Below, in pieces: positions 1 to 64,000 of a DNA stretch of 64,000 nt. The position numbers and the translations under genes were made by a program. The notes beneath the pieces are model-generated. The model searched no databases. It was not told the origin of the DNA and saw only the letters and a program-made list of their open reading frames with translations. Origin of the DNA: Rhodoferax aquaticus (GTDB taxonomy: Bacteria > Pseudomonadota > Gammaproteobacteria > Burkholderiales > Burkholderiaceae_C); contig NZ_CP036282.1 in assembly GCF_006974105.1 (NCBI RefSeq), positions 3,658,001 to 3,722,000 on the forward strand, read 5' to 3'. Positions within the stretch are counted from its first letter, which is position 1. Every line of letters begins with the position of its first letter.

Positions 1-1353
1 CACAAAATGGGCGGGGACTGCCTGAACTACGGCTGCGTGCCCAGCAAAGCCCTGATCAAAAGCGCCAAGCTAGCCGCACAGATGAAGCATGGCAGCCAGT
101 ACGGCCTGCACGACACGCCCGCCAGTTTCAGCTTCAAGGCAGTGATGCAGCGCATCCACGCGGTCATTGCCGCGATTGAACCGCACGACAGTATTGAGCG
201 CTACACCGGCTTAGGGGTGGAGGTGCTTCAGGGCTACGCCAAAATTCTCAACCCGTGGACGGTGGAGATAGCGCTAAACGGCGGCGGCAAGCAGATTCTG
301 ACAACCCGCAGCATTGTGATTGCGGCAGGTGCACGACCTTTTGTGCCGCCACTGCCCGGCTTGGACACCGTGGGCTATGTGACCAGCGACACACTGTGGG
401 ACACCTTTGCCCAGTTGGATGAGGTACCCAAGCGTTTGGTGGTCTTGGGGGGCGGCCCCATTGGCTGCGAGCTGGCGCAAAGCTTTGCACGCTTGGGCTC
501 CGAAGTGACCCAGATAGAAATGGCGGATCGCATCATGGCGCGCGAGGATGCAGAAGTGTCTGCGCTGGTGACCCAAGTGATGCAAGCCGACGGGGTGCGG
601 GTGCTCACCGGGCACAAGGCCTTGCGTTGCGAAATCGACCAGGGTGAAAAGATACTGGTGGTGGAGTCTGCAGGCAAGGAGCTGCGCATTGGCTTTGACC
701 AACTGCTGTGCGCCGTGGGCCGCGTGGCCCGTTTGACCGGCTATGGGCTAGAAGACCTGGGCATTCCGGTGCAGCGCACCGTGGCGATTAACGAGTATTT
801 GCAAACCATTTACCCCAACATCTACGCCGTGGGCGATGTGGCGGGGCCGTTCCAATTCACCCACACGGCCGCCCACCAAGCCTGGTACGCGGCTGTCAAC
901 GGCTTGTTTGGCGACTTCAAAAAATTCAAGGCCGACTACTCCGTGATTCCTTGGGCCACCTTTGTGGACCCCGAGGTGGCGCGGGTTGGCCTGAACGAAC
1001 AAGAGGCCAAGGACAAAGGCATTGCGGTGGAAGTCACCCGCTTCCCCTTGGACGACTTGGACCGCGCCATTGCCGACAGTGACACCCATGGCTTTGTCAA
1101 AGTGCTCACCCAGCCTGGCAAAGACAAGATACTGGGCGTCACCATTGTGGGCACACATGCGGGAGACCTGTTGGCGGAATACGTGCTGGCCATGCGCCAT
1201 GGGCTGGGGCTCAACAAAATATTGGGCACCATTCACACCTACCCCACGCTCAGCGAAGCCAACAAATACGCCGCCGGTGAATGGAAGCGCGCCCACCAGC
1301 CCCACGGATTGCTCGAATGGGTGCGCAAATTCCACACCTGGCGCAGAGGCTAA
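1..1353 (+). CDS. FAD-dependent pyridine nucleotide-disulfide oxidoreductase (MerA/Lpd-like), 5' end outside window
   Basis: Class I flavoprotein disulfide reductase, cytoplasmic, expected to pass electrons from NAD(P)H through FAD to a redox-active cysteine pair. The frame is open from base 1, so the ATG at 7 is internal and the N-terminal FAD-binding strand is missing. The redox motif GGDCLNYGCVPSK lies at the very start. A second Rossmann motif, VVLGGGPIGCELA, follows near residue 150, then the FAD-contact motif YAVGDVAG. The C-terminal dimerisation domain has the catalytic dyad in HTYPTLSEA. The C-terminal vicinal cysteine pair of true mercuric reductase is absent, so mercury reduction is not supported. 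Relatives are often annotated 'mercuric reductase' or 'dihydrolipoamide dehydrogenase'; the substrate cannot be told. It is followed within 6 bases by a DUF547 gene, which suggests an operon. Confidence 0.88.
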   Translation, partial: HKMGGDCLNYGCVPSKALIKSAKLAAQMKHGSQYGLHDTPASFSFKAVMQRIHAVIAAIEPHDSIERYTGLGVEVLQGYAKILNPWTVEIALNGGGKQILTTRSIVIAAGARPFVPPLPGLDTVGYVTSDTLWDTFAQLDEVPKRLVVLGGGPIGCELAQSFARLGSEVTQIEMADRIMAREDAEVSALVTQVMQADGVRVLTGHKALRCEIDQGEKILVVESAGKELRIGFDQLLCAVGRVARLTGYGLEDLGIPVQRTVAINEYLQTIYPNIYAVGDVAGPFQFTHTAAHQAWYAAVNGLFGDFKKFKADYSVIPWATFVDPEVARVGLNEQEAKDKGIAVEVTRFPLDDLDRAIADSDTHGFVKVLTQPGKDKILGVTIVGTHAGDLLAEYVLAMRHGLGLNKILGTIHTYPTLSEANKYAAGEWKRAHQPHGLLEWVRKFHTWRRG

Positions 1354-1358
1354 GCCTT

Positions 1359-2180
1359 ATGGATCGCAGAACTGCTATTCAATTTGTAGCTGCATGCACA
1401 ATAACCACGGGCGCAAATGCGGTTTTTTCTCAAAATTCTTCCGGCATTGACCACCGCTATGCCGCATGGGATACCCTGCTCAAGAAATACGTGCAGTGGC
1501 TGCCAGACGGCAAGCAGTCGCGGGTGGACTACCGGGGGCTAACCCAGGCGAGAGCGGACTTGCAGGCCATTCTTGCTGGCTGGTCGGGCGTCAGCAAGGC
1601 CCAGTTTGAGGGCTTCTCGCCTGCACAACGGCAAGCCTTTCTCATCAACGCCTACAACGGCTTCACTTTGGAGCTGGTGCTGGGCAAGTACCCAGACCTC
1701 AAGTCCATCAAAGACCTGGGCACCCTCTTCCAATCGCCTTGGAAGAAGCAGTGGTTCCCACTGCTGGGCGAGCAGCGCAGCTTGGACTGGGTGGAGCATG
1801 CGCAACTGCGCCCTGTGTACAAGGACCCGCGCCTGCACGCCGCCCTGAACTGCGCCAGCATCGGCTGCCCCGCCTTGCGCCCTGAGGCATTTACCGACAG
1901 CGCGCTGCAGCGCCAACTGGACGACGGCATGCAGCGGTTTATGGGCGACCCCACCCGCAACCGCTATGCCGACGGCACCCTCTATCTCAACGCCATCTTC
2001 AAGTGGTACCGGGCCGACTTTGAGAAAGGCCACCTAGGGCTTTTCTCCTTAAGCGATGTAGGTGCCCGCTATGCCGACCAACTCAGCTCCCAAGCCGAGG
2101 ACCGCGCCCGCCTCAAAGCAGGTGGCTTGCCCGTTGAATTCTTGGACTACGATTGGCGGCTCAATGACTTGGCCCGCTGA
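1359..2180 (+). CDS. DUF547 domain protein, exported
   Basis: Unknown-function protein of the DUF547 family, 273 aa from the ATG at 1359. An in-frame ATG at 1281 would overlap the upstream gene by 73 bases. The later start is preferred because it gives a basic-hydrophobic N-terminus (MDRRTAIQFVAACTITTGA) resembling a signal peptide, which suggests a periplasmic or membrane-anchored location. The family core is visible as NAYNGFTLELV and as LNCASIGCPALRPEAF, the conserved Cys-containing segment near residues 165-180. It sits between two flavoprotein genes, 6 bases after the first and 17 bases before the SelD fusion, so co-transcription is likely. No enzymatic activity can be assigned. The first codons carry a copy of the short interspersed repeat described at 1371-1399. 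Confidence 0.85.
   Translation: MDRRTAIQFVAACTITTGANAVFSQNSSGIDHRYAAWDTLLKKYVQWLPDGKQSRVDYRGLTQARADLQAILAGWSGVSKAQFEGFSPAQRQAFLINAYNGFTLELVLGKYPDLKSIKDLGTLFQSPWKKQWFPLLGEQRSLDWVEHAQLRPVYKDPRLHAALNCASIGCPALRPEAFTDSALQRQLDDGMQRFMGDPTRNRYADGTLYLNAIFKWYRADFEKGHLGLFSLSDVGARYADQLSSQAEDRARLKAGGLPVEFLDYDWRLNDLAR
1371..1399 (-). repeat. Interspersed ~30-bp repeat, copy A (inside DUF547 signal peptide)
   Basis: On the minus strand this reads GTGCATGCAGCTA followed about 10 bases later by ATAGCAG, matching the shared pattern GCGCAAnCAGCTA-N10-ATAGnA seen at four other sites in the window. It lies within codons 5-14 of the DUF547 gene, so it is translated as part of the probable signal peptide. This is the most diverged copy. 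Confidence 0.45.
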
Positions 2181-2197
2181 ATAGGCCCCTTTCCCGC

Positions 2198-4543
2198 ATG
2201 CAGCAAGCTCCCTCGCCTATCGTCAAAGACATCGTGCTTGTCGGTGGTGGCCACAGCCATGTGGGCGTGATCAAAGCCTTTGGTATGCAACCCGTGCCGG
2301 GGGTGCGCATCACCGTCATTTGCACCGATGCACACACCCCGTACTCAGGCATGTTGCCGGGCTATATCGCGGGGCACTACAGCTACGATGACGTGCACAT
2401 CGACCTCAGCCGCCTGTGCGTGTTTGCAGGAGCCCGCTTCATTCAGGCCGAAGTGACCGGCATAGACCGAACCGCACAGACCGTGCTGCTGCGCGACCGC
2501 CCCCCTGTGCCCTACGACCTGGTGTCCATCAACATTGGCTCCACCCCCAGCGTGCGCCAAGTCGCGGGGGCGGCACAACATGCGGTGCCCGTCAAGCCCA
2601 TTTACCAGTTCAACCAGCGGTGGTTGGCCCTTTTGGAGCGCGCGCGCCAGCACACAGGCGACCTCACGGTGGCCGTGGTGGGCGCAGGGGCCGGTGGCGT
2701 AGAGCTGTGTTTGGCCATGCAGTACCGGCTGCGCCAAGAGCTCGCCCGCTTGGGCCGCAAGCCCACCACCTTGCACTTTCACCTGTTTACGGCAGAGGCC
2801 ACCATCTTGCCGACCCACAACCGCGGCGTGCAGCAGCGATTTGCGCAGGTCTTGATGCAGCGCGGTGTGCATGTGCATACCGCCGCGCGCGTGGCAGAAA
2901 TTGCGGCCAGTGGTGTACGCGTGGCAACGGGTGAATGGCAGGCCGCAGACGAAGTCATGTGGGTCACCCAAGCCGGCGGCGCGGCGTGGTTGCAGAGCAC
3001 GGGTTTGGCCTTGGACGCTGCCGGTTTCCTCCAAGTCAATACGCAGTTGCAGTCCGTCACGGACCCCTGTGTGTTTGCCGCAGGGGATGTGGCCAGCATC
3101 GCGGGCCACCCCTTGGAAAAGGCCGGTGTGTTTGCGGTGCGCATGGCCAAGCCGCTTACCCACAATTTGCGCCAGAGTTTGGCCGGGCTGCCGCTACGGG
3201 CTTACCACCCGCAAACCCGGTGGCTGGCCCTCATCAGCACGGGCGACCGCTACGCCATTGCCTCACGCGGTGCGCTGGGTTTTGCAGGCCAGTGGGTGTG
3301 GCGCTGGAAGGACCGCATTGACCGCGCGTTCATGCAACGCTTCAGCCAACTCCCCACTATGGGGCCGCACCAGACCAAGCCTGCCGCTTTCCTGCAGCCA
3401 GCGCTGGCCATGAGCACACAGGAGTCGCAACAAGCCCTATCGGCCCTGGCGATGCGGTGCGGAGGCTGCGGCGCCAAGGTGGGCCCTGACATTCTGGCGC
3501 GCGCCCTCTCCAGCCTCACGCCTGTCCACAACCCAGATGTGCTGATGGGCTTGCATACCCCCGACGACGCAGCGGTGGTCCGTGTGCCTGCGGGCAAAGC
3601 CTTGGTGCACACCGTTGATTTTTTTCGGGCCTTTATTGACGACCCGTATGTGTTTGGCAAGATCGCCGCCAACCATGCCTTGGGTGACATCTATGCCATG
3701 GGCGCTCTGCCCCACACCGCCACTGCCATTGCCACCGTGCCCGCTGGCATTGACCGCCAAACCGAAGCCCTGCTCACCCACATGATGGCGGGTGCCGTGG
3801 AAGTCCTCAACGCGGCCCATTGCAGCTTGGTGGGTGGCCATACCGGCGAGGGCCAAGAACTGGCTTTGGGCTTTGCCATCAATGGCTTGTTAGATATCAA
3901 CGCGCAGGGGGAACTGCAAACGCTTTGGCGCAAGAGCGCCATGCAAGCGGGCGATGTACTGATTTTGACCAAAGGCCTGGGTACCGGCACGCTCTTGGCA
4001 GCCCATGCACGTGGGCTGGCCCGTGGGCGTTGGGTGCAAGCCGCACTGGCCAGCATGCTCCAGTCCAGCCAACACGCTGCACAGGTCTTGCAAGCCCATG
4101 GCGCACACGCATGCACCGACGTCACGGGGTTCGGACTTGTAGGGCATTTGCTAGAAATGACCCGCGCGTCCGGCACCGACGCCACCCTAGTGCTGGGTGA
4201 TATTCCTGTTTTAGACGGTGCCTTGGAGTGCATGGCCCAAGGGGCCCTCAGCTCCCTGCACAGTGCCAATGCGCGTGTGCAAACCGCTTTGCGCAACGCC
4301 ACTGAGTGGACGAGCCACCCACGCTACCCCCTGCTCTTTGATCCACAAACAGCAGGGGGGCTTTTGGCCAGCGTACCGGCCCAGCATGCCGAAGCCTGCG
4401 TACTGGCATTGCACCAAGCGGGCTACCCCTATTCCGCCGTCATTGGCCAAGTACTGCCGCCTAGCGAGGCGATAGCGCCGCTGGTACTTGCAGACGCGGT
4501 GCCCACTGCACGAGCCAGCTTAGGCTTGGCAGGCAAGGTCTGA
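2198..4543 (+). CDS. selD: Fused NADH dehydrogenase-like FAD oxidoreductase / selenide, water dikinase (SelD)
   Basis: Two-domain protein of 781 aa. Residues ~10-390 form an NDH-like FAD/NAD(P) oxidoreductase: the N-terminal Rossmann segment is IVLVGGGHSHVGVI, the second dinucleotide motif is VAVVGAGAGGVELC near residue 165, and CVFAAGDVASI contacts FAD. Residues ~415-781 form SelD, which makes selenophosphate from selenide and ATP. The motif RCGGCGAKVG keeps the essential Cys and Lys equivalent to E. coli SelD Cys17 and Lys20, with Ala in place of E. coli Cys19. Other SelD-type segments include HTVDFFRAFIDDPYVFGKIAANHALGDIYAMGA and VGGHTGEGQE (shortened here as separate stretches HTVDFFRAF and NHALGDIYAMGA). 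E. coli SelD alone is ~347 aa, so the extra half is a genuine fusion rather than read-through. The partner selenium genes (selA, selB, mnmH) are not in this window. Confidence 0.9.
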   Translation: MQQAPSPIVKDIVLVGGGHSHVGVIKAFGMQPVPGVRITVICTDAHTPYSGMLPGYIAGHYSYDDVHIDLSRLCVFAGARFIQAEVTGIDRTAQTVLLRDRPPVPYDLVSINIGSTPSVRQVAGAAQHAVPVKPIYQFNQRWLALLERARQHTGDLTVAVVGAGAGGVELCLAMQYRLRQELARLGRKPTTLHFHLFTAEATILPTHNRGVQQRFAQVLMQRGVHVHTAARVAEIAASGVRVATGEWQAADEVMWVTQAGGAAWLQSTGLALDAAGFLQVNTQLQSVTDPCVFAAGDVASIAGHPLEKAGVFAVRMAKPLTHNLRQSLAGLPLRAYHPQTRWLALISTGDRYAIASRGALGFAGQWVWRWKDRIDRAFMQRFSQLPTMGPHQTKPAAFLQPALAMSTQESQQALSALAMRCGGCGAKVGPDILARALSSLTPVHNPDVLMGLHTPDDAAVVRVPAGKALVHTVDFFRAFIDDPYVFGKIAANHALGDIYAMGALPHTATAIATVPAGIDRQTEALLTHMMAGAVEVLNAAHCSLVGGHTGEGQELALGFAINGLLDINAQGELQTLWRKSAMQAGDVLILTKGLGTGTLLAAHARGLARGRWVQAALASMLQSSQHAAQVLQAHGAHACTDVTGFGLVGHLLEMTRASGTDATLVLGDIPVLDGALECMAQGALSSLHSANARVQTALRNATEWTSHPRYPLLFDPQTAGGLLASVPAQHAEACVLALHQAGYPYSAVIGQVLPPSEAIAPLVLADAVPTARASLGLAGKV

Positions 4544-4563
4544 CCCATGAAACAATAGGCCCC

Positions 4564-5739
4564 ATGACTGACACTTTTTTGCCAACCCACAACGAACACG
4601 ACACCCATGTGGACGGTCCAGGCTACCAACCGCGCCAACTGGTGCTGCTGGGCGCTGGCTTTGCCCATTTGCAAATGCTGGCGAAGTTGGCGCAGTCTCC
4701 CCTGATCGGGGTGCGCATCATCTTGGTGGCCCCCCATCCTCGGCAGATTCACGCCAGCATGGTGCCGGGATTTGTCGCCGGGCATTTCGATTTGGACGAA
4801 TGTGCGGTGGCGATGGAGCCCTTGGTGCGCCTGGGCGGCGTGCGCTGGCTACAGCGCAGCGTCAAAGCGCTCAATGCCGAAACCCAATTCGTGCAATTGG
4901 ACGACGGCAGCCGCGTGCATTACGACTGGCTGTCGGTTAACACAGGGGCCATCCAAAACCGAGACCTCATTGACAGCAGCCTGCCCGGTGCCCGCGCCCA
5001 CGGCTTGTTTATTCGACCGCTGGAAGCCTTCAGCGCCTTGTGGCCACGCATCAGCGACAAAGGTAACAGCCAAGCACTGCGTATTGCCGTGATCGGCGGT
5101 GGCGCAAGTGGTGTCGAAATGGCCATGGCCGTGCGCCACCGTTTGAAGAACGCCGCAGTCACCTTGGTGAGCGGGTCAACACCACCCGGTGCCAATTACT
5201 CGCCCTCGGTACAAAAGCGCTTGTTGCAAGCCCTCAAGAAACGCCGTATCACCGTGCTGCAAGACACCGCCACCCGCATCCACAGCGATGCCGTGCACTT
5301 GGGCTGCGGTGCCCGCTTGGCGTGTGACGTGCCATTGATTGCATTGGGTGTACAAGCCCCCGTGTGGCTCACCGGCAGTGGGCTGGACCTGGATTCGCAA
5401 GGTTTTATCGCAGTGGATAAGTACCAGCGCAGCACCAGCCATGCCTCGATTTTTGCGGCTGGCGACGTATGCACCCGCACAGACCGGGCGTGGGAGCGCA
5501 ATGGGGTGTACGCCATGCGTGCTGGCAAAACGCTGGTGCGCAACTTGGCGGCAGTGACCAGCGGTGCACGTTTGCATGCCCATTCCGCCTTGCCGCACAG
5601 CCTGAACCTGTTATCGTGCGGAGGCCGCTATGCCATCGCCAGCTGGGGAAGCCTGAGCGCCCAGGGCCACTGGGTGTGGTGGCTCAAAGCGTGGATTGAC
5701 CGCCGCTTCATTGCGCGCTTCAGCCGCGCGCCCGCTTAG
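4564..5739 (+). CDS. NADH dehydrogenase-like FAD/NAD(P) oxidoreductase, paralogue of the SelD-fused domain
   Basis: Stand-alone flavoprotein of 391 aa homologous to the N-terminal half of the preceding fusion. The FAD motif is LVLLGAGFAHLQML, the NAD(P) motif is IAVIGGGASGVEMAMAVRHR and the C-terminal FAD-contact motif is SIFAAGDVCTR. Like the fused domain it has a conserved HxSMVPGF/YSGMLPGY-type segment after the first Rossmann fold and ends with a GRYAIASWG block, matching GDRYAIASRG in the fusion. The two genes are 20 bases apart and appear to have arisen by duplication. No membrane anchor is seen; type II NADH dehydrogenases are usually peripheral. The electron acceptor is unknown; a link to selenium or quinone metabolism is inferred only from context. 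Confidence 0.85.
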   Translation: MTDTFLPTHNEHDTHVDGPGYQPRQLVLLGAGFAHLQMLAKLAQSPLIGVRIILVAPHPRQIHASMVPGFVAGHFDLDECAVAMEPLVRLGGVRWLQRSVKALNAETQFVQLDDGSRVHYDWLSVNTGAIQNRDLIDSSLPGARAHGLFIRPLEAFSALWPRISDKGNSQALRIAVIGGGASGVEMAMAVRHRLKNAAVTLVSGSTPPGANYSPSVQKRLLQALKKRRITVLQDTATRIHSDAVHLGCGARLACDVPLIALGVQAPVWLTGSGLDLDSQGFIAVDKYQRSTSHASIFAAGDVCTRTDRAWERNGVYAMRAGKTLVRNLAAVTSGARLHAHSALPHSLNLLSCGGRYAIASWGSLSAQGHWVWWLKAWIDRRFIARFSRAPA

Positions 5740-5837
5740 CACGCTCCAGTGGGCTAAACCCCTGCCACATAAGCGCTTAAGGCTTGTCAGCGCTGGGGCA
5801 ATCTGCGAATATCCGGCTCCCACACAAGGAGTTAGCC

Positions 5838-6329
5838 ATGGCATCCACCAGCCCCGCCAACCCCAAACACACGGCCCTCGCCATTGGGTCACGCAAGGTG
5901 GATCTGCTTTTGGCGCATTACACCGCCAACCATACCCACCCCAGCAACGAACGCATCCACTTGGTCAGTACACCGCTGAACCTGTTCAGCGTGGTCGGCG
6001 TGCTGTATGCGCTTTACCCTTGGCTTGCTGTGGTGTTTATCGTCCTGAGTTTGCTGTACTACGCCCGGCTGTCTTTCGAGTTTTGCGTTGCCATGGCCAT
6101 CACCCTCCTTGCCATGCTGGTGCTGGCGGGCATTCTGGGTGCCTTAGGGGTGCTTTGGGTGCTTTGGGTGCTCAGCGTCTCGGCCTTTGCGGGTGCGTGG
6201 CTGCTGCAAGACTATGGGCACCAAATCGAAGGCAAGAAGCCCTCTGCCATGGAGGATCTGCAGTATTTTTGGGTGGGGCACTTGTTTGTTCTGAGCAAAC
6301 TCTTTTTCAAATGGGGCATCCGCTGGTAA
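5838..6329 (+). CDS. DUF962 / Mpo1-like membrane protein
   Basis: A 163-aa protein of the DUF962 (YGL010w/Mpo1-like) family. In yeast, Mpo1 is an Fe(II)-dependent dioxygenase that oxidises 2-hydroxy fatty acids; bacterial members are mostly uncharacterised. The family signature is present near residue 30 (HYTANHTHPSNERIHLVSTP), with several candidate iron-ligand histidines, and a later QDYGHQIEGKKP segment supplies another. Three to four hydrophobic stretches follow, consistent with an inner-membrane protein. The start at 5838 is chosen because AAGGAG lies 8 bases upstream; a longer in-frame start at 5784 has no ribosome site. About 98 bases separate it from the preceding flavoprotein gene. 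Confidence 0.82.
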   Translation: MASTSPANPKHTALAIGSRKVDLLLAHYTANHTHPSNERIHLVSTPLNLFSVVGVLYALYPWLAVVFIVLSLLYYARLSFEFCVAMAITLLAMLVLAGILGALGVLWVLWVLSVSAFAGAWLLQDYGHQIEGKKPSAMEDLQYFWVGHLFVLSKLFFKWGIRW

Positions 6330-6411
6330 AGATCGGTAAAACGCTTCACAGGATGGTTTCGCCGTGCCTGCAACTGGGTTATCGTTAGGCATCACTCGCG
6401 GCGCGCACGAC

Positions 6412-8343
6412 ATGAAGTTTTTCTCCCAAATCTGGTACATCATTCGCGTTGAACTCAGTTTCTTTGCGCGCTACCCTCGGTTAGTGTTAGCCACGGCAGT
6501 GGTCGCCTTGATCCCTGCCATGTATGCAGCGATCTACTTGTCCAGCGTGTGGGACCCTTTAGCCCACACCAACGCTTTGCCTGTGGGGGTGGTCAACCAA
6601 GACCAAGGGGTGGAGTACCGGGGCACGGTGTTCAATATTGGCAAAGAAGTCAGCCAGCGGCTGCAGGCCAGTAGGCGGTTTGGCTTTCAGCTCATCGAAA
6701 GCGAAGCGGCGGCCCGCCATTTGGTGCGCACCGGCGAACTCGCGTTTGCCTTGATCATCCCTCCAGGGTTTAGCTCCAATGCCATCCCCGGAGCTTCGGT
6801 AGGCGCTGGCAAACTCGTGGTCTACACCTCAGAGGGCAACAACTTTGAAAGTGCCGCTATTGCGCGCCACTTTGCGGAGACGCTGGGCCAAGACGTCAAT
6901 GACAGCCTCAATGAGCGGCGTTGGGCCTTGGTACTGAGCAATGCAGCAGGATCGCAGCGCAGTGTGGAAGCCCTGCGTAACGGTGTTGAACAACTGCGCA
7001 CTGGCGCCAACGAATTGCGCGCCGGGACCGTCCAAACAGCCAATGGGGCGCGAACCCTCTCCAATGGTGCTGGACGTCTCAACGACGGAGTAGGCCAACT
7101 CACCAGAGGCGTGAAAGAACTGGGCGCAGGCTTAAAGACGATGGATGCGAAGCGCCCCGCCAACGCCGACCTGAACCGCTTGCGCAATGGGGCGGAAACC
7201 CTGTCCGCAGGACACGTAGAGTTTGGCCAAGGTTTGGCAGAGCTGCAGTCGGGCTCACAAAAGATACGGGACGGCGTTGGCGCATTCCAAACCGAGGCCA
7301 AAGACAGCATTTTTGTGCCCGCCAAAGTCACAGACAACCTCGACAAGCTGGCGGACAGCTTGGGACAGCTGCACACGGGAATCCAGAGTGCATCTGGCGC
7401 GCAGGTCAAGCTAGCGGATGGCGCCAAAGCCGTCAGCACTGGCGTGAACACCCTGACCAGCGGCGTACGCACTTTGGGCGGTGGCATTCGGACCATGGTG
7501 AGCAAACTGCCAGAAGACAGCCAGTTAGACGAACTCAGCAAAGGCGCTGGCGAAGTGGCGAATGGGGTGAGCAGCGTGGCGGAGGCGACCCAAAAGGTGA
7601 ACGCGGGTGCGCAGCGCTTGGCGGCAGGCATTGAGCTTTTGTCTAGTTCCCTACCCAAAGACATTGCCAAGCTCGATGGCAGCGCGCAGGGCTTGGCGGT
7701 GTCGGTGCAACCTGTCATGGACGTGGAGGCAGCGGTACCCAACAGCGGCAGCGGCTTTGCGCCCAATGTGCTGCCTGCGGCCCTGTGGTTGGGCGCAGGA
7801 ATTGCGGCCTTCTTGATTCATGTGCGGGTCTTGCCCCGGCATGCCCAATTCTTCCTCCCCCCCGCGCAAGTCATTGGGAAAATCGCGCTACCCAGCGCCA
7901 TTGTGGTTCTGCAGGCCGTGCTCTTGGCGGCCATGGTGCGCTACTTGCTGCACATACCTTTGGTCCACAGCGGAGCCTTTGTCTTGACCTTGGTGATTTC
8001 AGGGGTGACCTTTTTACTGATCGTCTTTGCCCTGACGCGTGCCTTTGGCGACGCTGGCAAGGGCCTTGCCATGATCTTGCTGGCCGTTCAGATGTCGTCC
8101 TCAGGTGGCATTGTGCCCATTGAGCTCAGCGGCGGCTGGTACAAAGAGATCAGCCCCTGGCTACCGGTGACATGGTCTGTGCGTGCGCTCAAAGCCAGCA
8201 TGTTTGACGCCTATGAGGGCAACTGGCAGCACCCCTTGCTCATGGTTTCTGCTGCAACACTGGCAGCCTCTGTGTTTGCCAGTTGGATTGGCAAATGGCG
8301 CTTTGTGAAGCCCCATGAAATGCGCGCTGCCATTGACGTCTGA
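6412..8343 (+). CDS. YhgE/Pip family membrane protein (ABC-2-type permease fold)
   Basis: A 643-aa inner-membrane protein of the YhgE/Pip family. One transmembrane helix near residues 20-45 precedes a large extracytoplasmic region. From about residue 190 to 440 the protein is full of short repeats of the form L-x2-G-A-x2-L-x2-G (for example VEQLRTGANELRAG), probably a long helical stalk. The C-terminal ~180 residues hold five or so hydrophobic segments of the ABC-2 membrane domain, including VLTLVISGVTFLLIVFAL. Family members include phage-infection protein Pip of lactococci and type VII-associated EsaA-like proteins; the role in proteobacteria is unclear, with export or efflux a common guess. 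The start at 6412 is chosen because the hydrophobic N-terminus begins there; no strong ribosome site is visible. No ATPase partner is adjacent. Confidence 0.8.
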   Translation: MKFFSQIWYIIRVELSFFARYPRLVLATAVVALIPAMYAAIYLSSVWDPLAHTNALPVGVVNQDQGVEYRGTVFNIGKEVSQRLQASRRFGFQLIESEAAARHLVRTGELAFALIIPPGFSSNAIPGASVGAGKLVVYTSEGNNFESAAIARHFAETLGQDVNDSLNERRWALVLSNAAGSQRSVEALRNGVEQLRTGANELRAGTVQTANGARTLSNGAGRLNDGVGQLTRGVKELGAGLKTMDAKRPANADLNRLRNGAETLSAGHVEFGQGLAELQSGSQKIRDGVGAFQTEAKDSIFVPAKVTDNLDKLADSLGQLHTGIQSASGAQVKLADGAKAVSTGVNTLTSGVRTLGGGIRTMVSKLPEDSQLDELSKGAGEVANGVSSVAEATQKVNAGAQRLAAGIELLSSSLPKDIAKLDGSAQGLAVSVQPVMDVEAAVPNSGSGFAPNVLPAALWLGAGIAAFLIHVRVLPRHAQFFLPPAQVIGKIALPSAIVVLQAVLLAAMVRYLLHIPLVHSGAFVLTLVISGVTFLLIVFALTRAFGDAGKGLAMILLAVQMSSSGGIVPIELSGGWYKEISPWLPVTWSVRALKASMFDAYEGNWQHPLLMVSAATLAASVFASWIGKWRFVKPHEMRAAIDV

Positions 8344-8413
8344 ACCAAGCTCGTCGCGTGAGGCGGGTGGGCAAACCATGGCATGAAGCGGGTAGGCCTG
8401 CGTTTATGCTCTC

Positions 8414-8436
8414 AGACTTGTTTACAAAACTAGTCT
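8414..8436. promoter_or_regulatory. 23-bp dyad, candidate operator of davBA
   Basis: Arms AGACTTGTTT and AAACTAGTCT flank a 3-base centre (ACA). The arms are reverse complements except at one position. The dyad ends 12 bases before the davB start codon and just precedes the ribosome site GAGG at 8438, so a bound repressor would block transcription or initiation. The regulator is unknown. Confidence 0.55.
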
Positions 8437-8448
8437 TGAGGTTACGTC

Positions 8449-10137
8449 ATGAGTGTTACCCAGAATGCGCCTGCCACCCACGCAAGCGCAAAGCCCGTCA
8501 CCCTGTTTGGTCCCGACTTTCCCTTTCCATTTGATGACTGGATTGCCCACCCCGACGGCCTAGGTGTGCTGCCCTCGCATTGCCATGGCCAAGAAGTCGC
8601 GATTGTAGGTGCGGGTATGGCAGGCATGGTTGCTGCCTACGAGCTCATGAAGCTGGGACTCAAGCCTGTCATTTACGAAGCGTCCAAGATGGGGGGCCGC
8701 CTGCGCTCCCAGCACTTTGAAGGTGCCCAAGGCGTGGTGGCTGAGCTGGGCGGCATGCGCTTCCCTGTGTCTAGCACCGCCTTCTACCACTATGTCAACC
8801 AATTGGGCTTGCAAACCCAGCCCTTCCCCAACCCCCTGACCCCCGCGTCCGGCAGCACGGTGGTGGACCTGGAAGGCAAGACCTACTACGCAGAGTCTTT
8901 GGCAGACCTGCCGCCCCTGTTTCGCGAGGTGGCCCAGGCCTGGGCCGAAGCATTGGAAAAGGACGCGCGCTTCTCAGAAGTCCAGGCGGCGATCAAAGCC
9001 CGCGATGTTGCAACCTTGAAGCACATTTGGAATGACCTCATCCCCAAGTGGGATGACCGCACTTTCTACGACTTTGTGGCCAGCTCAGACGCTTTCAAAC
9101 GCCTGTCCTTCCAACACCGCGAGGTGTTTGGCCAGGTCGGTTTCGGCACCGGGGGGTGGGACTCAGACTTTCCCAATTCGATGCTCGAAATTCTGCGGGT
9201 GGTCATGACCAACTGCGATGAGAACCAGCGCCTCATTGTGGGCGGGGCAGACCAAGTACCGCATGGCCTCTGGGAACTAGCGCCCGCCAAGCCGGTGCAC
9301 TGGCCTGCAGGGACCACACTTGCTTCGCTGCATGGGGGTGCGACCAGGGCAGGTGTGGCCCGCATAGCGCGTGCGCCTAACGGGCAGCTGGCCGTGACGG
9401 ACCGCTGGGGCGACACCCGTGAGTACGCCGCCGTTCTCACCACCTGCCAAAGTTGGCTGCTGACCACGCAAATTGACTGCGAGGAGTCGCTTTTCTCACA
9501 AAAAATGTGGATGGCGCTGGACCGCACCCGTTACATGCAGTCCTCTAAAACCTTTGTGATGGTGGACAGGCCGTTCTGGAAAGACAAAGACCCAGAAACC
9601 GGGCGGGACCTCATGAGCATGACCCTCACCGACCGACTCACACGGGGCACCTACCTGTTTGATAACGGTCCCGACAAGCCTGCCGTCATCTGCCTGTCCT
9701 ATGCGTGGATGGGTGACGCGCTCAAAATGCTGCCCCAACCGGTGGAAAAGCGGGTCAAGCTCGCATTGGATGCATTGAAAAAGATTTACCCCAAAGTCGA
9801 CATCGCCAGCCACATCATTGGAGACCCCATATGTGTGTCATGGGAAGCCGACCCGCACTTTTTGGGGGCGTTCAAAGGGGCTTTGCCGGGGCACTACCGC
9901 TACAACCAGCGCATGTATGCCCACTTTGTGCAAAAAACCATGCCCGCCGAGCAGCGTGGCATCTTCATCGCGGGAGACGATGTGTCTTGGACCCCTGCTT
10001 GGGTCGAGGGTGCGGTGCAGACCTCCTTGAATGCAGTCTGGGGCATCGTGCACCATCTGGGTGGTCATACCCATGCCAGCAATCCGGGCCCCGGCGATGT
10101 GTTTGACACTTTAGGCCCTATCGCCCTGCCAGACTAA
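8449..10137 (+). CDS. davB: L-lysine 2-monooxygenase (DavB-like)
   Basis: FAD-dependent monooxygenase of 562 aa that converts L-lysine and oxygen to 5-aminovaleramide, the first step of the aminovalerate route of lysine degradation. The FAD dinucleotide motif is AIVGAGMAGMVAAYELMK near residue 50, followed by the amine-oxidase GG motif (KMGGRLRSQ) and AELGGMRFPVSS. The C-terminal FAD-binding block is FIAGDDVSWTPAWVEGAVQ. Length and these segments match Pseudomonas DavB as I remember it much better than tryptophan 2-monooxygenase. The start at 8449 has GAGG 7 bases upstream. The next gene, a nitrilase-family amidase one base away, is the expected partner DavA. The 5-aminovalerate transaminase and glutarate-semialdehyde dehydrogenase genes (davT, davD) are not adjacent. 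Confidence 0.9.
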   Translation: MSVTQNAPATHASAKPVTLFGPDFPFPFDDWIAHPDGLGVLPSHCHGQEVAIVGAGMAGMVAAYELMKLGLKPVIYEASKMGGRLRSQHFEGAQGVVAELGGMRFPVSSTAFYHYVNQLGLQTQPFPNPLTPASGSTVVDLEGKTYYAESLADLPPLFREVAQAWAEALEKDARFSEVQAAIKARDVATLKHIWNDLIPKWDDRTFYDFVASSDAFKRLSFQHREVFGQVGFGTGGWDSDFPNSMLEILRVVMTNCDENQRLIVGGADQVPHGLWELAPAKPVHWPAGTTLASLHGGATRAGVARIARAPNGQLAVTDRWGDTREYAAVLTTCQSWLLTTQIDCEESLFSQKMWMALDRTRYMQSSKTFVMVDRPFWKDKDPETGRDLMSMTLTDRLTRGTYLFDNGPDKPAVICLSYAWMGDALKMLPQPVEKRVKLALDALKKIYPKVDIASHIIGDPICVSWEADPHFLGAFKGALPGHYRYNQRMYAHFVQKTMPAEQRGIFIAGDDVSWTPAWVEGAVQTSLNAVWGIVHHLGGHTHASNPGPGDVFDTLGPIALPD

Positions 10138-10138
10138 G

Positions 10139-10969
10139 GTGGCAAACTCTGTGCAGCTCCCTAGACAAGACCTCACGCTGGCGCTGTACCAGTGTGCACC
10201 TTGGCCCTTAGACACAGAGGCCAACCTGCGCCGCCTAAACATCGCTGCCCAAAGGGCCGCGCAGCAAGGCGCACAGGTCTTGGTGACCCCAGAAATGTTC
10301 ATCACCGGCTACAACATTGGGGCATCCGCATGCCGTCAATTGGCCCAAGCGAGCGACGGCAGCTATGCACAAGCGGTAAAAGCTATCGCTCAGCAGCAAG
10401 GCATTGCAATTGCGTATGGTTACCCTGAGTGCGATGCGGTGGGCCATGTCTACAACGCGGCCCAATTGGTGCAGGGGCACGACGCGCCGGGCTTGAACTA
10501 CCGCAAAACCCATTTGTTCGGCGCCCTAGACCGCAACCAGTTTTCGGCAGCCCCCTTACAAAGTCAGCTGATCGAGCTACGCGGATGGGCGATCGGTTTG
10601 CTCATTTGCTACGACGTAGAGTTTGGTGAAAACACGCGGCGCTTGGCCTTAGCGGGGGCGGACCTGGTGTTGGTTCCCACCGCCAACATGCCGGACTACG
10701 ACTTCGTCGCCAGCACATTGGTGCCCGTGCGTGCCTACGAAAACCAAGTTGCGGTGGCCTACGCCAACTACTGGGGGGCCGAAGCCGACGTGGCCTATGG
10801 CGGCCTCAGCACGGTATGCAACGCCAGTGGCCAAGTGCTGGGCGCAGCCGCACGAGAAGAGTCGCTACTGGTCTGCACCGTGCGGGCTGAAGACTTGGCA
10901 CTCGCGCGGCAACGCCAGTCGCATGTGCGAGAGCTCAGGCAAGCGCAACACCCAAGCGCGGACCGCTGA
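10139..10969 (+). CDS. davA: 5-aminovaleramidase (DavA-like), nitrilase superfamily
   Basis: Carbon-nitrogen hydrolase of 276 aa expected to hydrolyse 5-aminovaleramide to 5-aminovalerate and ammonia in the cytoplasm. The Glu-Lys-Cys catalytic triad of the nitrilase superfamily is visible in TPEMFITGYN (Glu), YRKTHLFG (Lys) and LLICYDVEFGE (Cys). The assigned start is a GTG one base after the davB stop, which implies translational coupling; a second GTG at 10151 is a possible alternative. Pseudomonas DavA is about 264 aa, so the length fits. Assignment to DavA rather than a generic amidase rests on pairing with davB. Confidence 0.87.
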   Translation: MANSVQLPRQDLTLALYQCAPWPLDTEANLRRLNIAAQRAAQQGAQVLVTPEMFITGYNIGASACRQLAQASDGSYAQAVKAIAQQQGIAIAYGYPECDAVGHVYNAAQLVQGHDAPGLNYRKTHLFGALDRNQFSAAPLQSQLIELRGWAIGLLICYDVEFGENTRRLALAGADLVLVPTANMPDYDFVASTLVPVRAYENQVAVAYANYWGAEADVAYGGLSTVCNASGQVLGAAAREESLLVCTVRAEDLALARQRQSHVRELRQAQHPSADR

Positions 10970-10980
10970 CCTAGCGTTCC

Positions 10981-11042
10981 CTGGGCCTTCGCGGCCCAGC
11001 GGACGCCAGAAGTGCTTATTTTCAAAAAAAATCACTTTTTTT
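10981..11042 (+). terminator. Probable terminator region of davBA
   Basis: A compact hairpin CTGGGCC-TTCGC-GGCCCAG lies at 10981-10999. It is followed by a second weaker stem between 11010 and 11037 (AGTGCTTATTTT pairing with AAAAAAAATCACT, two mismatches) that runs into seven T residues at 11036-11042. Either or both could end the davBA transcript. Confidence 0.5.
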
Positions 11043-11133
11043 AAAAATAGGCCTAAATAAGCCTCTAAATCTGCCGTTAAGAAATGTACGTCAACTCATA
11101 AAAGTAACCGGAGAGGCCAAGGGCCGAAACATC

Positions 11134-11628
11134 ATGCAATTGCCGTCTGTCGATCGAAACCCAAATGTGCGCCCCGCCGGCGCAGATTTGGCTTCGTCTG
11201 CGGCAAACAAGGTGATTCCTGTGGCCCCGGTCAACCCTTCGGTTTCGGTGACTACGGCCGCAGAGCCAAGTCCCAGTGTGATCAACTTGGTGAACCAAGC
11301 GGCAAAGCCGAACCAAGGTGAGCCTGTGTACACCAGTGTGGCGGACCCTACGGCCAAGGGCAACGAAGAAGCCACGCTGCACCGCGACTGGACTATTCAC
11401 CGCCCTGTGCCGCAAAAAGTGGAGAACCCACCTCCCAAACCCATATCGCAGGTTTTGATGGACCATTTGCGCACCATGTGGACAGCCAGCGCCAGTGCGG
11501 TGCAGGTGGAACAGGTCAAAAACATCAACGCTACGCCGCCCCAAACCAGTATTGAAGGGGCGGCGGCCCACATCAAACAGCAGTTGGTGTACTCGGCCAG
11601 CAAGGTCAACAAAAACGAAAACATCTGA
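11134..11628 (+). CDS. Hypothetical low-complexity protein
   Basis: A 164-aa protein that I do not recognise. It is rich in Pro, Ala, Val, Asn and Ser, has no hydrophobic segment, signal peptide or cysteine, and the first ~110 residues look intrinsically disordered. The C-terminal ~50 residues ([20 protein letters not shown] and on) could form one or two amphipathic helices. A purine-rich GGAGAGG sits at 11110, rather far from the ATG. It lies alone between the davBA terminator and queC, with 119 bases before queC. GC and codon use resemble the neighbours, so it is probably a native gene. Confidence 0.55.
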
Positions 11629-11747
11629 GGCCGTCACCTCGCTCAGGGGCTTGCCTGCCCCTCGCCAACCGCACAAGGTCAGACTGCGGGCAGCACCATT
11701 TCTCTTATTTTGTATACAGTTTTGGAAGTTGCACTACCATTACGCCT

Positions 11748-12467
11748 ATGCACACCACTGCCCTTGTTTTGTTTTCTGGGGGTCAAGACTCGACCACCTG
11801 CCTCGCCCACGCCCTCGCCCGATACGACCGCGTGGAAACCATTGCCTTTGACTACCGCCAGCGCCATAGCGTCGAGTTAGAAGCCCGGCTTCAAGTCCTG
11901 CAAGAAATACGCAAGCAGTTCCCCCTATGGGCACCCAAACTGGGTGAAGACCACATCTTGGACTTGGCCGTACTTGGCGCCGTGAGCGAGACTTCACTGA
12001 CCCGGGACACCGCCTTCAAAATGGAGGCAAGTGGCCTGCCCAACACCTTTGTGCCGGGCCGCAATCTCTTGTTCCTCACCCTGTCTGCGGCGGTGGCCTA
12101 CCGCCGCGACCTGCAAGTCATCGTGACTGGCGTGTGCGAGGCCGACTATTCGGGCTACCCCGACTGCCGTGACGACACCATGAAGGCCATGCAACTGGCC
12201 TTGTCTCTTGGCATGGACAAGCGCTACCTGATCGAAACTCCGCTGATGTGGATCGACAAAGCCGACACATGGCGTTTGGCACACCAACTAGGCGCCGCGT
12301 CGGGCGTGCCCGACGGTGGCCAAAAACTGGTGGACTTGATTGTGGAACACACGCACACCTGCTACCTGGGCGACCGGGAGCATCGCCACGCCTGGGGCTA
12401 TGGCTGCGGCACCTGCCCTGCGTGCGAGTTGCGCGCCCGGGGCTACGAGCGCTTCTCCACCAACTGA
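11748..12467 (+). CDS. queC: 7-cyano-7-deazaguanine synthase QueC
   Basis: Converts 7-carboxy-7-deazaguanine to preQ0 using ATP and ammonia, in queuosine tRNA-modification synthesis. The 239-aa length fits the family. The N-terminal PP-loop ATP site is [13 protein letters not shown], a central [10 protein letters not shown] block follows, and the C-terminal zinc site has cysteines in [12 protein letters not shown]. No other queuosine gene is adjacent and no preQ1 riboswitch was recognised upstream; a small GTATAC palindrome at ~11714 is the only visible element there. Its 3' end overlaps the convergent ABC transporter gene by 25 bases. Confidence 0.95.
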
Positions 12468-14260
12468 TACTTGGCGCCCATGCCGTGTGGGTGTGGCACT
12501 GGCGCTAGCTCCCAGCGGCGCTGGTGAAACTCCGCAACCCCAGGCCTGTGCGCTATGGAAACAAGAGCGCCTTGCCCAGTATTTACAAGCGCAAGCAAGC
12601 TTTTGTAGATACTTTTTTCAGTGGCTTCATCGAGGGCGCTCGTGGCCTCATCGGCAAAGACCCAACGCGGTTTTTTGAGAAACACCCGGGCGATCGCCAG
12701 GCGCTGCTGCTCGCCACCCGATAGCTTTTGCCCCCACGCATCGATGGTGTCCAGCTGCCCGCACAAGTGGGGCAATTGCGCCTCGCGCAAGGCGTCTTGC
12801 AGCATGGCGTCCGTGTAGTGGCTTGCAAACTCGGGGTAGGCCAATGCGTCACGCAAAGGCCCATTAGGAAAGTAGGGGCGCTGCGGAAGGTACATGGCGT
12901 CTGCCGGACTATGTACGGTGCCCTGGGCAAAAGGCCAAATGCCAGCCAAGGCACGAAACAGGGATGACTTGCCGCTGCCCGATGGCCCTTGCAGCAGCAC
13001 CGTGTCACCAGGATCTACCGCCACGCCCACACCCGACAGCAAGACCTGCCCTGTTGGCAAAGCGACGCTGAGCCCTTCTGTGCGCAACCCCTCAGGCGCT
13101 AAACCGGCAGTAGTCGCTTCAACTTGCGTAGCATGCTGCGCAGACCCGGTGTCCTCTATCGCCACGACGGAGGCCTCGAAACTGGTCAAACGATCGGTGG
13201 TAGCACGCCAAGTCGCCAAGGTGCTGTAGCTATCGACGAACCAACTCAAAGCGCCCTGCACCTGCCCAAATGCGCTGGAGATTTGCATAAGCTCACCGAG
13301 CTGAATGGCCCCACTAAAAAAGCGCGGAGCAGCCACCACAAACGGAAAAACCACCGCCGCTTGTCCAAAAAAGCTGGTGAACCACACCAGGTTCTTTTGC
13401 GCCTTGATAAGCGCCAGCGTGTTGCCCATGACCTTGCCAAAGCGCGCGTCCAACTGCCCCCGTTCCGCCTGCTCGCCACGGTCAAGGGCAATGGACTCGC
13501 TGTACTCCCGCACACGCACCATGTGGTGGCGAAAGTCGGCTTCTAGGCGCTGTTGCTCAAAGTTCAGCCGTATTTGTGGGCGACCAATCCAATGGCTTAT
13601 GACGCTGCCAACTAAGCAGTACAGCACGGCCATCCAGACCATAAAGCCCGGAATGGTGTAACTGCTTCCCTGCACCGTAAAGCTAAAACCGCCCGACAAG
13701 GCCCACAAAATGCCCACAAAACTCACCAAGGTCACCACCGCGTTGAGCAGCCCCATGCTCAGTGAAATGGTGTAGCTGGTGAACTGGTTGATGTCTTCTT
13801 GGATGCGCTGGTCAGGGTTATCTGGGTTGGCATGGTCTGCGTGGCCCGGCACCGCAAAACGCGCCAACTCCAGTTGGTAGAACGCATGGTGAGACAACCA
13901 GCGCGTGAGGTAGTGCCCCGTCATCCAGGTGCGCCAGCGCAGTTCCAGCATTTGCGTCAGGTAAAACTTGTACACCGCAATGACGATGAAGGCAAAAGCA
14001 AGGTAGGTAAACCGGCCCAACTGCGTCCAAAACACGGACGCATTTTTGTCTTGCAGCGCATCGTAAAACAACTTGTTCCAGTCGTTAAACAGCACGGCCA
14101 TGTAGACCATGGCCAAGTTCAAAGCCACGATGGCCAGCAAGAGCCCACGCGCGCGCCATTTTTCGTCTGACACAAAGTACGGTTGGGTCAGCGCCCACAC
14201 CCGGCGCGTCATCTGCGCAAACCCTATGCCCTTGGCACGAACGATCGACATAACAGCCAT
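12443..14260 (-). CDS. ABC transporter, fused permease/ATPase, SbmA/BacA-YddA type
   Basis: A 605-aa inner-membrane ABC transporter with permease and ATPase in one chain. The first ~350 residues carry six or so hydrophobic segments of the SbmA/BacA-like membrane domain ([37 protein letters not shown]). The ATPase domain has Walker [10 protein letters not shown], signature [13 protein letters not shown], Walker [15 protein letters not shown] and an H-loop in VSIAHRPG. Relatives take up or export peptides, very-long-chain fatty acids or cobalamin-like compounds; the substrate here is unknown. The start at 14260 ([10 protein letters not shown]) is preferred to 14341 because AAAGGT precedes it at suitable distance; 14290 is also possible. 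It converges on queC. Confidence 0.85.
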
Positions 14261-14347
14261 GAATTTACCTTTGCAAAGTCTAGCGTTCATAGTAGCGCCC
14301 AGCACGCCCTGCGATGGGCGTGGTTGGCCCAAGCCGCACAAACAACA

Positions 14348-15643
14348 CTAGGACCGCATCAGCCCGTCGAGCTGCGCATCCCAGGCATAGCCGGGGAACA
14401 GGCGGTCCAGCTCCGCTGTGCCCACGCCTTGGCTATGGCGCAACACCTGGGCCAACACGGCCCTGAAGTCGTGGTGCACGGGCAGGTCACGGCCCTCATG
14501 CAGATTGCCGTTGGCCAAGCCCTCCCACCGGCCGTGCGCCCGCCCGCCTTGGACCTGGTTGCCCATGAGCCACAAGGCATTGCCATGCCCGTGGTCGGTG
14601 CCACGGGTTCCGTTTTCGGCGCTGGTGCGGCCAAACTCGCTGCACACCACCACCATGTCGTTAGGTTGCGAAAAATCTTTGCGCAGCTGCACCAGCGTTG
14701 CGGCCAAGTTGCCCAGGTTTTGCGCCAGCGCCCCCGTCACACCGCCTTGGTTGGCATGCGTGTCCCAGCCGCCTGCTGACAAAAACCCCAAGCGCAAGCG
14801 ACGGTCTTGGCGCATCAGAGTGGCCAGATGCTGCGCATCCAACAACAAACCCTTGGAGTTGCCCGCGCCATTGTTGGCGGCCTGCATTTCTTGCGCAGCC
14901 ATACCCGTGTCCGCCATATCGGCACTCAAGGTTTGCGCGGTTTGCATGCGGCTTTCTGCCCCGGCTCTGAAGGCCTCTGACAACTTGTCTTGGCCGGAAT
15001 ACAGCTTCATCACGGCGTCGCGAGTGCGGGCATCGCCCAGCGCACCTTGGCGCGTGGCGGCTTGGCCCTTAGGGACCAGTTGCACTGGCGCACTGCCAGC
15101 CAAAATCAAGGGGTTGGCTTCCCCCACGCCCACGGCCAAAGCTTTGCCTGGCCCCGATGCCGAAGCAGCGGCTGCGGCACGTTGCGCCGCCAGGGCGTTC
15201 ATCCAGCCATCTCCACTGCCGCTCTTGCCGGGCACCCCAATCTCCCAGTGGTGTTGGGCGTCAAAATGCGAGCGCGTGGGGTCGGGTGAACCCGCACAGG
15301 GCAATGCCGTCAGCACGCCCTGCTGCCACAGCGGCAGCAAAGCTGCCATAGCGGGGTGCAAGCCAAACATGTTGTCGAGCTTAATTGCGCTTTGCTCACT
15401 GCCATCAGGCTTAGGAATGGCAATGCTGGAGCGTAAGCGGTAGTAGTTGGCATCCCCATGGGGCACCAAGGCGGACAAGCCGTCATACGCCCCCCGCAAA
15501 AACAGCACCACCAAGCGGGCATCCGCAGCCGCTGGTGCCTTGCTTTGCGCCCACAGAACCGGGCTTGCGTAAACCGCACCAGCACCCAAGAAACCTTGCA
15601 ACAACGTGCGGCGTTGCAGGGTGAAATCAAATCCTTGTGGCAT
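14348..15643 (-). CDS. DUF1501 domain protein, Tat-type signal
   Basis: A 431-aa member of the DUF1501 family, which belongs to the alkaline phosphatase/sulfatase-like fold. The N-terminus QRRTLLQGFLGAGAVYA looks like a twin-arginine or Sec signal, placing the protein outside the cytoplasm. Family segments include RLVVLFLRGAYDGLSALVPH, SAGGWDTHANQGG and VVVCSEFGRTSAENGTRGTDHGHG. The start at 15643 is preferred to 15724 because AAGGAA lies 7 bases upstream and the signal peptide begins there. It follows the DUF1800 gene by 13 bases; the two families are typically found as a pair of unknown function. Confidence 0.9.
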   Translation of the reverse strand: MPQGFDFTLQRRTLLQGFLGAGAVYASPVLWAQSKAPAAADARLVVLFLRGAYDGLSALVPHGDANYYRLRSSIAIPKPDGSEQSAIKLDNMFGLHPAMAALLPLWQQGVLTALPCAGSPDPTRSHFDAQHHWEIGVPGKSGSGDGWMNALAAQRAAAAASASGPGKALAVGVGEANPLILAGSAPVQLVPKGQAATRQGALGDARTRDAVMKLYSGQDKLSEAFRAGAESRMQTAQTLSADMADTGMAAQEMQAANNGAGNSKGLLLDAQHLATLMRQDRRLRLGFLSAGGWDTHANQGGVTGALAQNLGNLAATLVQLRKDFSQPNDMVVVCSEFGRTSAENGTRGTDHGHGNALWLMGNQVQGGRAHGRWEGLANGNLHEGRDLPVHHDFRAVLAQVLRHSQGVGTAELDRLFPGYAWDAQLDGLMRS

Positions 15644-15656
15644 GTCAGTTCCTTGG

Positions 15657-17192
15657 CTATTTGTACATAAAGTCTGGGCTTGCCAGCAGCAAGCCGGTGC
15701 GCATGGCGGGCCGTTCTTGGGCAACCGACGCGCGGGTAGCGGCCGACATATACGGCAGCAAGAACTCGGCAGTGTCGGCTTGCCTGGCCAAAGTCAAGGC
15801 AAAGTCAGCACGGCGGGTCAAAGCCTCTGGCACCAGCCACGTTGCCGCGTCGAACTTGTAGCCGTCAGGGGTTTGCCAGCCGTGCAAGGGCTGGCCCGCT
15901 GCATCCAAAAAGCCCACCGCTAAAACCCAGCGTCGCCAATCTGGCGTATCGCTCACGGAGTCCACGGCGGCCAGCGCAGAGCAGGCGTAATCCATGGGGG
16001 TTTTGAACAAGCGGTTGTCGGGATGCCAAAAGTCGGCAGACTCCACCAAAGCGCGCATCACCTGCCGTATATCACCTTGGGTACTCAGAAACGTTTGGCT
16101 TAAGGTTTGCACCAACGCTGGCGCCGGCTGATCGGCCACAAAAAACTGGGCCAAACGCAAACACACACGCTTGGCGGTGTTTGGATGGCGGGCCAAGCGC
16201 CTGATGGCGTCTTCCCCTTCGCCCACGCCGCTACCCAAAAAACTATTCGGGTACTGCTGGCCCAACACGGTTTTACGGCCGGCATCATGCAGCCGCGCCA
16301 CAAACCTAAAGCCGCTCTTGTCGCCCGGGTCCACGGTCCAGCCCGTCAGCACCCTGGCCATTTCACGCACATCGTTTTGCGAGTAACCACCGTCCACACC
16401 CAAGGTGTGCAACTCCATGAGCTCACGTGCATAGTTTTCATTCAAGCCCCGGGTGCTGCCCTGGGGGCCACGGCTACCAGTTGCCACGCTGCGCGCTTGG
16501 TCCAAGTACAAAAGCATGGCCGGATGTTTGGCGCTGGCTAGGAGCAAGTCTTCAAACTTACCCAAGGCGTGGGCGCGCGCCACGTGCACCGCGTAGTGCC
16601 CCACAAATGGACGCACTGCCCCTTTGCCTACATACACATTGAGGTGGTTGAACCAAAATTCGGTCATGCGCGCCAGCAAGGGTGCCTCGAGTTCCGGGTG
16701 GCTGGCGCTTTGCAACCGCCAAGCGGCACTTTGTTGCACCATGGCACGGCTAAAGTGCTCGGGCGCAGGCGGTGCAGCAAAGTCAAACCGTTTAAGGCCA
16801 TCTTCGCCACGTGCCGTGTCCGTGCCTTTGTTGTCTTTAGCCTTTCTACGGGCATCGCGTTCGCGCTCGGCCCCTGTAAACAGAGACGGTAATGCGCCAC
16901 TAAACGCACTGCGTTGCGCCTCTTGCCCAATGGGTTTTTGGCTGGCAGCCTAGGCTAGCTCCAGCTGCTTAAGCGCCCAGGCGCGGGGGGCGGTTGCCGC
17001 TTGAAGGTCTTGTACCAAAGCAGCCGTAGGCCCATAGCCCAAACGAGACATGACCCGCCATTGCTGCGCAGTGCGGTCCAACTCCGGCGCAGCGGCAATG
17101 GCATGCACCCACGGCGCACCTGCAAGCCCCAAGGCTCCGGCCAACAAAGTGCGCCGCTTCAAAGTGGGAGAGGGAACCAAGAGTTGCGCCAT
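15657..17192 (-). pseudogene. DUF1800 domain protein interrupted by one in-frame TAG
   Basis: One continuous minus-strand reading frame encodes a full-length DUF1800 protein of about 511 codons, except for a single amber codon at 16950-16952. The N-terminal part (MAQLLVPSPTLKRRTLLAGA, a signal peptide, then QWRVMSRLGYGPTAAL) ends ...LKQLELA-stop. The frame then stays open through AASQKPIG, a charged linker and the family core RMTEFWFNHLNVYVGKG, ENYARELMELHTLGVDGGYSQ and RVLTGW. A CAG-to-TAG change would explain it. It could be a recent nonsense mutation, a sequencing error or a rare suppressed stop; the ATG at 16742 could restart translation of a core fragment without export signal. The start at 17192 is preferred to the GTG at 17228. 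It precedes DUF1501 in the same operon. Confidence 0.85.
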
Positions 17193-17331
17193 CTTTTTCT
17201 TTCGGTAAGGCCAGTACGTGGGCAGCACGGTGTGTGCGCAGCCCGTCCAACGTCAACGGCATTGTGGTCGCAAGCGATGACGATTGCGCCACTGGTTTAC
17301 CGACTTTTACCCAGCTTCACATGCGCTTTAC

Positions 17332-17350
17332 ATGGGGCGTAGCGCCCCAT
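17332..17350. terminator. Hairpin downstream of the 5'-nucleotidase gene
   Basis: Perfect 8-bp arms ATGGGGCG and CGCCCCAT with a 3-base loop, 25 bases past the nucleotidase stop codon. No T-run follows on either strand, so it may only slow or protect transcripts. Confidence 0.35.
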
Positions 17351-17374
17351 AGTGACAAGCCCCGCGGCAGTGCC

Positions 17375-18268
17375 TTAGTTGCGCACGCCACTGACCACAT
17401 GGCCTGATGGCACATGCCGCGCGGCTGACTCAATGTGGCCGGTTTGGTCGTCAAAGAAGAAATCTGGCTCAAACTCACGCAAGAACTCACCTTTGTCCAG
17501 GCCGCCCAAAAACATGGCCTCATCAATGTCAATGTTCCAGTCCATGAGGGTACGAATGGCGCGCTCATGCGCCGGCGCGCTGCGGGCTGTGACCAAAGCG
17601 GTGCGTATGCGCATCGCTGGCGTCTTGGCCTGCTGCATGCGGTGCAGCGCCACCAGCAAAGGCTTAAAGGGCCCGTCTGGCAAGGGCAGCGCCACCTTGT
17701 CCATTTCATGCTGCTGAAAGGCCCGCAAGCCTTGGTCTTGGTAGACGCGCTCCGCCTCATCGCTGAAGAGCACGGCATCACCGTCAAACGCAATGCGCAC
17801 TTCATGGGGGTGCGCGTCACTGGCGTGGGCGGAGTGGGGGTAGACCTGCGCCGCCGGTACACCTGCGGCCAAGGCGGCACGCACATCACTCAAGTGCGTG
17901 CTCAAAAACAAATTGGCTTTGAGCGGCTGCAAGTAGCGCCACGGTGGCTCGCCCCGTGTAAACGTGCAGCGAATAATGGGCAAGGCATAGTGGGCTGCAG
18001 ACTTCATCACCCGCAAGCCGCTCACTGGGTCATTGCGCGACAAGATCACCACCTCAACGCGCTGTGCGTCTGGCTCATTGAACGCCAGCAGCTTTTGCAC
18101 CAGTGAGAAGGCTACGCCTGGCGTGGCAGGCACGTCCAAACGCTCGCGCTGTAGCTGCATGTAGGCGCGGTCGTCCCCCTGCTCAAAAATTTGGTTCTCT
18201 TGCTCAAAATCAAACAAGGCGCGTGACGATATGGCCACCACCAGTTTTCCATCCAATGTGATTGCCAT
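17375..18268 (-). CDS. 5'-nucleotidase (NT5C1/DUF2410-like family)
   Basis: A 297-aa cytoplasmic protein of the 5'-nucleotidase family related to animal cytosolic 5'-nucleotidase IA, predicted to dephosphorylate nucleoside monophosphates. Recognisable segments are LVVAISSRALFDFEQEN at the N-terminus, VEVVILSRNDPVSGLRVMKS near residue 75, RIAFDGDAVLFSDEAERVYQ near residue 160 (the acidic haloacid-dehalogenase-like catalytic motif) and FFFDDQTGHIESA near the end. It starts 25 bases after the ilvA stop codon on the same strand, so the two are probably co-transcribed. No regulatory signal of its own was seen. Confidence 0.85.
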   Translation of the reverse strand: MAITLDGKLVVAISSRALFDFEQENQIFEQGDDRAYMQLQRERLDVPATPGVAFSLVQKLLAFNEPDAQRVEVVILSRNDPVSGLRVMKSAAHYALPIIRCTFTRGEPPWRYLQPLKANLFLSTHLSDVRAALAAGVPAAQVYPHSAHASDAHPHEVRIAFDGDAVLFSDEAERVYQDQGLRAFQQHEMDKVALPLPDGPFKPLLVALHRMQQAKTPAMRIRTALVTARSAPAHERAIRTLMDWNIDIDEAMFLGGLDKGEFLREFEPDFFFDDQTGHIESAARHVPSGHVVSGVRN

Positions 18269-18293
18269 GGCCTGCCTTTGTGGTGTGGCTTAG

Positions 18294-19853
18294 TTATTGC
18301 TGCAAGAACATGCGGTAGACCGGGTTGGCGGTTTCTTCCACATGCGGGTAGTCCAAGGTCTGCAAAAACTTGGCAAATGCTTTGTCGTCGGCTTTGGGCA
18401 CCTGCAGGCCCACCAAAATGCGGCCATAGTCTGCGCCTTGGTTTCGGTAATGGAAGAGGCTGATATTCCAACCCGGGCGCATCAAACTCAAAAACTTCAT
18501 CAGCGCACCGGGCCGCTCAGGGAACACAAAGCGCAGCAAGCGCTCGTCTTGCGCCAAGCTCGATATACCCCCCACCATGTGGCGAATATGCTCTTTGGCC
18601 AGCTCGTCATGGGTCAGGTCTAAGGTGGCGAACTTGTGCCGCGTGAAGTGCGTGGCGATTTTCTTTGACTCGCCTTTGCCCTGCGTGGTAATTCCCACAA
18701 ACACATGGGCCTTGGCGCTGTCGCTGATGCGGTAGTTGAACTCGGTCACATTGCGCGGACCACCCGGCAATTCGCCAATCAACTCACAAAACCGCTTAAA
18801 GCTGCCACGCTCTTCGGGAATGGTCACGGCAAACAAGGCCTCACGCTCTTCACCCACTTCAGCGCGTTCGGCGACAAAGCGCAAGCGGTCAAAGTTCATG
18901 TTAGCGCCACACAAAATGGCGGCATAGGTCTGCCCCTTGGTCTTGTGGGTTGCCACATACTGCTTGATAGCGGCCACAGCTAAAGCACCAGCGGGCTCCA
19001 CGATAGAGCGGGTGTCCACAAATATGTCTTTGATAGCGGCGCACACGGCGTCGGTGTCCACGGTCATGAACTCGTCAACCAGCCCACGCGCCACTCGGAA
19101 GGTTTCTTCGCCTACTAACTTGACAGCCGTGCCATCAGAAAACAAGCCTACGTCCGGCAAAGTGACACGCTTCTTGGCGGCCACAGACTGGATCATGGCG
19201 TCGGAGTCGTTCATCTGCACCCCAATCACCTTGATCGATGGATCAACCGCCTTGATGTAGTTGGCCACGCCGGAAACCAAGCCGCCGCCGCCAATGGCCA
19301 CAAACACGGCGTCCAATGGCTTGTTGCCCAAGGTCTGCACTTGTCGCAGTATCTCCATGGCGATGGTGCCCTGCCCCGCAATCACATCCGGGTCATCAAA
19401 CGGGTGCACAAAGGTAAGCCCCTGCTTCTTTTGCAAGACCAAGGCGTGGGTATAGGCGTCAGAGTAACTGTCGCCATGCAGTACCACCTCGCCCCCAAAG
19501 CCACGCACAGCATCCACTTTGACCTGCGGCGTAGTGGTAGGCATCACGATCACGGCCCGCGTGCCAAGCTTGCTTGCACTCAAGGCTACGCCTTGGGCAT
19601 GGTTGCCTGCGGAGGCGCAGATTACGCCTTTCTTCAGCTGCTCAGGCGTCAAATGCGCCATCTTGTTATAGGCGCCGCGCAACTTAAAGCTGCGCACGGC
19701 TTGCTGGTCTTCGCGCTTTAACAGCACCGTGTTGCCCAAGCGTTGGCCCAGTTGTGCGGCGGGTTGCAAGGCGGTCTCGGTGGCCACGTCGTAGACACGG
19801 GCAGTCAATATCTTCTTAAGGTAGTCAGCAGGTTTCAGGGGTTTGGTGGTCAT
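18294..19853 (-). CDS. ilvA: Threonine ammonia-lyase, biosynthetic (IlvA)
   Basis: PLP-dependent enzyme turning L-threonine into 2-oxobutanoate and ammonia, the first step of isoleucine synthesis. At 519 aa it matches the long, isoleucine-feedback-regulated class. The PLP lysine is in RSFKLRGAYNKM near residue 60, ASAGNHAQGVA near 82 is a substrate loop, and VAIGGGGLVSG near 190 holds the phosphate. The last ~190 residues are two ACT-like regulatory repeats, beginning around EEREALFAVTIPEERGSF and again at HMVGGI. It begins a short minus-strand operon with the 5'-nucleotidase gene and is divergent from the OsmC gene. Confidence 0.95.
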   Translation of the reverse strand: MTTKPLKPADYLKKILTARVYDVATETALQPAAQLGQRLGNTVLLKREDQQAVRSFKLRGAYNKMAHLTPEQLKKGVICASAGNHAQGVALSASKLGTRAVIVMPTTTPQVKVDAVRGFGGEVVLHGDSYSDAYTHALVLQKKQGLTFVHPFDDPDVIAGQGTIAMEILRQVQTLGNKPLDAVFVAIGGGGLVSGVANYIKAVDPSIKVIGVQMNDSDAMIQSVAAKKRVTLPDVGLFSDGTAVKLVGEETFRVARGLVDEFMTVDTDAVCAAIKDIFVDTRSIVEPAGALAVAAIKQYVATHKTKGQTYAAILCGANMNFDRLRFVAERAEVGEEREALFAVTIPEERGSFKRFCELIGELPGGPRNVTEFNYRISDSAKAHVFVGITTQGKGESKKIATHFTRHKFATLDLTHDELAKEHIRHMVGGISSLAQDERLLRFVFPERPGALMKFLSLMRPGWNISLFHYRNQGADYGRILVGLQVPKADDKAFAKFLQTLDYPHVEETANPVYRMFLQQ

Positions 19854-19957
19854 AGGCGCTTCTGAGGTGTGTCCAGATGATAATCGCCACCACCCACGTC
19901 AGCGCTAAGGCTGGCCCGTTGGGGTACTTCACTCGCCACATCAAGGATTGATTCACC

Positions 19958-20410
19958 ATGGAATGCACCGTCAGCTGGACAGGCAACTTAAACACGCGCT
20001 CAGGCATGGGCTTTCTGGCCGAAACCGGAAGTGGCCACACCCTCATGATGGACGGTGCGCCCGACGCTGACAAACCCGAAAACGGCGGCCAAAACTTGGC
20101 CCCACGCCCGCTAGAAACCGTGCTGGCCGGCACGGGTGGTTGCACCGCGTATGACGTGGTTCTGATCTTAAAGAGAGGCCGCCACGCGGTACAAGGCTGC
20201 ACCGTCAAGCTCAGCGCCGAGCGCGCCACCACCGAACCCAAGGTGTTTACCAAAATTCACATGCATTTCACCGTCACCGGCAAGAACATTCCTGCCGCTG
20301 CGGTGGAGCGCGCCGTGGCCATGAGCCATGAAAAGTATTGCTCGGCCAGCATCATGTTGGCAAAAACGGCAGACATCACCACCAGTTTCGAGTTGCAAGA
20401 AGCGGCTTAA
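19958..20410 (+). CDS. OsmC family peroxiredoxin-like protein
   Basis: A 150-aa protein of the OsmC/Ohr superfamily, thiol peroxidases that reduce organic or fatty-acid hydroperoxides in the cytoplasm. The two reactive cysteines are visible: one in GTGGCTAYDVV near residue 60 and one in HEKYCSASIML near residue 128. The N-terminal beta part carries GHTLMMDG. The start ATG at 19958 was chosen as the first codon giving the usual family length. It is divergent from ilvA across about 100 bases. The spacing and motifs fit the OsmC/YhfA-like branch more than Ohr. Confidence 0.88.
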   Translation: MECTVSWTGNLNTRSGMGFLAETGSGHTLMMDGAPDADKPENGGQNLAPRPLETVLAGTGGCTAYDVVLILKRGRHAVQGCTVKLSAERATTEPKVFTKIHMHFTVTGKNIPAAAVERAVAMSHEKYCSASIMLAKTADITTSFELQEAA

Positions 20411-20477
20411 GGCAGGTAGCACCGCACATCCGGTGTAACCCTCACCGCAAATGGGGTGCGCCGCCTAGCCAGAGCCG

Positions 20478-21113
20478 CTAGATGCGGTATGCCACCGTAG
20501 TCATGACTTTGGCGGCTGCTTGCATCAGGGCTTTGACAGGCTGGGGCAATGTGGCAGCGCCGGCATGGTGGGCATCATCCGCATGGCGCAGTTCGTCGTC
20601 CCGCATCTGCGCAACGATCGCCCGCGATGCGTGGTCTTGCGCTGGCAACTCCGCCAAGTGGCTATCGAGGTGTGCGCCTACTTGGGTTTCGGTTTCCACC
20701 ACGAACCCCAAGCTAACTGCATCACCCAAGCGGCCTGCGACCAAGCCAATTCCAAAAGCACCGGCGTACCAGAGCGGGTTCAGCAAGGAAGTGCGCCCGC
20801 CCAACTCTTGCAAGCGCTGTTCGGTCCATGCCAAGTGGTCAGTCTCTTCAGCGCATGCGCGCTGAAAGTGCTCGCGCAACTTGGCATTGGGAGTAGTCAG
20901 TGCCTGCGCTGTGTACAAAGCCTGCGCGCACACCTCGCCCACATGGTTGACGCGCATCAGCGCGGCGGCGTGCTCGTTTTGGGCTGGACTCAACTCAGCA
21001 CCACGTTCGACTGACTCAGGACAGCCCAAGGAAGCATGTGGCTTGGCAAACAGGGTACGCAGTGCTCTATCGGCAGCGATGAGATAGGCGTCTTTGATAC
21101 GGGGTTGCAACAT
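20478..21113 (-). CDS. coq7: Demethoxyubiquinone hydroxylase Coq7
   Basis: Di-iron monooxygenase for the penultimate ring hydroxylation in ubiquinone synthesis, membrane-associated. The 211-aa length from the ATG at 21113 is typical; an in-frame start at 21209 would add 32 unlike residues and overlap the palindrome at 21172-21211. Iron ligands are visible in [12 protein letters not shown] (Glu), [15 protein letters not shown] (Glu and His), the second-repeat [12 protein letters not shown] (Glu) and [15 protein letters not shown] (Glu and His). It is divergent from the first porin gene across about 220 bases that hold a long dyad. Confidence 0.92.
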
Positions 21114-21171
21114 CGTCCCGAGTCTAATGGATGACCTAAACGCGCACTTGATCTGCATCCAATCTGCTGCA

Positions 21172-21211
21172 TTTTGCATAGAAACAACAGCTGCGTTGTT
21201 TTTATGCAAAA
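21172..21211. promoter_or_regulatory. 40-bp near-perfect palindrome between coq7 and porin 1
   Basis: Outer arms TTTTGCATA and TATGCAAAA and inner arms AAACAAC and GTTGTTT are exact reverse complements. One mismatched base separates outer from inner arm on each side, and a 6-base centre (AGCTGC) lies between. It sits 58 bases upstream of the coq7 start and 124 bases upstream of porin 1. There is no T-run on either side, so an operator for a dimeric regulator or an mRNA 5' hairpin is more likely than a terminator. Confidence 0.6.
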
Positions 21212-21335
21212 CTTTGGCCGCTTATTAGAACTGTCACATGCGCTCAGTAAACTAGCGCCAATTTCAAGCTAACCGTTAGCAGAAAGAGACCGTCCCAACA
21301 GTGGGGCTTATACCTAGTTATTGGAGTTTTTCATG

Positions 21336-22376
21336 ATGAAAAAAACACTCGTAGCAGTTGCAGTTTTGGCAGCTTGCTCCGCATCTTTCGCCCAAGTAAC
21401 AATGTCCGGCAAACTGGGCTTCAGCTACCAAAAGAATGCCAAGGCAGCTACTGGTGCAGCTAACCATGGCATGCAAATGGCCGACGGCGATGTTGGCTTT
21501 AAAGCTGTTGAAGACATCGGCGGCGGCGTGTCCGTGTCTGCAGACGCGCGCTTGAAGCTGCGTGGCCGTGACACAACAGTCACCGCTCGCGATGCCATCT
21601 TGGGCGTAAAGGGTTCCAACTTCGGTTTGACTTTGGCTTCTGTAGAAGTTGCCTCCCCTCTGTTTGCTGGCCATGCTGGTGCACCCGTTTCTTTGGCAAC
21701 TGGCCATGACAACGACGGCAACCGCGCTCCATTGGACACCACTTACAACGCAGACGTTGCAACTCTTTCCATCCCATTTGGCGCATTCACAGGTAGCTTG
21801 GCCTACTCTGAAGTCAACAACGGCAAAGGGATTTTTGGTACCAACACAGTTGTGGGCACCCAGGACACTTCTGGTGGTAACAATTCCGGCTTGACCAGCA
21901 CTGGCTTAGGTTTGGCTTACGTCGACGGCCCAGTCGCAGTGGCAGTGGACTTCACCGTATTTGCAGCCACAGCTGCAACACCCTTGTTCACCGCGGCTCA
22001 ACTCAACTTGGCTGATGGCTTGGCTCGTACCACATTGACAGGTACCTACGACTTTGGCGTCGCCAAGGTTGGCTTGGGTCTGCAAACCAAGAACCATGGT
22101 TTGCCAAACCAATACACATTGGGTTTGAACGTACCAGTGGGTGCCATCTCCTTTGGTTTGATTTACTCCGCTCGTAACTCGCAAGAAGCTGACGCCTCAG
22201 TCGGCCTAGGCAAAGAAGACGCGCGCTCCGCAGCTGCTGTCGGCCTGGACTACAACTTCAGCAAAACTACTGCTTTGAACGTTAGCTACGGTACATATAC
22301 CGGCAGCAACACCACCATCGGCGGTAAAGAAACTTTGGAAAACGAATACCGCATTCGTTTGATGAAGAAGTTTTAA
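21336..22376 (+). CDS. Outer-membrane porin 1 (Gram-negative porin family)
   Basis: Trimeric beta-barrel general porin, ~346 aa before processing. The signal peptide MKKTLVAVAVLAACSASFAQ is followed by mature VTMSGKLGFSYQKNAK and it ends RIRLMKKF, with the terminal Phe needed for BAM recognition. GGAG lies 9 bases before the ATG at 21336 and 6 before the ATG at 21333; either may be used. Barrel features include DVGFKAVEDIGGGVSVSADARLKL (given here only as an example of alternating strands, GFKAVEDIGGG). The presumed L3 loop near residue 110-130 has no cysteine. It is the first of four tandem paralogues and has its own terminator at 22427. Confidence 0.92.
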   Translation: MKKTLVAVAVLAACSASFAQVTMSGKLGFSYQKNAKAATGAANHGMQMADGDVGFKAVEDIGGGVSVSADARLKLRGRDTTVTARDAILGVKGSNFGLTLASVEVASPLFAGHAGAPVSLATGHDNDGNRAPLDTTYNADVATLSIPFGAFTGSLAYSEVNNGKGIFGTNTVVGTQDTSGGNNSGLTSTGLGLAYVDGPVAVAVDFTVFAATAATPLFTAAQLNLADGLARTTLTGTYDFGVAKVGLGLQTKNHGLPNQYTLGLNVPVGAISFGLIYSARNSQEADASVGLGKEDARSAAAVGLDYNFSKTTALNVSYGTYTGSNTTIGGKETLENEYRIRLMKKF

Positions 22377-22426
22377 TTAACGCGTAGTTTGAGTTGCCTG
22401 CTTTGCGGTAGGCAGCTGCGAATTTC

Positions 22427-22453
22427 AAAGCCCGGCACTGCCGGGCTTTTTTT
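22427..22453 (+). terminator. Intrinsic terminator after porin 1
   Basis: Stem AAAGCCCGG / CCGGGCTTT with loop CACTG, followed by seven T residues. It lies about 50 bases past the porin 1 stop codon. Confidence 0.92.
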
Positions 22454-22643
22454 ATTAGGGTTATCCCGCGTAACAATAATGAAACATTTCTAAGTAATTT
22501 TTCGCTTTTTTGCGGATCCAAGCAGGTACCGGCTTGTACCAACCACATGTTCATGATTCAATTTGACTTGGCTCGTAAAGGCCGACTTCGCTATCGCGAG
22601 ACATCGCGCAAAAGCTTTATTGTCATAACTGGAGACACGGAAC

Positions 22644-23687
22644 ATGAAAAAAACACTCATCGCCTTGGCTGTGCTGGCCGCTGCAGGCACTAGCTTCGCC
22701 CAAGTTACGGTCAGCGGAAAACTTGGTTTTTCTTACCAAAAGAATGCCAATGCAGCTGGCGGTGCTGCCAATCACGGTATGCAAATGGCTGATGGCGACA
22801 TTGGATTTAAGGCAGTCGAAGATCTTGGTGGCGGTATGTCCATTACTGCAGATACACGCATGAAACTGCGTGGCCGTGACACCACTATCGATGGACGCGA
22901 TGCACACCTGACGCTTGTAACTGGCGTAGGAGCCTTTCGCTTGGCAGCAGCAGAAACTTGCTCCAAGCTAGAAGATGTAATGTCTGGCGCTACATCCACT
23001 TCAACAGGCATTGATAGCAAATTCAGCGCCTTAGACACCTGCAGCAACGTGGACGCAGCGTCATACATCGTTCCTGTGGGCCCCTTCACAGGTACTTTGT
23101 CTTACATCGAATTCGTTCCAGGCGCTGGGGTGGCAAGCACTGTGACCGCTTGGGTCGTTGGAGGAACCTACAGCTCTGGTCCTCTGATGGTTAGCTTGGA
23201 TCACACCGCTTACCAAGCGGACAAAACCGCGGGGCTAGCAGTATCACCAACAACCACCGTGGCTGGGTTTGGATCCTACGCAGATGGTGGAAGCCGTACT
23301 CGCTTGGTTGGCTCCTATGACTTTGGTGTTGCGAAAGTCGGCGCAGGATTTCAAGTCAAGAACAAATCCGCCGCAGACCAATACCTGCTGAGCTTGGCCG
23401 TGCCAGTTGGCGCATTGACCTTCGGCATCGACTACGCCAACCGTGCCGCACAAGGCAACCCAGACCTTGACGCTGCCGCTAAAGGTGCAGCTTCTGCTGT
23501 TTATGGTGTTGCCAACGGTGACGATTCACGCACCTACTTGGCCGTTGGAGCAACCTACGCTTTGAGCAAGACAACGAGCTTCAATGTCACCGCGGCACAA
23601 CACACAGGCGCTGGTGCAAACTCACTTACCGGTGCTAAAGCCCAGTACGAAAATGAGTACCGCATGCGCTTGATGAAGTCTTTCTAA
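22644..23687 (+). CDS. Outer-membrane porin 2
   Basis: A 347-aa porin paralogue with signal peptide MKKTLIALAVLAAAGTSFAQ, mature start VTVSGKLGFSYQKNAN, and C-terminus RMRLMKSF ending in Phe. Its first ~100 residues are nearly the same as porin 1, after which loops diverge strongly. The stretch ETCSKLEDV...DTCSNVD holds two cysteines about 25 residues apart in the presumed L3 region, as in porin 3 and unlike porins 1 and 4; a disulfide in the eyelet loop is possible. GGAG lies upstream of the ATG. A 190-base gap after the porin 1 terminator probably holds its own promoter. Confidence 0.92.
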   Translation: MKKTLIALAVLAAAGTSFAQVTVSGKLGFSYQKNANAAGGAANHGMQMADGDIGFKAVEDLGGGMSITADTRMKLRGRDTTIDGRDAHLTLVTGVGAFRLAAAETCSKLEDVMSGATSTSTGIDSKFSALDTCSNVDAASYIVPVGPFTGTLSYIEFVPGAGVASTVTAWVVGGTYSSGPLMVSLDHTAYQADKTAGLAVSPTTTVAGFGSYADGGSRTRLVGSYDFGVAKVGAGFQVKNKSAADQYLLSLAVPVGALTFGIDYANRAAQGNPDLDAAAKGAASAVYGVANGDDSRTYLAVGATYALSKTTSFNVTAAQHTGAGANSLTGAKAQYENEYRMRLMKSF

Positions 23688-23716
23688 GACTTTGAAACTG
23701 CTGACTTAGCAAGGCA

Positions 23717-23747
23717 AAAGCCTCTCGCGGAAGCGGGAGGCTTTTTT
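23717..23747 (+). terminator. Intrinsic terminator after porin 2
   Basis: Stem AAAGCCTCTCGC / GCGGGAGGCTTT (one G-T wobble) with a GGAA loop and a run of six T residues, about 30 bases past the stop codon. Confidence 0.92.
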
Positions 23748-23944
23748 GTTTGGAAAGTGATTCTGTGAGTGGCACTCAAGTCAGCAATGTGTTGCGTTTT
23801 TGTGTCACTTTACAAAATTACCCATCACAAATGATTAACACCCTTGAGTTTTCGTGGTGAAATTCTTTCAGGCGTTTAGTTGCCTTGATCAGAAAACTTG
23901 ATTGACAATTTTTCTGTTTCTTTAACCCTTATTGAGAGTCTTCA

Positions 23945-24979
23945 ATGAAAAAATCACTCGTCGCATTGGCAGTATTGGCTGCTTCAGGCGCTTCCTTCGC
24001 GCAAGTTACTGTGTCCGGCGCTTTGGGATTCAGCTTCCAAAAGAACGCAACTACTCCTGGCACAGCTGCTACCAAAGGCATGCAAATGACCGATGGCAAG
24101 ATTAACTTCGAAGCCAAGGAAGATTTGGGCGGCGGCATGTCTTTGACTGCAGCTCAGTCTTTCAACTTGAAGGGCCGTGACACCGGATTGAGCGCACGTG
24201 ACGCTTCTTTGACTTTGGCTACTAAAGCAGCTACTTTGCAGTTGGGCGCAATTGAGCGTTGCACACGTATCGACAACGTAGCTGGTGCACCTGTGTCCTT
24301 GGCTACTGGCCATGACGCTGGCACCGCTGGCGCGCCATTGGACTACTCTACATTCACATTGGACGGTTCTTGCCACAATGTGGACACAGCTGCTGTGAGC
24401 TTGCCTTTGGGCGCAGTGACTCTGGGCGCTTCTTACAATGAAGTGTCCGGTGTTGCACCAGGCGCAGCTGCTGGCACTGCCAACAGCACTGGCGGTAACG
24501 TTGGTGGCGTGAACTACTACCTGTTGTCTGCTGACTACGCTGCAGGCGCCTTGGCTATTGGCATTGACTACCGCACTGTCAAGGCTGACAACGCTGCAAA
24601 CACCGCTTTCTCGCCAGCGGCTTTCAACGACGGTTTGGCTACCACCAGCCTGTCCGCTAGCTACGATTTTGGCTTTGCCAAAATTGGCGCTGGTATCAAG
24701 ACAGCTAACCACAATGCGCCTACACAAACAACATTCAGCGTGGCTGCTCCTTTGAGCTCTGCTGCAACTGTTGGCTTGATCTACTCTAACCGTGCATCCG
24801 TGTCTACAGACGCTGCTTACTTCAACACAGCCGTAAACTCTGTCAGCGCAACAGCTATTGGTATTGACTACAAACTGAGCAAGTTGACAGTTCTGAACGC
24901 AAGCTACGGCATGTACTCTGGCTTGAACAACAGCCCTATCGACAACGAATACCGCATTCGTTTGTTGAAGTCCTTCTAA
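23945..24979 (+). CDS. Outer-membrane porin 3
   Basis: A 344-aa porin with signal peptide MKKSLVALAVLAASGASFAQ, mature VTVSGALGFSFQKNAT, and C-terminus RIRLLKSF. Cysteines in ERCTRIDNV and GSCHNVD fall in the presumed L3 region and match the positions of those in porin 2. The gene favours T-ending and TTG/GCT codons (ttg, gct, tct), giving it a lower GC than its neighbours; this may reflect very high expression or a different origin. A TTGACA hexamer lies at 23902-23907 but no convincing -10 box at standard spacing was found. Its terminator at 25017 is the strongest of the array. Confidence 0.92.
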   Translation: MKKSLVALAVLAASGASFAQVTVSGALGFSFQKNATTPGTAATKGMQMTDGKINFEAKEDLGGGMSLTAAQSFNLKGRDTGLSARDASLTLATKAATLQLGAIERCTRIDNVAGAPVSLATGHDAGTAGAPLDYSTFTLDGSCHNVDTAAVSLPLGAVTLGASYNEVSGVAPGAAAGTANSTGGNVGGVNYYLLSADYAAGALAIGIDYRTVKADNAANTAFSPAAFNDGLATTSLSASYDFGFAKIGAGIKTANHNAPTQTTFSVAAPLSSAATVGLIYSNRASVSTDAAYFNTAVNSVSATAIGIDYKLSKLTVLNASYGMYSGLNNSPIDNEYRIRLLKSF

Positions 24980-25016
24980 TTTGACGCTGGCTTTTGCCAG
25001 CTGATGGTTTGAAGCA

Positions 25017-25046
25017 AACCCGTTACTTCGGTAGCGGGTTTTTTTT
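25017..25046 (+). terminator. Intrinsic terminator after porin 3 with UUCG tetraloop
   Basis: Stem AACCCGTTAC / GTAGCGGGTT (one wobble) closed by a UUCG loop, then six further T residues. A second hairpin, GCTGGC-TTTT-GCCAGC, lies just upstream at about 24985-25001. Confidence 0.93.
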
Positions 25047-25223
25047 CGTCTGCACGTATCAAAACCCTGTTGTAAAAACTCGACAATTCGTAGGGCGCCG
25101 CATCTAACCTAGTAGTAACGCTAAGGTCACTTCGCTGCATGGTGGGTATGCTGACCTCTGATACTTTGATTAAGTGTCTTTGGCTTCGTTATCTATCTCA
25201 TAACATTTACAAGAGACGTATTT

Positions 25224-26378
25224 ATGAAAAAATCACTCGTCGCGTTGGCCGTTTTAGCGGCTTCTGGCGCTTCTTTTGCGCAAGTTACGGTGTCTGGCGC
25301 ATTGGGCATGAGTTACCAAAAAGACCGCACCACGCCTAAGGCAGTGCACGGCTTGCAAATGACCGATGGCCACATCACCTTCACCGCAAAAGAAGACTTG
25401 GGCGCAGGCTACTCCATTACCGCCAAGTCCGAAATGTTGCTCCGCGGCCGTGATACGGCCTTGAGCGCACGCGACGCTACTTTGAACTTGATGACACCAG
25501 TGGGGCTAATCACAATGGGCGCTTTGGATGCAAGCAACAGCATCATTGGGCGTGGCTGGGCGGATGCTCCTGTTTCCCTTCCTACAGGCTTTGATGGCGA
25601 AGTCATTCGTGGCGGCAACAATGTCGACGTTATTGCGTTCAACACCCGCCTAGCGGGAATTGTGGTTGGAGCTGCATACTCGGAAAGCGGTTCAAAAGAT
25701 GTCAATGACCTAGCTGACGCATTCGGCGCGATGGGGGCTTTGACTGGCGGCGCAGCCGGAAACAAAATTGCAGGCGGCCCTGGCGGTGGTGGCGGCCCCT
25801 TGCAACACGTTTCGCTCAACGCGAGCTACGACAATGGCCCGATTTCTGTAGGCATGTCCATTGGCCAAGATTCATTGAGCATCAGCTCCTTGCAAGATGC
25901 CAGTGCCGCTGCACTTTTCAAAGCCGGCTACGAAGGACGCCAAAGCACCAACATCTCTGGCTCCTATGACTTTGGTAGCTTCAAAGTTGGTGCTGGATTT
26001 AGCACAAAAACCAAAGGCTGGGCAAATGAAACTGTTGTCGGCTTGACTGTTCCCGCTGGTGCAGCCACGTTCGGCCTGATCTACGCACAAAAAGGCGACG
26101 ACAGTAAATCACTGGGTGACGGCATCCGTGCAGACTCTGCGGGTGGAACATTAGGTGCGGCCGTTGCTTCTCTGACAACAGCTGATGTCAAGGGTACTGC
26201 GGCGCGTAGCGGTGTTGCAGTGGGTATGGACTACGCATTGAGCAAGCTCACAACCATTAATGTGAGCTACGGTGTTTACGATGTGAAAGATCCAGAGCGC
26301 GTCAACCCAGTAGCTAGTTTGCGCAAGACCGCCTCCAACACCAACGAGTACCGCATTCGTTTGCTGAAGGCGTTTTAA
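25224..26378 (+). CDS. Outer-membrane porin 4 with glycine-rich insertion
   Basis: The longest paralogue, 384 aa, with the same signal peptide as porin 3 and C-terminus RIRLLKAF. The extra length comes from loops, including the Gly/Ala-rich stretch GGAAGNKIAGGPGGGGGP near residues 175-192 and a longer loop before the last strands (SLGDGIRADSAGGTLGAAV). It has no cysteine in the presumed L3 region. The first 20 codons are almost the same as porin 3 at the nucleotide level, evidence of recent duplication or gene conversion. It ends the array. Confidence 0.92.
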   Translation: MKKSLVALAVLAASGASFAQVTVSGALGMSYQKDRTTPKAVHGLQMTDGHITFTAKEDLGAGYSITAKSEMLLRGRDTALSARDATLNLMTPVGLITMGALDASNSIIGRGWADAPVSLPTGFDGEVIRGGNNVDVIAFNTRLAGIVVGAAYSESGSKDVNDLADAFGAMGALTGGAAGNKIAGGPGGGGGPLQHVSLNASYDNGPISVGMSIGQDSLSISSLQDASAAALFKAGYEGRQSTNISGSYDFGSFKVGAGFSTKTKGWANETVVGLTVPAGAATFGLIYAQKGDDSKSLGDGIRADSAGGTLGAAVASLTTADVKGTAARSGVAVGMDYALSKLTTINVSYGVYDVKDPERVNPVASLRKTASNTNEYRIRLLKAF

Positions 26379-26421
26379 GCTCCCTTAAGCGCACACAGCG
26401 CTTAGGTTTTTTCGATCTCTG

Positions 26422-26454
26422 AGCCCCACTGCCCGCACAGCGTGGGGCTTTTTT
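26422..26454 (+). terminator. Intrinsic terminator after porin 4
   Basis: Arms AGCCCCAC and GTGGGGCT, 12-base loop, then six T residues; about 45 bases past the stop codon and just ahead of the M20 gene. Confidence 0.88.
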
Positions 26455-26480
26455 GCGCCTATCCGTTTTATGCTCAGGGT

Positions 26481-27728
26481 ATGGCACTGCAATTTCACCC
26501 TCCCCATAGCCGTGTGTTTTCACGCATGGCAGAACTCCACCCAGAACTCACCGCATTGCGTCGGGACTTGCATGCCCACCCTGAGCTGGGGTTTGAAGAG
26601 GTGTACACCTCGGCACGGGTCATTGAGTCGCTCAAGGTGTGCGGGGTGGACGCAATTCACACTGGCTTGGGCAAGACGGGGGTGGTGGCCGTGATTGAAG
26701 GACGTGGCGGCAAAGCCGCGTCCACCTTGCCCCACCCAATGATTGGGCTGCGGGCCGATATGGACGCGCTGCCCATGGCCGAGGGCAGCGAGGTGCCTTG
26801 GCAATCCACCAAGCAGGGCTTGATGCACGGCTGCGGGCACGATGGACACACGGCGATGTTGGTTGGCGCCGCACGGTACTTGGCTGAGACGCGCAACTTC
26901 AGCGGCACCGCCGTTTTGATTTTTCAGCCGGGGGAAGAAGGCTATGCGGGTGCGCGCGCCATGATGGAAGACGGCTTGTTTGAACGCTTCCCGGTTCAGT
27001 CGGTCTACGCCATGCACAACTGGCCTGCCATGCCCCCCGGCACCGTGGGTATCAACCCCGGTGCGATGTGCGCGGCGGCAGACCGCGTGACGATAGAGAT
27101 TACCGGGCGCGGTGGCCACGGCGCGCACCCCTACCAAACCGTAGACCCGGTGCTGGTGGCGGCCCACATCATCACGGCAGTGCAAAGCATTGTGTCGCGC
27201 AATGTGAAGGCCATTGACAGCGCCGTCATCAGCCTGTGTGCCATGCAGGCGGGAGACATCAACGCCATGAGTGTGGTGCCCGAATCGGCCACGCTGGTGG
27301 GTACGGTGCGCACCTTTAACCCATTGGTGCAAGACTTGGTCGAGCGCCGCTTGCATGAGCTCTGCACTGCCGTTGCTACTGGCTTTGGTGCCACCGCACA
27401 AGTCACCTTTGAGCGCATGTACCCCGCCACCATCAATACGGCGGCTGAGGCGCAGTTTGCTGGGGATGTGGCTGCTTCTCTGCTGGGCGAGGCCAAGGTG
27501 GTGCGCAATCTGGAGCCCAGCATGGGGGCGGAAGATTTCTCGTTCATGCTGCAAGCCAAACCGGGGGCCTATTTCCGCTTGGGGCAAGGCACAGAGTCCG
27601 GCCCAAGCTCTTGCTATTTGCACAATAACCGCTACGACTTTAACGACGAGGTGCTGCCTTTGGGAGCGGCTTTGTTTGCCAGTTTGGTTGAGCAAGCCAT
27701 GCCGATGCAAGGCTCGGGAGCGCCATAG
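26481..27728 (+). CDS. M20 family amidohydrolase (hippurate hydrolase/IAA-amino acid hydrolase-like)
   Basis: A 415-aa cytoplasmic metallo-amidohydrolase of the M20D group, which removes N-acyl groups from amino acids. Family motifs are DLHAHPELGFEE at the N-terminus, IGLRADMDALPM near residue 85, MHGCGHDGHTAML near 115 (metal ligands), FQPGEEGYAGARAM near 150 (Glu-Glu), MHNWPAMPPG near 185 and SMGAEDFSFMLQ near 350. The start at 26481 is preferred to 26442, which falls inside the porin 4 terminator; 26526 is also possible. The substrate cannot be told. It converges on hexR with a repeat/palindrome between them. Confidence 0.9.
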   Translation: MALQFHPPHSRVFSRMAELHPELTALRRDLHAHPELGFEEVYTSARVIESLKVCGVDAIHTGLGKTGVVAVIEGRGGKAASTLPHPMIGLRADMDALPMAEGSEVPWQSTKQGLMHGCGHDGHTAMLVGAARYLAETRNFSGTAVLIFQPGEEGYAGARAMMEDGLFERFPVQSVYAMHNWPAMPPGTVGINPGAMCAAADRVTIEITGRGGHGAHPYQTVDPVLVAAHIITAVQSIVSRNVKAIDSAVISLCAMQAGDINAMSVVPESATLVGTVRTFNPLVQDLVERRLHELCTAVATGFGATAQVTFERMYPATINTAAEAQFAGDVAASLLGEAKVVRNLEPSMGAEDFSFMLQAKPGAYFRLGQGTESGPSSCYLHNNRYDFNDEVLPLGAALFASLVEQAMPMQGSGAP

Positions 27729-27733
27729 ACAAT

Positions 27734-27768
27734 GCGCAAATTGCTACTGTTTATATAGCTGCTTGCGC
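27734..27768 (-). repeat. Interspersed ~30-bp repeat, copy B (intergenic palindrome)
   Basis: Read on the minus strand it begins GCGCAAGCAGCTA and continues to AGTAGCAATTTGCGC, so here the unit is also an imperfect inverted repeat (GCGCAA...TTGCGC). It sits between the convergent 3' ends of the M20 and hexR genes and could contribute to bidirectional termination. Confidence 0.6.
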
Positions 27769-27809
27769 ATATCCCATGCGCGCCAGCAGCCCTTTCGCCC
27801 CTGACACAA

Positions 27810-28658
27810 TCAAGCGTAGCGCTTGTTACGTAGGTTGTGCTTCATCTCACGCAACAGGGGTTGCAGCTTGTCCCCGCCAATGCGCAGCGCCACGCTGGTG
27901 GCCAAGATGTCTACGATCATCAAATGCAAGAGGCGCGACACCATGGGGCTGTAGCGGTCAAAGCCCTCTGGGTGGTCGGCACACAAGTGGATGTTGCCCG
28001 CGCTGGCCAAGGGCGAGCCGCTGGCGGTAATCACAATAGTGGTGGCACCGTTTTTGCGGGCAATGTCGCACGCGTCCATCAGGTCGCGGGTGCGGCCGGA
28101 GTTGCTGATCACCACCACGCAGTCGCCAGGGCCCAGGATGGACGCGCTCATGACCTGCATGTGGCCGTCGCTGTACGCCGTGGTGTTGATGCCTAGGCGA
28201 AAGAACTTGTGCTGCGCGTCTTGTGCCACGATGCCTGAGTTGCCCACGCCAAAGAACTGAATTTGGCGGCCCTCTTTGTAGGCCTCCACCAAGGCAAACA
28301 CCGCTTTCTCAATGGCCACGGTCGATGCGTCATTGCGGTAACGTAAAAACGCGGCCACGGTGTTGTCGATGACCTTGACCGTAACGTCGCTGATTTTGTC
28401 GTCCGCATCCACGCTACGGTGGATGAAGGGCACGCCTTCGTTCACCGTGCCAGCGAGTTTGAGCTTGAAGTCAGCCAAACCATCGTAGCCCACGCTGCGG
28501 CAAAAACGCACCACCGTGGGTTTACTCACATGGGAGCGGTCGGCCAGTTCACTGACCGGCAGTTTGGCAAACGCACGCGGATCGGCCAAGCACAGCTTGC
28601 CCACGCGTTGCTCAGCGGGAGCCAAGGAAGGTAGGGAGGCTTTGATTCGATCTAGCAT
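27810..28658 (-). CDS. hexR: RpiR-family regulator HexR
   Basis: A 282-aa transcription factor with an N-terminal RpiR-type helix-turn-helix (residues ~1-80; SELADRSHVSKPTVVRFCRS is the recognition region) and a C-terminal SIS sugar-phosphate binding domain (residues ~120-260; FFGVGNSGIVAQDAQHKF and VVVISNSGRTRDLMDAC). HexR proteins repress central sugar genes and are released by 2-keto-3-deoxy-6-phosphogluconate. The start at 28658 has AAGGA at suitable distance; a longer in-frame start at 28748 would run into zwf. It follows zwf by 23 bases, matching the known zwf-hexR linkage, so HexR probably controls its own operon and the divergent tal-pgi. Confidence 0.9.
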   Translation of the reverse strand: MLDRIKASLPSLAPAEQRVGKLCLADPRAFAKLPVSELADRSHVSKPTVVRFCRSVGYDGLADFKLKLAGTVNEGVPFIHRSVDADDKISDVTVKVIDNTVAAFLRYRNDASTVAIEKAVFALVEAYKEGRQIQFFGVGNSGIVAQDAQHKFFRLGINTTAYSDGHMQVMSASILGPGDCVVVISNSGRTRDLMDACDIARKNGATTIVITASGSPLASAGNIHLCADHPEGFDRYSPMVSRLLHLMIVDILATSVALRIGGDKLQPLLREMKHNLRNKRYA

Positions 28659-28681
28659 GGTGTGTCCTTTGTGCGAAAAGA

Positions 28682-30148
28682 TCAGCTCTCTTCGCTCCAG
28701 CAAAACCCGTCGCGCGCAATCATGGCGCTTGAGGCACTGGGCCCCCAAGTGCCAGAGTTGTACAAGCGTGGGCCTTGGGCGTCATTGGCCCAGAACTCCA
28801 GCATGGGTTCCACCCAACGCCAAGCTTCTTCTTGCTCGTCGCTGCGCACAAACAAATTCAAACGCCCGTCAATCACGTCCAGCAGCAAGCGCTCATACGC
28901 GCCTACCCGGCCCGAGCCGAAGCGTTTATCAAAGTCCAAGTCCAGCTGCACGGGCACCAAAGACTGGCCGGCTGCATGCGTGGTCTTGCGGTTGTCTTGG
29001 CCTTGCGCCAAGAGGTGCAACTCCAAGCCGTCTTTGGGCTGCAAGTTAATTACCAAACGGTTGGCCATGCCGATTTGCGAGTTGAAAATGGCGTGCGGTG
29101 TGGGGTGAAAGTTCACCACGATACGCGCATCGCGCCCCGCCAAACGTTTGCCGGTGCGGATGTAAAACGGCACGCCCGCCCAGCGCCAATTGGAAATCTC
29201 GGTGCGCAGTGCCACAAAGGTCTCGGTGTTGCTTTGGGGATTCACACCTGGCTCTTCGCGGTAGCCTGGCACTTTGCCACCGCCGCTGGTGCCGCTAGCG
29301 TACTGGCCGCGCACCACATCTTGCGACAAAGACTCTTGGGTCCAAGGCTTCAAGGAACGCAGTACCTTGAGTTTTTCATCGCGAATGGCATCGGCATGCG
29401 AGTTAATGGGCGGCTCCATACCAATAGCGCACAGCAACTGCAAGGCGTGGTTTTGTACCATGTCACGCAGGGCACCGGTGGTCTCGTAAAACGCACCACG
29501 GCTCTCTACGCCTAGGTCTTCGGCAATGGTGATTTGGATGTTGGCAATGTGCTCACGGCGCCACAGCGGCTCAAACAAGGCGTTGCCAAAGCGCAGAGCA
29601 AACAAGTTTTGCACCGCAGGCTTGCCCAGGTAGTGGTCGATACGGAAAACTTGGTTTTCTTCAAAGATGCCGCGCACCGTTTGGTTGATCGCGCGGTTGG
29701 AGGCGAGGTCGTGGCCCAAGGGCTTCTCTAAGACCACGCGGGTTTTGGCGTTGTTGAGGCCTACGGCGCCTAGTTGTTCGCACACAGTGGTGAACAGGGA
29801 GGGCGCCGTTGCCACGTACAACACCACGGTGTCGGCATTGCGCTCTTGCAAGGTGCTGGCCAAGCGGGCGTAGTCGGCGGGCTTGGACAGGTCCATGCGC
29901 ACAAATTCCAACAAGGCTGCAAAGCGGGCAAATTCTTCGGCGCTGGGGCGTTTGGCCAGGTCCACCTTGTCAAAACGGGACTGAATGAGCGACCGGTACT
30001 GGTCATGGCTCAGGTCATCACGGCCTACGCCGATGATGCGTCCGCCCTCTGGCAGCGTGCCATGGCGAAAGGCTTGAAACAAGGCGGGCATGAGCTTGCG
30101 CCAAGCCAAATCACCGGTACCACCAAACAAGACTAGATCAAAGCTCAT
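28682..30148 (-). CDS. zwf: Glucose-6-phosphate 1-dehydrogenase
   Basis: Oxidises glucose 6-phosphate to 6-phosphogluconolactone with NADP+, the entry to the Entner-Doudoroff and oxidative pentose-phosphate routes. 488 aa is typical. The N-terminal dinucleotide motif is LFGGTGDLAWRKLMPAL and the catalytic signature is RIDHYLGKPAVQNL near residue 175, followed by FRFGNALFEPLWRR (here LRFGNALFEPLW). It is the first gene of a minus-strand operon with hexR and is divergent from tal; the intergenic region holds an 8-bp inverted repeat. Confidence 0.96.
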   Translation of the reverse strand: MSFDLVLFGGTGDLAWRKLMPALFQAFRHGTLPEGGRIIGVGRDDLSHDQYRSLIQSRFDKVDLAKRPSAEEFARFAALLEFVRMDLSKPADYARLASTLQERNADTVVLYVATAPSLFTTVCEQLGAVGLNNAKTRVVLEKPLGHDLASNRAINQTVRGIFEENQVFRIDHYLGKPAVQNLFALRFGNALFEPLWRREHIANIQITIAEDLGVESRGAFYETTGALRDMVQNHALQLLCAIGMEPPINSHADAIRDEKLKVLRSLKPWTQESLSQDVVRGQYASGTSGGGKVPGYREEPGVNPQSNTETFVALRTEISNWRWAGVPFYIRTGKRLAGRDARIVVNFHPTPHAIFNSQIGMANRLVINLQPKDGLELHLLAQGQDNRKTTHAAGQSLVPVQLDLDFDKRFGSGRVGAYERLLLDVIDGRLNLFVRSDEQEEAWRWVEPMLEFWANDAQGPRLYNSGTWGPSASSAMIARDGFCWSEES

Positions 30149-30155
30149 GATTTCG

Positions 30156-30187
30156 AGTTACATAAATAATGACGTTGTAATGTAACT
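30156..30187. promoter_or_regulatory. Inverted repeat between zwf and tal, candidate HexR operator
   Basis: Perfect 8-bp arms AGTTACAT (30156-30163) and ATGTAACT (30180-30187) with a 16-base spacer, directly upstream of zwf and about 60 bases before tal. The inner TTACA/TGTAA blocks resemble halves of the HexR consensus known from gammaproteobacteria, though the spacing differs. Confidence 0.5.
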
Positions 30188-30245
30188 TTGTTTCAACCAT
30201 AATTCAAGGCTGTTTTCCCCAACTTTTTGCAATATTTCGCTCTGA

Positions 30246-31202
30246 ATGGCCACCATGAACCAACTCGACGCGCTCAAACAATTCACCACCGTAGTGGCAG
30301 ACACCGGTGACTTCAAACAGCTGGGGGCTTACCTGCCGCAAGACGCCACCACCAACCCGTCCTTGATCTTGAAGGCGGTGCAAAAAGCCGACTACGCGCC
30401 TTTGCTCAAAGACACGGTGAACCAATTCCGTGGTCGCCCGCTGGACGAAATCATGGACCGCCTGCTGGTGCGTTTTGGCTGCGAGATTTTGAACATCATC
30501 CCCGGTCGTGTGTCTACCGAAGTCGACGCCCGCCTGAGCTTTAACACCGAAGCCACTGTAGCCCGTGGTGAGCGCTTGATTGAGCTCTACCAAGCCCAAG
30601 GCGTGCATACCGACCGCGTGCTCATCAAAGTAGCGTCCACGTGGGAAGGCATCCAAGCTGCTGCCCAACTGGAGCGCAAAGGCATTCACACCAACCTGAC
30701 ATTGCTGTTCTCGTTTTGCCAAGCGGTGGCCTGCGGCCAAGCCAAGGTGCAACTCATTTCCCCGTTTGTGGGCCGCATTTACGACTGGTACAAAAAGTCT
30801 GCCGGGGCCGCATGGGTAGAAGCCGACAACACCTTGGCCAATGACCCGGGCGTGAAGTCCGTAACCGCCATCTACAACTACTACAAAAAGTTTGGCATCC
30901 AAACCGAAGTCATGGGCGCGAGCTTTCGCAACGTAGGCCAAATTACCGCCTTGGCAGGCTGCGACCTCTTGACCATCAGCCCTGAGCTGCTAGCGTCTTT
31001 GGCTGCTAGCGAGGCGCCTTTGGCTCCAGCGCTCAGCGCGCAAGCCGCACAGGCTTTGGACTTGCAGCATGTGTCTTACGACGAAAAGAGTTTCCGCTTG
31101 GCAATGAACGAAGACGCCATGGCCACGGAAAAACTGGCCGAAGGCATTCGCGGTTTCTGCGTAGACGCCGTAAAGCTCGACCAGCTCTTGCTAGGGGCCT
31201 AA
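30246..31202 (+). CDS. tal: Transaldolase
   Basis: Moves a dihydroxyacetone unit between sugar phosphates in the non-oxidative pentose-phosphate pathway. 318 aa, the TalA/TalB size. The motif [12 protein letters not shown] near residue 33 and the Schiff-base lysine in [12 protein letters not shown] near 130 are clear, and GRIYDWYKK near 180 is family-typical. Two ATG codons are possible, 30246 and 30255; the first is used here. The stop is 3 bases before pgi, so the two are co-transcribed, and the operon faces zwf-hexR. Confidence 0.96.
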
Positions 31203-31205
31203 AGC

Positions 31206-32774
31206 ATGGCGCGTACCCGTTGCGACCGCACCCCGGCCTGGGGTGCGCTACAAGCTGCCTACAAGGCTAGCGGACAAGCGTTTGACCTGCGTAACGCCTT
31301 TGCGGCTGACGCCCAACGCTTTGCGACCTTTAGCCAAGAGGCGCCCTATGTGTTTGCCGACTTGTCCAAGAACCGCTTGGACGCGCAAACCCAAGGCTTG
31401 CTGTTCGACTTGGCGCGCCAAAGCGGCGTGCTAGAGCACCGCGATGCCATGTTCGCTGGCGAAAAAATCAACGCCACCGAAGGCCGCGAGGTTTTGCACA
31501 CCTTGTTGCGAAAACCGGCCTCTGCGCCCACCAATACTGCGCAAGCAGCTAGCACTTTTATAGCAGATGAGTTAGCCAAGGTGCATAGCACGTTGGACGC
31601 CATGCTGGCCTATGCCGAAATCGTGCGCGCGGATGGCGCGATTACCGACGTGGTGAACATCGGCATTGGCGGCTCTGACCTTGGCCCGCAAATGGCCGTG
31701 CTGGCGCTAGACGCATTTGCCACCAGCGGCAAACGCATGCACTTTGTGAGCAATGTGGACGGCCACGAGCTCGCCGCCAAGCTGCCCCAGCTCAAGCCCG
31801 AGAGCACGGTGTTTTTGATCGCCAGCAAGACCTTCACCACCATTGAGACCATGACAAACGCGGCCTCCGCCAAGGCATGGTTTGAATCGCAAGGTGGCTC
31901 CGACATTGCCCGCCACTTTGCGGCCCTCACGACCAACGTGGCGGCGGCCAATGCCTTTGGCATTACCACCACCTTTGGCTTTTGGGACTGGGTGGGCGGG
32001 CGTTACTCCATGTGGTCTGCCATTGGCTTGCCGATTGCGATTGCGATTGGCGCAGCGTGCTTCCGCGATTTGCTGGCAGGCGCGCATGCCATGGATGAAC
32101 ACTTCCGCACCGCGCCGCTAGAAAGCAACTTGCCGGTGCGCCTGGGGCTCTTGGACGTGTGGTACCGCAATTTCCACGGCTTCAGCAGCCGCAGCATTGC
32201 GCCCTACCACAGCGCGCTACGCCGCCTGCCCGCCTACCTGCAACAGCTAGAGATGGAAAGCAACGGCAAGCGTGTGGATGCTGCTGGCGAGGCCCTGCCG
32301 TTTGACAGCTGCCCGGTCTTGTGGGGTGAGCCTGGCACCAATGGCCAGCACGCCTACTTCCAGATGTTGCACCAAGGGACCGAAGTGGTGCCCGTGGAAT
32401 TCATCGCCGTCAAAAAAGCACGCCACGATTTGAAGGGCCACCACCCCATGCTGCTGGCCAACGTGCTGGCGCAGGCGCAGGCCTTGATGGTGGGGAAAAG
32501 TGATATTGGAGGCCACAAGCATTTCACCGGCAACCGCCCCAGCACCTTTTTGCTATTGGATGACTTGACGCCTGCCTCGTTGGGTGCATTGATTGCGCTG
32601 CAAGAACACCGGGTGTTTGTCAGCGGTAGCCTCTGGGGTATTAATAGCTTTGACCAATGGGGCGTGGAGCTGGGCAAGGTCTTGGCCAAAGACATTGAAC
32701 CCCGCTTGGCCTCGGGAGATGCGACGGGGCTAGACGGTTCTACGGCGGGCTTATTGGCGCGTTTGCGGGCTTGA
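31206..32774 (+). CDS. pgi: Glucose-6-phosphate isomerase
   Basis: Interconverts glucose 6-phosphate and fructose 6-phosphate. 522 aa, slightly shorter than E. coli Pgi (549). Signature stretches are NIGIGGSDLGPQMAV near residue 150, SKTFTTIETMTNA near 205, FGFWDWVGGRYSMWSAIGLP near 260 (sugar-phosphate loop), and GGHKHFTGNRPS near 435. It is the second gene of the tal-pgi operon. A copy of the interspersed repeat lies inside the coding sequence at 31539-31568 and is translated as QAASTFIADE, between two conserved blocks. Confidence 0.95.
   Translation: MARTRCDRTPAWGALQAAYKASGQAFDLRNAFAADAQRFATFSQEAPYVFADLSKNRLDAQTQGLLFDLARQSGVLEHRDAMFAGEKINATEGREVLHTLLRKPASAPTNTAQAASTFIADELAKVHSTLDAMLAYAEIVRADGAITDVVNIGIGGSDLGPQMAVLALDAFATSGKRMHFVSNVDGHELAAKLPQLKPESTVFLIASKTFTTIETMTNAASAKAWFESQGGSDIARHFAALTTNVAAANAFGITTTFGFWDWVGGRYSMWSAIGLPIAIAIGAACFRDLLAGAHAMDEHFRTAPLESNLPVRLGLLDVWYRNFHGFSSRSIAPYHSALRRLPAYLQQLEMESNGKRVDAAGEALPFDSCPVLWGEPGTNGQHAYFQMLHQGTEVVPVEFIAVKKARHDLKGHHPMLLANVLAQAQALMVGKSDIGGHKHFTGNRPSTFLLLDDLTPASLGALIALQEHRVFVSGSLWGINSFDQWGVELGKVLAKDIEPRLASGDATGLDGSTAGLLARLRA
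31539..31568 (+). repeat. Interspersed ~30-bp repeat, copy C (within pgi)
   Basis: Begins GCGCAAGCAGCTA and ends ATAGCAGAT ten bases later, the same layout as the intergenic copies. It is read in frame within pgi near codons 112-121, so it adds or replaces about ten residues in a surface-exposed part of the enzyme by inference. Confidence 0.55.
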
Positions 32775-32886
32775 CCTTCGTGGAGGGCGACACAACGGGA
32801 CATTGCGGCGGGCTCATACTGCCAAACGCGCAAAAATCGCCCGCCGCAACATCCCGCCGTGCCGCTTCGCTTCCACACCATTGACC

Positions 32887-34158
32887 ATGATCACACAGCA
32901 GCAAGCCCGCAACCTGCACCTCGCAGCGCAGGGCTTGCTGCAAGCGCCCGCGCGTGCTGCCAAGCGCTCCGATGTGGCGGCCAGCGTGCAGCGCATGGGG
33001 CTGCTGCAGATTGACACCATCCATGTGGTGGCGCGCAGCCCCTATTTGGTTTTGTTTTCTAGGTTGGGCCACTACCCGCGCCAGTGGCTTGAAGACGCCT
33101 TGGCCCAAGGGCAGTTGTTTGAAACCTGGGCCCACGAAGCTTGCTTTGCACCCGCCTCTGACCTACTGCACCACCGCGCGTACAACCGCGACGGCCGCAA
33201 GCACTGGGGCTTGGGCAAAGCAGAAGCGCTGCATGCCACCCAACGCCCCCATCTGGATAAGCTGCTGGCGCACATTGCAGCGAATGGCCCCGTCAAATCG
33301 TCTGACTTTGAACGACCTGAGGGCAGCAAAGGCGGTGCTTGGTGGGCTTGGAAAGACGAGAAACGTTGGCTAGAAACCCTGTTTGGCCGCGGCGAACTCA
33401 TGGTGCGGCAGCGGGACAAATTCCACCGGGTCTACGACCTCACCTCGCGCGTAGCGCCCGAAGCCTTGCTTGCAGAACAAGGGGGCCACGCCCCCACCGG
33501 TGTGCAGGCGCACCAGCAGTTCATCACCCAATCTATTGCCGCGCTGGGCATATGCCAAGCCCGGTGGGTCAACGACTACTACCGCCTCAAGCCCCGACTT
33601 AAAGATGCTGACCTCGACGCCTTGGTAGCAGACGGCACCGTGGTCCGGGTAGACGTGGAGGGCTGGGATGCGCCGGGCTATGTGCATAGCGCCCATGCCG
33701 CGCTGCTAAAAAAAGCACTCAAGGGGCAATTGCTGGCCAGCCACACAAGCCTGCTCTCGCCTTTTGACCCAGTGGTGTGGGACCGCGAGCGCGCATCCAC
33801 ACTGTTTGACTTTGACTACCGCTTGGAGTGCTACACGCCGGAACCCAAACGGGTCTATGGCTACTTTGTTCTGCCGATTTTGTGCCAGGGCGAACTCATA
33901 GGCCGGCTTGACGCCAAGGCCCACCGCAGCGAAGGTGTTTTTGAAGTGAAAGCACTGCACTGCCAAGGCCCTAGGCCGTGGTCTGAGCTGCAAATCAAGG
34001 CCGTGGCCCAGGCGCTGGTTGAATGCGCGCAATGGCACGACACGCCCACGGTCAACATCAGCCAGTGCCGTGCCAAAGGGCTCAAGCTTGCGCTGCAACG
34101 GGCTGTCAAAATGGCGTCGGTGCAGGCCAGTCCCTCCTTGCCCCAGTCGGCAGCTTGA
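32887..34158 (+). CDS. YcaQ/AlkX-type winged-helix DNA glycosylase
   Basis: A 423-aa member of the HTH_42 (DUF1006) family. E. coli YcaQ (AlkX) removes bases cross-linked by bis-alkylators such as nitrogen mustards. The catalytic Q-phi-D motif is visible as LLQIDTIHVV near residue 40; the sister AlkZ clade has Q-phi-Q. Other family segments are SPYLVLFSRLGHY, FETWAHEACFAP near 80 and LLSPFDPVVWDRERASTLFDF near 305 (cited as SPFDPVVWDRERA). The ATG at 32887 is preferred to an upstream in-frame ATG at 32803. It is ~110 bases past pgi and followed by a HAD hydrolase. Confidence 0.85.
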   Translation: MITQQQARNLHLAAQGLLQAPARAAKRSDVAASVQRMGLLQIDTIHVVARSPYLVLFSRLGHYPRQWLEDALAQGQLFETWAHEACFAPASDLLHHRAYNRDGRKHWGLGKAEALHATQRPHLDKLLAHIAANGPVKSSDFERPEGSKGGAWWAWKDEKRWLETLFGRGELMVRQRDKFHRVYDLTSRVAPEALLAEQGGHAPTGVQAHQQFITQSIAALGICQARWVNDYYRLKPRLKDADLDALVADGTVVRVDVEGWDAPGYVHSAHAALLKKALKGQLLASHTSLLSPFDPVVWDRERASTLFDFDYRLECYTPEPKRVYGYFVLPILCQGELIGRLDAKAHRSEGVFEVKALHCQGPRPWSELQIKAVAQALVECAQWHDTPTVNISQCRAKGLKLALQRAVKMASVQASPSLPQSAA

Positions 34159-34244
34159 GCCCCTGGCTGCCCCGCACGGTATGTGCCCCCTCTTCCCTTC
34201 GAACGCACAAGCGGATGCTTGGGCGAACACCTGAAAGCAGACGA

Positions 34245-34868
34245 ATGAACATTGTTTTTGATTTTGGCGCGGTGCTGTTTACCTGGCAGCCTGTGGTCTT
34301 GGCCGCGCAGCACTTCCCCACGCAAGCAGCCACCACGGCGCAAGCCGGGCATTTGGCCCACGCAATGTTTGCCCACGCCGACTGGCAAGCCTTTGACCGG
34401 GGCACGCTGCATATTGACGAGGTCATCACCCGCACCGCCGAACGCCTACAACTTGACCGCGCAGCGCTGCACCACTTAGTGCATGGCATTGGTGACTACT
34501 TGGTGCCCATGGCAGACAGCGTGCAACTACTGGAAGACCTGCACGCGCGCCGCCAGTCTGACCCCAGCGTGCGCCTGTATTACCTCTCCAACATGCCTGT
34601 GCCCTATGCCCGTGTGTTGGAGGCGCGCCATGGGTTTCTTAAGCGCTTTGACGGCGGCGTCTTCTCGGGCGATGTGCTGCAAATCAAGCCTGAACCGGCG
34701 ATCTACCAAACGCTGGAAGAGCGCTATGGGCTTAGGCCGCAAGACACCGTGTTCTTGGACGACTTGTTGCCCAACATCGCCGCAGCGCAGGCACGCGGTT
34801 GGCACGGCATCCACTTCAAAACGGCTGACGATGCGCGTGCTCAGCTCACGCACATACTAGGCAAATAG
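34245..34868 (+). CDS. HAD-superfamily hydrolase, YihX-like
   Basis: A 207-aa haloacid dehalogenase-like phosphatase. Motif I is VFDFGAVLFTW with the nucleophile Asp but Gly in place of the usual second Asp, as is common in the YihX-type group that includes alpha-D-glucose-1-phosphate phosphatase. Motif II is YYLSNMP (Ser-Asn) near 108, motif III includes QIKPEPAIYQ (Lys), and motif IV is VFLDDLLPNIAAA near 170. The cap domain lies between motifs I and II. The start at 34245 is chosen because motif I begins there; a longer open frame upstream overlaps the preceding gene. The substrate is not known. Confidence 0.85.
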   Translation: MNIVFDFGAVLFTWQPVVLAAQHFPTQAATTAQAGHLAHAMFAHADWQAFDRGTLHIDEVITRTAERLQLDRAALHHLVHGIGDYLVPMADSVQLLEDLHARRQSDPSVRLYYLSNMPVPYARVLEARHGFLKRFDGGVFSGDVLQIKPEPAIYQTLEERYGLRPQDTVFLDDLLPNIAAAQARGWHGIHFKTADDARAQLTHILGK

Positions 34869-34890
34869 GCCTCTAGCGCACATCCCTATT

Positions 34891-34920
34891 GCGCAAACAG
34901 CTACCAAACCTATAGCAAGC
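34891..34920 (+). repeat. Interspersed ~30-bp repeat, copy D (intergenic)
   Basis: Begins GCGCAAACAGCTA and ends TATAGCAAGC. As in copy E it is preceded by CTAGCGC and CCTATT, so the conserved unit extends ~20 bases to the left. It lies 14 bases before tag. Confidence 0.6.
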
Positions 34921-34933
34921 CCTCTCAAGCACT

Positions 34934-35557
34934 ATGACAGCATCCTCTAGCCCCACGCCGCACCGCTGCTTTTGGTGCGATGACTCGCAGCTCTACCGCG
35001 ACTACCACGACACGGAGTGGGGCTTTCCGGTGCACCAAGACACGCGCTTGTTTGAAAAGGTGTGCCTAGAGGGGTTCCAGTCGGGCTTGAGTTGGATCAC
35101 CATTTTGAAGAAGCGTGAAGCGTTTCGCGCGGCCTTTGCCGACTTTGACATTGCCCGTGTGGCCCGGTTTGGTGATGCGGACGTGGAAAGGTTGGTGGCA
35201 GATGCCGGCATCGTGCGGCACCGGGGCAAGATTGAAGCAGCCATCAACAACGCGCGCTGCGCGGAGAAGCTCTTGGAGTCACAAGACTCGCTGGCACACT
35301 ATTTTTGGAAGTTTGAGCCCTCACCCACCGCACGCCCTGCGCGCATCACCCGGGAGGCACTGCGCAGCATGACGCAGTCGCCCGAGTCGGTGGCTTTGTC
35401 CAAAGACCTCAAGCAACGCGGATTCAAGTTTGTAGGCCCCACCACCATGTACGCCTTGATGCAGGCCATGGGCTTGGTAAATGACCATGAAGAAGAATGC
35501 CATGTGCGCGCGGCGGCGCTGCAGGCGCGGGCCGCTTTAGCGCCTGTGTTGGGCTAA
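34934..35557 (+). CDS. tag: DNA-3-methyladenine glycosylase I
   Basis: Removes 3-methyladenine from alkylated DNA. 207 aa; E. coli Tag is 187 aa. The N-terminal zinc-ligand segment RCFWCDDSQLYRDYHDTEWG and the core FEKVCLEGFQSGLSWITILKK (shortened: EGFQSGLSWITILKKRE) with FVGPTTMYALMQAMGLVNDH are diagnostic, and HEEECHVR near residue 190 supplies the remaining zinc ligands. The ATG at 34934 gives a short Ser/Pro-rich leader. With the YcaQ-like gene two genes upstream, this is a small alkylation-repair neighbourhood, although separate promoters are likely. Confidence 0.94.
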   Translation: MTASSSPTPHRCFWCDDSQLYRDYHDTEWGFPVHQDTRLFEKVCLEGFQSGLSWITILKKREAFRAAFADFDIARVARFGDADVERLVADAGIVRHRGKIEAAINNARCAEKLLESQDSLAHYFWKFEPSPTARPARITREALRSMTQSPESVALSKDLKQRGFKFVGPTTMYALMQAMGLVNDHEEECHVRAAALQARAALAPVLG

Positions 35558-35581
35558 AGCGGCGCGAAACATCAACAGGGT

Positions 35582-36220
35582 TTAGTTGATTTCAGTGATG
35601 AAGTCCGCACGGGCACGGCGGACCTTCTTCAGACTCGCCAACCAGTCTTGGTCCGCCTGGCGGTAGCCCAGAGGCATGATGGCAGCGCTGCGCAAGCCGC
35701 GTGCTTTCAGGCCCAAGAGTTCGTCCAAAGCTTTGGGGTCAAAGCCTTCCATAGGGGTGCTGTCCACGCCTTCAAACGCAGCCGCAATCAGCGCGGCGCC
35801 CAAGCCAATGTAGGCTTGCTTGGCAGCGTGTTGGAAGTTCACCTCGGAGTCACGGCCAGGGTAGGCACCCAGCAAGAACTTGCGGTAGTTTTCCCAGCCT
35901 TCGTTGGTGGAGCCACGCTCGGAGTTGGTCAGGTCAAAAAAGGTGTTGATGCGCTCCGCGGTGTAGGTGTCCCACGCCGCAAACACCAAGAGGTGGGAGC
36001 AGTCCGTGATCTGGCCTTGGTTCATGGCAATGGGCTTGATTTGCTCACGCAGTGCCGCATTGCGGATCACGATGATTTCAAAGGGCTGCAGGCCGCTGGA
36101 AGTAGGCGCCAAACGCGCTGCTTCCAAAATCCGCTCCACCTTGTCTTGGGGGACCACTTGGCTAGGGTCAAACTTTTTGGTGGCATAGCGCCATTGCAGC
36201 TTTTGAATAACTTCTGACAT
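35582..36220 (-). CDS. NAD(P)H-dependent nitroreductase (NfsB-like)
   Basis: FMN-dependent oxidoreductase of 212 aa in the nitroreductase family. The N-terminal segment WRYATKKFDPSQ provides the FMN phosphate contacts, ARLAPTSSGLQPFEIIVI the isoalloxazine region near residue 35, and the C-terminal MPLGYRQADQDWLASLKKVRR matches the end of NfsB-type proteins. Such enzymes reduce quinones, flavins or nitro compounds; the natural substrate is unknown. The start at 36220 is the first Met of the conserved family N-terminus. It lies downstream of groEL on the same strand but a strong terminator separates them. Confidence 0.9.
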   Translation of the reverse strand: MSEVIQKLQWRYATKKFDPSQVVPQDKVERILEAARLAPTSSGLQPFEIIVIRNAALREQIKPIAMNQGQITDCSHLLVFAAWDTYTAERINTFFDLTNSERGSTNEGWENYRKFLLGAYPGRDSEVNFQHAAKQAYIGLGAALIAAAFEGVDSTPMEGFDPKALDELLGLKARGLRSAAIMPLGYRQADQDWLASLKKVRRARADFITEIN

Positions 36221-36248
36221 GTATTGCTTTCAGGTTGGTAAGAAATAA

Positions 36249-36284
36249 GAAGACCCCGCAAAGTCTAGGCTTTGCGGGGTCTTC
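36249..36284 (-). terminator. groEL terminator hairpin
   Basis: Perfect 15-bp stem, arms GAAGACCCCGCAAAG (36249-36263) and CTTTGCGGGGTCTTC (36270-36284), 6-base loop. On the minus strand it is followed by the T-rich TTATTTCTT, so it should end the groESL transcript; nfsB-like translation starts 30 bases further on. Confidence 0.85.
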
Positions 36285-36347
36285 AATGGGTTATGGTCGG
36301 AATTACCCGACGCAGCAAGAGGGCTTGCGCCCCCCAGCGGCTGGCAA

Positions 36348-38006
<1,659 letters not shown>

Positions 38007-38050
38007 CTAAGATATTTAAGTTAAATTGACTGCTAGCGCGCACAGATATT

Positions 38051-38080
38051 GCGCAACCAGCTATAAATTTGATAGTAATT
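38051..38080 (+). repeat. Interspersed ~30-bp repeat, copy E (groES-groEL spacer)
   Basis: Begins GCGCAACCAGCTA and ends TGATAGTAATT, preceded by CTAGCGCGCA and TATT as in copy D. It lies between groES and groEL, inside the operon transcript. Confidence 0.55.
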
Positions 38081-38083
38081 AGA

Positions 38084-38374
38084 TTACTTCTCGACCACTG
38101 CGAACAGGTCGTCTTCTTTCATGACCAACAGCTCATCGCCATCCACCTTGACGGTTTGGCCGCTGTACTTGCCGAACAAAACGCGGTCACCGATCTTCAC
38201 GGTCAACGCAGCGATTTCGCCCTTGTCATTGCGCTTGCCTGGGCCCACAGCCAAGACTTCACCTTGATCAGGCTTTTCAGCAGCGCTGTCAGGAATCACG
38301 ATGCCAGAGGCAGTTTTGGTTTCGTTTTCGACGCGCTTAACAATTACGCGATCTGCCAAAGGACGCAGTTTCAT
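38084..38374 (-). CDS. groS: Co-chaperonin GroES
   Basis: 10-kDa lid of the GroEL chamber, 96 aa, full length. [14 protein letters not shown] at the N-terminus, the mobile loop [16 protein letters not shown] near residue 16-31, and [18 protein letters not shown] near 62 are typical. AGGAG precedes the ATG. First gene of the operon, with a CIRCE element and promoter 86-140 bases upstream. Confidence 0.98.
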
Positions 38375-38459
38375 GAGGAATCTCCTAGGTTTTGAAACAG
38401 TGGAAAACTAGCGCCGACGTTCAACAACATCAGCACACATTCACTTGAGAAGCCAAGTG

Positions 38460-38486
38460 TTAGCACTCAACTCCTACGAGTGCTAA
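38460..38486. promoter_or_regulatory. CIRCE element, HrcA operator of groESL
   Basis: Perfect inverted repeat TTAGCACTC-N9-GAGTGCTAA, identical to the CIRCE consensus bound by the HrcA repressor. It begins within the -10 region of the groES promoter, so HrcA binding would block transcription under non-stress conditions. Confidence 0.96.
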
Positions 38487-38513
38487 TGATAAGGGTGTTT
38501 TCGCCAGTTTCAA
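38486..38513 (-). promoter_or_regulatory. groES sigma-70-type promoter
   Basis: On the minus strand TTGAAA (38508-38513) and TATCAT (38486-38491) are 16 bases apart, with the -10 box abutting CIRCE. The -35 also reads CTTGAAA, which resembles a heat-shock sigma-32 -35 box; a dual promoter is possible. Confidence 0.75.
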
Positions 38514-38544
38514 GGGGGTCAGTGGAAAGCCCCCCCTTTTTTCA

Positions 38545-38925
38545 GGTGTTGTTGTCGGCCGCGACCGCACCCAAGCGATTGCAGCGTGAGCTCACAGCCG
38601 CCCAGCCCAATCAGGTTTGGGGAACCGATATCCCCTACATACGAGCCTATGAGAGTTGGCTGGATTTGAGCGTCGTGATCGGCCTGCACTCACAAGCAGT
38701 CGTGGGCTGGCCAATGCAGTCCACCATGGCCACCAAACTGGTATTGGATGCGCTGATGATGGCGGCAGGGCGCAGACAGCCACAAACCCCTGTGATGATT
38801 CATTCAGATCAGGGCAGCCAGTTTGGCAGCGATGAGTTTCTACCATCGAGTCCGCAGGCACAGTCACCTCGACCCGTTGAGCCCGCTGGCATTCGAGCAA
38901 CTTCGAACCGACAGTTGAAATAGGC
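38545..38925 (+). pseudogene. IS3-family transposase orfB remnant
   Basis: Decayed fragment of an IS3-type integrase-core transposase. QPNQVWGTDIPYIRAYESWL, DLSVVIGLHSQAVVGW, LVLDALMMAAGRR and MIHSDQGSQFGSDEF match the DDE core. After GSDEF the frame shifts, and a different frame reads FYHRVRRHSHLDPLSPLAFE, the usual C-terminus, so an internal deletion has removed the region between. No start, orfA or left inverted repeat was recognised. Its 3' end touches the stop codon of hybrid kinase 1 and resembles the sequence at 63306-63410. Confidence 0.85.
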
Positions 38926-41802
38926 CTACGAAAGCGGGTCAAGTCTAATCCTACTCGGCCGTTCAATTTCAAGTGTTGGCAACGGCAAGCCGCTGGGGAA
39001 TGCAAAACGTACAGCCGTCAGAAGCGCCTCCAATGTTGCCGCTGCAGTCGCCAGACACTCATCGGTCGCTTTTGTCGTTCGTTTGGGATCTCTGAAAATG
39101 TCTTCCAGCTCTCTAACCACCTTTTCCAGCTGCTTAGCACCTAGGTATCCGGCGTGACTTTTGAGCGTATGTGCCTGATCTGCCGCGCTTGTGACGTCAT
39201 TCGAAGAAACAGCCTTGCTAATAGACTTTATGGCATTCGACTGGGTAGACACAAATGTAGCCAATGTCTTGAGATAGAGGCTTTGGTTATTGCCCATAAG
39301 CATTAGACCAGTCTTGAGGTCCAAGCCCTCGATTTGTTCGGGCATCGCCATATTCGGTAGCGCTGAAGTCTGTGCCATCTCGCTTGGGGATTTCAACTCT
39401 TCACCCAACGCTATCCAACGCAACAGAGTCCTCCAAAGCTGCGTTGGAGCAATCGGCTTAGTCAAGAAGTCATTCATCCCAGCAGCAAGACAACGCTCCT
39501 GGTCGACCTGCATCGCATTGGCCGTCATCGCCACAATGGGCAGGACCGCTGCGCTATAGTTCAGCCGAATCAGGCGAGCAGCAGTAACGCCATCCATGAC
39601 TGGCATCTGCATGTCCATCAAAATCAGATCGTAAGGAAGCTCTTCCAACACACGAGCCTCCACACAATTGACGGCCTTTTGGCCATCTTCGGCAAGATCC
39701 ACCACAAACCCCGCATCGGTAAGCAGTTCGTAGGCTACTTGCTGATTGAGTCTATTGTCTTCGACCAACAGAATCCGAGCACCGCAGATTTGCTGCAACG
39801 CAACTTCGAGTTCACCTGCTAGGTTTTGACTGTCGCTGCGGAATCCCATTGAAGGTAGCGACGCCGGCATCGCTTCGAAACTCACGATTGCTTCCTGGAG
39901 TGCGGCAATGCTCAATGGCCTAGCAAGAACCTGAACCATGCCCAAAGCATGCATAACCTTCGAATCTTCTGCTCGCTGGTCAGGCGCACTGATATATATG
40001 AGAGGTATGTACCGACCGGAAAGTGAACGAATAGCGTCGATATCTCGCAAAACGCCTGGTTGCGACATTGGCCAATCCGTGATCACGAAATCAATGGAAC
40101 TAACCCGGACGTTGGCCGGTTGAATGGCATCCAAAATGCCCTGCCTTGTACTCGCAATTTCTGGAATTAACCCCAAGTCCTCGCACATTGCACATAAATT
40201 CAGAGTCGAGTGCACATCGTCGCTGATGACCAGTACCCCCTTGCCGCGCATGCCCATACCGACCGCAAACGCCCCTCTTTTGTCGGCTGAAGCCTTGCCT
40301 AGCCGTACGGTAAACCAAAACGTTGATCCACATGCCAATGTGCTATTGACGCCTACTTTCCCTCCCATTTCCTCCGCCAAACTCTTGCTGATAGCCAGTC
40401 CCAGACCGGTACCTCCGAACTGTCGAGTAATAGAACTGTCGGCTTGACTGAAGTTATGAAATAGGTTTGCAATCTGCGCCTCGCTCAATCCAATGCCTGT
40501 GTCGCGAACCTCAAAGCGAAGAAAGATATCAAAGTCAGTCTGCTCGATTACATTCAAATTAATGCACACCTGCCCCTGGAAAGTAAACTTTATAGCATTC
40601 CCAGCAAAATTAATAAGTATTTGGCGAAGCCGAAGCGGATCACCCACCATGATTCGAGGGACATCCCGATTGATATCGACAATTAACTTAAGACCCTTTG
40701 CTTCCGCCTTCTGAGCAATCAGGTTTACCACATAGCCGAGCACCTCATTGATCTCAAAAGGCACGTGATCAATACGAAGCTTACCCGCATCGATCTTGGA
40801 CATATCCAGTACATCGTTAATTATTCCGAGCAGATGCTCGCCTGAACCTCTAATTTTCTCCAAATAATCATGAACCCGTGTGGGCATCTCGTTTTTAAGC
40901 GCCAGCGCAGATAACCCAATGATGGCATTCATTGGGGTACGCATTTCATGGCTCATATTGGCCAAAAACAAACCCTTTGCCGCAGCGGATTCGTCAGCCT
41001 TTCTCCGAGCCATTTCCAGATCTTCACGGCTGCGATGCCCCTCCTCCAGCGAATGTGCCAATATATAGTTAATTTCCTTATGGAAACTACGAAATAAAGC
41101 GAATTGCTCGCAAAGTGACTTATAACGCCATGCGATAGACTTTAACTCCTGATCATCAAATGGCAGCTCATCCTTATGTCGTAAACGAGCTATTTTTTCT
41201 TCAATTTCATTGTGCGCCAAGCGCGGGTTCAACTTGAATTTCACACGCACTGTAAACCTATTCAGGAACGGATTACGCCCAAACACCTTAGGCTTCCAGT
41301 CTACTGAAACATAGTCTATGTCGCGAAACATATTACACCCAGCATAAATCACTCCGGTAATAAACTCCGGGCGAAGTGGCATGACCATGTCGTAAAGAGC
41401 ATGTCCACTTACTTTATCCAATGAAAGCAATGAGCACCATCCAACATCATTTAAATCAGCGCCACGCACATAATTGTTATAGTCATTGGGTCCGCGTCTG
41501 CTAATCCAATCAATAAACGAAGTCGCGGATGAATTGTCTTTGCCACTTGTAGGCCATACGTTAAGCAAGTTGGCGCCAGCCTCAAAGAGAATGTTTTCTG
41601 AAGATTCCGGCAAGGCAAAATCAATTCTTCTGATCAACTCCAGAAATTGATCATAGGGATACCAATGCGAAACATCAATTTCACCCACTTCAAGCAGCAT
41701 TTCACCCTTTGGCAAAACAGAAAGATTAAGAAACGCCTGCTTAATTCCAAAAAGAAAGACGCCAGACACTTCGCATTGAGAATATTTTGACAAATCAGAC
41801 AT
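38926..41802 (-). CDS. Hybrid sensor histidine kinase 1 (unknown sensor - HisKA - HATPase - REC - REC - HPt)
   Basis: A 958-aa soluble phosphorelay kinase with no transmembrane segment. Residues ~1-200 are an unrecognised sensory domain ([17 protein letters not shown] and [15 protein letters not shown] recall V4R/DUF2378-type folds, weakly). A helical linker precedes the H-box [14 protein letters not shown] with His near 284; the ATPase has [15 protein letters not shown] and GGTGLGLAI. Receiver 1 (~525-645) keeps its acidic residues but has ARPL where the conserved TKP lysine should be; receiver 2 (~670-790, [13 protein letters not shown], Asp near 728) looks intact. HPt has [13 protein letters not shown] near 878. 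The kinase-to-HPt part is closely similar to hybrid kinase 2 at 46022-49309. It is the last gene of a leftward signalling cluster and its 3' end abuts an IS remnant. Confidence 0.88.
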
Positions 41803-42495
41803 AACTAGGAACCTTGCTTCTTCGAAAGTTGATACCCCACAAAAAATCTCTAATCAAACGACCAAGAGAGCCACAACTCCTAAAAATACAAATGCGATTA
41901 ACTCAAACACCCTAGCGCAGGAACATAATATGGAAAATCATCAAAATTGCAAGGCTCAATTTAAGGCCTCTCAAACAATAAATGCCGAATGCGAAATTAA
42001 AAAATCCAATACGGCGCCATTCCATTTGAGAAAATCAACACGTGATTTTTGCTTTCGACCACTTTTTGCCGAGTTAAACATGAAGCATCTTTGCTACTTG
42101 GACGCGGCCATCCGCCTATGATTTCTTAAGCTAAAATCAAAAAAAGCTTCGAGCAAAGGGTGGAATCCAAATTGCAACCGCCCCTGCCATGGCATGAATT
42201 CATGAAGGCATGCACTGACAAACGCTCAACCAAATAGTACGCAGAGATTACATCAAAAAAATGCACGACAAAATTGAATACATGAAAACATTCAATTCTG
42301 TGCTGGACAACTATGTTTTGTGGAAATACCGATGAATGGAATGCTTCAATATCCAGCGCAAATCATAAACCACCAAATATTTCACTTTTCCCGCAATAAG
42401 GTGCTTGACCTCGTGATTTCACCGCTATCAATTAATCGACTTTTTGACATGTGATTTAACTCGATTGGAAAATAGTTGATTCACATTGCAATCAG
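41803..42495. other. AT-rich gap between hybrid kinase 1 and HD-GYP gene
   Basis: About 690 bases without a convincing gene. A 63-codon frame at 41930-42121 (+) has AGGA seven bases before its ATG but no family resemblance, so it is only a possible small gene. The promoter of hybrid kinase 1 is presumably here. No repeats or hairpins of note were seen. Confidence 0.5.
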
Positions 42496-43584
42496 TCATT
42501 CATCAGAAAAGCGTTCAGCAATCAAGCGAAATTCATTTTTTATTTTCGAAAAAGCAGAAACGATAAGTGGGTCGAAATGGGAGCCAGCTCCCTCAATGAT
42601 AACTTCTGACGCAAGATCATGTTGCATTGGCGGCCTGTACACTCTTCCCGTAGTCAGGGCATCATAAACATCAGCAACCGCCATAATTCGAGCTGAGAGT
42701 GGAATTTCCTCGCCGCGCAATCCGTGCGGATAGCCACTGCCGTCCCACTTCTCTTGATGACTTAGAGCGATTTCTTTGGCGGTAGTGAGAGCCCCCCCCT
42801 CTATTCCCAAAGAAATTTCTGCGAGTTCTATCGCATCTCGTCCAAGCATCGTGTGTGTCTTCATTATGGCGAACTCATCGGAGTCAAGCTCACCAGGTTT
42901 TAATAAAATCTGATGTGGGATTCTAAACATTCCAATATCATGAAGCGCGGCCGACTTTATATATACGTTGATTGTAAAATCATCCAACTGCGCCTTATAG
43001 CTAGAATGTTTACTAAGCTCCAAGGATAGTAGTTTAACGTAATGCTGTGCTCGTAGCATGTGCCCACTGGTTTCATTGGCGCGTGTTTCCACCAATGAAG
43101 CCATAACTTGTAGAGCCACATCTTGAATACTACCTAACTCTTTTACTCGCTTATCGAACTCTTTCTCAAGAGAATTCGCTCTATTGGAAAGCGAATCGAC
43201 ATACATCTTGGCCTCCAAGTGGGTCTTGACTTGGGCCAGAAGCAAATCAGGACCCACAGGTTTTATAAGGAAGTCTGTACCACCAACCTCAAGGCCTCTC
43301 TTTTTGTCTTCATCCGATGATTTGCCAGTGAGGAAAATAATTGGAACATGCCGAAGTTCAGCCTTTTCTCGCAGACGTTTACAAACTTCGTACCCATTTA
43401 CTCCTGGCATTACTACATCCAAAAGAATGAGGTCTGGACAACTGCCTATCTCAACTCGCTTCAGAGCAGCCTCACCACTTGTTGCAATATTTATATCGTA
43501 CTCATCTTTTAGGAATTCGTAAAATATTCTCAATGTCTGAATAGTGTCGTCAACGATTAGAATATTTTTCTTCGCGTGGTTCAT
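42496..43584 (-). CDS. Response regulator with HD-GYP domain (c-di-GMP phosphodiesterase)
   Basis: A 362-aa RpfG-like protein. Residues 1-120 are a receiver (ILIVDDTIQT, phospho-Asp in LILLDVVMPGVNG near 53, FLTGKS and LIKPV). Residues ~165-345 are HD-GYP: SAALHDIGMFRIP carries the HD pair, IMKTHTMLGRDAIE and ALSHQEKWDGSGYPHGLRG the GYP motif, and ARIMAVADVYDALTTGRVYR follows. All expected metal-ligand motifs are present, so c-di-GMP hydrolysis is likely. It is 85 bases downstream of an OmpR-type regulator on the same strand and may be an output of the neighbouring kinases. The ATG follows a T/A-rich leader without a strong ribosome site. Confidence 0.92.
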   Translation of the reverse strand: MNHAKKNILIVDDTIQTLRIFYEFLKDEYDINIATSGEAALKRVEIGSCPDLILLDVVMPGVNGYEVCKRLREKAELRHVPIIFLTGKSSDEDKKRGLEVGGTDFLIKPVGPDLLLAQVKTHLEAKMYVDSLSNRANSLEKEFDKRVKELGSIQDVALQVMASLVETRANETSGHMLRAQHYVKLLSLELSKHSSYKAQLDDFTINVYIKSAALHDIGMFRIPHQILLKPGELDSDEFAIMKTHTMLGRDAIELAEISLGIEGGALTTAKEIALSHQEKWDGSGYPHGLRGEEIPLSARIMAVADVYDALTTGRVYRPPMQHDLASEVIIEGAGSHFDPLIVSAFSKIKNEFRLIAERFSDE

Positions 43585-43668
43585 ATTATTTATATTTAAC
43601 AGACTGAAGAATTCACTTCATCAACCCATAAATTACATCATTACAATAAAGTAGATCGCCCACCAACA

Positions 43669-44400
43669 TCAGCTACTTTTACCGATCCACTCAAGTCGAT
43701 AGCCCTCTCCATATACACTCGAGAGTTGCCATCCATAGGTCGGCGTTAGGTTCAATTTTTTTCGCAAAGTACTTATACATACATCTATCTTGCGAGATTC
43801 AACGGTAGATGAGTGCTGCCAAACGGCCTTTAGAAGCATTGTTCTGGTCAATAATCTTTCTGTGTTTTCGAGTAGAAAAAGTGCAAGCTCCATTTCTCGC
43901 TTGGTTAGAACAATTTTTACGTCATCAAAAAATATGGTCCGACTGCTGAAGTTGACGCACAAAGGTCCCCAACTCTTTTTTTGCCCACGGGTTGCCTGAC
44001 CACTCCGTCGCAAAAGTGCAGTAACTCGCGCAACAAGAATGGCCGCAGAGACCGGTTTTGTAATGTAATCATCTGCACCAATCGCGAGCATTGACAAGAC
44101 ATCATGTTCTTCTGCGCGGGATGTCACGAAAACTATCGGAAGATCACTACTTTTTCGAGATTCACGTATAGCACGCAACACATCTGGCCCCACTACGTCT
44201 GGAACCATCCAATCCAAAACACAAACAGCGTATTGCTGTCGTTGAATCGAGCGAATGCACTCCAAGCCGCTTTTAAACCAGTCAACAGCGAAACCAGCCT
44301 CAGTAAGAGCATTGATCAGAATATTCCCAACGATATCGTCATCTTCTAAAAATGCGACACGCACATGGGGGCTTGATGATGTATCTTTTAATGTATTCAT
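43669..44400 (-). CDS. OmpR-family response regulator
   Basis: A 243-aa two-component transcription factor. The receiver (residues ~12-130) has VAFLEDDDIVG, phospho-Asp in VCVLDWMVPDVVG near 60, VFVTSRAEE and ITKPVSA. The C-terminal winged helix (~150-240) has LTKREMELALFLLENTERLLT and KIDVCISTLRKKLNL, with wing YGEGYRLEW. No cognate kinase is directly adjacent except hybrid kinase 1, two genes downstream. The gene starts just beside the left edge of the IS1380 remnant at 44491, so its original upstream region may be lost. Confidence 0.92.
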   Translation of the reverse strand: MNTLKDTSSSPHVRVAFLEDDDIVGNILINALTEAGFAVDWFKSGLECIRSIQRQQYAVCVLDWMVPDVVGPDVLRAIRESRKSSDLPIVFVTSRAEEHDVLSMLAIGADDYITKPVSAAILVARVTALLRRSGQATRGQKKSWGPLCVNFSSRTIFFDDVKIVLTKREMELALFLLENTERLLTRTMLLKAVWQHSSTVESRKIDVCISTLRKKLNLTPTYGWQLSSVYGEGYRLEWIGKSS

Positions 44401-44490
44401 TTAAAAATTAATTACAAATAAAAGTCCAATGAACTTCAATCAGCATCCATTGCTTTAAGTAAAATACCGTGGAATTGCTGGAGGCGATAA

Positions 44491-45640
44491 CCTGAAACCG
44501 TGACGTGGGAGTTAAAATATGCTGGATTCCTCATTTAAATCAAAGACTGAAATCGCATTTTCATATTCACCCAGAAAGTGAGCGTGAACAGGGGCGACTT
44601 TGTAATCAATAACCTGCCCTAAAACCTCAAGGCATATGCCTGACTGGCTTTCATCGGCAAATACCTTAAGCGCGTCAAATTCAACGCATTGGCCGATGCA
44701 AAGTGCTCCGTGCGTTCTAGCGCTTTCAACAGCGGCATCCTCAAATTCTGTCTGCCCATCTTGTGTTTGGGCAAGAGCGCCTTCCACGCGATAGAGGGCT
44801 TTTGGAACCACACTTTCTTCACGCGTGCATTGAGTCTGGGGGGGCTTATATCCAGCCCGACTCTCGGTCAACGCGTGCACACTAATGCCGCCTCTTGGGT
44901 CCAGCTGGGTACCCTGATGAATGATTTGCTGCTGAACAGTCCTACGAATGGGCAGCCCATAGACTTTGGCTCCATCGAGTGTCGCCGCACCTCGGGTGAT
45001 ATGAATACCTTCGCCATGGACTACCGCGGCACTGTCAAGCAAACGGTGGGACGCACGCATGCAAGCGTGGTGGGCTATTGCCCGCGCCGCGCGGTGTGCC
45101 TTGGCAGCCTGGGCTACTACTTGGAGCTGGCACTGCGCCCGGGCGCGCAGCACCCGGCTTACGGGGGCGAATTTAACTTTGCGCTGACCTTGCCTTTGGC
45201 TGCACGCTGGGTGGATAGCGGGATGGCCGATGGGCCGGCGCACCACAAGGCTACGCATCGTCGCATCAAAAAAGCGATGCAGGAGTTGATGCTCAAGGCT
45301 GCGCGCACGAGCCATCACACTTGCCGCTGGGTCTTGGGCTTGCACAAGAGTGGCCCGGGCTTTGCGATGCGTGATCGCCATCAATGGCAACACGGCGCCG
45401 CGTAGCGGCTGTGTAACTTTCCACATCTTGCGCAGTTTGCAATCAACCTTGCTCCCCAACTGCCCGACAGACATAGCCACGCGCAAGACTTGCCTCAGAC
45501 GCAGCCATTTCCACGCCAGGTAGAGATGTGAGCACACTGAAACTGTAGCGGTGTTGATGCGGGGATACGGGTCCACGGTACTTTGCAAGGGTATTGAGCG
45601 AAACTAGGCTTGGCATTGCCCGGAAAACTGAGATCACATA
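44491..45640 (+). mobile_element. IS1380-family element, decayed copy 1
   Basis: Starts with CCTGAAACCGTGACGTGGGA and runs to ATCACATA at 45640. Both edges and long internal stretches match, in opposite orientation, the shorter copy at 56480-56836, which fixes the boundaries. The interior holds transposase fragments. Length about 1.15 kb is shorter than a full IS1380 element, so it is internally deleted. Confidence 0.75.
44689..45405 (+). pseudogene. IS1380-type transposase fragment
   Basis: Open frame of 238 codons with the IS1380 transposase core partly preserved: DMNTFAMDYRGTVKQTVGRT, then VVGYCPRRAVCLGSLGYYLE, LALRPGAQHPAYGGEFNFAL and the C-terminal RRIKKAMQELMLKAARTSHH. The N-terminal ~70 codons do not fit the family frame, and the true C-terminus is frameshifted, so no active enzyme is expected. 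Confidence 0.8.
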
Positions 45641-46021
45641 TTGGTGCCAACCCCCACCAACCTGTTGTCAACAGCTTGTATTTCTTCGTTTTCAAGCATT
45701 GTTTGCATTGTCTTACACTTGCAATTCAATGCCAAACAAATGTATGTTGTCATTTACATTGTGGGGCGATCAGCGAAATGCCTGAGTGGACTGAGCTCTT
45801 AGATTAGTCAAAACATGCGACCTGCGACTGCGCGTACCTCGTCCTAATTGATATAGGCTTTGGTGGGCTCCGGCCCATTCGTTCGACACCCACCTTAGGG
45901 CATTAACGATTAAGTCCCGAGCTGGGCCGACGAGTCGCCGAATGCACGGCTAAGGCGCCTGGACAAGGCCAACTGAATTTCGATGCTGTCTACTTGTCGT
46001 TTGCAATAAAGCACCGAGTCC
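45641..46021. other. Gap between IS1380 remnant and hybrid kinase 2
   Basis: About 380 bases with no gene that I can support; short frames only, no hairpin with a T-run recognised for the 3' end of kinase 2. Confidence 0.5.
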
Positions 46022-49000
46022 CTATTGTGCGAGCGTTGCTCGAGGAGAGTTCCGCTGCACCGAATCACTCTGCACCTCTTGGGAAAAATGCCGAAGCACT
46101 GACTCTCGCAGCGTGTCCAGCGCCTCATCAGTTGCCTGCAGCGCGTGTTGCATATCTCGAATGTCGCTCTGCGGCTTTGCTAGCAATTCCTCCAGCGCAG
46201 AGGCAGTTCTTCGCAATTCGTTGGCACCAAGATAGGCCGCCTGTCCTTTGAGTGTGTGAGCGAGGCGTTCCGCAGTTGCAAAGTCTCTCTCTTCGATCGT
46301 TCGCTCGATCACCATAGTGGCGTTGCCCTGGGTTTCGAAAAAACTCCAGAGAGTCTTCACGTACAGATCCCAGTTTTCGCCCATAAGCGAGAGCCCAGCC
46401 TGCCAGTCGAGACCATCTATATGCAGGGGCATCTTTGTTGTGAATATTGCCTCGCTCGCAGGCCGCCTTAGCAGCCCTTCTCTGGGGCTGACCCAGCGCA
46501 GAATGGCTTGCCACAATTGGGCTGGAGCAATTGGCTTGGTCAAAAAATCATTCATGCCCGCTGCCATGCACCGCTCTCTGTCTGTCAGCCTAGCATTGGC
46601 TGTCATGGCAATAATAGGCAACTCTTGCGCTGAGTGGTTCAGCCGTATCAGGCGTGAGGCAGTCACACCGTCCATTACCGGCATTTGCATATCCATCAGA
46701 ACGAGGTCATAGGGCAGACGTTCCAGCGCACGCGCCTCTACGCTATTCACGGCCTTTTGGCCGCCATCTGCAATGTCCACAAGAAAGCCCGCATCTGTAA
46801 GGAGCTCAAAGGCCACTTGTTGATTGAGCTCGTTGTCTTCCACCAGCAGGACACGTGCACCATTCACCAGCCGCAAGCCGCTTTCGTGGGGTTGCTGGAG
46901 GCGCAGACTGTTTAGGTCAGTGCCCACGGCTGTCGTTGCGGATGAATGGGCCACAGTTGACATTAAGGCGTCCAACAGCATCGAGGCTTCCACTGGCTTG
47001 GTTATAACGTGCATAACTCCTTGTGCCTCAGCACTTTGAAACAGATCTTGGCGCTTTAGAGGTGTAACCAAGAGAATGAAAGAGCCGGGATCGTTAACTC
47101 GCGCACGAATGGCATGAATGGTCTGCAGCCCATCCATACCGGGCATGGACCAGTCCATAAACACAAAATCAAACGGTACCTGCCGAGTATGGGCGGACAG
47201 GATTACATTTAATGCTTCTGGTCCGCTATGGGCAATTTCTGCTTGCAGACCGAAGTCTTCGAGGAGAGCGCGGAGTATCAAGGCGGCGTCTTCGTTGTCG
47301 TCCACCACCAACGCGCGTTTAGCATGTAAGTCCGCGCTGAATGGGGCTATGCGCTGGCTTGGCCCTTCAACCAGCCCTAGTCGCGCGGAAAACCAGAAGG
47401 TGGAGCCTTTGCCCATGGTGCTAGTCACTCCCACCTCTCCACCCATGCCTTCGGCCAGACTTTTGTTGATCGCCAGGCCCAGCCCGGAGCCGCCAAACTT
47501 GCGGGTAGTGGAGCTGTCTGCCTGACTGAAGCTTAGAAAGAGTTTCGAAATTTGGGCATCGGTAAGACCGAGGCCGGTATCACTCACTTCGAATCGCAGC
47601 AAAATGTCGTCTTCAGTTAGCTCCAGCACACATACGTGCAATCGCACTTGACCTTGCTCTGTAAACTTGACGGAATTGTTGACGTAGTTCACCAATATTT
47701 GGCCCACGCGCAATGGATCCCCCACCAGGGCGTCAGGCACCGCTTTGTCGACACTAATGAGCAGCTCCAGTCCCTTGACCTCTGCCTTTTCTGCGATGAA
47801 ACCCATGACATTGTTCATCACGTCTGCGAGCTTAAATGGAACACGCTCTATCTCCAACTTACCTGCCTCGATTTTGGAGATATCAAGGACATCGTTGATC
47901 ACCCCCAGCAGGTGCTCACCTGAATACTTAATCTTGCTCAAGTAGTCATGCACTCGAGCGGGCATGTCATACTTAAGAGCCAAAACAGACAAGCCGATAA
48001 TGGCATTCATTGGAGTGCGAATCTCATGGCTCATATTGGCTAGAAATTCTGATTTGGCCCGCGTCGCAGCCTCAGCCATATTCCTTAATTGATCAAGCTC
48101 AGCCACGATATCGCAAAGATTTTTTGTCTGGGTGGTCAGCTCTTCGTTTTTCTTCACCAATTCCCGCTGCGTATGATGTAAATCACTAATGATCTGCACG
48201 CGGCTCATCGTGGAGCAAATATGACGGGCAACATAGCTCAGTATTTCAAGGTCTTTGGGGGTATAGACAATGTCATCGCTATATGACTCCACCACGATAG
48301 CACCCATTGCAATACCGTTAAACTCCATGGGGGCACCCATCCACGAAACTTGGTCGCTACCGCCCACAATTTCCTCCACTGCTCCAGAAGCCATTAACTC
48401 GCTTTGCAGCTTCTGATCAATGAGCCAAGGTCGACAGTTGTGCAAAACCAGCCGAAGTAGCCCCTTGTTTAACTTCCAGCGCGTGGGGAGAGTCGTCTCT
48501 TTTTCATAGCGCTTAAAAGCCACAGATACTTCGCTATTGGGCCAGTCATAAAAGACGATATAACAATTCGGTAAGGGCAATAAGCTAGCAAGGATTCGGT
48601 GCAACTCTTCGTAATGCCTATCTGGGTTCTGCGGATCCGGATTGGTAGACGCAATTTCAAATAATGCACGTTGTACTTTCTCGGCGTTGCGCCTCTCCTC
48701 AATCTCTTGCTCCATACGCAGGGTACGACGGGCAACTTCAAGTTCCAGCGCATTGCGGCGCTGTTCGCGCTCTAGCGTTGACGCCACCAGGCTTGCAATC
48801 ATTTTGATCAGCGCAACATCTTCATCGGTGTAGCCGCGCTCTGCTTTGTAACTCTGGGTTACCAGAGCACCCATGATAGTCTGGAAGCTATCGTACAAGG
48901 GAATCCCTATCCAGTGCTCTGCTTGACATTCCTTGACTTCAGCTTTACCCCAAGTACGGTCGTGCTCGTCGATGGCCGCCCGCGTCAGTACGATGGCTTG

Positions 49001-49309
49001 TCCGCTTAGGAGCACATCCACTGTCAGCAGGCCAGTGCTTTTGTCGATGGGAAAGCGCTCTTCGGGGTTGACCTCGCTCGCGTCTATAGAGTCTTTGAAA
49101 TACGGAACTTGAAAATAGGTACGATCCTTATCACATGTAGCTACAAAGAAATTAGACGCGTCCATGATGTTGTGCAGTCTCTCGTGGATCATGCCCATCA
49201 AGAACGTAATGCCACCATTCTTACTTTGAGCATTGTCTATATCCAGCACCAGAGACACAACACTCTCAAGTCTGTGTAGACGCATTTGTTGGATATCGTC
49301 CATTGGCAT
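46022..49309 (-). CDS. Hybrid sensor histidine kinase 2 (GAF - GAF - HisKA - HATPase - REC - REC - HPt)
   Basis: A 1,095-aa cytoplasmic hybrid kinase. Residues ~20-185 and ~220-385 are two GAF-like domains ([39 protein letters not shown]), each followed by a predicted coiled coil ([33 protein letters not shown]). The H-box [14 protein letters not shown] has His near 427; the ATPase has DTGLGL and GGSGLGLAI. Receiver 1 has [11 protein letters not shown] near 720 and an intact TKP; receiver 2 has [13 protein letters not shown] near 871. HPt has [13 protein letters not shown] near 1019. From the H-box on, it is a close paralogue of hybrid kinase 1. It lies between an IS1380 remnant and the fimbrial operon, suggesting a role in surface-related control by inference. 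Confidence 0.92.
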
Positions 49310-49612
49310 CTGTGCTCCAAGCGGACCGGCAATTAAACAAGCAAGCTAATACTCTGGGCCTTCGGCTCAAACCTGCAACTACATTCGCGGAATCGCTGTC
49401 CTAAAGTGCCATGGAATTGTAGACGCTGAAGCATACTTGTGCGTCCAGCCATTGGGGGCGAGTACACTTAGCACTGTAACGCTCAGCGTTCCGACAATGG
49501 CACACTGCTAAAGACACCCACACACTCAATGTCCCATTGCGTGTCGCTAGCCCGGTGCAGTACAGGGGCAACCATCAATACCCAAAAGCCAAATGGTACA
49601 CACCTACGCGAC
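49310..49612. other. Gap upstream of hybrid kinase 2
   Basis: About 300 bases that must hold the kinase 2 promoter and the end of the fimbrial transcript. No clear terminator hairpin or promoter boxes recognised. Confidence 0.45.
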
Positions 49613-50704
49613 TTATCTGTAGTTAATTGTGAAGGTTGCGATCCCAACGACCGATCCTGGAGAAACCGGCCCAGTGGCAATATACTGGGCGAAAAAACCC
49701 TTGCTCAACTGAGTACCACCAGCGGGAACCACACCGAGTTCAACAGTGCCACCATTTGAAATGGGACTCTGATTCGCGTCTAGCAACTGAGTCTCCACAT
49801 TCACTGCCCCACCACTGGTTACCGCATTCGCGATGCTATTCTGGCTAGCTCCGGGCGTAAACGACCACTTCGATGTGGCAAAGAATTGGTTATTGCCATT
49901 CGAACAACCGGTCAAATTCAGATTGAAAGGCGTTGTTCCGGCAGCATCGCCAACTCTACGGAAAGAATTCATACCAACATCCGGGAGTGGAACTGCGATA
50001 TTAGCTGGCGATAAAGTGCAGGTGGCCTGAATAACATACTTAACACCGCCACCAATAACCGTTATATCATCCGTATTAGAGGCTTTTTTAAAATTAGCAT
50101 AAGCAAATGGCAAGTTAGCCACAGTCATAATATACCCCCATTTTTGAGGAGCTATTGTAACTAGAGTTACATTAGGATCGCCAAAAGTACTAGACGTCGC
50201 TCTATTGTCGATCACCGAAATTTTAATATTTGGAATTGTCGCCATTACCGCAGAAAGATCTGTGACGTAAATCGGCTTTGAGCAGTATATCGTGAGGCCC
50301 GTTTCAATGGTATCTTTGACTTCTTCTAGAACGCATCCAGCCGGAAGGCCAGTCACAACAGCTCCCGGTGCGCTTCTATTAATAGATAAGCCAGTAGGAG
50401 TGGTATTCGTACCACTTTTTACAATAATTTTGCCAGGAGTTCCACCAGTAGATACCACAAAAGCAACTCGAGGGTTTGTTTTTGTTGATCCCGAAAATGA
50501 ACAGCCATTGAAACGTACAATAGCCGTCCCCGACCAGAGCACATCCCCATTTGAGCGACCAGTCAATACAAATTGTGGAGGAAGCGGCGGGCTGAACTCA
50601 AGTGTTACCGGCCCCCCAGTGGTGCACTGCTCTGCATGAATTGCTCCCACGTAAAAAAACGAGCCTATTAATATCTTTAAAATGGCAAAAATTAATATTT
50701 TCAT
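49613..50704 (-). CDS. Fimbrial tip adhesin-like protein
   Basis: A 363-aa secreted protein at the end of the chaperone-usher operon. It has a signal peptide (MKILIFAILKILIGSFFYVG...HA) and then a cysteine-containing N-terminal region of ~190 residues unlike pilins, consistent with a lectin-type or other binding domain. The last ~150 residues resemble a type-1 pilin domain: CTLSPANIAVPLPDVGMNSF, FNLNLTGCSNGNN and C-terminal VGIATFTINYR, with the alternating hydrophobic strand used for donor-strand exchange. The two-domain build and last position in the operon fit a tip adhesin (FimH-like role). It begins 9 bases after the usher stop. The ligand is unknown. Confidence 0.85.
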   Translation of the reverse strand: MKILIFAILKILIGSFFYVGAIHAEQCTTGGPVTLEFSPPLPPQFVLTGRSNGDVLWSGTAIVRFNGCSFSGSTKTNPRVAFVVSTGGTPGKIIVKSGTNTTPTGLSINRSAPGAVVTGLPAGCVLEEVKDTIETGLTIYCSKPIYVTDLSAVMATIPNIKISVIDNRATSSTFGDPNVTLVTIAPQKWGYIMTVANLPFAYANFKKASNTDDITVIGGGVKYVIQATCTLSPANIAVPLPDVGMNSFRRVGDAAGTTPFNLNLTGCSNGNNQFFATSKWSFTPGASQNSIANAVTSGGAVNVETQLLDANQSPISNGGTVELGVVPAGGTQLSKGFFAQYIATGPVSPGSVVGIATFTINYR

Positions 50705-50713
50705 GACCTATTT

Positions 50714-53617
50714 TTAATTAAGTTTCTGTGCAGATAATGTTGCAGGGTCTCTGCACACCAATGATTGTTGCCGTGCACTGAGTCGATCAAACTCAGCGAG
50801 ACAACTTTCACCTGCGCCTTCGCCCCAAGTGGCTCTTAGCATCTGGCTATATTTGTGAACCCTCAGCATAAACCGGCCATCGTCCGCCACGGTAGAAATT
50901 GAAGGGTTTGTTTCACCCACTGCCATAATGTTTGCACCACGTTCCAGCGGTTCACCATTGCGATGGACTAAAAAGCCACTGATTCGCACCCTATCGCCCA
51001 GCGAAGAAAAATCTGCCCCACTTACAGGTGGACGACTTTTCTTCTCGACGTTTGCCTCCTCACGCGGCGTTGACTCTTCTCCGACGCGTAGGGCATCAGA
51101 TGGAACTGGAGCAGCTACAAGCTGAATAAGCGAGGATTTGACCTCATCAGCCACAGCGTATGTCACTTCGTACCTATTACCTAGACCATCAGGAGTTTCA
51201 ATGTAAAACTTGCCGGCCTTGTCTTTAAGGCGTACTTGAATTTTTTTGCCTTGGCCAACATTTCCAATCAATTTACCGTCTTTATCTAATACAGCTGCGC
51301 CAAAGGGAATTAAATCACTATAGCGACCTTCAAGCTTAATAATTGCCAATTTCGAAACATCGGTATCGAATTTAACGAGTGTAATAGTTCCTGATTTTGG
51401 AACTGTCAGTTGCGAAGTAGAGCGAAGCTCAACATCTAAAGGCAGGTTGTGCGTATCAAGTTCGATGTTATTTTGGGTATATGGCGATGCATACGGGACT
51501 ACACCATAGCCGTTACGACCAATTTTAGAATATCCATTGCCACTAATATTTGCACCCGCTGCAGACTCTGCTCGAACAATAGTAATGGTGTCACCCAACT
51601 GAGGTGCTGCCAATATTCCATCGCGGTGTACCACAAGGCCCCCACGGAAGCTCAGTGAGTTTGAACTCGAGTTCTGGGACTGGCTGGCACTGCCCGATAA
51701 AACACCGACGCCAGTACTCCAGTTAACGCTACCCGAGGAACTGTTGTTCGATTGGCCGTTTGTACTATTCAGTAGACCGTAGGTTACCGAAGCGTTCTCA
51801 TTCAAGGCGCCAAAGGCTCCCACATTAGCATCCATTTGCCCTTTATCATCAGACCGAATGCCACCATTGACGACTGTTCTCCGTGATGATGAGCCAATGG
51901 GTATAGATGCAGTGATTGAATATAGTGCACTATCAGCCCCGTCTCTTTTTACTTTTGACGCCGATAAGGCCAAAGCTGTGCCGCCTACGTTTGTGCTCCA
52001 GCCAAGCTGAAACTCAGTTTGCATGGGTGCATCCAACCAGTTACTCGCTTGAGATGCATTGACGTATAACGAGCCCCAGCTCCCCAAGGACTGATTGAGA
52101 CTAATCGCCAAGCGCTCTTTTTCCCTAGAAGTAGCCCCAAGATCACGCCCATAGACATTGTTAACAAAGCTCATAGCGTCGTTTATCGAATAAAAGTTCT
52201 CCGAGTTATTCTGATAGGACGCGATACTGAAGTTTGTCTGCACCCACGGAAGTACAGTGGAAAACCCGGTCCGAAGGCTAGCACCCCCATATGTCGGCTG
52301 TCCGGGTAGGTGTAAAGAAGAGTTCAGTAAATCAATAGACCAAGCGCCAACTGACGATCCGACATTTAAACCAACGTTTGATGAGTCGTAGTAACGGGAC
52401 GCAAATACAGATCCTGCAAGGGATACATTGTCCAAGATACCGTATGCACCACCCATCTGCACAATTCCGTAGCCAGACTTTGCGCCTATCTGATCGTATT
52501 CTCCAAAAGCCGCGTTGTATTTAATACTGCCACGTGGCAGCAAACTCGGTCCAGAGATGTAAGTTGTATTATATTCACTTTCCGACCCGTCGGCCTCAGT
52601 AATTTTTACACGATAGTCGCCGAAATAACCATTAGCATACAAATCGTTTATCTCAAATGGACCCGCTGGCACGGTGGTTTGATAAACCAATATACCACGT
52701 TGATAAATGGAAACTTTTGCATTGGATTTTGCCTGCCCTCTAATAATGGGGGACTGGCCTCTGGCCGACAAGGGTAGCATGCGGTCATCGGAGAACAGCT
52801 GTATACCTTTAACCGGTACTGACTCAGTATCAAAACCCCTGGTGTAGGTGGTTCCCATTAACAACTTGCCATTAATTTCTGGCAGGTCTGTATAGATAAA
52901 ACTCGACGATGGTGAGTAAACCGCTTCCACTCCATTGCCTGCCGAGTAACTTCCATTGTGCCTAAGCCGCCAGCGACCGGCGCTGGCGCCTCCATCCAGC
53001 TGTCCAAAGGTAGTACTCACGCCTCTACCACTGGAATTTGATTGGTAGTTTGCCAACGAGTAGTTCAGCATTCCGCCAGGAATGCCATCATCCCAAAACT
53101 TTTTGGTCGAACCACCCATCGCGTTCTTTTGTAAATAGATCTGAGGAATCAATACATTGACCCGCAACTCCGCCAAGTCGATAGCCGCTCCGGCACCGGG
53201 CATTATTTCCTCCAGCGAAGTGCAAGCGGGGAGCTCATCCCCCTGACTCATTTGGATACGATTGAGCTGTTCAACACCTTTCGCATCAAGGCGACTTTGA
53301 TCAATGCTAATACCTTGAAAGAGTTCGCGGTTCCAACACATCTTTTCTAGGTAGGGATTGGCGCCGGGTTCAATAGATACATCTAGCTTGCGCAACCACG
53401 TTCCATTGAGCAAGAGGTCAACGCGGTATTTCCCTGCGATGACGATATTACCCCGAGCAAATTTAGCCACCTCTTCTTTGCCCATTCCGCCAATGGTCAT
53501 TTGTTCATTAAACTCAACCTCTGGAATGATTTTCTCAACACTCGCTTGCGCTGCGCTAATGGAGGCCACCCATAATAGAACCAGAACTACACGCATCATC
53601 ATTTTTCTTATACGCAT
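50714..53617 (-). CDS. Fimbrial outer-membrane usher
   Basis: A 967-aa FimD/PapC-family usher that threads chaperone-bound subunits through the outer membrane. The signal peptide (MRIRKMMMRVVLVLLWVA) is followed by the N-terminal periplasmic domain (VEFNEQMTIGGM), the beta-barrel with typical usher strands (RWRLRHNGSYSAG, GTTYTRGFDTESVPVKGI), the plug region (GPFEINDLYANGYFGDYRV near residue 330, given in part) and C-terminal domains (LVHRNGEPLERGANI; CLAEFD). The start at 53617 has GGAAG 7 bases upstream; a GTG at 53662 is less likely. Family members are 800-900 aa, so this one is slightly long. It follows the chaperone by 54 bases. Confidence 0.93.
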   Translation of the reverse strand: MRIRKMMMRVVLVLLWVASISAAQASVEKIIPEVEFNEQMTIGGMGKEEVAKFARGNIVIAGKYRVDLLLNGTWLRKLDVSIEPGANPYLEKMCWNRELFQGISIDQSRLDAKGVEQLNRIQMSQGDELPACTSLEEIMPGAGAAIDLAELRVNVLIPQIYLQKNAMGGSTKKFWDDGIPGGMLNYSLANYQSNSSGRGVSTTFGQLDGGASAGRWRLRHNGSYSAGNGVEAVYSPSSSFIYTDLPEINGKLLMGTTYTRGFDTESVPVKGIQLFSDDRMLPLSARGQSPIIRGQAKSNAKVSIYQRGILVYQTTVPAGPFEINDLYANGYFGDYRVKITEADGSESEYNTTYISGPSLLPRGSIKYNAAFGEYDQIGAKSGYGIVQMGGAYGILDNVSLAGSVFASRYYDSSNVGLNVGSSVGAWSIDLLNSSLHLPGQPTYGGASLRTGFSTVLPWVQTNFSIASYQNNSENFYSINDAMSFVNNVYGRDLGATSREKERLAISLNQSLGSWGSLYVNASQASNWLDAPMQTEFQLGWSTNVGGTALALSASKVKRDGADSALYSITASIPIGSSSRRTVVNGGIRSDDKGQMDANVGAFGALNENASVTYGLLNSTNGQSNNSSSGSVNWSTGVGVLSGSASQSQNSSSNSLSFRGGLVVHRDGILAAPQLGDTITIVRAESAAGANISGNGYSKIGRNGYGVVPYASPYTQNNIELDTHNLPLDVELRSTSQLTVPKSGTITLVKFDTDVSKLAIIKLEGRYSDLIPFGAAVLDKDGKLIGNVGQGKKIQVRLKDKAGKFYIETPDGLGNRYEVTYAVADEVKSSLIQLVAAPVPSDALRVGEESTPREEANVEKKSRPPVSGADFSSLGDRVRISGFLVHRNGEPLERGANIMAVGETNPSISTVADDGRFMLRVHKYSQMLRATWGEGAGESCLAEFDRLSARQQSLVCRDPATLSAQKLN

Positions 53618-53671
53618 GGATTGCTTCCAGTTCGTTAATCTGTTTAAAACCGAAACCCCCACTCCGCCCCC

Positions 53672-54421
53672 TTATCGCCGTACTATTGGCATGCCGAAGG
53701 TAGATGATGCACCGTTATCATCGATAACAGAAAATAGGACTTCAACCTTTTCTTTGTTAATTTGCGACAAGTCGACCTCAGAGAAATCTAGCTCAGTACC
53801 GTCAAATGGCGATACCGTTGCGTATAGTGGCTTGCCAATCTTTTGGCCGCCCTCCATAATGGCTATTTCTCCAAAATTCAGGTAGTTTGCTGACGCGTTG
53901 ACAAGCTTCATTCGCAATGGTTTTTCTTGCACTATTTGAAGCCTTACTTCCTTAGCGGAGTTGACCACATCGTTACCAACTTTTTCGGGTCTGTAAATGA
54001 GTTTCAATCTGGTACGAACCGAAAACTGCATGTAGTTTTGCCCCTCATCCACTTTTGGTTTGGGGGGAATCTCTAAAATATTGAGCCAGTACATAGTTTC
54101 CCTGTCTTGGGGGAGCGTGGGATTTGTAGCGATAAGCCGAAGCGCACGGCTTTGCTTTGGCTCGATTCTGACTGTTGGACTGCTTATTACAAAAGGCACA
54201 TCAATTTTATTTGGTGCCAAATCGGGAGCCCCGTCGTCAATCCATAACTGAACCAAAGCGGGATTTTCCCCTTCGTTTGACAGCCTTACGGAAACATCGC
54301 GATTATTGGATTTGTATATGAACCGCGTGGCATTGACAATGACTCCTGAATATGCAATTGAAGCAGCAAGCACTCCCATCAGTAGAAATGCTATTCTGAT
54401 AGGCCTGACATTAAATTTCAT
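53672..54421 (-). CDS. Periplasmic fimbrial chaperone
   Basis: A 249-aa PapD/FimC-like chaperone with two immunoglobulin-like domains. It has a signal peptide (FLLMGVLAASIAYS) and then VIVNATRFIYKSNNRDVSVRL, the G1-strand subunit-binding region VRTRLKLIYRPEKV (with the conserved Arg/Lys that anchors the subunit C-terminus) and NILEIPPKP. The second domain ends with DGTELDFSEVD and a GASSTFGMPIVRR tail. It caps subunits in the periplasm before transfer to the usher encoded next. It lies 18 bases after the minor subunit gene on the same strand. Confidence 0.93.
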   Translation of the reverse strand: MKFNVRPIRIAFLLMGVLAASIAYSGVIVNATRFIYKSNNRDVSVRLSNEGENPALVQLWIDDGAPDLAPNKIDVPFVISSPTVRIEPKQSRALRLIATNPTLPQDRETMYWLNILEIPPKPKVDEGQNYMQFSVRTRLKLIYRPEKVGNDVVNSAKEVRLQIVQEKPLRMKLVNASANYLNFGEIAIMEGGQKIGKPLYATVSPFDGTELDFSEVDLSQINKEKVEVLFSVIDDNGASSTFGMPIVRR

Positions 54422-54439
54422 AGCGTTGATCTCTTAGAT

Positions 54440-54979
54440 TCATTGATAAACTAACGAGTACCTCAAATATGCGTAAAATCGCCCGGGCTGGACCACTCCG
54501 GTCGCGTAGTACTCAGCAATGAAACGTTGACTTCCAGAATTTGAAACCAGCCCACTAGAATTAACTTTCTGTTGACCAAAGCTTTTTGACAAATCCACAA
54601 TGGTCCCATCGCTATTTTTAATCTGGAGCTCCACATTTTTCATCGGCGATAATATATAAGGAAATTGTTTAACACGGCCAGAAGGGCTCGTCATTGAATT
54701 AGGTTCAAAATATGGTGTAACGCTTACGATGCCTGGCGTGCAGTTCGCATACGAAAATTCAAAGGGCGTTGCACCAGCGGTGGCGCCCACAAACGAAAGA
54801 GCCGACACGGAAAGTTGCGGGAGAGTAATTGAAATACTTGCCTTGCCATTATTTACTTGGCATGTGCTTGCAGTAACCTTGCCACTGATGGTGACTTGCT
54901 GTGCAAAAGCAAAGCTCATATTAAACACAGTGACCATCACCACCAGCACTTTTATTTTAATACTTAGTACAGTAGGCAT
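54440..54979 (-). CDS. Minor fimbrial subunit (type-1 pilin family)
   Basis: A 179-aa exported pilin. After a signal peptide ending around FAFA, the mature part starts QQVTISGKVTASTCQVNNGK, with the N-terminal cysteine typical of type-1 pilins paired to the one in FSYANCTPGIVSV. The C-terminal strand AYLRYSLVYQ matches the beta-zipper motif recognised by the chaperone. It is less well expressed by prediction, because it lies downstream of the hairpin at 55017-55046, so a minor or adaptor subunit is inferred. The ATG at 54979 has a further in-frame ATG at 54937 as an alternative start. Confidence 0.85.
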   Translation of the reverse strand: MPTVLSIKIKVLVVMVTVFNMSFAFAQQVTISGKVTASTCQVNNGKASISITLPQLSVSALSFVGATAGATPFEFSYANCTPGIVSVTPYFEPNSMTSPSGRVKQFPYILSPMKNVELQIKNSDGTIVDLSKSFGQQKVNSSGLVSNSGSQRFIAEYYATGVVQPGRFYAYLRYSLVYQ

Positions 54980-55016
54980 TGGGTCTGGTCTGAGATTATT
55001 TATGGCACCTAAGTTA

Positions 55017-55046
55017 AAAAGCGAGGAGATTTAGCTCCTCGCTTTT
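55017..55046 (-). terminator. Attenuating terminator between major and minor fimbrial subunits
   Basis: Stem AAAAGCGAGGAG / CTCCTCGCTTTT with a 6-base loop; on the minus strand five T residues follow. Placed 20 bases past the major subunit stop, inside the operon, it should let only part of the transcripts continue into the assembly genes. Confidence 0.82.
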
Positions 55047-55065
55047 CACTCAATTAGATAATTAC

Positions 55066-55596
55066 TTACTGGTATACAACCGAGTAAGCTACTTTACCAA
55101 CTACAGTACCTGCCGTCGCATTACCATTCTCCGAGTAGTAAGCAACCGCGTAATTGGCCGTAGCGTTTCCAGTGGCGTCCACGGTAACTGCATTCACGCC
55201 TTGCGCCGAAGCCACGGCGGCTGCATTGATAGTGCTGCCATCCGTATTCAAAAGCCTCAGCTGAACGTTCTTGGCAGAACCTGTATTGTTCAGATTGCCT
55301 GTAGCGGCATCCACGCCAGTGCCCGATTCAAAATAGGGCTTGAACGCTGCTCCCGTAGAACAACCTTTCACCGTAATGCTGAAAGGGGTCACACCAGCAG
55401 TAGTCTTAGTGGTCGTCATAGAACTAGTAGGCAAGGCGGGCAGTTGGACTGCAAAACTCGCAGACACCGGTTGGACAACGCAAGTCGTGGCAGTCAAACT
55501 ACCAGTGAAATCAATGGTTCCATCAGTCGCCTGCGCCATCAACGGAACAACCATTGCAGTTGCAAACATCAGTTTACTGATCGTATTTTTTGTCAT
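55066..55596 (-). CDS. Major fimbrial subunit (type-1 pilin family)
   Basis: A 176-aa pilin, first gene of the operon. Signal peptide LMFATAMVVPLMAQA, mature start TDGTIDFTGSLTATTCVVQP with the first conserved Cys, VKGCSTGAAFKPYFES with the second, and C-terminal VVGKVAYSVVYQ with the alternating hydrophobic strand and penultimate Tyr typical of type-1 subunits. It is rich in Thr, Ala and Ser and low in charge, as expected of a polymer-forming rod subunit. GGAGTAAAGG precedes the ATG. The terminator after it fits high expression relative to the downstream genes. Confidence 0.9.
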   Translation of the reverse strand: MTKNTISKLMFATAMVVPLMAQATDGTIDFTGSLTATTCVVQPVSASFAVQLPALPTSSMTTTKTTAGVTPFSITVKGCSTGAAFKPYFESGTGVDAATGNLNNTGSAKNVQLRLLNTDGSTINAAAVASAQGVNAVTVDATGNATANYAVAYYSENGNATAGTVVGKVAYSVVYQ

Positions 55597-56479
55597 AGCC
55601 TTTACTCCAATTTAAGTACCCGAAAAATCTCGGAAGCCGATTCTTGATTAATAGCTTGCTGCACCCAAGAATTGTTATGGCTTATTTACATTCTTTGCTT
55701 GCAGAGCGCTTCGCCCCTCTGCAGCGATGTATTCGCTAGCGGTATCTGTTGTGTTACGCGGGTGCCCTCTGTACTTACGCGCCGCTGAGCTAGGACTTCA
55801 GCAATGGGTTAACACCCGGCCAGACGTATGCGACATGGTTCTGGGTCGATCCCTCGCGGGAGAGGGCTGGAGAGTGCTCGCAAGTAGTCGGCGTCGCACT
55901 TCGTCTGGACACAAGCACGCAGTTTGCTGAGCGCGGTGAGAGCAGGAAGCAGTTGGGTGTTGCACTGAGATGTGGCGTTCATCCTGCGAAGGCCGGCCGG
56001 TGGAAGCGCAAAGCCAAAGCTCAGGCCCTTTTCTTCTTGGTTTAGGCCTGCTGTTTCAGACTGCTCGGTCTGGGCGATGGGGTTGGTGTCTTTGCTGGAT
56101 CCTTGATGAGTTCACCGGCTTTGGTGGGATCCGTCTTTACGAAGCCAGTCTCAGGGGCTGGGTGTCGATGCTGATTTTGTCTTGCAGCTGCATACCCCCA
56201 GTCAAGATTTTGGTTGGGGTCGTTGTGGTGCGTTGAAGGGTGTTTTGTGCCGACGACAAATCCAACCCAAGTGTGCACATTGTAAATTTTCATTTGCAAT
56301 CTTTGATGAGCAGCCTGCGGATTGGCAAACTCGGGCCGTGGTTATTGCAGACGATGAAATTTCGCACAGAACAAAGTGGCCTGTGTAAGTGTGAGTCAAT
56401 TTGACAATACTCCACAGATTTGCTGGCAATTGATGTCAGTTAGATGGCGAGCATATTTGGAGCTTAACTAAATACTTGA
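55597..56479. other. Gap upstream of the fimbrial operon
   Basis: About 880 bases. It must contain the fimbrial promoter at its left end. The rest (55,700-56,440) is more GC-rich than its surroundings and holds only short frames on both strands, none of which I recognise; it may be debris of another element. Confidence 0.45.
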
Positions 56480-56836
56480 ATATGCGATCTCAGTTTTCCC
56501 GGTAATGCCAAGCCTGATTTAGTTCAATACCCTCGCAATGTACCGTGGCCCCGTATCCCCGCATCAACACCGCTACAGTTTCAGTCTGCTCACATCTCTA
56601 CCTGGCGTGGAAATGGCTGCGTGTGAGGCAAGTCTTGCGCGTGGCTATGTCTGTCGGGCAGTTAGGAGAGAGATTGATTGCAAACTGCGCAAGATGTGGA
56701 AATTTACACAGCCGCTGCGCGGCGCCGAGTTGCCATTAATGGCGATCACTTTCTGGGCGAATTTGAAAATGCGAGTTAAGTCTTTGATTTAAATGAGCAC
56801 TCCAGCATATTTGGGCTCCCAAGTCACGGTTTCAGG
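56480..56836 (-). mobile_element. IS1380-family element, internally deleted copy 2
   Basis: About 360 bases matching both ends of the element at 44491-45640 in opposite orientation: the inner part matches near 45395-45640, and the outer part, from ACTTTCTGGGCGAAT to the end TCACGGTTTCAGG at 56836, matches 44491-44585. The transposase core is missing. Confidence 0.75.
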
Positions 56837-56950
56837 AGCACGAGCACCAACAACTACCGCACGGCTCCCGATGGCGAATTGTCGGTCGTTAATTGCAATT
56901 CGCCATTTTGAAATATTACTCAAGGCCTCTATCCGTTTGGAGAACTCATT

Positions 56951-57667
56951 ATGAACAATTTTAATCTGGGTATTAAAGGATTGAGTGAAGGTGAGACTAA
57001 TTTTATTCGAGATTTACTCAGTTCCATGACCATTGATCCCGATTTTAAATGGATTTACTCGTCTAAAGAGCCGTTTGATGCATATATTGCAGATGCGGAA
57101 ACATATTCGCATTTGGAGATTCCATATGTTTCAGATATTGAAATCGTACTGGCGGGCGCGCCTTCTAATAAACTGCGCTTGAGTCGCCCCATAGATGCGC
57201 CTAGTTTAAAGGCTTGCCTAATTGTGCTCCAAAGGGTTATCTCTTCCCAGCAATACACGTTAGATTTGGTCCAGCCAAAATTATTCACTTCAGAAACAAA
57301 TAATCAGCAAGTATCAGCTGGGCTAAAAGGAATCGAAAGTTTAGAGAGTATTGCTGAAGAAAAATACCAACTCATTCGTTGGCCTCACCAGGTCGCGATC
57401 CGTGGAAGCAAGGACCGTGTGCGTTTATCTAATTTTTTGATTGGCAGAGCGTGGTCTATCCGAGAGCTAGCTATTTCTTCCGGAGTTGCACTGGAGGAAT
57501 GCATATCTTTTATTGCAATTTTAAAGTCTCTTCGATTGGTCTTGATATCCTCCAGCGAGGTACCTGATAAGGCTAAGGTAGTCGAATTTCTACCAAGTAA
57601 GAAAAAGGCTGTTAGCCATGCTAATCGTGGTTTTATTTCCTCACTGCGACGGAAGCTGGGCCTCTGA
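56951..57667 (+). CDS. Hypothetical protein with pseudo-receiver-like N-terminus and winged-helix-like C-terminus
   Basis: A 238-aa cytoplasmic protein that I do not recognise by family. The first ~115 residues have the rhythm of a receiver fold: FKWIYSSKEPFDAYIADAET near 35-55, IEIVLAGAP near 70, and LRLSRPIDAPSLKACLIVLQ near 82-100, where a receiver would have its K-P turn. The phosphorylation Lys is absent, so it would be a pseudo-receiver. Residues ~155-205 (VRLSNFLIGRAWSIRELAIS, GVALEECISFIAILKSLRL) look like a winged helix. It is the first gene of a four-gene unit with a GTPase and two Roadblock proteins, 14 bases before the GTPase gene, so a role as its output or localisation factor is an inference. 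Confidence 0.7.
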   Translation: MNNFNLGIKGLSEGETNFIRDLLSSMTIDPDFKWIYSSKEPFDAYIADAETYSHLEIPYVSDIEIVLAGAPSNKLRLSRPIDAPSLKACLIVLQRVISSQQYTLDLVQPKLFTSETNNQQVSAGLKGIESLESIAEEKYQLIRWPHQVAIRGSKDRVRLSNFLIGRAWSIRELAISSGVALEECISFIAILKSLRLVLISSSEVPDKAKVVEFLPSKKKAVSHANRGFISSLRRKLGL

Positions 57668-57681
57668 AACTCACTAATCCT

Positions 57682-58209
57682 ATGAATGAATACAAAATAC
57701 TAATAAGCGGTACCACTGGTTCGGGGAAAACCACTGCAATAGGTGTGGTGAGTGATTCTCTGCCCATCGTGACGGATGTAAAAAATACAGATCCTACAGT
57801 TTCTAAGCTGCTGACCACAGTAGGACTTGATTTCGGCTTGGTTGAACTGGAGAGTGGTAACCGTTTGAGGTTGTTTGGGACGCCAGGCCAGGATCGGTTT
57901 GACTTTCTTTGGAAAATTCTCGCGAAAAATGCGCTGGGTCTCATTATCTTGATTGATAACTCCCGCCCTAAGCCATTGGAAGATCTTGAAAAGTACCTCA
58001 ATGGCTTTAGTGAGTTCCTCGGAAACACACCCTGCGTCATTGGTGTAGGGCGTTTGCCAGAGTGCCCAGATCCGGATGTTGACGCGTATGCAGACTTCTT
58101 GTTTAACCGGCAATGCTTGGTGCCCGTTGTTCCCGTTGACGTGAGACAGCGTGACGATGTCCTCATGCTCATTGACATCTTGTTAACGCAAATTGAAGCT
58201 GATCTTTGA
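57682..58209 (+). CDS. Small Ras-like GTPase with atypical G4 motif
   Basis: A 175-aa P-loop GTPase of the MglA/Arf-like bacterial type. Walker A (G1) is ISGTTGSGKTTAIG at residues 8-21, the G2-like DPTVSKLLTTVGLDFG lies near 38-52, and G3 is FGTPGQDRFDFLW near 66-78 with Gln after PG. The G4 guanine-specificity motif NKxD is not present; the equivalent strand reads CVIGVGRLPECPDPD near 113-127. Loss of NKxD suggests altered or relaxed base specificity, or another mode of base binding. The partner Roadblock genes follow, as in MglA-MglB, where a Roadblock protein acts as GTPase-activating protein. Confidence 0.85.
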   Translation: MNEYKILISGTTGSGKTTAIGVVSDSLPIVTDVKNTDPTVSKLLTTVGLDFGLVELESGNRLRLFGTPGQDRFDFLWKILAKNALGLIILIDNSRPKPLEDLEKYLNGFSEFLGNTPCVIGVGRLPECPDPDVDAYADFLFNRQCLVPVVPVDVRQRDDVLMLIDILLTQIEADL

Positions 58210-58253
58210 CCGTTTGATTCAGCACACCCCACCGGCTATTTGACAACACATAT

Positions 58254-58652
58254 ATGAAAAATAATACAGCTATAGACAATATTCGCAATTTTTGCGAGCA
58301 AGAGGCACAAAAAATTCTCGCCGAGATTACCGGAACGCTGGGAGTTGTAGTTTCTACGGTCGATGGTTTTGAAGTCGCCTATGCCCACCACGGAGATCTT
58401 GTCCCCGAAAGAATTGCAGCGATGGCCAGTTCAATCTCTGCCATTGGTTCGGTGGTCGCAAGAGAATCTTTTTTGGAAGATCCATCAGATATAACGATCT
58501 ACTCTGGAAATGGGTTTGTCCAGGTATTTTTGGTCAATCAATCGGATGCAAACTTATTGATAGTGAATATTGTTTCAGACTCAACGGCAATAATGGCTCA
58601 AGTAAATCACCGTGGAAAGCGATTTGCCAAAGCCTTGAGGGAGCTGCGCTAA
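58254..58652 (+). CDS. Roadblock/LC7 domain protein 1
   Basis: A 132-aa cytoplasmic Roadblock/LC7 protein. The fold pattern is clear: an amphipathic N-terminal helix (FCEQEAQKILAEITG), GVVVSTVDGFEVAYAHHGDL, the central helix RIAAMASSISAIGSVVARE and the last strands GFVQVFLVN and LLIVNIV. Bacterial Roadblock dimers bind small GTPases and can act as GAPs or as polarity factors. It lies 44 bases after the GTPase gene and is followed by a second Roadblock-like gene. Confidence 0.88.
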   Translation: MKNNTAIDNIRNFCEQEAQKILAEITGTLGVVVSTVDGFEVAYAHHGDLVPERIAAMASSISAIGSVVARESFLEDPSDITIYSGNGFVQVFLVNQSDANLLIVNIVSDSTAIMAQVNHRGKRFAKALRELR

Positions 58653-58809
58653 GAAATGTATTGCGGTGCAGGCGGCTGGCCTTAAAAACTGCTAGAAAAC
58701 CAAGCGCTATTCTTAAGCAAATTAATTTAAAAATCTTGTGCGGGCTGCGGGGCACTCGTCAAAATAAAAAATCCGCAGCGAATTAACTAAATTGATAAGG
58801 AACAACACT

Positions 58810-59169
58810 ATGTCTACGATTAAACAAACACTTGACGAACTCATGACAGCTGATGGTGCCGTTTGCACTGCCATTGTCGACTCAACCAGCGGCATGATCT
58901 TGGGTAGCGCTGGCTCTGGTGTGGATATCGAGGTGGCTGCGGCGGGAAATACCGAAGTCTTTCGCTCCAAAATGAAGACTATGCGCGCATTGGGTCTGAA
59001 TGACACAATTGATGACATGCTAATTACCTTAGGAAAGCAATATCACATTATTCGACCATCTGCTTCCAAGGAAGGTGTTTTCATTTATTTTGTTTTGGAT
59101 AAAAGCAAGTCAAATTTGGCAATGGCTAGGCGCAAAGTGCAGGATGCTGATAAGGGTTTAGACTTTTAA
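58810..59169 (+). CDS. Roadblock/LC7-like protein 2
   Basis: A 119-aa protein of the same fold group. LDELMTADGAVCTAIVDSTS, GMILGSAGSG, a central helix VAAAGNTEVFRSKMKTMRAL, and the last strands YHIIRPSASKEGVFIYFVLD and NLAMARRKV are typical of short Roadblock-like proteins linked to two-component or GTPase genes in betaproteobacteria. The ATG at 58810 has AAGGA 9 bases upstream. It is separated from Roadblock 1 by 157 bases, so a separate promoter is possible, and is followed by a strong terminator that ends the module. Confidence 0.82.
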   Translation: MSTIKQTLDELMTADGAVCTAIVDSTSGMILGSAGSGVDIEVAAAGNTEVFRSKMKTMRALGLNDTIDDMLITLGKQYHIIRPSASKEGVFIYFVLDKSKSNLAMARRKVQDADKGLDF

Positions 59170-59195
59170 AGTTCAGCCAAGCGCCCAAGCAGATA

Positions 59196-59220
59196 GGCCC
59201 GTTCACAAACGGGCCTTTTT
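59196..59220 (+). terminator. Terminator of the GTPase/Roadblock module
   Basis: Perfect stem GGCCCGTT / AACGGGCC with a 4-base loop, then five T residues, 27 bases past the last Roadblock gene. Confidence 0.93.
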
Positions 59221-59394
59221 CATGGCGGAATAGTCGGCCGAGCGAAACCCTAGAAGCAAGCCCGCGTAGTCGCTTACTTGCGAGGGTTTGTATCCGATGA
59301 TCTGCACCTGAGGGCCTAAAGCGCTAAGCGCGCGGTCAACCCATCTTTCGCCTGAGGGCAATAGTTGGGAGCATGGTGTCCACTTCAACAAGGT

Positions 59395-59922
59395 GGACAC
59401 GTGCACACTACATACATTCAATTGCCCACTGCTGGTCGGCCTCAGGGCCGTTACAGCGACGAATTCAAACGCCAGATCATGGCTGCCTGCAAGCAGCTCG
59501 GAGTGCCCACTGAGGCTGTAGCGCTGGCAAACGGCTTGGACGCTAACGTGCTGCGTCGCTGGATTTCTGAATCCCAAACGCGCTTGCTCAAGTCTGATAC
59601 GGCGAAGCAGACCATGGCGCTGGCTCTACAGACACAAACCCAGTTCATCGCCTTGGAGATTCAGTCTGGTGATGCAGCCTCAGCCAATGTACAGATTGAA
59701 CTGCAGCGCTCAGCTACCACGGTGCGCGTCCAATGGCAGCTCGTTTGTGCTGCTGAGTGCGCCGCCTGGCTGGCGGCACGCAGACTGCATCAAGGTCGGT
59801 TTGTCTGGCCACCCATTTGTGGGGTAGATCAATTTAGCTTGAGTCACCCCCAACTGGATCACTTGGTATTGAGTTCGGCGGGGCAACGCATGGGGGATGG
59901 CGGCACCATCACCATGGTGTGA
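59395..59922 (+). pseudogene. IS66 tnpA-tnpB deletion fusion
   Basis: The frame begins in IS66 TnpA (GRYSDEFKRQIMAACKQLGV, ANGLDANVLRRWISESQ) through its end (IELQRSATTVRVQWQ, AECAAWL) and then jumps into the C-terminus of TnpB (ARRLHQGRFVWPPICGVDQF, LSHPQLDHLVL). The first ~70 residues of TnpB are missing, so the junction is an internal deletion. Confidence 0.82.
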
Positions 59923-59999
59923 ATCCTGCAAAAAGCATAGCAACAGCGTCGATGTTGGCATGCACCAATGGTGCTTTGTGGTGGGCAGTGACACACCGC

Positions 60000-61430
60000 G
60001 CTTCATGGTGATTAGCCCGCAACAATTGCCCCACATGGGCGCAGACGAACTGCGCGACGTGGTGCAGTCCCTGTTCAAGACGCCTAGCTTCAAACAAGCC
60101 ACCATCTACAAGCTCACGCACGAAATTGCCATCCTCAAGCGGCTGAAGTTTGCCGCCCAATCTGAGCGCTTCAGCGCCGAGCAAGGTTGTTTGCTGGAAG
60201 ACACCCTGGATGAGGATCTGCAAGCGGACAACGATGAGATCGAGCAACTCAGCTCCAGTGATGCTCTACCCCGAAGACCAAGCAGCAACCCAAAAGCCAG
60301 GCCCTACCCGCGAATCCGCCCTCGCCAACATCCGCCATGCGCCTGACGCCACCACATGCAACACGCCCGGTTGCGGCTTCCAGTTAAAACGCATCGGTGA
60401 AGACGTGGCTGAGAAACTGGACGACGTGCCTGGTGTGTTCAGCGTCATACCCGAGGCAAGTGGGCTTGCGCCCAATGCAAGACTCTGATTCAGGCATCTG
60501 TGGATGCACACGTCATCAACAAAAGTTTCCCCACTGCGGGTCTACTGGGCTAGGTGTGTTGGCCGCCAAGTTTGGGTATCGGTTGCCGCGGTACCGCCCA
60601 GAAGCCCTCTTTGGGCGTGCCGGTTTGGCCACCTCCCGCTCCACATGGGTGCCTGGTGGGTAGTTGCAGGGGTACTGTTGCAGCTTTAGGTGGATGTACT
60701 TAAGGCCTAGATCTTGAGCCACAGCGGGGCGCATGCTGAGGAAACGCCACTTCAAATGCCGAAGCCCGGAGCTGGCAAGACCCACCGAGCGTAGTTGTGG
60801 GCCTTTGCCAAAGGGGCGTTTGAAGATACCAAGGCTGTTGTCTACGATTTTTGTAACTGCCGGGGAGGGGAGAATGCAAAGTTGTTTCTGGGCGGCTGGA
60901 GAGGCGGTCTCGTGGGTTGTGACTTCAGTGGCTGCAAGCAGTTGATCACCCAAGGTGTCACGGAGGTAGGCTGTCTGGCCCACAGTGGGCGCGAGTTCTT
61001 TGATTTGTATGCCAGCAACTAAAGCCAGATTACCCACAGTGCGCTGAAGCCGATCGCAAGGATTTACGACATTGAGCGGGAGATCAACGAACTTCTGATA
61101 GATGAGCGACAACGCATTCGCTAGGAACGATCAAAACCACTGCTGGATGCCTTGCATCAGTGCATGACTCTGAAACGTCAAAAAGTTACGAATGGTTTGG
61201 CCAGGGGCAAAGCACTGAATTACAGCCTGCGCCGCTGGGGGGCTATGACGGGGGTTATGACTGATAGGCAACTCCCGGTAGCGAACAACCCTATTGAGAA
61301 TCAGATTCGTCCGATACCCATTGGCAGAAGTAATTGGTTGTTCGCTGGCTCCCTTCGTGCGGGAAAGCGTGCTGTACGTTTGGTGCAGGAGCATCGTCAA
61401 GCCTATGCGTCACTTTGGGCTTGCGTGTAA
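60000..61430 (+). pseudogene. IS66 tnpC (DDE transposase) remnant
   Basis: Pieces in several frames follow the normal order of IS66 TnpC: the leucine-rich N-terminus (TIYKLTHEIAILKRLKFAAQ, QGCLLEDTLDEDLQADNDE; 60086-60240), the CxxC region with LKRIGEDVAEKLD (60390-60425), FGRAGLATSRST (about 60620), the catalytic DFCNCRGGENAKLFLGGWR and VTEVGCLAHSGREFFDLYAS (60846-61020) and the C-terminus GKALNYSLRRW, NNPIENQIRPIPIGRSNWLF (61210-61350). Frameshifts and stops rule out a working enzyme. Confidence 0.82.
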
Positions 61431-61435
61431 TCTAT

Positions 61436-61667
61436 ATGGCCCTCAAGAGTAGATGCACAGCGGAGCCGCTCCATTAGTGGAATAAACGCGTACAAATTGA
61501 CGGATGGCCACCGCATCAGGTTAAAGGAGCTTGGCTTAGACTTTGTGGGTCAGACTGCTGAATGTAAAACCCCAATTAGTTTTATCCGCTCGATTCTTAC
61601 CTAAAACAATAAAGAGATTAAAAAAATTTACTCTGTATTTTGAAAAAATTTCTCTGCGCTCCTACAT
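61436..61667. other. Gap after the IS66 remnant
   Basis: About 230 bases, AT-rich, no gene or repeat recognised. Confidence 0.4.
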
Positions 61668-62102
61668 TTACAAATACGATGGAAACATATGTGGTGGACT
61701 TAAATCTACCCATTGACTTTTCCTGCTTGAAATGGCCATTGGACAAGTTTTTTCCAACACCATTCCAGACACGGGTGCTGGCCGAAAAGTATTAGCGGAA
61801 CCCATCAGTTCCATAAGTGACAACAAAGTATCGTCGACACTTACGAAGGGCAGCCCCATGATCTCCTTATCAACGCCATAAAGAGCCACACATTGTGCCG
61901 AACAGAAATTGGCCAATTTCTTGATAACCCAAGGATTGTGAATATTGGCGGCACATATGAGCGCCAGATGAGGTCGTGAGACAATATTTCTAAGCCCAAC
62001 ATGCCACTCAATAATGCGCTCATCAATGGACGAATCTCTTATCAAACTGCGAATTTCTTCCGCGGCGGTCTTTTCAAAGTTAATAAATTCTATGAATTTC
62101 AT
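61668..62102 (-). CDS. Hypothetical protein, second gene of an overlapping pair
   Basis: A 144-aa protein that I do not recognise. There is no signal peptide or transmembrane helix. The middle (RPHLALICAANIHNPWVIKK, FCSAQCVALYGVDKEIMGL) alternates strand- and helix-like segments, suggesting a small alpha/beta fold, and the last ~30 residues look disordered. Its ATG overlaps the stop codon of the upstream gene as ATGA (62099-62102), a sign of translational coupling. Composition is AT-rich like the surrounding island. Function unknown. Confidence 0.55.
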   Translation of the reverse strand: MKFIEFINFEKTAAEEIRSLIRDSSIDERIIEWHVGLRNIVSRPHLALICAANIHNPWVIKKLANFCSAQCVALYGVDKEIMGLPFVSVDDTLLSLMELMGSANTFRPAPVSGMVLEKTCPMAISSRKSQWVDLSPPHMFPSYL

Positions 62103-62353
62103 TTTGTAATCTCGCTTTTGGCGGGCATAGTCTCGTCTGAACTCTGCCCAGAGTCGGGGTAATCGCTTTTTAGCTGGGTTAAAAATGTTGATGCAATGCT
62201 AGAGTCGAAGTGGCGTCCATCCAACTCGAGTCGAATGGATCTATATTGAACAAAATTCATGAATTCCAAAAGTTTCCTGCTGTCAAAACTCGCTTCTCCA
62301 AGGTACGAAGGAGTGTCATTAGCATGCATGAAAGGATGGGGGTCGGAATGCAT
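62099..62353 (-). CDS. Hypothetical small protein, first gene of an overlapping pair
   Basis: An 84-aa protein that I do not recognise. The central part (SRKLLEFMNFVQYRSIRLEL, DGRHFDSSIASTFLTQLKSD) could form a strand between two helices; the ends are polar. AAAGG lies at a suitable distance before the ATG and its stop overlaps the next gene by four bases, which supports that both are real. A toxin-antitoxin or small regulatory pair is conceivable from size and overlap alone, but no motif supports that. Confidence 0.5.
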   Translation of the reverse strand: MHSDPHPFMHANDTPSYLGEASFDSRKLLEFMNFVQYRSIRLELDGRHFDSSIASTFLTQLKSDYPDSGQSSDETMPAKSEITK

Positions 62354-63305
62354 GAAGTTGCCTTTAGATATGTAAAAGTATTTGGAGATAAAGTAAAATA
62401 GATGTTCTAAAAATTTAAATACTCATGCGCAAGCAGGTGTTCGTTAAAAACATAACTTCTATATTGGCGACCCCTTTCTTTATTGCTTGAATTCGTTTGG
62501 GATATCGCATGATTTTGGCTTTTTCAATCTACAATCCGAATTTTCAAGTAGTATGGATCTGTTAGGCCACAACTGGACTTTCATCGATTTTCGGAATCTG
62601 CAGAGGTGCCGTCAAAAACTGCAAGTTCAAATTTACAAATAGAGCATCCCTATTGGATTTGTCGTTAACATAAATCGTCTTGAAGTGAATCCCGTTGCTG
62701 AACACCGACAAATAAAAGTCGAAATTCAATGGGGCGTAACCCCACACAGGCCTTCGGGGACTGTCCCAGCGGCTATAAATCCGCTCAGGGCAAAAAGTAT
62801 CGGTGTGAGAAGTTGACTGCACTCGCCGATCGGCTCTATTGGCGTGATGACCGTACTTGATGATTTGCACTTCCCTAGGATATAGAGCCTGTTTAGACAC
62901 TCCTTTGGTGATTGCAGTGCTTGGCAGCTTTATCAAGAAAAATGCACATAGCACCAGCACCCGATTAATTCAGGGCGGCTCACGAGCTTAGGATGATTTC
63001 TTCGCTCAGGCAGCTTGAGGGTGTTGAGCAATGCAGCCAGGGAGTTATCTGCACACGGGTCAACCATTACCGGAATAGATGGAAAAACCAACCGGAATAC
63101 GCACTAATGGCAGTCAGAGTTAGGGTGCCTGCGCAGACATTGGTTACTGTGTCTACATGGAGTAGAGCCCGACGGACTCTTTTCGCAAAACGTGCCTTGC
63201 TTATAAAAATCGCAGTGTTTCGTCCGCACTCCACAATAAGCACTCTAGAAATAAGAGATCGTATTCGCAATCAGGTGATCGAACTGGACCAGGAATTGAG
63301 GGTAT
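62354..63305. other. Mostly non-coding stretch at island end
   Basis: About 950 bases. A 132-codon minus-strand frame at 62562-62960 begins with a hydrophobic stretch (LCAFFLIKLPST) but lacks a ribosome site and family resemblance; a plus-strand frame at 62993-63346 runs into the IS3 debris. Neither is convincing. Confidence 0.4.
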
Positions 63306-63410
63306 TTACAATCGATTTCGAAGGCACACTCACCTTGGCTATCTGAGCTCACTGGCATTCGAGCAGTTTTGAACTCGATGCTGAAGTAAATCTACGAAAA
63401 CGAATAAACT
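63306..63410 (+). pseudogene. IS3-type orfB 3'-end remnant
   Basis: The segment around CTCACTGGCATTCGAGCAG and the following TGAAGTAAATCTACGAAAAC parallels GCTGGCATTCGAGCAA and TGAAATAGGCCTACGAAAGC at 38870-38935, the 3' end of the other IS3 remnant, over roughly 85 bases with scattered differences. Only the last ~15 codons and the tail of the element survive. Confidence 0.65.
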
Positions 63411-63743
63411 CCAATTTTATAAAGTAGCCGGTCTTCCGAGTGATTAATTTTCACTCTAGTAAATAGAGAGTTGTGAATTTATTGTGCAATACAAGTAACA
63501 ATCTAGTTGTTTCGAATATTGTTACTAAATTGGTTGAGCGGCTGTGCTGAGGCTTTAGCAATCCCATGATGTTGCATTTGGAATCTACATCATCTTTCCA
63601 TAATAAGCAAATATTATTCCAATAATACTTCCAAGTAATACTGCCGCAAGGAGGGAGGTGGATAATGAAATTTCAAGAAAATAAAAACATATCACAAAAA
63701 TTGAAATTTCCAAGTAGATTATTAGCATCCCAGTGCTCATATT

Positions 63744-64000
63744 TTACGCCTTGTTTAAATGACTACGCTTGGCTCTTGTGAATGTAATTTGTTTTCTGAA
63801 ATTTAAAATATGTTCAATCGAGGAGGGGTTGAATTTAGCAATGTTGCCATTTTCTTTGCTTAACCCCTTTGAAGATATGTTGGAGTGAAATCCATGAAGC
63901 CACAGCAACTCTATCTGTCTCAAGCTTAGGTTAAACAATTCATCTTGAATGTCCATTTGTCGGTCTATTTCCATAATACTTTTGAAAAGCAATCTTTTAA
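63744..64000 (-). CDS. Possible C-terminal part of a gene running in from the right edge
   Basis: The minus-strand frame is open from base 64000 to a stop at 63744, about 85 codons. It contains MEIDRQMDIQDELFNLSLRQ and ends FTRAKRSHLNKA, predicted mostly helical. No family recognised. An in-window start (TTG at 63992 or ATG at 63974) is possible, so it could also be a short complete gene. The 330 bases to its left (63411-63743) are AT-rich and empty. Confidence 0.35.
   Translation of the reverse strand, partial: KRLLFKSIMEIDRQMDIQDELFNLSLRQIELLWLHGFHSNISSKGLSKENGNIAKFNPSSIEHILNFRKQITFTRAKRSHLNKA

Follow-up and report, generated by a model that had tools for sequence, protein, structure and literature searches.

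A Group 3 MglA-type operon in Rhodoferax aquaticus with a second genomic copy and a candidate membrane adaptor as its first protein

The window, that is the whole stretch of 64,000 nucleotides analysed here (G000:C1:3658001-3722000 of the 4.74-Mb genome of Rhodoferax aquaticus, which consists of one contig), contains an operon of four genes on the plus strand, designated A, G, R1 and R2, whose membership in the Group 3 MglA systems is well supported by gene order, sequence motifs and host. The reading that best explains the observations as a whole, to which we give a probability of about one half, is that of a Group 3 module with A as a membrane adaptor and an output in pili or surface behaviour, which has been duplicated and has a converted core. 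The composition of the module has been known since 2014 and is not new. The initial annotation knew of no described system with exactly this composition, and this statement is wrong because the Group 3 MglA systems were defined in that year by Wuichet and Sogaard-Andersen (PMC4316618).

Composition, relatives and distribution of the operon

All four genes were confirmed to be real and correctly placed, namely A (56951..57667, 238 aa), predicted to encode a degenerate receiver, a winged helix and a C-terminal amphipathic tail, G (57682..58209, 175 aa), encoding a small GTPase of the MglA family, R1 (58254..58652, 132 aa), encoding an MglB-type Roadblock protein, and R2 (58810..59169, 119 aa), encoding a second Roadblock protein. 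A hairpin resembling an intrinsic terminator (59195..59216, plus strand) ends the operon, so that the four genes in a row and the strong terminator seen by the initial annotation are confirmed. Its description of a GTPase/Roadblock signalling module with a pseudo-receiver/winged-helix protein as first component agrees with the domain comparisons and the AlphaFold model, and the kinship that it saw with MglA-MglB and the conservons also holds, the motifs placing the module in Group 3 of the MglA family.

According to the main text of PMC4316618, a Group 3 system combines an MglA homologue with one or two MglB proteins and with a protein that has a receiver-like N-terminal and a winged-helix C-terminal part. 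Its GTPase has four marks, namely GTPGQ at G3, a Thr at G2, a G4 that deviates and an Arg in G5. The group is described there as almost confined to the beta/gamma-Proteobacteria and is reported from Neisseria, Stenotrophomonas and Xanthomonas, and in PMC11112851 also from Snodgrassella. The operon in the window resembles these systems in gene content, in the four marks of the GTPase and in its host, a beta/gamma-proteobacterium. The protein linked to G has a receiver-like N-terminal and a winged-helix C-terminal region with a variable linker, and the two linked Roadblock proteins are R1 and R2. The P-loop of G reads GTTGSGKTT, and the G profile matches Rab and Ras structures. At G3, G reads FGTPGQDRF; G[TAS]PGQ is present in all 62 G sequences compared (window included) and strict GTPGQ in 56 of them. 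At G2 there is a Thr and not an intrinsic Arg finger, Thr45-Thr46 being invariant in eight aligned sequences and the TT motif present in 62/62. The place of G4 reads IGVGRLPE and holds no NKxD, while a canonical-looking [NT]KxD was found in this stretch in 27 of the 62 sequences. G5 is DVR, with the Arg of Group 3 and a middle letter that differs from DAR; D-x-R occurs in all 62 sequences (DAR in 26, DVR in 10).

R1 scores just under the Pfam cut-off for Robl_LC7, above which its orthologue lies, and has an Asp-Gly pair (D37-G38) that is invariant in seven aligned sequences; the MglB proteins of Groups 2-5 are described as keeping this pair (PMC4316618). R2 shows Ser-Gly where R1 has Asp-Gly and lacks the pair. 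Its fold is that of a Roadblock protein in 46 of the 50 matches listed, the R2 model itself being of low confidence, and 7 of 120 R2 homologues among the matches listed bear a Roadblock-type name; the cut-off of E 0.001 is passed by at least 7997 of the 7999 candidates scored. Between the window and its relatives L014-L016, R2 is the most conserved of the four genes. In close relatives a third Roadblock-like gene, Rx (121-124 aa), lies between R1 and R2 (L014 8374-8739, L015 10191-10556, L016 10560-10925, and L054), and the Rx proteins of L014 and L015 have no Pfam match. Rx was not found in the genome of the window, where the gap between R1 and R2 (58653..58809, plus strand) contains no significant remnant of it.

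The mgl locus of Snodgrassella communis is like the window in having a Group 3 mglA and two coupled mglB genes, as described in PMC11112851. According to the same source, a third MglB of S. communis has 121 aa, which is the length of Rx in the relatives of the window, a likeness in length; the third mglB is a distant orphan in S. communis, whereas the third gene of the Rhodoferax relatives lies within the operon. The MglA-MglB-RomR system of Myxococcus (Group 1), which has pili under its control, shares with the window a small GTPase, Roadblock proteins and a receiver-containing partner. However, TVPGQ and an intrinsic Arg at G2 characterise Group 1, and RomR is not encoded near mglA according to the main text of PMC4316618, whereas A lies beside G; the window module as Group 1 MglA-MglB is ruled out by its GTPGQ and the Thr at G2. 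The actinobacterial conservons/AGPS (CvnA-D; Mfp) are like the window in their GTPGQ-type MglA GTPase (Group 2), their Roadblock partner and the small partner gene (CvnC) beside the GTPase. No ORF for a CvnA histidine kinase was found between 56600 and 59500, and unlike CvnC, A is not detectably a DUF742 protein and has a receiver domain and a tail. The eukaryotic Ragulator-Rag-GATOR1 system is also named among the closest known systems. In L023 (6423-7608), a CvnC-like DUF742 gene was noticed immediately before a conservon-type GTPase gene. As this contig is labelled Candidatus Melainabacteria, either conservons also occur outside Actinomycetota or the contig has been misbinned.

With its single sequence, G was found in 8 of 101 genomes (its own included). 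A profile raised this to 11 of the 101, among them three weak matches with E above 1e-5, and it matched 53 of 399 genomes in the order, in 44 cases at E below 1e-15, and 87 of 370 genomes in the class, in 76 cases at E below 1e-10; the three genome sets overlap. The loci examined in detail are the 61 best-scoring ones, a selection from all matches, with the second copy in the same genome left out. A is linked to G on the same strand in 59 of the 61 (it is missing in L012 and L031) and lies upstream of G in 55, and a Roadblock gene follows G within 1.5 kb in 54, the others being L012, L030, L031, L055, L078, L081 and L082. The neighbourhood check across relatives that had been proposed at the outset shows by these 59 loci that the linkage is conserved. 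Two layouts were seen. In the first, a long A (median 390 aa) is followed by G, by a protein B of 211 aa, which is present in 49 of 62 loci, and by a 120-aa Roadblock protein. The second, to which the window belongs, combines a short A (229-322 aa) with G, R1 and R2 and in some loci has Rx before R2; R2 is present in 7 and Rx in 4 of the 61 loci. The window differs from the long layout in its short A of 238 aa, which lacks the middle region of the long forms, and in R1-R2 directly after G in place of B plus the Roadblock gene. At E below 1e-60, R2 is present in exactly six of the 101 genomes (its own included), which are those with the second layout; a diverged R2 also occurs in another genome and at another place. 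The module has a patchy distribution within the genus, being present in four genomes and missing from at least 20 listed ones, several of which are incomplete. With the A profile, matches at E up to 1e-3 were obtained in 12 of the 299 Pseudomonadota genomes searched, but this is a weak test of range because it missed G067, a genome known to hold A. Seven of these matches are convincing, all in the same class. The other five (one outside the class) touch the receiver-side part with E above 1e-4 and probably represent ordinary receivers.

Some loci depart from these layouts. In L012 and L031 (genomes G080 and G202) neither A nor a Roadblock gene was detected within 1.5 kb of a Group-3-like GTPase gene, which may be an orphan. 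In L078 (1498-3510) one A gene lies between two GTPase genes, downstream of one and upstream of the other. In L017 (7494-13445) a long-form module is flanked by genes for TPR, ODP-family metallo-beta-lactamase-fold and phosphonate-binding-type proteins.

The first protein and its C-terminal tail

Database searches with A itself gave no match. The N-terminal domain of the A family matched 30 receivers of the same genome with an hhalign probability of 97.3 (E 2.3e-11), while three control families reached 0.1 to 0.4; the short A forms alone reached 35.8, and short against long A forms 97.7. With VIA, receivers were absent among the 50 matches listed for A. In the window, residues 1-106 of A (57268 being the last base of a domain that starts at 56951, plus strand) lack the acidic pair of strand 1, retain the Asp of strand 3 (IADAE) and have Arg in place of the Lys of strand 5 (LSRPI). 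With the acidic pair missing and the Lys replaced, A is therefore considered a pseudo-receiver protein, and the assignment of A as a phospho-receiver response regulator was rejected on the same residues. The AlphaFold model, which is of modest confidence, shows a winged helix at about residues 132-202 (57344..57556), disorder at 203-223 and a helix at 226-235; residues 225-238 (57623..57664) form a basic amphipathic C-terminal helix, which is a candidate membrane-targeting tail.

A transcriptional role for Group 3 systems was suggested in the main text of PMC4316618, by which A would be a response-regulator-like DNA-binding protein whose winged helix sits on promoters under the control of the GTPase. 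This seems unlikely to us, considering the composition of the domain. The recognition helix contains no Lys or Arg in 58 of 88 members of the A family and at most one in 83 of the 88 (sequences that are not independent of one another), with a mean charge of -0.8 in the family; that of the window has a single Lys. The entire winged-helix domain is positive (mean net charge +3.5), which could suit DNA or phospholipid. Moreover, the residues of a phospho-receiver are degraded in the window, although the long A forms retain the strand-3 Asp and Lys-Pro, and the basic tail of A suggests membranes.

The tails were compared in 50 non-redundant sequences taken from the 88. Over the last 20 residues the mean charge is +4.1 in A (n=50), -2.1 in G and +1.5 in R1. 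A hydrophobic-basic pattern, which was drawn from the same data on which it was scored, is present in 45 of the 50 A tails, 13 of 26 G tails and 1 of 13 R1 tails, against a mean of 1.8 in shuffled A tails. The mean hydrophobic moment of the A tails is 0.68, compared with 0.54 in shuffles; 11 of the 50 beat their own shuffles singly at p<0.05, and the close kin of the window are not among these. R1 tails are as amphipathic as A tails, so that amphipathicity alone is not specific. Taken together, these comparisons suggest that a basic amphipathic tail is present at the end of almost every A protein examined. In this the window adds to the description of Group 3, as the word 'amphipathic' is absent from the main texts of PMC4316618 and PMC11112851, and in a literature search on MglA/Roadblock proteins with amphipathic or winged helices only PMC4316618, among the papers listed and judged by the listing, concerned Group 3 systems. 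The sequence features of A would fit a membrane-bound adaptor, contrary to the transcription factor suggested in 2014. With the tail and the non-basic recognition helix, the question of transcription or membrane becomes a simple localisation test.

Alternatively, A could be mainly a guanine nucleotide exchange factor (GEF), the counterpart of CvnC/MfpC of the conservons, with no essential role at the membrane. MfpC is reported as a likely GEF for MfpB (PMC13343842), and the DUF742 gene of L023 occupies the position directly upstream of the GTPase. However, the A profile aligned with this single DUF742 protein of L023 with an hhalign probability of only 3 (P 0.015, 48 columns), and no Pfam match to DUF742 was obtained in 28 A proteins scanned (the window and 27 relatives), which makes this explanation rather unlikely.

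The second copy and the genomic neighbourhood

The block 56840-59220 matches, at 90.8%, a second place on the minus strand of the genome (L013), and a search of the genome at E 0.001 gave no further copies of A or G. Just upstream of the second copy lies an intact M60/IMPa-type peptidase gene, whose ORF ends at L013 9455, while the window block retains only the last 72 bases of this gene (56840..56911, plus strand), a remnant brought in with the duplicated block. As only this remnant of the peptidase gene is left in the matching block, the copy in the window is likely to be the derived one. Beside the second copy, on the minus strand of L013 (9455-17876), a pair of similar genes (935 and 936 aa) encloses an ORF of 653 aa, and the 935-aa gene encodes an M60/IMPa-type metalloprotease by Pfam.

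The two copies differ very unevenly. Between them A has a dS of 0.79 and a dN of 0.19, while the values are 0.008 and 0 for G, 0.068 and 0.017 for R1, and 0.038 and 0 for R2; the synonymous differences in A compared with the rest of the block give a Fisher p of 3.5e-32. The last difference within A is at 57613, and the upstream part 56840-56950 has 31 differences in 111 nt. Such a bimodal divergence rules out a single duplication and points to an old duplication of the block followed by gene conversion of the G-R1-R2 core, for which the inferred tract, nearly identical to the second copy, is 57614..59220 on the plus strand. Two copies with a converted core also distinguish the window from Group 3 as described in the main text of PMC4316618. 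A dN/dS of about 0.24 shows that A is under purifying selection in at least one copy, a value that cannot tell which copy is constrained.

It could be supposed that recent gene conversion alone has kept the duplicate in the window intact and that this copy lacks a role of its own, as it has a peptidase remnant upstream and broken insertion sequence pieces downstream, and its core was recently re-copied. A, however, lies outside the converted tract for most of its length and is intact, with the dN/dS given above at a dS of 0.79, and we regard this possibility as quite improbable. A paralogue pair in one genome, in which an identical GTPase is combined with two different proposed adaptors, allows what the adaptor does to be told apart from what the switch does. 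The pieces downstream, at 59365-61430, are of the IS66 family (TnpB_IS66/HTH_Tnp_1, LZ_Tnp_IS66, zf-IS66 and DDE_Tnp_IS66).

A chaperone-usher fimbrial operon adjoins the module in the window, and the initial annotation had connected the two. That the module serves these fimbriae is suggested by the adjacency, which is seen in the window only, and is in our opinion very improbable: the fimbrial operon is on the opposite strand, and the second copy adjoins the peptidase gene. Furthermore, PapD, usher and FimA queries found nothing in the flank loci L013-L022, the second copy included; these ten loci represent nine distinct places (L014 and L022 being on the same contig), and the search covered loci with flanks longer than 1.5 kb. 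The fimbrial neighbour looks incidental. As to the c-di-GMP context, which had also been pointed out, it is found again in L015 and L016, where a 999-aa protein is encoded directly upstream of the module (GAF-PAS-GGDEF-EAL by Pfam in L015), while this protein was not seen by the module in the other flank loci read. The c-di-GMP link is not general and is worth testing. Beyond the fimbrial operon, on the minus strand at 38926-49309, there are large hybrid histidine kinases, response regulators and a receiver-HD protein, with domain names assigned by eye and receivers located at G000:C1:3697430-3705311.

Proposed working and output of the module

We propose that G is the nucleotide switch of the module. 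R1, in which the Asp-Gly pair is retained, would probably act as the GTPase-activating partner of G, while R2, together with Rx in the relatives, would be extra Roadblock subunits that probably scaffold or tune G, by analogy with MglB and MfpD. GTPase-activating and exchange roles in the module would be carried over from MfpD and MfpC as reported in PMC13343842. A would be a peripheral membrane adaptor, the degenerate receiver of which may accept a protein input with no phosphorylation, while its winged helix would bind protein rather than read DNA and its basic amphipathic tail would hold the complex at the inner membrane. G-GTP could thereby be made or kept at a chosen site. After duplication of the block, the core would have been re-copied by conversion while the A genes diverged under purifying selection, and two different adaptors may now feed one shared GTPase core.

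More broadly, Group 3 systems may be membrane-bound GTPase platforms, as opposed to transcriptional systems, with A as the tail anchor, which their hosts diversify by duplication and core conversion, a generalisation that we consider tentative and rather doubtful. If it is true, A is a bacterial functional parallel of a Ragulator/GATOR-type scaffold, and several inputs act on one switch through block duplication, divergence of A and homogenisation of the GTPase core. Group 3 modules occur in many Burkholderiales, yet they have been little tested for function. No experiment on this operon was found in the literature, and one study, in Snodgrassella, touches on Group 3 function and gives the one experimental hint found for the polarity or surface-sensing role that the initial annotation had suggested. 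As described there, a mutation in an orphan Group 3 mglB altered soft-agar flares and competition in the bee gut (PMC11112851). By analogy with Snodgrassella, the output of the module is probably in type IV pilus assembly or polarity and surface behaviour; the source of the pilus link is this one study in another genus, which used an allele of an orphan mglB and re-read a Tn-seq set (PMC11112851). The genome of the window contains three PilT-family ATPase genes above the cut-off.
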